Assembly (NCBI GenBank): GCA_002423265.1
Contig: DIVE01000050.1
Coordinates: 16,985-33,246, forward strand
Reading direction: 5' to 3'
Source of the DNA: Methylophilaceae bacterium UBA6140
GTDB lineage: Bacteria > Pseudomonadota > Gammaproteobacteria > Burkholderiales > Methylophilaceae
DNA: 16,262 bases
Notes under the pieces: generated by a model
Told to the model about the DNA's origin: nothing
The model's input: the letters and a program-made list of their open reading frames with translations, nothing else
The model's database searches: none
Part shown: in pieces, positions 1-16,262 of the stretch
How positions within the stretch are numbered: the first letter of the stretch is position 1
How the letters are laid out: every line of letters begins with the position of its first letter
Translations under genes and position numbers: made by a program

Positions 1-34
1 GGAAGCAGGATTTTTGAAGCATCAAGAAGGAATC

Positions 35-145
35 ATGAAAGATCAGAACAGCGAAAGACGTAAACGCAGTATCAAGCTCGGCCTGCTTTTCGGATTGTTG
101 GTGTTGGTCGTTTATCTCGGATCCATGTATCTGCTGTGGGCATAA
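35..145 (+). CDS. Small cytochrome oxidase assembly peptide (36 aa)
   Basis: This 36-codon ORF begins with ATG and is preceded by AAGGA at a spacing of about four bases. It encodes a charged N-terminus (MKDQNSERRKRSIK) followed by one hydrophobic segment (about residues 15-35), so it is a single-pass inner-membrane peptide with its basic end in the cytoplasm. Its stop codon overlaps the ATG of ctaG (TAATG), which implies translational coupling. Very small one-helix proteins directly before ctaG are a known feature of betaproteobacterial cox operons and are annotated as cytochrome oxidase small assembly proteins. The assignment rests on position and topology rather than on a catalytic motif. 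The exact role in CuB insertion is an inference. Confidence 0.8.
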   Translation: MKDQNSERRKRSIKLGLLFGLLVLVVYLGSMYLLWA

Positions 146-690
146 TGAACGCATACGAGGAAAGGCAGAAGGCCAATCGCAGGCTGGGGCTGAAGTTGTT
201 GTGGCTGGTAGGCGGTTCCATCCTGTTTGCTTTTTCACTGGTGCCTTTGTATGACGTGTTCTGCACTGTGACCGGCTTGAACGGCAAGACTGAAAACAGC
301 GCAACACAGCAGCTGCATTCTGCCGTGGACGAGCAGCGCTGGGTCAAGGTGGAATTTACCAGCAATGTGATGCCGGGCTTGTCGTGGAATTTCCATCCCA
401 AACAGAACAGCGTGATGGTGAGGCCCGGGCAGATTGAGACGGTGTTGTTCGAGGCCAGAAACATGACCAACGAGGTGGTGGCAGGGCAGGCAGTACCCAG
501 TGTCAGCCCGTCGAGTGCAACCACCCATTTCAAGAAGATCGAATGTTTTTGTTTTGTCAGACAAGAGTTGCAACCTGGCGAAAGCAAGCTCATGCCGCTG
601 AGGTTTTACGTGAGCCCGGATTTGCCGCAGAAGGTGGAAGTAGTGACGCTGTCCTATGCGTTTTTCAACGCAGTGAAGGCGGCGAATTAA
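145..690 (+). CDS. ctaG: Cytochrome c oxidase assembly protein CtaG/Cox11, copper chaperone for CuB
   Basis: The protein (181 aa) has the Cox11 layout: a cytoplasmic tail, one membrane helix (about residues 15-36) and a periplasmic beta domain. Copper-ligand cysteines are visible: Cys40 just after the helix (DVFC) and the paired Cys134/Cys136 in the family signature KIECFCF. The downstream LMPLRFYVSPDLP stretch is also typical. Members of this family deliver Cu(I) to the CuB site of subunit I of heme-copper oxidases. The ATG at 145 overlaps the previous stop codon and gives the normal family N-terminus. A GTG nine bases upstream would add only three residues and lies inside the previous ORF, so I did not use it. 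The gene lies 69 bases before coxC on the same strand. Confidence 0.95.
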   Translation: MNAYEERQKANRRLGLKLLWLVGGSILFAFSLVPLYDVFCTVTGLNGKTENSATQQLHSAVDEQRWVKVEFTSNVMPGLSWNFHPKQNSVMVRPGQIETVLFEARNMTNEVVAGQAVPSVSPSSATTHFKKIECFCFVRQELQPGESKLMPLRFYVSPDLPQKVEVVTLSYAFFNAVKAAN

Positions 691-759
691 GGAGGTCGCG
701 AAGCGTCGGCTAGCTGCGCGAAGACAATAAAATAAGCAATAAAGCACGGGAGCTAATGC

Positions 760-1656
760 ATGGCTACACATTCTGAGAATCAGTATTTTGTACCAACGCC
801 CAGTCTATATCCGGTATTCATGTCGGTCGGCATACTAACGCTGGCATCCGGATTCATTTTCAGCATCAACAATTACAGTGCCGGCAACTGGATGATGATC
901 GCCGGTGCAGCGCTCATTGTGCTGATGACCTTTTTCTGGATGGGTAAGGTGATTGCCGAGAATCAGAGCGGCGTCTACAAACAGTGGGAAGATAAATCCT
1001 TTCGCTGGGGCATGATTGCATTCATCTGTTCCGAGATTGCATTTTTCGCCGCTTTCTTCGGCGCCTTGTTTTACATGCGCATCATCTCGGTGCCTGAGCT
1101 GGCGAGCTTCGACCCCGATTTCACCATGCACAAGGGCTTCACCGAAGCATGGCCCTCACTCGGCCCGGGCGGTGATGTCATCCGCTATGGTGGCGCGTTG
1201 GAAACCTATGCACCGCCCTCCAATTTCAGTCCGATGGGCGCGTGGGGCTTGCCGGCGATCAATACACTGATCCTGCTCACATCCGGTGCGACGATCACAT
1301 GGGCGCACTGGGGCTTGCTCAAGAATAACCGCAAGCAACTGGTGCTGGGCATGTTCCTGACTGTTGCGCTCGGTATTGCCTTCCTGTTATGCCAGGCCTA
1401 TGAATATCATCATGCCTATACTGATCTTGGGCTGACCTTGGGCGCAGGCGCCTATGGCAGCACTTTCTTCATGCTGACCGGCTTTCACGGTTTCCATGTG
1501 ACGCTGGGCACCATCATGCTGATCGTGATCCTCCTGCGTTGCATGAAAGGCCACTTTACGCCGGATCGTCACTTCGGTTTCGAGGGCGTGGCCTGGTACT
1601 GGCACTTTGTTGATGTGGTCTGGCTGGGCTTGTTTATCTTCGTTTACTGGCTGTAA
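760..1656 (+). CDS. coxC: Cytochrome c oxidase subunit III
   Basis: The 298-aa product is strongly hydrophobic with about seven membrane helices. It has the subunit III signature FRWGMIAFICSEIAFFAAFF, including the conserved glutamate of helix III (within CSEI) implicated in the oxygen entry path and in stability of the oxidase. The C-terminal blocks FHGFHVTLG and WYWHFVDVVWLGLFIFVYW are classic for the family. The start is an ATG with a GGGAG ribosome-binding site seven to eight bases upstream. Some betaproteobacteria have a small DUF2970 gene between ctaG and this gene; here the 69-base spacer holds no ORF. Transcription should end at the strong terminator right after the stop. Subunits I and II must lie upstream, outside the window. 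Confidence 0.97.
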   Translation: MATHSENQYFVPTPSLYPVFMSVGILTLASGFIFSINNYSAGNWMMIAGAALIVLMTFFWMGKVIAENQSGVYKQWEDKSFRWGMIAFICSEIAFFAAFFGALFYMRIISVPELASFDPDFTMHKGFTEAWPSLGPGGDVIRYGGALETYAPPSNFSPMGAWGLPAINTLILLTSGATITWAHWGLLKNNRKQLVLGMFLTVALGIAFLLCQAYEYHHAYTDLGLTLGAGAYGSTFFMLTGFHGFHVTLGTIMLIVILLRCMKGHFTPDRHFGFEGVAWYWHFVDVVWLGLFIFVYWL

Positions 1657-1666
1657 TGCAGATAAC

Positions 1667-1698
1667 AAAAAGGGCGTTGCATGCGCAGCGCCCTTTTT
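1667..1698. terminator. Strong bidirectional intrinsic terminator between coxC and the antisense gene
   Basis: A 14-bp stem (AAAAAGGGCGTTGC at 1667-1680 with GCAGCGCCCTTTTT at 1685-1698, one G-T wobble) closes on a four-base loop. The T-run on the plus strand and the A-run on the other side make it work in both directions. It ends coxC on the plus strand and the 64-aa gene on the minus strand, whose stop lies 19 bases away. Confidence 0.92.
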
Positions 1699-1716
1699 GC
1701 AGGGTTTGAAGTGGCG

Positions 1717-1911
1717 TCAGTGCCCGATGACGCCGGTCAGGTAACCAAGCATGAGGGCGATGAACAGCAGGATGGAAAGCGTGATGCGTACAGTAAGTGC
1801 CTTGGCGGTGCGGTCGCTGCTGCCCTTGTCTTTCGCCAGAAAAAACAGCGCAGAGAACAGGCTGCCGACAATAACAACGAGTGTGAGCACAATGGCAATC
1901 TTGATCAGCAT
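1717..1911 (-). CDS. Twin transmembrane protein, DUF2909 family
   Basis: The 64-aa product consists of two hydrophobic helices (about residues 3-25 and 42-62) joined by a short basic and polar loop (AKDKGSSDRTAK). This is the layout of the DUF2909 twin-transmembrane family. The ATG is preceded by GGAG about nine bases upstream. The gene is transcribed against the flanking oxidase genes. It faces coxC tail to tail across a bidirectional terminator and SURF1 head to head across a few dozen bases. In betaproteobacteria this small gene is commonly found at this position, which suggests an oxidase-linked role, but no function is established from the sequence. Confidence 0.85.
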   Translation of the reverse strand: MLIKIAIVLTLVVIVGSLFSALFFLAKDKGSSDRTAKALTVRITLSILLFIALMLGYLTGVIGH

Positions 1912-1952
1912 GAGCGTTTCTCCGCGTGGTTTCCGTTGATTATGCGACCCGG

Positions 1953-2720
1953 GTGAGTGATTTGCAATTTCGATTTTCAGACCTCCGTTTCCGCCCCACG
2001 CTGGTTGGTACCCTGCTGATGCTGGTCTGCATTCCGCTCTTTATCAAATTCGGTTTCTGGCAGTACAACAAGGCCGAGCAGAAGCGGCAGTTGCAGGCGA
2101 TGTTCGACCGTGCGCTCACGACCGAGGCTGTGGAATTGCCGCAGGCATTCGATGACATCGGGATATGGCGTTATCGGCAAGTGAAGGTGGCGGGACATTA
2201 TGAGCCTCGTTATCAGATCCTGCTTGATAACCAGGTCGAGCAGGATCGCGTTGGCTACCACGTCATTACGCCGCTCAAAATCGGCGGCACGGAAAAGTAC
2301 GTGTTGGTGGATCGTGGCTGGATCGCCGCGAATACTGACAGAAATCAGTTGCCAGAGGTGTTGCCGCCTGCCGGCGAGCAGCAAGTGAGAGGTCATCTGT
2401 GGTTGCCGGCGGACAAGTTTTACAGCCTGGAATCAGACGCCAGATCAGATGGGCAAAGGCTCTGGAAAACGGTGTGGCAAAACATGGATATGGCTGCTTA
2501 CCGGCAATCGGTTCCAGCCGAAGTGTTGCCGTTGGTCATCCGGCTGGATGCCGAGATCAAGACAGGCGGGTATTTGCGGCAATGGCCCGCACCGGCCGAG
2601 CGCATCACGACCCATATCGGCTATGCCTACCAATGGTTCGGCTTTGCGGCAGCAGCATTGTTGATATGGCTGTTTACCAGTATCAAGTGGCAAGAAACAT
2701 CAGGTAGCAGCAACCATTAA
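1953..2720 (+). CDS. SURF1-family cytochrome oxidase assembly protein
   Basis: SURF1 proteins help insert or stabilise heme A in oxidase subunit I. The product (about 255 aa) has the family plan: an N-terminal helix (LVGTLLMLVCIPLFIKFGFWQ), a periplasmic domain and a C-terminal helix. Family motifs are FGFWQYNKAEQK after helix 1, YVLVDRGWIA in the middle, and HIGYAYQWFGFAAAALLIWL at the end. The start is uncertain. A GTG at 1926 adds nine unlikely residues and lies only 14 bases from the divergent start. GTG 1953 gives a natural N-terminus (VSDLQFRF). TTG 1962 has the better Shine-Dalgarno-like GGGTGA. No clear promoter is visible, so it may lie inside the divergent DUF2909 gene. Confidence 0.92.
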   Translation: MSDLQFRFSDLRFRPTLVGTLLMLVCIPLFIKFGFWQYNKAEQKRQLQAMFDRALTTEAVELPQAFDDIGIWRYRQVKVAGHYEPRYQILLDNQVEQDRVGYHVITPLKIGGTEKYVLVDRGWIAANTDRNQLPEVLPPAGEQQVRGHLWLPADKFYSLESDARSDGQRLWKTVWQNMDMAAYRQSVPAEVLPLVIRLDAEIKTGGYLRQWPAPAERITTHIGYAYQWFGFAAAALLIWLFTSIKWQETSGSSNH

Positions 2721-2733
2721 AGCGACAGGGAAA

Positions 2734-3354
2734 ATGCAGACAGAGAATCAGCTATTGAACGCGGCCAAGCAGCCGAACCGGCCCAAGGGCCGTTGGATGT
2801 TGTTGTTGCTATTCATTTTTTTCGCCGCTCCGCTGGTGATTGTCGTTGTGATGCACAAGCTGGATTGGCACCCCTCGGGCGCCAGCCGCGGTCATATGGT
2901 GATGCCGGCCAAACCGGTCGCGATGCCGGAAGGCGTTCGGGATAGCGAAGGTCAGCTGATAGCGTCAGGATTCTGGAAGGAAAAATGGAGCATGGTTTAC
3001 ATCGCAGAAGAGTGCGATGTCGCCTGTACTGCCAGGCTGCATGAAATGCGGCAGATTCACATGTCGCTTTCGAAACACATTCCGCGAGTTCAGCGCGTAC
3101 TGATTACCGGCAGCGCCGACGTCAGCGCGCTCAAGCAGAAATATCCGGATCTGGTCGTGCTCAATCAGCCCTCGGCACAACATGCGGAACTGATGCAGCA
3201 ATTCGATCTGCCGCAGCTACCCGCTGCCGGCGCACATCGCGTCTATTTCGTCGACCCATTGAGCTATCTGATGATGAGTTATCCGGTTAACACTGCCGCC
3301 GCCGATATCCGCAAGGATCTGGGGCGGCTTCTGGCATACGCCTGGGCGGGCTAG
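2734..3354 (+). CDS. Membrane-anchored Sco-like (thioredoxin-fold) oxidase assembly protein
   Basis: The product (206 aa) has a basic cytoplasmic N-terminus, one membrane helix (about residues 21-40) and a periplasmic domain. That domain contains Cys94-x3-Cys98 (ECDVAC), the same spacing as the copper-binding CxxxC of Sco1/SenC proteins. The later HRVYFVDPLSYLMMSYP block resembles the Sco strand that follows the copper-ligand histidine, with His168 as the possible third ligand in a shifted position. It sits 13 bases after SURF1 and four bases before ctaA, inside the oxidase assembly operon. I infer a role in CuA or CuB maturation or in thiol reduction. Homologues are often annotated only as transmembrane or hypothetical proteins, so the function is not certain. 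Confidence 0.75.
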   Translation: MQTENQLLNAAKQPNRPKGRWMLLLLFIFFAAPLVIVVVMHKLDWHPSGASRGHMVMPAKPVAMPEGVRDSEGQLIASGFWKEKWSMVYIAEECDVACTARLHEMRQIHMSLSKHIPRVQRVLITGSADVSALKQKYPDLVVLNQPSAQHAELMQQFDLPQLPAAGAHRVYFVDPLSYLMMSYPVNTAAADIRKDLGRLLAYAWAG

Positions 3355-3358
3355 AGCG

Positions 3359-4360
3359 ATGTTCGGCAGCTCGGTCAAATGGTTCAGGCATCTTGCACTT
3401 GCCGCTACGCTATTGGCGGTGTGCGTCGTCTCTCTCGGCGCTTATGTGCGTTTGTCCGATGCCGGCCTCGGCTGTCCCGATTGGCCCGGCTGTTTCGGCA
3501 CCATGACCGTGCCCGAGAGCGAGGCTGCAATCAGACAGGCACAGGCGGCATTCCCGCACAGCGATTTCGATCACGGTAAAGCCTGGAAGGAGATGCTGCA
3601 CCGCTATCTTGCCGGCACGCTCGGCCTGATGGTACTGGTGCTGGCCATACTCGGCTGGCGCGCCAGAAGGTTGATTCAGGTTTCACCCTGGACGCCTACT
3701 GCGCTGCTGGTACTTGTGACCTTTCAGGCCATGCTGGGCATGTGGACGGTGACCATGCTGCTCAAGCCTGCAGTCGTCACCGCACATCTGCTCGGCGGCA
3801 TGGCAACGCTGGCCTTGTTGACCTGGATCACGCATCGCCATTGGGGCGTGGTCTCGGGCCGGTTCGTCAAAGCGGGTGGTTTGCGTGTGGCGATCAGGCT
3901 CGGCCTGCTGGTGCTGTTTGCGCAGATATTACTGGGCGGCTGGACCAGCACCAATTACGCGGCGCTGGCCTGCACGGACTTTCCCACTTGTCATGGCGAA
4001 TGGCTGCCGGCGATGGATTTCTCCAATGCCTATCACTGGATACGCGACCTCGGTGAATCGATCGACGGTACGCCGCTGAGTCTGGCCGCACTGACCGCAA
4101 TCCAATGGACGCATCGGGTGGGCGCGCTGGTGGTGCTGGTGTATTTCGGGCTTTTGGCCTGGCGCCTGTTGCGTGTCGAGTACGTGAGCAATGTCAGCTT
4201 GCTGCTGTTGACCTTGCTCGTTGTGCAAATTGCGCTGGGGATCGCCAATCTCCTGCTGCATTTGCCGCTGGTGCTGGCGGTAGGACATAACCTCGGGGCC
4301 GCGTTGCTGGTGGTCACCCTGGTGGTGTTGAATTCGAAAATTACAGAATTGCCAAAATAG
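3359..4360 (+). CDS. ctaA: Heme A synthase
   Basis: CtaA oxidises the C8 methyl group of heme O to give heme A for aa3 oxidases. The 333-aa protein has about eight membrane helices. The N-terminal helix and loop read [19 protein letters not shown], with a loop cysteine pair, and a second pair occurs at ACTDFPTC. Four histidines expected to bind hemes appear in [23 protein letters not shown] and VGHNLGAA. The ATG lies four bases after the upstream stop codon and 11 bases separate its stop from ctaB, so it is co-transcribed with both. Confidence 0.96.
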
Positions 4361-4371
4361 GGAGGCGTTTC

Positions 4372-5289
4372 ATGAGTGCTATCACGATTGCGAACCTGCA
4401 GAAAATCACCGTGCATCTGGGTCAGGAGTTTCTCAAATTCTTCCCGCTCTGCAAACCACGGGTGACGGCGCTGATTGTCTTCACAGCGATGATCGGCATG
4501 TTTCTCGCCACCCCCGACATGGTGCCGCTCGGCCTGCTGCTGGCGGCAACCATCGGTATCGGCATGGCTTCCGGTGCGGCGGCGGCGTTCAATTGCCTGA
4601 TCGAGCAGAAGATCGACGCCAGAATGGCCCGCACGCGCGGCAGGCCGCTGCCTACAGGGCAAGTCACCGCCATGCAGACCATGGTGTTCGCAACGCTGCT
4701 CGGGCTGGCCGGTTTGCTGATACTTTATTATCTGGTCAATCCGCTCACTATGTGGCTCACCTTTGCTACTTTTCTTGGTTATGCGGTGATCTACACCATA
4801 TTTCTCAAACCGGCGACGCCGCTCAACATCGTCATCGGCGGCGCATCCGGCGCCATGCCGCCGGTACTGGGCTGGGCTGCGGTCAACAACATGGTTGGTC
4901 CCGAGGCGCTGATCCTGTTTCTCATCATCTTTGCCTGGACGCCGCCGCATTTCTGGGCGCTTGCCTTGTACCGCCGTGCCGAATACGCCAAGGTCGGTAT
5001 GCCCATGCTGCCGGTGACGCATGGTGAGGAATTCACCCGCCTGCATATCCTGCTCTATACCGTCATTCTGTTTGCCGTCGCCCTGATGCCCTACGGTCAT
5101 GGCATGAGCGGTCTGATTTATCTGGCAGCATCGCTGGTGCTCAACAGCATATTCATGGTCTATGCCGTCGCGCTTTACCGCAAGTACTCCGATGCGCTTT
5201 CACGCAGCATGTTCAGGTACTCCATTCTCTATCTCAGCCTGCTCTTTGCAGCATTGCTGGTCGATCATTACTGGTACATCGGACTCTAG
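4372..5289 (+). CDS. ctaB: Protoheme IX farnesyltransferase (heme O synthase)
   Basis: This UbiA-superfamily prenyltransferase adds a farnesyl group to heme B to form heme O, the substrate of the CtaA product encoded just upstream. The 305-aa protein has about nine helices. The first aspartate-rich prenyl-diphosphate/Mg site reads [21 protein letters not shown] and the second region is [34 protein letters not shown] and HGEEFTR are further family blocks. The start ATG has a GGGAGG ribosome-binding site nearby. It is the last gene of the oxidase block. No full-length Sco gene follows it as in some relatives; a secretion locus does. Confidence 0.97.
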
Positions 5290-5309
5290 GAAAGCGCTGA
5301 TTTATTCGT

Positions 5310-5385
5310 GATTCCGGCGAAAGCCGGAATCGAGTATTTTCAGGCGCCTGGACACCGGCTTGCGTCGGTGTGGAGTACTTTTCAG
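5310..5385. repeat. REP-like double-hairpin element
   Basis: Hairpin 1 is GATTCCGGC-GAAA-GCCGGAATC (5310-5331), a perfect 9-bp stem with a GAAA loop. Hairpin 2 is ACACCGGC-TTGC-GTCGGTGT (5352-5371), an 8-bp stem with one wobble. Each is followed by nearly the same tail: GAGTATTTTCAG at 5332-5343 and GAGTACTTTTCAG at 5373-5385. A perfect palindrome, CAGGCGCCTG (5341-5350), joins them. The first arm resembles the ATTCC(G/C)GCGAAAGC(G/C)GGAAT repeats scattered between genes in many beta- and gammaproteobacteria. The second arm looks decayed. It may also act as the 3' end or a weak terminator of the ctaB transcript. Confidence 0.75.
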
Positions 5386-5503
5386 TGTTTCCTTTGCCCC
5401 CGACGAGATATTGCCTGGGTGAGCACGTCCGGTCTCGTTTGTTCCGGAATATCCGGGCTATCAGTTTAATCAGGTAAATTTCCCCATATAAATATTAATT
5501 TTT

Positions 5504-5521
5504 ATCACCTATTTGGGTGAT
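5504..5521. promoter_or_regulatory. 18-bp palindrome, candidate operator of the secretion operon
   Basis: ATCACC-TATTTG-GGTGAT is a perfect inverted repeat with 6-bp arms and a 6-base spacer, in AT-rich DNA about 93 bases before the first secretion gene and 11 bases after a TATAAA sequence. The shape suits a dimeric helix-turn-helix regulator. I do not recognise the motif of any specific regulator, and the TATAAA promoter is itself weakly supported. Confidence 0.35.
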
Positions 5522-5613
5522 GACGCTCCCTGACCACTCTGTAAAAATCGCATTGCTCATAAAGACTTTGTGATGAGGCTTGGTGTGGCTCCATAGCTTG
5601 GGAGTGAGATAAA

Positions 5614-6957
5614 GTGTCATTTTTATCATTTGAAGGTAGCGTTTCTCTCGAAGCCAGATGCTCGGGTATCTGTAAAAAGGCATTGCTGATTACCATGATC
5701 TCAATGCCTTTCCTTTTTTCTGCCGGCTCAAACGCAGTAGCACCTGTCATGCCCGCCGAAATGGAACAGGCGATACGCACTGCAATTCAAACCCATCCTG
5801 ATGTCATGGCGGCCGATTCCCAGCGTTTGTCCGCGCATTCGCAAGTGGTCGCAGGCGATTACCGCTGGTTTCCGCGTGCCGATGTTTCCGCACGAACCGG
5901 TAAAAGTGGAGATCGCTATTCCGTTATCGGCTTGCAGCAAACCTTGTGGGATGCCGGCAGGCTGAATGCCGATTACGAAGCAGTCAAGGCCAATGAACAA
6001 GCGGCGCTTTCCGGCAAAGGCGCCACCATGGAAGCCATCGGCATGGCTGCGGCCAATGCCTATCTCAACCTCGCCCGTGCAAGAGAGCAGTTGCTGGTCG
6101 CAGAGGAAAATGTTGAGCAGCATGAACAGTTGCACGCCAGCGTCATTAAACGCAATGAAGGCGGTATCGGCAGCAAATCCGATGTCACACTGACCACTTC
6201 AAGACTTCAGCAAGCGCGTGCAGCGGCGCGGCAGTGGCAGGGTGAAGTCGGCCGTGCCGAAGCCGCATATCTATCGGTCATCGGCTCCGAAGCGCCGGCA
6301 AGCGGTCTGCAGGCGCTTGCGCTGTGGGAAGTCGAAAATGGCCGTGAAGGCGTGATTACCCGTGTTGCTGCACGTTCGCCCACGCTGCAGAAACTGCGCG
6401 AGGAAGTTAGGGTGGCCGAAGCCGTGGTCGATTCGAAAAAAGCCCAGCTCTACCCGTCTCTCTACGCCCGTATCGATAACACCCATTATTTCGGCAGCAG
6501 CCCGGTCGATAACGACACCCGTTTCTCCATCAATTTCGAGTGGCAGAACGACGTTGCACTGAGTCAGCGCTATCATATCGACGCAGCCCAGCATCAGGTC
6601 ATGGCGGCGCGCCGTGCGCTGGAATCCGAACAGCGCCGGCTGACCGAAGCCGCCAGCAGTTACTGGGATGACTACCTCACGGCAATCAACCGCACTGCCG
6701 AACTGGATCAATTTGCCGCTTCTGCAGTGGAGACCGTGCAACTGTTCAAGCGGCAGTTCACCATCGGTCGGCGTTCATGGCCGGAGGTCATGAACACCCT
6801 GCAGGATCTCTATGCTGCACGTAACCAGAAAGTGGATGCCCGTTATGCCGCCATGTCATCGCGCATGCGGCTGGCATTTCTCGGCGGCGAAATGGACGGT
6901 TTTCTGGGCGCTCAAGCCCCGGCAGATGCGCATAAGCAAGCGGCGGAGCAGCCATGA
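5614..6957 (+). CDS. TolC-family outer-membrane channel protein of type I secretion
   Basis: TolC-type proteins form the outer-membrane and periplasmic duct of type I secretion systems. The 447-aa protein begins at a GTG with GGGAG nine bases upstream. The signal sequence is carried by KKALLITMISMPFLFSAG and cleavage probably follows SNAVA (about residue 43). The mature part starts with MEQAIRTAIQTHPDV and contains GLQQTLWDAGRLNADYEA and the alanine- and glutamine-rich helices of the family, seen twice as the internal duplication expects. Its stop overlaps the next ATG by four bases (ATGA), so it is translationally coupled to the ABC transporter. The local order OMP, ABC, adaptor, adhesin matches LapE/B/C-like systems. 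A start at ATG 5695 is possible but would remove the basic n-region. Confidence 0.9.
   Translation: MSFLSFEGSVSLEARCSGICKKALLITMISMPFLFSAGSNAVAPVMPAEMEQAIRTAIQTHPDVMAADSQRLSAHSQVVAGDYRWFPRADVSARTGKSGDRYSVIGLQQTLWDAGRLNADYEAVKANEQAALSGKGATMEAIGMAAANAYLNLARAREQLLVAEENVEQHEQLHASVIKRNEGGIGSKSDVTLTTSRLQQARAAARQWQGEVGRAEAAYLSVIGSEAPASGLQALALWEVENGREGVITRVAARSPTLQKLREEVRVAEAVVDSKKAQLYPSLYARIDNTHYFGSSPVDNDTRFSINFEWQNDVALSQRYHIDAAQHQVMAARRALESEQRRLTEAASSYWDDYLTAINRTAELDQFAASAVETVQLFKRQFTIGRRSWPEVMNTLQDLYAARNQKVDARYAAMSSRMRLAFLGGEMDGFLGAQAPADAHKQAAEQP
5676..5719 (+). other. Terminator-like hairpin inside the signal-peptide coding region
   Basis: AAAGGCATTG (5676-5685) pairs perfectly with CAATGCCTTT (5702-5711) across a 16-base loop, and CC plus six T bases follow (5714-5719). 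This has the form of an intrinsic terminator. It lies 62 to 106 bases inside the TolC-family ORF, so active translation would cover it. Whether it attenuates the operon or is chance is unknown. Confidence 0.4.
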
Positions 6958-9065
6958 AGCAGCATCTGGACCGCGATCAGTTCGTCAACGCGCTGGCATC
7001 CTGGATGCGCTGGCGTGGTCATAGCGTGCCCCATAACATGCTTTCGCAACGCTTCCCGTTCCCTCCCGGCGCCATTGCCTGGCATGCGTTGAGAAAAGCG
7101 GCAAATGAAATCGGCATACATCTCACGTTCAAAAAACAGCACAAAATCATTCCCGGCCCGGAAAGCTTTCCGCTGATTGCCGTCATGGAAGACGGTAGCG
7201 TATGCGCGATACGGCAAATGGATATGGAAGGTCGCCTGCTTGCCAGCCAGGTTGGCGGTGAGACAGCCATCGTTTCTGCCGAGAAGATTGCTGGCTGGAT
7301 ATCTGTCGGCGTCAGCGCAAAAAAGCTGCACCGTGAAATTCTCGGTGTCGCAGATAATCGCAGCGGCTGGTTCTGGGATGCATTCGCCGCCAATTGGTGG
7401 GCTTACCTGCAGGGTGCCATCGCCGCTGGTTTTGCCAGTCTGCTCGGGCTGGCCGCTGCCGTCTACACCATGCAGGTGTATGACCGCGTTATCCCCAGCG
7501 ATTCGACCAACACGCTCATGGTGCTGACTATCGGCGTTGCGATTGTATATGCGCTTGAGCTGGTGCTGCGTACCTTCCGGGCTTACGTGCTGGATTACGC
7601 CGGCAAGAAGATTGATCTCGACGTTTCCGAGAAAGTCTTCAATCAGGGCATGGGAATTCGCATGGAAGCCCGTCCGCAGCACACCGGAACTTTCATTGCA
7701 CAGCTGCGCGAGCATGAATCCCTGCGCGATTTCGTCATGTCGGCCGCTATCTTCACCTTGGCGGATTTCCCTTTCCTGCTGATCTTTCTTGCCGTCATGT
7801 GGATTATCGGCGGCAGCCTTGTGCTGATTCCGATCATTGTCATTCCGGTATTGATTCTTGTCAGCGCATTGCTGCAATGGCCGATGATGCGGCTCTCGCG
7901 CGAGAGCATCAAGGAAAGCAATGCGCGTTCAGGCCTGCTGATCGAGTCGATGGAAGGTGCTGAAACCCTGAAGACGCTCAATGCAGAATGGCGCATGCGC
8001 CGCCGCTGGCGTGAATTGACCGAACTGGTCAGCGCGAGCGGCATGAAGCTTAAATCGATTAGCAACTTCACCACCAATTTTGCCTCGACGATACAGTCTT
8101 TGATGTACGTTGCCATCATCGCCACCGGTGCGCTGATGGTGCGTGATGGCGATATCACGGTGGGTGCGCTGATCGCCTGTTCCATCCTCGCCGGACGCGC
8201 TGTCGCGCCTGTTTCGCAGTTGATCGGCCTGCTCACGCGCATTTATCAGGTCAAGACTTCTGCGCAGACGCTGGACAATATTATGGCCATGCCGGTCGAT
8301 CGGCCCAGTGACGCCAACTTTCTGGCGCTGGAGCGTTGCCAGGGCAAGCTTGCCTTTGCCAACGTGAATTTTTCCTACGGCGAATCCGACGTGGTCGCGC
8401 TTGATATTCCCGAGCTGCAAATTGCCCCCGGCGAGCGTGTCGCCCTCCTGGGCAGAACCGGTTCCGGCAAATCCACCATGTTGAGATTGCTCTCCGGTCT
8501 TTATCAGCCGACCAGAGGACGCGTCCTGATGAACGGCGTCGATATTCACCAGATCGATCCTTCCCGTTTCCGGCACGCCGTTGGCTACATGACCCAGGAT
8601 GTACGGCTGTTTTCCGGCACCCTGAAAGAGAATCTGCTACTGGGTGCCGGTGACGTCAGCGATGACCGCTTGCTTGAAGTTGCCCGTGTCACAGGAATAG
8701 ACCGCTACGTCGCATACCACCCCAAGGGTTTTGAATTGCCGATTTATGAGGGCGGTGGCGGCTTGTCTGGCGGTCAGAAACAGGCGGTCGGCCTTGCCCG
8801 CCTGATGCTTGCGGACCCCGATGTGTTCTTGCTGGATGAACCAACCGCCGCAATGGATCAGCAGACCGAGCGCGAATTTATCAAGGGATTCGGCGAATGG
8901 CTAGGAGAAGGCCGCACGCTAGTAATCGCAACGCATAAGCCTTCCATCCTTACCCTGGTCAATCGCGTGATTGTGCTTGAGCAGGGCAAAGTCATCATGG
9001 ATGGCCCGCGTGAAAAGATATTGCAAGAGCTAGCAGCACCAGTGACCCATATCAAGGTGGCCTGA
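6954..9065 (+). CDS. Type I secretion ABC transporter (LapB/HlyB-like)
   Basis: This 703-aa protein energises export of the substrate through the type I channel. Residues 1-130 match a C39-like domain, but the region lacks a catalytic cysteine (the only one is Cys84), so it should bind rather than cleave substrate. Residues about 145-430 form the six-helix membrane domain (WWAYLQGAIAAGFASLLGLA, YDRVIPS). The ATPase domain has Walker A GRTGSGKS (500-507), Q-loop TQD, signature LSGGQ (604-608), Walker B VFLLDE (624-629) and His661 (ATHKPS). All ATPase motifs look intact. The ATG overlaps the preceding stop codon. Absence of the peptidase cysteine fits exporters of large adhesins or RTX proteins with C-terminal signals. 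Confidence 0.95.
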   Translation: MKQHLDRDQFVNALASWMRWRGHSVPHNMLSQRFPFPPGAIAWHALRKAANEIGIHLTFKKQHKIIPGPESFPLIAVMEDGSVCAIRQMDMEGRLLASQVGGETAIVSAEKIAGWISVGVSAKKLHREILGVADNRSGWFWDAFAANWWAYLQGAIAAGFASLLGLAAAVYTMQVYDRVIPSDSTNTLMVLTIGVAIVYALELVLRTFRAYVLDYAGKKIDLDVSEKVFNQGMGIRMEARPQHTGTFIAQLREHESLRDFVMSAAIFTLADFPFLLIFLAVMWIIGGSLVLIPIIVIPVLILVSALLQWPMMRLSRESIKESNARSGLLIESMEGAETLKTLNAEWRMRRRWRELTELVSASGMKLKSISNFTTNFASTIQSLMYVAIIATGALMVRDGDITVGALIACSILAGRAVAPVSQLIGLLTRIYQVKTSAQTLDNIMAMPVDRPSDANFLALERCQGKLAFANVNFSYGESDVVALDIPELQIAPGERVALLGRTGSGKSTMLRLLSGLYQPTRGRVLMNGVDIHQIDPSRFRHAVGYMTQDVRLFSGTLKENLLLGAGDVSDDRLLEVARVTGIDRYVAYHPKGFELPIYEGGGGLSGGQKQAVGLARLMLADPDVFLLDEPTAAMDQQTEREFIKGFGEWLGEGRTLVIATHKPSILTLVNRVIVLEQGKVIMDGPREKILQELAAPVTHIKVA

Positions 9066-9069
9066 CGTC

Positions 9070-9099
9070 ATGAAACAAACCAGGAAAGCAAACCGTTGA
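9070..9099 (+). other. Nine-codon mini-ORF ending on the TTG start of the adaptor gene
   Basis: An ATG four bases after the transporter stop opens a short frame, MKQTRKANR, whose TGA overlaps the TTG start of the HlyD-family gene (TTGA). It could couple translation of the adaptor to that of the transporter. Alternatively, it may be the true N-terminus of the adaptor with a one-base frameshift near 9094-9096. Confidence 0.35.
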
Positions 9100-10268
9100 A
9101 TTACACAGTCTCCAATAATCAGCGTTTCAAACTGTTGATGGGCGGCATCCTGCTGACTGCCTTGCTTGCCGGTCTGGCAGCCTTCGGCTGGTGGGCCTCT
9201 GCGCATGAACTGGATATCGTCACGCGCGCACCCGGTGCCGTCATTCCAAGTAGCCGCGTGCAATCGATACAGAGCCTGGACGGCGGCATCGTAGAAGAAA
9301 TTACCGTCAAGGAAGGCGATATCGTCGAAAAGGACCAGCTTCTGCTCCGTATCGAGCGTGAAAAAGCACAGGCCATCTACCGCGAAACATTTTCCAGAGT
9401 CGCTTCACTGGAGGCCGCCATTGCAAGGCTACGTGCCGAGGTGCTGGGCGTGCCATTGGTCTTTCCGGAAAGCACGGCCGGATATCCGGAAGTTGTCAGC
9501 GCCCAGCGGACGCTTTACAACCGGCGACTGGGGGCACTGAATGAAGAAATTGCCGTGCTGGAAGAAACCCTGCGCCTGGTCGAAAAAGAGCTGAACCTCA
9601 ATGAGCCCATGCTTGAAACCGGCGAGGTGAGCGAGGTGGAAGTCATCCGTCTGCGTCGTCAGGTCAATGAAATTCGTGGCGGTATTACCCAGCGGCGCAA
9701 CAAATATCTGAGTGAGTCGCAAGCCGAACTGGCCAAGGCGCAGGACGAACTTGCCACCCAGCGCCAATCGCTTGCCGCCAGAAAAACCGTGCTCGATCAG
9801 GTAGACATTCATGCCCCGGTCAAAGGCGTGGTCAAAAATATCCGCATCACCACTCGCGGCGGTGTTGTCCGCCCGGCGGAAGAGATCATGCAGATCGTTC
9901 CGCTCGAAGAAGAGCTGCTGGTCGAGATCAAGATCAAACCGGCCGACGTGGCTTTTCTACGCCCCGGTTTGCCGGCCAGCGTCAAGCTTGATGCCTACGA
10001 TTACACCATCTACGGCACCCTCAACGGCGAGCTGACCTATATCAGCCCCGATACGCTGACCGAAGAAACCTCACGCGAGCAGCTCAAATATTATCGCGGC
10101 ATTGTGCGTACCACGGGCAGCAAGCTACGTAATCCGCGCTCTGAAAAAATCGAAATCATTCCCGGTATGACCGCAAGTGCTGAAATCAAGACGGGTGAAC
10201 GCACGGTCATGCAATACCTGCTTAAGCCGATTACGCGGGGCATCAAGGAAAGTATGCACGAAAGATAA
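9096..10268 (+). CDS. HlyD-family periplasmic adaptor (membrane fusion protein) of type I secretion
   Basis: The adaptor bridges the inner-membrane ABC transporter and the TolC-type channel. The 390-aa protein has an N-terminal helix (about residues 12-34), a first half-lipoyl segment (SLDGGIVEEITVKEGDIVEKDQLLLRIE), a long alpha-helical hairpin, and the second half (VDIHAPVKGVVKNIRITTRGGVVRPAEEIMQIVP). The C-terminal EIIPGMTASAEIKTGERTVMQYLLKPI is typical. The start is an uncommon TTG with AGGAAAG about nine bases before it. The upstream frame is open only back to the transporter stop and contains no ATG or GTG. A mini-ORF ends on this TTG. It is in one operon with the two genes before it, and the adhesin gene follows after 89 bases. 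Confidence 0.93.
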   Translation: MNYTVSNNQRFKLLMGGILLTALLAGLAAFGWWASAHELDIVTRAPGAVIPSSRVQSIQSLDGGIVEEITVKEGDIVEKDQLLLRIEREKAQAIYRETFSRVASLEAAIARLRAEVLGVPLVFPESTAGYPEVVSAQRTLYNRRLGALNEEIAVLEETLRLVEKELNLNEPMLETGEVSEVEVIRLRRQVNEIRGGITQRRNKYLSESQAELAKAQDELATQRQSLAARKTVLDQVDIHAPVKGVVKNIRITTRGGVVRPAEEIMQIVPLEEELLVEIKIKPADVAFLRPGLPASVKLDAYDYTIYGTLNGELTYISPDTLTEETSREQLKYYRGIVRTTGSKLRNPRSEKIEIIPGMTASAEIKTGERTVMQYLLKPITRGIKESMHER

Positions 10269-10357
10269 ACACCAGAAACAGGACGATACGTTCAATCAAC
10301 CAGATAGCAGCAACAGACCAGGCAACAGCAGGGCGCGAGAAAACAAGGAGTAGTGAC

Positions 10358-11734
10358 ATGACAATCAAAATGGTCGTAGTAAGTACAAATCAGCAAGCCA
10401 GGGGTGTAATGCTGAAAAATGGCGAGAATCTGGCAGTCGCCAGTGGAGACAGCATCCGCCTGCTCAAGCCTGCAGATATCCAGACCTTGCGCCGGGGCAA
10501 TGATCTGATCCTGAAAAATGCCAAGGGCGAAGAATTTGTCCTCAAAAATTTCTACGCAAAACCGAAGACTCCTGAAGACGTCCAGCTCTTTACCTGGGAT
10601 GATCCCCTCGGCCAGGAGAAGGAGCTGCTGAGTGAGGAATATTCCGAGACCGTGCAGGTCGCTGCAGTCGAGAGCGAAACGGTTACCGACGCTGCCACTG
10701 CACCAGATGAAGTGGCTGCTGAAGCCGCCCCGGCCGAAGAGGAAGATGACGATGACAAGGCCGCTGCACTTTTGCTTTCATCCAGCGGCGAAGCTCCGAT
10801 CAGCATGCTCGGCGCGATTGCAACCGTAGGCGCAGTGCTGTTGATGTCGCAAGGTAGCAGTGGTAGCGGTGGCAAAACCGTGTCACCGCAAGACACCACC
10901 CCGCCTGATACGCCGGTAGAGCCCGGCACCGTTATTGATGATGTGCCAAATGTCATCGGCCCCGTCGTCAGCGGCAGTACTACCAACGACAACCAGCCTG
11001 GTCTTATCATCCCGCCGCCTGGCCCCGGCGAAACTCCCATCCTATATGTTGATGGCAATGAGACACCGTCCACATGGGATCCGGACACCAACACGCTGAC
11101 CCCGCAGGAGCCTCTCCCCGATGGCGAACACGAAATCACCTACGGTCTTGAAGATGAAAACAGCAATACCAGCGGACAGAGTCCCGGTGTCGTCATCATC
11201 ATCGACACCACACCGCCCGAGACGCCCGACAGTGCCGGCACCGCAATCGACGATGTCGAAGCCATCACCGGCACCATCCCCGATGGCGGCACCACCAATG
11301 ATGACCGCCCCGGCCTGCAGATTCCGCCGCCCGGCGAAGGCGAAACGCCCGTGCTCTATGTCGATGGCGTTGAAACGCCCGCCACCTGGGACCCCGTTAC
11401 CAACACCCTGACCCCGGATGACCCGCTCGACGAAGGTGAGCACGAGCTCACCTACACCCTGCGTGACGAAGCTGGTAATGAAAGCGGCCAAAGTCCGGGT
11501 ACTACACTCACGGTAGACACCACGGCCCCCGCCAAGCCCGCCGCCCCGGAAAGCTACGAAGACAACGTTGGCGAAGAACAGAGCGCCACCAGCACCGCCC
11601 CGGTCACCGACGACGACCAGCCCGGCATCAACATCGGTGCCGGTCACACCGACACCCCCACGCTCAAAACCGCTCATGTCGTCTCGTCACTGGATGCAAT
11701 GTTTCCAAGGAAAGCTGAAGGTCAGGCTGGTTAA
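10358..11734 (+). CDS. BapA-type biofilm adhesin, N-terminal fragment (truncated)
   Basis: The ATG has an excellent AAGGAG site seven bases upstream. Residues about 1-85 resemble the BapA prefix-like domain (RRGNDLILKNAKGEEFVLKNFYA). Next come an acidic linker (AEEEDDDD, about 126-133), a hydrophobic glycine-ending stretch (about 149-172) and Ig-like repeats starting at residues 179, 283 and 387. Full-length relatives have many repeats and end in a C-terminal secretion signal. Here the third repeat stops after Leu436, where the others continue YVDG, and is replaced by 22 unrelated residues and a stop. No RTX motif or secretion signal remains. The product could probably not be exported by the adjoining machinery. 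Deletion, rearrangement or assembly collapse of repeats would each explain this. Confidence 0.85.
   Translation: MTIKMVVVSTNQQARGVMLKNGENLAVASGDSIRLLKPADIQTLRRGNDLILKNAKGEEFVLKNFYAKPKTPEDVQLFTWDDPLGQEKELLSEEYSETVQVAAVESETVTDAATAPDEVAAEAAPAEEEDDDDKAAALLLSSSGEAPISMLGAIATVGAVLLMSQGSSGSGGKTVSPQDTTPPDTPVEPGTVIDDVPNVIGPVVSGSTTNDNQPGLIIPPPGPGETPILYVDGNETPSTWDPDTNTLTPQEPLPDGEHEITYGLEDENSNTSGQSPGVVIIIDTTPPETPDSAGTAIDDVEAITGTIPDGGTTNDDRPGLQIPPPGEGETPVLYVDGVETPATWDPVTNTLTPDDPLDEGEHELTYTLRDEAGNESGQSPGTTLTVDTTAPAKPAAPESYEDNVGEEQSATSTAPVTDDDQPGINIGAGHTDTPTLKTAHVVSSLDAMFPRKAEGQAG
10892..11671 (+). repeat. Tandem 312-bp repeats coding Ig-like domains, third copy cut short
   Basis: Two full units (10892-11203 and 11204-11515) of exactly 104 codons each begin DTTPPDTP or DTTPPETP and share TTND(N/D)(Q/R)PGL, IPPPG, ETP(I/V)LYVDG, DPLxEGEHEhTY and SGQSPG. 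A third unit begins at 11516 with DTTAPAKPAAPESY, a divergent variant, and keeps alignment only to about 11665. The units diverge at the DNA level, so they are old repeats rather than a recent duplication. Confidence 0.85.
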
Positions 11735-11750
11735 AGCGTAGCTGGTTCTT

Positions 11751-11766
11751 ACCAAATTAATTTGGT
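11751..11766. other. 16-bp perfect palindrome followed by a T-run
   Basis: ACCAAATTAATTTGGT reads the same on both strands and is followed by four T bases on the plus strand. It lies 17 bases after the truncated adhesin stop. It could be a weak AT-rich terminator (6-bp stem, TTAA loop) or a protein-binding site. The rest of 11735-11868 shows no recognisable coding remnant and is poorer in GC than the adhesin gene. Confidence 0.4.
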
Positions 11767-11868
11767 TTTTCAGCGGCTTGTTGTGGCGGTCAATTTTTGC
11801 TGCCTGTTAGATGCCATTGACAGATATTTCTTCAGCGCACTGGGGAAAGTGTGCCGAGAGACAAAATT

Positions 11869-11900
11869 AAAGCGGGTCACTTGAAACAAGTGCCCGCTTT
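11869..11900 (-). terminator. Intrinsic terminator of tRNA-Arg
   Basis: AAAGCGGG-T-CACTTG (11869-11883) pairs with CAAGTGCCCGCTTT (11887-11900) around a three-base loop, with one bulged T. Read on the minus strand it lies 10 bases beyond the tRNA 3' end and is followed by TTTAATTTTG. Its plus-strand T-run (TTTTATTT) may also stop transcripts coming from the adhesin side. Confidence 0.85.
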
Positions 11901-11910
11901 TATTTCTGAA

Positions 11911-11987
11911 TGGCGCGCCCGACAGGAGTCGAACCTGTGACCTTTGGCTTCGGAAACCAACACTCTATCCAACTGAGCTACGGGCGC
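11911..11987 (-). tRNA. tRNA-Arg, anticodon CCG
   Basis: Read on the minus strand, the 77-base gene folds into a full cloverleaf. The acceptor stem is GCGCCCG/CGGGCGC with discriminator G and an encoded CCA. The D arm is GCTC...GAGT. The anticodon stem is TTGGT/GCCAA with loop TTCCGAA, giving anticodon CCG, which reads CGG arginine codons. The T arm is ACAGG-TTCGACT-CCTGT. It stands alone, with its own promoter and terminator. Confidence 0.97.
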
Positions 11988-12010
11988 ACAACATGCTGAA
12001 GCAGCGCCGA

Positions 12011-12039
12011 ATTATAGCAAACGCCATGCAGCTTGTCCT
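12011..12039 (-). promoter_or_regulatory. Sigma-70 promoter of tRNA-Arg
   Basis: On the minus strand, AGGACA (plus 12034-12039, four of six consensus bases) and a perfect TATAAT (plus 12011-12016) are separated by 17 bp. Transcription would start about 17 bases before the mature tRNA 5' end. Confidence 0.75.
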
Positions 12040-12068
12040 TGTTGTCTGTTCAGCCTTGTCAGTATAAT
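12040..12068 (+). promoter_or_regulatory. Probable sigma-70 promoter of the cytochrome c5 gene
   Basis: A perfect TATAAT at 12063-12068 is preceded at 17 bp by TTGTTG (12040-12045), a weak -35. The start codon lies 33 bases downstream of the -10. It is divergent from the tRNA promoter. Confidence 0.6.
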
Positions 12069-12101
12069 CAGGTCTTCAGAAACGTTTAGGCCTTTTTTAT
12101 C

Positions 12102-12587
12102 ATGAGTGATCAGCACGACGATTTTCCAAAAACAAATATCTCTCAGGTTTTGATCGCAATTCTCGGCGGTCTGCTTGCCCCGCTACTGGCGATCATTTTG
12201 GTCGTTAAACTGTTTATGGGTATTGATGAGGCCCAGGTGCCGGATGCTGATCCGGCCATCGCCATGGCTAAGGTCGAGGAGCGTATCAAGCCGGTTGCGC
12301 AAGTTGAGGTTGTCGCAGCAGACGCGGTGAAGGTTGCGCTCTCCGGCGATCAGGTCTATCAGCAGAATTGTCTGGCTTGTCACGCAAGCGGTGCGATGGG
12401 TGCGCCGATGTTAGGTGACAAGGCGGCATGGAGCCCGCGTATCGCTCAGGGTAAGGATACGCTGGTCAAGCATGCAATTGAAGGCATTCGCATGATGCCG
12501 GCCCGTGGCGGCAACGCGGCACTGAGCGATGAAGAAGTTGCAAGTGCGGTGACCTACATGGCCAATGAGGCGGGCGCAGGCTTCTAA
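12102..12587 (+). CDS. Membrane-anchored cytochrome c5
   Basis: The 161-aa protein has a cytoplasmic start, one membrane helix (about residues 15-39) that stays as an anchor, a linker rich in alanine and valine, and a C-terminal class I cytochrome c domain. The heme is bound by CLACH (residues 90-94) and the distal ligand is probably Met132 in MMPARGG, which with ALSDEEVASAVTYM is typical of c5-type cytochromes. It should carry electrons at the periplasmic face, possibly to oxidases such as the aa3 enzyme encoded in the same region, but that partner is inferred. It has its own promoter and is followed by a hairpin. Confidence 0.92.
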   Translation: MSDQHDDFPKTNISQVLIAILGGLLAPLLAIILVVKLFMGIDEAQVPDADPAIAMAKVEERIKPVAQVEVVAADAVKVALSGDQVYQQNCLACHASGAMGAPMLGDKAAWSPRIAQGKDTLVKHAIEGIRMMPARGGNAALSDEEVASAVTYMANEAGAGF

Positions 12588-12597
12588 ACTCTCCACA

Positions 12598-12623
12598 TAG
12601 CCGCAGTCTGATGGCTGCGGCTA
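12598..12623 (+). other. Hairpin between the cytochrome gene and apaH
   Basis: TAGCCGCAG (12598-12606) pairs perfectly with CTGCGGCTA (12615-12623) across eight bases. No T-run follows, so it is not a standard intrinsic terminator. It may protect the 3' end of the cytochrome mRNA or limit read-through into apaH, which begins 15 bases later. Confidence 0.5.
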
Positions 12624-12638
12624 GTCAAGACACTCCTT

Positions 12639-13463
12639 ATGGCAACCTACGCAATCGGCGATATTCAGGGCTGCTATTACTCATTTCAGCAGTTGCTGCA
12701 AAAAATCGGTTTCCAGCCGCAGATGGATAATTTGTGGCTGGTCGGTGATGTCATCAATCGCGGTTCAGGTTCGCTCGAAATGCTGCGCTGGATATATCGG
12801 CACCGTCACCGGGTAGTGATGGTGCTTGGCAATCATGATCTGCATGCGCTGGCCGTGGCCGAGGGTTATGTGCCTACTCACGCCAGCGATACTCTGCAGG
12901 CGCTGCTCGATGCGCCGGATGCCGGCGAACTGTTTGGCTGGTTACGCCAGCAGCCGCTGGTCTATCGCACCGATACTTACCTGATGGTACATGCCGGACT
13001 CTTGCCGCAATGGAGTGCCGATGATGCGGTGCGCCTTGCCACTGAGGTGCAGCAGGCACTGAGCGGCAACGGCTATCACGACTTTCTCTCGCAGATGTAT
13101 GGCAATCAGCCGGTGCGCTGGGATGAATCGCTCGCGGGGGTCGACCGGCTGCGCCTGATTACCAATGCCATGACGCGCTTGCGAACCTGCACGCCGCAGG
13201 GTGAGATGAATTTCAAATTTTCCGGCGAACTCATGGATGTTCCGGCCGGATATATTCCCTGGTTCGATGTGCCTGGCAGAAGGTCGGCGGACACTGCCAT
13301 CATCTGCGGTCATTGGTCTGCCCTCGGGCTGGTTCAGCGCTCGGATTTGTATGCGCTCGATACAGGCTGTCTTTGGGGCGGCAGGCTGACTGCCATGCGG
13401 CTGGAAGACAAGGTGATTTTTCAGGTGCCTTGTGCTGCGGAAGATTCACCCCGGCAAATTTAA
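12639..13463 (+). CDS. apaH: Symmetrical bis(5'-nucleosyl)-tetraphosphatase
   Basis: ApaH hydrolyses diadenosine tetraphosphate to two ADP and so controls alarmone dinucleotides. The 274-aa protein is a PPP-type metallophosphoesterase with GDIQGC (7-12), GDVINRG (36-42), GNHDLH (64-69), the HAGLLPQW block, and IICGHWSALGL near the end. GDIQG has Gln where E. coli ApaH has His; this variant occurs in many proteobacterial ApaH proteins. ALDTGCLWGGRLTAMRLED is the family C-terminal block. The ATG has only a weak ribosome-binding site. The 3' end overlaps the convergent acyltransferase gene by 18 bases. Confidence 0.96.
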   Translation: MATYAIGDIQGCYYSFQQLLQKIGFQPQMDNLWLVGDVINRGSGSLEMLRWIYRHRHRVVMVLGNHDLHALAVAEGYVPTHASDTLQALLDAPDAGELFGWLRQQPLVYRTDTYLMVHAGLLPQWSADDAVRLATEVQQALSGNGYHDFLSQMYGNQPVRWDESLAGVDRLRLITNAMTRLRTCTPQGEMNFKFSGELMDVPAGYIPWFDVPGRRSADTAIICGHWSALGLVQRSDLYALDTGCLWGGRLTAMRLEDKVIFQVPCAAEDSPRQI

Positions 13464-14207
13464 ACGCTCTAGGATATGCGCTCTGGCCTCTGCGGCGAGC
13501 GTGCGACGTTCGTGCCCGTTTGCATGCATGGGGGCGGCAAAATCGAGTATTACTACGGGTGAGTGTTGTTTGATTACCAGCCGCATGGATTCGATCATGT
13601 TCCGTTCTCCCCAGTAAGCCATGTCGGTGTTAGGCTGTCCGTCGGCGTCCGGGTAATGGATACCGAACGGCCATACGTCTGTTTTTGCATCGATGGCGGC
13701 TTGCAGCAGGCTTCCTTTGAACGGTTTTACCTCGCTGCCATCCGTGGTGGTGCCTTCCGGAAACACGCAGATACAATCTCCGGCCAGCAGTGCCTCTCTT
13801 GTCAGTCCGGTCATTTTGCCGGTAGCGTGACGTTTTTCTCGATCAATAAAAAGCGAATTGGCCTTGATCGCAAACCAGCCGAATACCGGCCATTTGAGGA
13901 TTTCTGCTTTGGCGACGAAGCGGGTCGTGATGATGCTATTCAGTGCGTGGATATCGACCCATGAGATATGGTTGGCGACCAGCATTACGCCGGTCAGGTC
14001 GGGCGGTGGCGGGTTGCCGCGTACGATGACGCGGATGTTGAGAATATCGAGCAGGGCGGCAGACCATCTGCCGATGGCGCGGTTACGGCGTTGCGGGCTG
14101 AGCCGCGGCATAATCACGGCGCCGATAAAAATGCCGTACAGTGTATGCAATATCATACGGCTTGTGCGGAACAGGCGGGTGGGTTTTGAGGCGTATTTTC
14201 GCTGCAA
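13446..14207 (-). CDS. olsA: PlsC-family acyltransferase, probably OlsA (lyso-ornithine lipid O-acyltransferase)
   Basis: The protein (253 aa from TTG) has an N-terminal membrane helix (about residues 17-34), then NHISWVD with the HX4D pair His80/Asp85, IDREK at 121, and FPEGTT (149-154), the catalytic and substrate motifs of glycerolipid acyltransferases. On motifs alone it could be a 1-acylglycerol-3-phosphate acyltransferase. It starts two bases after the stop of an OlsB-like gene. The olsB-olsA order is that of rhizobial ornithine-lipid operons, so I favour O-acylation of lyso-ornithine lipid. The TTG start at 14207 has no clear ribosome-binding site and probably depends on coupling. ATG 14156 is the alternative but would shorten the basic tail before the helix. 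Confidence 0.8.
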   Translation of the reverse strand: MQRKYASKPTRLFRTSRMILHTLYGIFIGAVIMPRLSPQRRNRAIGRWSAALLDILNIRVIVRGNPPPPDLTGVMLVANHISWVDIHALNSIITTRFVAKAEILKWPVFGWFAIKANSLFIDREKRHATGKMTGLTREALLAGDCICVFPEGTTTDGSEVKPFKGSLLQAAIDAKTDVWPFGIHYPDADGQPNTDMAYWGERNMIESMRLVIKQHSPVVILDFAAPMHANGHERRTLAAEARAHILERLNLPG

Positions 14208-14209
14208 GA

Positions 14210-14959
14210 TTATTTCATGAAACGCGTGGCGTATCGTTTATCCAGACGCGACAAAGGTAACATAATCAGCATATCCGCGGTATTGAAATCCGGATCCCAT
14301 GCCGGTTCGCCGCAAATGTAGGCGCCCAGCCGCAGATAACCCTTGATCAGCGGCGGGCAGGCGACTTGCAGGCCGGTATTGAGCCCTTCCAGCGGCAACG
14401 GGCAGTGCGGGAATACCCGATATTCCTGCGGTGCCAGAAAGCTGTCTTCAAGACGGCGGTAAAGGCTGGCTGCCAGATGGCCGCCATCAGCCATGCCGAT
14501 ACTGCCGCAACCGATCATGAACTCGTAGCGGTGTATCTGCATGTATTTCGCCAGCCCGGCCCACAACAGCGAAATCGTGCCGCCGTGGCGGTAGTCGCGG
14601 TGTACGCAAGCACGGCCGACTTCAACCGTGCGGTCAAACAGATGCTCTAGGCGGCTCAGATCGAATTCGCCGGCAGAATAGTAGCCGCCGGCTTCGTTGG
14701 CCATGGCCGGGCTAAGGATGCGATACGTGCCAATGACCTCGTTGCTGCCGCTTTCGCGTATCAGCAAATGGTCGCAGAAGGCATCGAACCCATCGCGGTC
14801 ATGGCCGTCCTGGCTGTTCAGGCGCGCCCCCATTTCTTCGGCAAAAACCTTATAGCGCAGGCGTTGTGCTTCTGCGACTTCAGAAGGGTTGCGGGCAAAA
14901 CTGTAGGTGAGATGGACGGGCTCTTGAGCAAGCCCCGGAGATTGATGCCGTTCCAGCAT
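14210..14959 (-). CDS. olsB: OlsB-like GNAT acyltransferase (ornithine N-acyltransferase)
   Basis: OlsB transfers a 3-hydroxyacyl group from acyl carrier protein to the alpha-amino group of ornithine, the first step of ornithine-lipid synthesis. The 249-aa protein has the GNAT/autoinducer-synthase-like blocks of this family: LRYKVFAEEMGA (34-45), DGFDAFCDHLLI, VIGTYRIL, and VEVGRACVHRDYRHGGTISLLW (113-134). MIGCGSIG and CPPLIKGYLRLGAYICGEPAWDPDFNTAD follow, also typical. The ATG has AGGAAAG six bases upstream. The gene is directly followed by the OlsA-like gene and preceded by a Pho-box-like site. Substrate is inferred from family and pairing; related enzymes acylate other amino acids such as glycine or glutamine. 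Confidence 0.82.
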   Translation of the reverse strand: MLERHQSPGLAQEPVHLTYSFARNPSEVAEAQRLRYKVFAEEMGARLNSQDGHDRDGFDAFCDHLLIRESGSNEVIGTYRILSPAMANEAGGYYSAGEFDLSRLEHLFDRTVEVGRACVHRDYRHGGTISLLWAGLAKYMQIHRYEFMIGCGSIGMADGGHLAASLYRRLEDSFLAPQEYRVFPHCPLPLEGLNTGLQVACPPLIKGYLRLGAYICGEPAWDPDFNTADMLIMLPLSRLDKRYATRFMK

Positions 14960-14992
14960 TTGTGCTTTCCTGTTCTATTGAAAACAGGAGAG

Positions 14993-15048
14993 ACTTTACG
15001 AATTCAAGGTGACAGACTGGTGACAGCTTCTTGAAAGTTCGGTGACTG
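14993..15048 (-). promoter_or_regulatory. Pho box (PhoB site) and -10 of the olsB-olsA operon
   Basis: On the minus strand the sequence CTGTCAC-CAGT-CTGTCAC (plus 15026-15009) is two identical 7-bp repeats separated by 4 bp, the architecture of the PhoB box (consensus CTGTCAT-A(A/T)A(A/T)-CTGTCA(C/T)). Upstream, in the same 11-bp phase, are CTTTCAA (15037-15031) and CAGTCAC (15048-15042), matching five and six of seven bases. Exactly 10 bp after the last repeat comes TAAAGT (14998-14993), a -10-like hexamer, the spacing seen at PhoB-activated promoters where the box replaces the -35. The olsB ATG is 33 bases further on. Confidence 0.8.
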
Positions 15049-15067
15049 CCAAGGCGGACAGTCACCG
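15040..15067 (-). other. Hairpin downstream of the lipoprotein gene
   Basis: CGGTGACTG (15040-15048) pairs perfectly with CAGTCACCG (15059-15067) around ten bases, 15 bases after the lipoprotein stop. No T-run follows on the minus strand, so it is at best a weak or Rho-assisted transcript end. One arm coincides with the most upstream Pho-type repeat. Confidence 0.5.
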
Positions 15068-15082
15068 GTTACTGGTGCGTGT

Positions 15083-15535
15083 TCAGTGACTGACGCGGGT
15101 GACACCGCCGGATTCGATCAGGCGCACGCGCTGGCCGGGTGCGAATGCGACATCGGCTTCCTGAACGATGGCGACCATGCCGCCGCTGTCGAGCTTGACG
15201 GTGATTTCCAGACCGTCCTGACGGGTGATGACTTCTTCGGCAGCGGAACCGGCAAGCCCGCCGGCAACCGCACCGACCACGGTTGCGATCGCCGCGCCGC
15301 GGCCACCGCCGATGGTACTGCCGGCGATGCCGCCAACTGCTGCACCGGCAACGGTGCCAACAGGCGTTTTTGTACCTTCGATTTTGACTGTGCGCACGCT
15401 TTCGACGACACCGGTGCGTATGGTTTGCGTTTTGCGCGCTTCATCGCGGCTGTAAACGCTGCCGGATTGCGAGCTGGCGCAGCCGGCAAGAAACAGTGAT
15501 AGTGTCATCAGAACGAGTATGCGGGTGGTTTTCAT
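15083..15535 (-). CDS. Glycine-zipper outer-membrane lipoprotein (SlyB/Pcp-like)
   Basis: The protein (150 aa) has a lipoprotein signal peptide with lipobox LAGC (16-19), so Cys19 should be lipidated. It is followed by a glycine-zipper double helix (about residues 60-103: VAGAAVGGIAGSTIGGG and VVGAVAGGLAGSAAEE) and a small C-terminal beta domain (ITVKLDSGGMVAIVQ, FAPGQRVRLIESGGVTRV). This is the plan of SlyB/17-kDa-antigen proteins, which act in envelope stability. I chose the ATG at 15535 because GTGAGG lies six bases before it; an ATG three bases upstream and a GTG at 15547 are in frame but spaced worse. It follows the kinase gene by 31 bases. Specific function unknown. Confidence 0.88.
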   Translation of the reverse strand: MKTTRILVLMTLSLFLAGCASSQSGSVYSRDEARKTQTIRTGVVESVRTVKIEGTKTPVGTVAGAAVGGIAGSTIGGGRGAAIATVVGAVAGGLAGSAAEEVITRQDGLEITVKLDSGGMVAIVQEADVAFAPGQRVRLIESGGVTRVSH

Positions 15536-15566
15536 CATGGGCCTCACTTTTTGGAATAGGGTTGAT

Positions 15567-16262
15567 TCAGCTTAAATCAATTTTCTCATTAAATGCTTTT
15601 TCGTAACGGTCAGCAATTTCCGCTCGATCAGGTCGGTGGTTCTGTCCGCCGCGGCTGGCGATCTTGATCGCACCCATGACGGCTGCGAGTTGCCCGCATT
15701 TCTTCCAGTCCCAGCCCCTGGTGATGCCATACAGCAGACCGGCGCGATAGGCATCACCGCAACCTGTCGGGTCAACGAGCGCATCTGCTTGAACGCAAGA
15801 AATTTCGATGCGTTGACCGTTGGTATAAATGGTTGATCCTTTGGCGCCCTTGGTAGCAACCAGCGCTTTCACCCTGCTTGCGAGCACCTCTAATGTGAGA
15901 TTGGTTTTTTCCTGCAAAAGTTGCGCTTCGTATTGGTTGACTGCCAGGTAATCGGCTTTGTCGATGAAGTCGAGCAATTCGTCTCCGGTGAACATCGGCA
16001 GGCCCTGGCCCGGGTCGAACAGGAATGGGATTCGGGCTTCTGCGCATTCGCGTGCATGCATGAACATGCCTTCGCGCCCGTCCGGCGCGATGATGGCGAG
16101 TTTGATGTTGTCTGTTTCGTTGACGCTGTTGAGGTGTGATTGCTGCATGGCACCCGGGTGAAAAGCAGTGATCTGGTTGTCGTCAAGGTCGGTCGTGATG
16201 AATGCCTGCGCGGTATAAGTTTCGCTGATGGTTCTGATATGGCGCGGACTGATGCCGTTTTC
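15567..16262 (-). CDS. PfkB-family carbohydrate kinase (adenosine-kinase-like), C-terminal part
   Basis: The frame is open from the window edge, so the N-terminus is missing; 231 residues are visible. The second PfkB signature is DPTGCGDAYRAGLLYGI, with the Gly-Asp catalytic base region intact. Upstream lie TAQAFITTDLDDNQITAFHPGA, an adenosine-kinase-like substrate-lid region, and PFLFDPGQGLPMF. These enzymes phosphorylate a sugar or nucleoside hydroxyl with ATP. The family members in proteobacteria are usually annotated only as carbohydrate or PfkB kinases, and the substrate cannot be fixed from this part. A start at 16148 is not the true start because clear family sequence continues upstream of it. 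Confidence 0.92.
   Translation of the reverse strand, partial: ENGISPRHIRTISETYTAQAFITTDLDDNQITAFHPGAMQQSHLNSVNETDNIKLAIIAPDGREGMFMHARECAEARIPFLFDPGQGLPMFTGDELLDFIDKADYLAVNQYEAQLLQEKTNLTLEVLASRVKALVATKGAKGSTIYTNGQRIEISCVQADALVDPTGCGDAYRAGLLYGITRGWDWKKCGQLAAVMGAIKIASRGGQNHRPDRAEIADRYEKAFNEKIDLS

Follow-up and report, generated by a model that had tools for sequence, protein, structure and literature searches.

The olsB genes of Methylophilaceae, a family of methanol-using bacteria, appear to be preceded by a PhoB-type promoter that is joined to an RNA hairpin covering the ribosome-binding site (RBS). The Pho box is real and its prediction sound, but it is ordinary; the finding reported here is the promoter-linked hairpin over the RBS, whose two arms co-vary across the family. 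The preliminary description of this region, which dealt with the Pho box, omitted the hairpin, which is the less expected part.

In the mechanism that we propose, PhoB bound to a double Pho box of four 11-bp units would replace the -35 element of a sigma-70 promoter driving olsBA, and RNA polymerase would start just past the -10 hexamer TAAAGT. The DNA from the -10/start region to the olsB start would also encode an RNA hairpin, the 3' arm of which is the RBS. RNA from the PhoB promoter, in which the 5' arm would be wholly or mostly missing, would be translated, while read-through RNA from the upstream glycine-zipper gene would keep the whole hairpin and its translation would be blocked. Until phosphate runs short, such a lock would hold back the synthesis of ornithine lipids, which are membrane lipids free of phosphorus, despite the neighbour's transcription crossing the gene. 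We assign this whole mechanism, a PhoB promoter plus a hairpin lock against read-through RNA, a probability of about 0.6. It draws on features read or computed from sequence, namely the array, the -10, their conservation, the presence of PhoB/PhoR, the hairpin, its co-varying arms and a computed difference in folding.

The olsB-olsA locus and its four-unit Pho array

The window, that is, the whole stretch of 16,262 nucleotides analysed (G000:C92:16985-33246), comes from an assembly of 1.76 Mb in 147 contigs that is 78% complete. The features on which the argument depends are as follows.

13446..14207, minus strand: probable olsA, lyso-ornithine-lipid O-acyltransferase (PF01553), 2 nt past olsB, with a predicted start codon
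14210..14959, minus strand: probable olsB, 249 aa, ornithine N-acyltransferase (GNAT, PF13444)
14968..14976, minus strand: 3' arm of the leader hairpin, AGAACAGGA, including the Shine-Dalgarno AGGA (14971-14968)
14981..14989, minus strand: 5' arm of the leader hairpin, TCCTGTTTT, spanning the predicted transcription start
14985..14986, minus strand: predicted transcription start of the PhoB promoter, the 7th-8th base past the -10, from -10 geometry
14993..14998, minus strand: -10 hexamer TAAAGT, 10 nt past Pho unit 4
15009..15015, minus strand: Pho unit 4, CTGTCAC, perfect copy
15020..15026, minus strand: Pho unit 3, CTGTCAC, perfect copy
15031..15037, minus strand: Pho unit 2, CTTTCAA, weaker copy; a unit at the same phase in 98% of 95 leaders
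15042..15048, minus strand: Pho unit 1, CAGTCAC, weaker copy; a unit at the same phase in 97% of 95 family leaders
15041..15066, minus strand: second hairpin, GGTGACTG...CAGTCACC, seen by eye in the gap that separates the array from the stop codon of the upstream gene
15083..15547, minus strand: glycine-zipper protein gene, co-directional with and upstream of olsB, the proposed source of read-through RNA

The top named matches of the olsB product are two OlsB models (176.1 and 163.3 bits, with NCBIfam cut-offs of 320 and 350), and those of the olsA product are OlsA models (124.5 and 112.4 bits, cut-offs 300). As neither product reaches its curated NCBIfam equivalog cut-off (176.1 against 320; 124.5 against 300), both genes are named as probable only; the short names of these models suggest lineage-specific sets. 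The domain types (PF13444 and PF01553) and the adjacent olsB-olsA gene order are as expected for this pair. Thus the earlier identification of OlsB and OlsA agrees with the best named matches, the domains and the gene order, but falls short of the curated scores. The closest named relatives of the OlsB protein, from isolate MTYP (89% identity), HGW-Betaproteobacteria-1 (85%), UBA7525 (84%) and Methylovorus (79%), belong to Methylophilaceae or their kin, and therefore the host had rightly been placed among the betaproteobacteria.

Several further observations concern the surroundings of these genes. The genes apaH (12639-13463, plus strand) and olsA (14207-13446, minus strand) are convergent, and their 3' ends overlap by 18 nt (13446-13463). 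A type I secretion set, consisting of a TolC-like protein, an LssB-type ABC transporter, an HlyD-type adaptor and a bacterial Ig-like domain protein, lies at 5614-11734, and a tRNA gene was detected with Rfam at 11914-11987 on the minus strand. One relative, G025, carries two olsB-like genes approximately 6 kb apart (C4:1501256-1501954 and 1507706-1508422). In 13 relatives olsB lies approximately 9-14 kb from phoB on one contig (G001 C4, G003 C1, G005 C7, G006 C1, G007 C2, G011 C1, G016 C30, G020 C11, G021 C10, G024 C1, G029 C3, G031 C18 and G034 C1); the two genes are widely separated in others, e.g., G023, G026 and G033, and are on separate contigs in the source genome. Among the genomes listed for g15, which like g14 is a genus with small genomes, an OlsB match was found in 7 and none in 20, with 20 more matchless genomes outside that list; the sole g15 upstream scored, L220, has no Pho box.

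Two perfect CTGTCAC repeats in 11-bp phase, two weaker copies and a TAAAGT at 10 bp, as originally described, are all present on the minus strand, and the coordinates given for the Pho array and the -10 (14993..15048) are exact. The units are spaced exactly 11 bp apart and are followed by 10 nt and the TAAAGT, and the spacers between them are not A-rich in the source genome. The array occupies the position of a -35 element, as is typical of PhoB-activated promoters. Pho unit 1 is also the 3' arm of the second hairpin (15041..15066), which is terminator-like and lacks a T run; a similar hairpin is visible by eye at loci L008, L010 and L011 and absent from L009.

Within the assembly (78% complete), CTGTCAYNNNNCTGTCAY with at most two mismatches has 35 matches, whereas the reversed pattern, used as a control, has 10; only the olsB site matches without a mismatch. 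Thirty-three of the 35 matches were inspected individually: those placed like promoters include the sites before phoB, the second pstS and a porin-like gene, and many of the rest of the 33 overlap open frames and are chance-like. The motif TGTCACGTTTTTGTCAC was also seen at G000:C122:5910-5927 and G000:C43:18709-18726, in a similar setting, directly before a tRNA-like sequence (by eye).

Two of the refuting conditions named in the preliminary description, absence of PhoB/PhoR and loss of the repeats in relatives, came out in favour of its prediction. PhoB and PhoR were both found above their cut-offs in the source genome (PhoB, 355.4 bits against 296.2; PhoR, 438.2 against 334.2), side by side on contig C129, and PhoB is above its cut-off in 54 of 61 genomes, the source genome included. 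Contig C136 carries two PstS genes (PstS-family model TIGR02136), PstC and PstA, all above cut-offs. The source genome's phoB, second pstS and porin-like promoters share the olsB layout of a box, 10 nt and a -10: ATGTCATCAATATGTCAC precedes phoB; TTGTCACAAAACCGTCAT, 10 nt and TAAAGT precede the second of the two pstS genes; and CCGTCATTAATCTGTCAC, 10 nt and CAAAAT precede the porin-like gene, which looks like a phosphate porin and was named by eye, with no NCBIfam match.

An independent matrix of 34 positions (18-bp box, 10 nt, -10) was built from 27 of 29 phoB and pstS promoters and contained no olsB sequence. The two promoters left out fell below the seed score, one of them, at L095, because the upstream taken for it belonged to another frame; the pstS locus L096, a near-copy of L095, had been omitted beforehand, and the phoB promoters came from 14 of 15 loci, phoB not having been found at L124. 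Scanned over both strands of the window, this matrix gave 18.0 for the olsB site, far above the next best sites at -4.2 and then -4.6 (the overlapping upstream pair). The training promoters score 28.6-41.7 on their own matrix, a range that is not cross-validated and comes from a set including the source genome's own phoB and a near-copy of it; by that measure the olsB box is the weaker one, a difference that probably stems from its lack of A-rich spacers.

The repeats are also kept in relatives: 104 of 123 Methylophilaceae olsB upstreams outscored all of their 100 shuffles, these being approximate first-order shuffles of upstreams that end at the protein match rather than the start codon in 80 of the 123 loci. 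Promoter stretches L221-L236 and L239 were mostly left out of the analysis. When the box was picked on two units and the -10 alone, in 95 of 104 olsB leaders, unit-like sequence was found 11 and 22 bp upstream of it in 98% and 97%, compared with 0-12% at off-phase offsets (two exceptions, at 20% and 23%), and a fifth unit was not seen (12%). These extra units are absent at most phoB promoters (present in 1/14 and 2/14) and pstS promoters (1/13 and 0/13). Because the in-phase units are conserved at olsB and not at phoB or pstS, the two weaker copies are genuine members of the array, and the four-unit double box, to which two PhoB dimers might bind cooperatively, is a conserved trait of olsB in Methylophilaceae, where phoB and pstS carry two units. 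The claim of a PhoB-type promoter before olsB is therefore supported by the array, the -10 spacing, the conservation and the presence of PhoB/PhoR, and PhoB control of olsBA is very likely.

The leader hairpin and the co-variation of its arms

Between the -10 and the olsB start, the source genome encodes the hairpin TCCTGTTTT-caat-AGAACAGGA, and its nearest relative a longer one, CTTTCCTGTTTT-caat-AGAACAGGAAAG. Arms with other letters stand in the same place in other genera (GTTCCCCTG/CAGGGGAAC, TCCTGACTGT/GCAGTCAGGA, CATAACATCTCTCC/GGAGAGATGTTATG, TATCATCTCTTC/GGAGAGATGATA, CATATTATCTCTCC/GGAGAGATAATATG and CATTAAAGTCTCC/GGAGACTTTAATG), several of them with the ATG inside the 3' arm and the -10 hexamer inside the 5' arm. 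Across the family, the 3' arm lies over the Shine-Dalgarno and often the ATG, and the 5' arm usually extends into the -10.

The best uninterrupted stem within the last 48 nt plus the start codon was compared with those of 200 exact dinucleotide shuffles. Starts were found for 108 of 126 upstreams, and removal of the duplicates L237, L238 and L240 and of L206, which had a wrong start, left 104 leaders; the 18 start-less upstreams and L206 make up 19 leaders added afterwards. In the first set, at most 2 of 200 shuffles were as good in 52 of 104 leaders and at most 10 of 200 in 59, and the corresponding numbers for the 19 added leaders were 3 and 4. Of the combined 123 olsB leaders, 55 have a stem that is significant at p <= 0.01 and 63 have one at p <= 0.05; 68 have none at p <= 0.01. 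The controls, at loci in the same family or in related ones, were leaders of other open frames that encode 140 aa or more and have an ATG and a good Shine-Dalgarno, some of these frames being possibly non-genes; they gave 0/91 at p <= 0.01 and 3/91 at p <= 0.05. At least one significant leader hairpin was found in 14 of 22 sampled genera, bearers of the hairpin including Methylovorus and Methylobacillus, and the stem of the source genome, with 9 pairs, was equalled by 1 of 200 shuffles. Searched with Rfam at gathering scores, the window yielded the tRNA alone and no family on the olsB leader. The genus g14 retains the olsB Pho box without the leader hairpin in 6/6.

To look beyond Methylophilaceae, 51 of 80 loci were taken, 47 of which were not recognised as belonging to the family; stems at p <= 0.01 occurred in 7 of the 47 loci, and 22 of 47 had at most 20 of 200 shuffles as good. 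The stem of L315, one of the 7, is distant from the Shine-Dalgarno, and the stems outside the family are a weaker sign, suggestive only.

The two arms were compared without an alignment, by pairing the 14 nt from the -10 onward with the last 14 nt plus the start codon in 84 distinct leaders. The leaders' own 5' and 3' partners scored 16.93, compared with 12.18 +/- 0.33 for permuted partners, a value reached in 0 of 5000 permutations; when a single genome drawn at random stood for each of 21 genera, own partners scored 16.15 against 11.24 and were higher in 200 of 200 draws. Even the -10 hexamer, set against the last 6 nt plus the start codon, gave 7.60 versus 6.35 (0/5000, 84 leaders). A complement of the -10 hexamer of at least 5 nt is present in the spacer between Shine-Dalgarno and ATG, or at the leader end, in 16 of 84 leaders; the pairs are TAACAT/ATGTTA (7), TAAAGT/ACTTTA (3), TATTAT/ATAATA (2), TATCAT/ATGATA (2), TACCAT/ATGGTA (1) and TAGAGT/ACTCTA (1). 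In alignment A1, the 29 rows of which were chosen out of 53 stem-bearing leaders and are hence biased towards structure, the covariation score was 0.221, compared with 0.148 for shuffled versions (0/500) and at most 0.113 for slid versions, and pairs with double-sided change numbered 5 versus 4.2 shuffled (200/500). Owing to this bias we rely on the permutation tests, and alignments A2 and A3 were excluded from the evidence because MAFFT placed the arms in differing registers.

These comparisons give a high probability that the leader hairpin is under selection. As a sequence feature, the hairpin is strong across the family and moderate in the source genome, and from it we infer a function.

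Predicted start-site geometry, proposed read-through RNA and alternative readings

The 5' arm extends into the -10 in 41 of 50 significant leaders with a placed box (50 of the 52 significant leaders), the source genome being outside the 41. A start at the 7th base past the -10 would remove at least half of the pairs in 47/50 leaders and all of them in 29/50; the corresponding counts are 41/50 and 3/50 for the 5th base and 50/50 and 39/50 for the 9th. The cost of opening the RBS was computed for 96 of 104 leaders. For those with the hairpin (n=50) it came to 17.2 kcal/mol in long RNA but to 5.3 in RNA begun at the promoter, compared with 10.0 and 4.6 for leaders without a significant stem (n=46) and 6.7 and 4.5 for phoB leaders (n=14). 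As stem-less leaders also fold more in long RNA, this difference is partly a matter of mere length.

In the source genome, the 5' arm lies outside the -10, and a start at 14986 costs 3 of the 9 pairs. Here the opening cost is 12.6 kcal/mol if the RNA begins within the upstream gene, 5.5 if it begins at 14986 and 5.0 if at 14985; starts at positions 14990 to 14988, which would keep most of the stem, give 10.9 to 9.1. The cost shifts with the exact start, and therefore the claim of a lock in this genome hangs on 2-3 nt; the source genome is a weaker example of the promoter-linked hairpin.

The glycine-zipper gene (15547-15083) runs in the same direction as olsB and stops 123 nt before it, and no standard-type promoter or terminator was called between the two in the window. 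Among relatives, in which this neighbour was recognised by its C-terminal residues alone, the hairpin is present in 49 of 79 with the gene upstream versus 3 of 25 without it (Fisher 1.7e-5, uncorrected for kinship). The median intergenic distance is 119 with the hairpin versus 168.5 without, and between genera the hairpin goes with short distance (rho -0.61, p 0.012, 16 genera), a link that was absent within the 4 genera tested. Both the neighbour and the distance associations ignore phylogeny, and related genomes are non-independent. An association with terminators (hairpin in 4/12 versus 45/67, p 0.049) carries little weight because the calling rule is rough: a hairpin with a T run at L032, visible by eye, went uncalled. 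In genus g14 the neighbour is co-directional and 74-105 nt away, and no terminator was called, yet the hairpin is present in 0/6; the lock idea would not have led one to expect this, and it counts against it. In the proposed mechanism, PhoB binding, the start site, the existence of the read-through RNA and the effect on translation are predictions.

The same hairpin might instead lie inside the PhoB-dependent mRNA and regulate or stabilise it, whether as a thermometer, as a lock that responds to a ligand or as a stabiliser of the 5' end. A stem over the RBS is a frequent arrangement among regulators, and in the source genome, where the 5' arm follows the -10, a start 3-5 nt past the -10 would retain it. 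However, the arm runs into the -10 in the 41 of 50 significant cases given above, the promoter's own RNA cannot contain the -10, and the leader has no Rfam family at the gathering score, so that this reading is possible but unlikely. It is more doubtful still that the promoter is a plain PhoB promoter whose pyrimidine-rich start region happens to complement a purine-rich Shine-Dalgarno. A Shine-Dalgarno by itself yields short stems, and no significant stem was seen in 68 of the 123; nevertheless, the other Shine-Dalgarno-bearing leaders reached significance in only 0/91 (p <= 0.01) and 3/91 (p <= 0.05), and the pairing goes beyond the Shine-Dalgarno into the spacer and the ATG and co-varies with the -10 region.

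The repeat is palindromic and overlaps the -10 and/or +1, as would a DNA operator for a repressor overlapping the start site; this was rejected, as the 52 significant stems have 39 distinct 5' arms and the arms vary while the pairing is conserved, which leaves it a very small probability. The slightest chance of all goes to the hairpin ending the upstream transcript, as its 3' end or as a terminator: in the window, no terminator was called in the stretch separating olsB from the gene before it, but no T run follows the leader hairpin, which abuts the start codon, and a terminator formed at that spot would stop the PhoB transcript too.

Relation to known systems and biological meaning

The proposed lock resembles the protection of IS10-type transposase genes from outside transcription, in which read-through RNA folds over the RBS. 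Both would fold read-through RNA in this way, IS10 being a mobile element and olsB part of a metabolic operon. A similar case is gene e of phage T4, for which the text available describes long early RNAs that are locked, and late-promoter RNA from which the 5' part of the structure is missing and which is translated well (PMC3014915). As far as the available texts go, gene e and I-TevI are like the olsB proposal in that a hairpin in the long RNA covers the RBS and the RNA of the proximal promoter loses the 5' part of the structure; those are phage genes with late promoters (PMC3014915, PMC2988022), whereas olsB belongs to a lipid operon on a chromosome, where the promoter would be under phosphate control and the effect of the hairpin is a predicted one.

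Compared with E. coli-type PhoB promoters, as given in the available portion of PMC4415409, the olsB promoter shares the direct repeats of 7+4 bp of the CTGTCAY type and the presence of PhoB/PhoR. It differs in its four units (the family's phoB and pstS have two), its spacers, which are not A-rich, and the RBS-covering hairpin. PhoB control of ornithine lipids is already known or predicted elsewhere, Burkholderia included: according to the accessible parts of these reports, Pho boxes precede olsB in 21 of 43 Burkholderia sensu lato genomes, or in 43 of 43 by a second matrix (data not shown) (PMC7814305), and a Pho box before olsB is reported in Acinetobacter (PMC11828411). These are the same gene and the same predicted regulator in other families, and the accessible parts mention Pho boxes and no leader hairpin. 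The link between PhoB and olsB is thus less novel than the preliminary description implied. No report of such a leader hairpin for olsB was found in the open-access literature searched.

Taken alone, the Pho box extends a known regulon to another family. We incline, by a small degree, to the broader reading that one chromosomal stress operon holds an activator-dependent promoter and a translational lock in the same nucleotides, with the -10 often doubling as the 5' arm, only the PhoB-started RNA being translatable, and the -10 region and the RBS spacer having co-evolved family-wide. If this is true, a cellular operon would have translational insulation in the style of phage T4, its output coming from the right promoter alone, and would be fully silent in phosphate-rich cells although its neighbour is transcribed. 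The lock predicts one gene with two RNAs, just one of which is translated. In addition, the co-variation between the -10 region and the RBS provides a sequence signature for searching other chromosomes, and, if the arrangement is general, promoter-in-hairpin insulators may be common yet overlooked in bacterial chromosomes.
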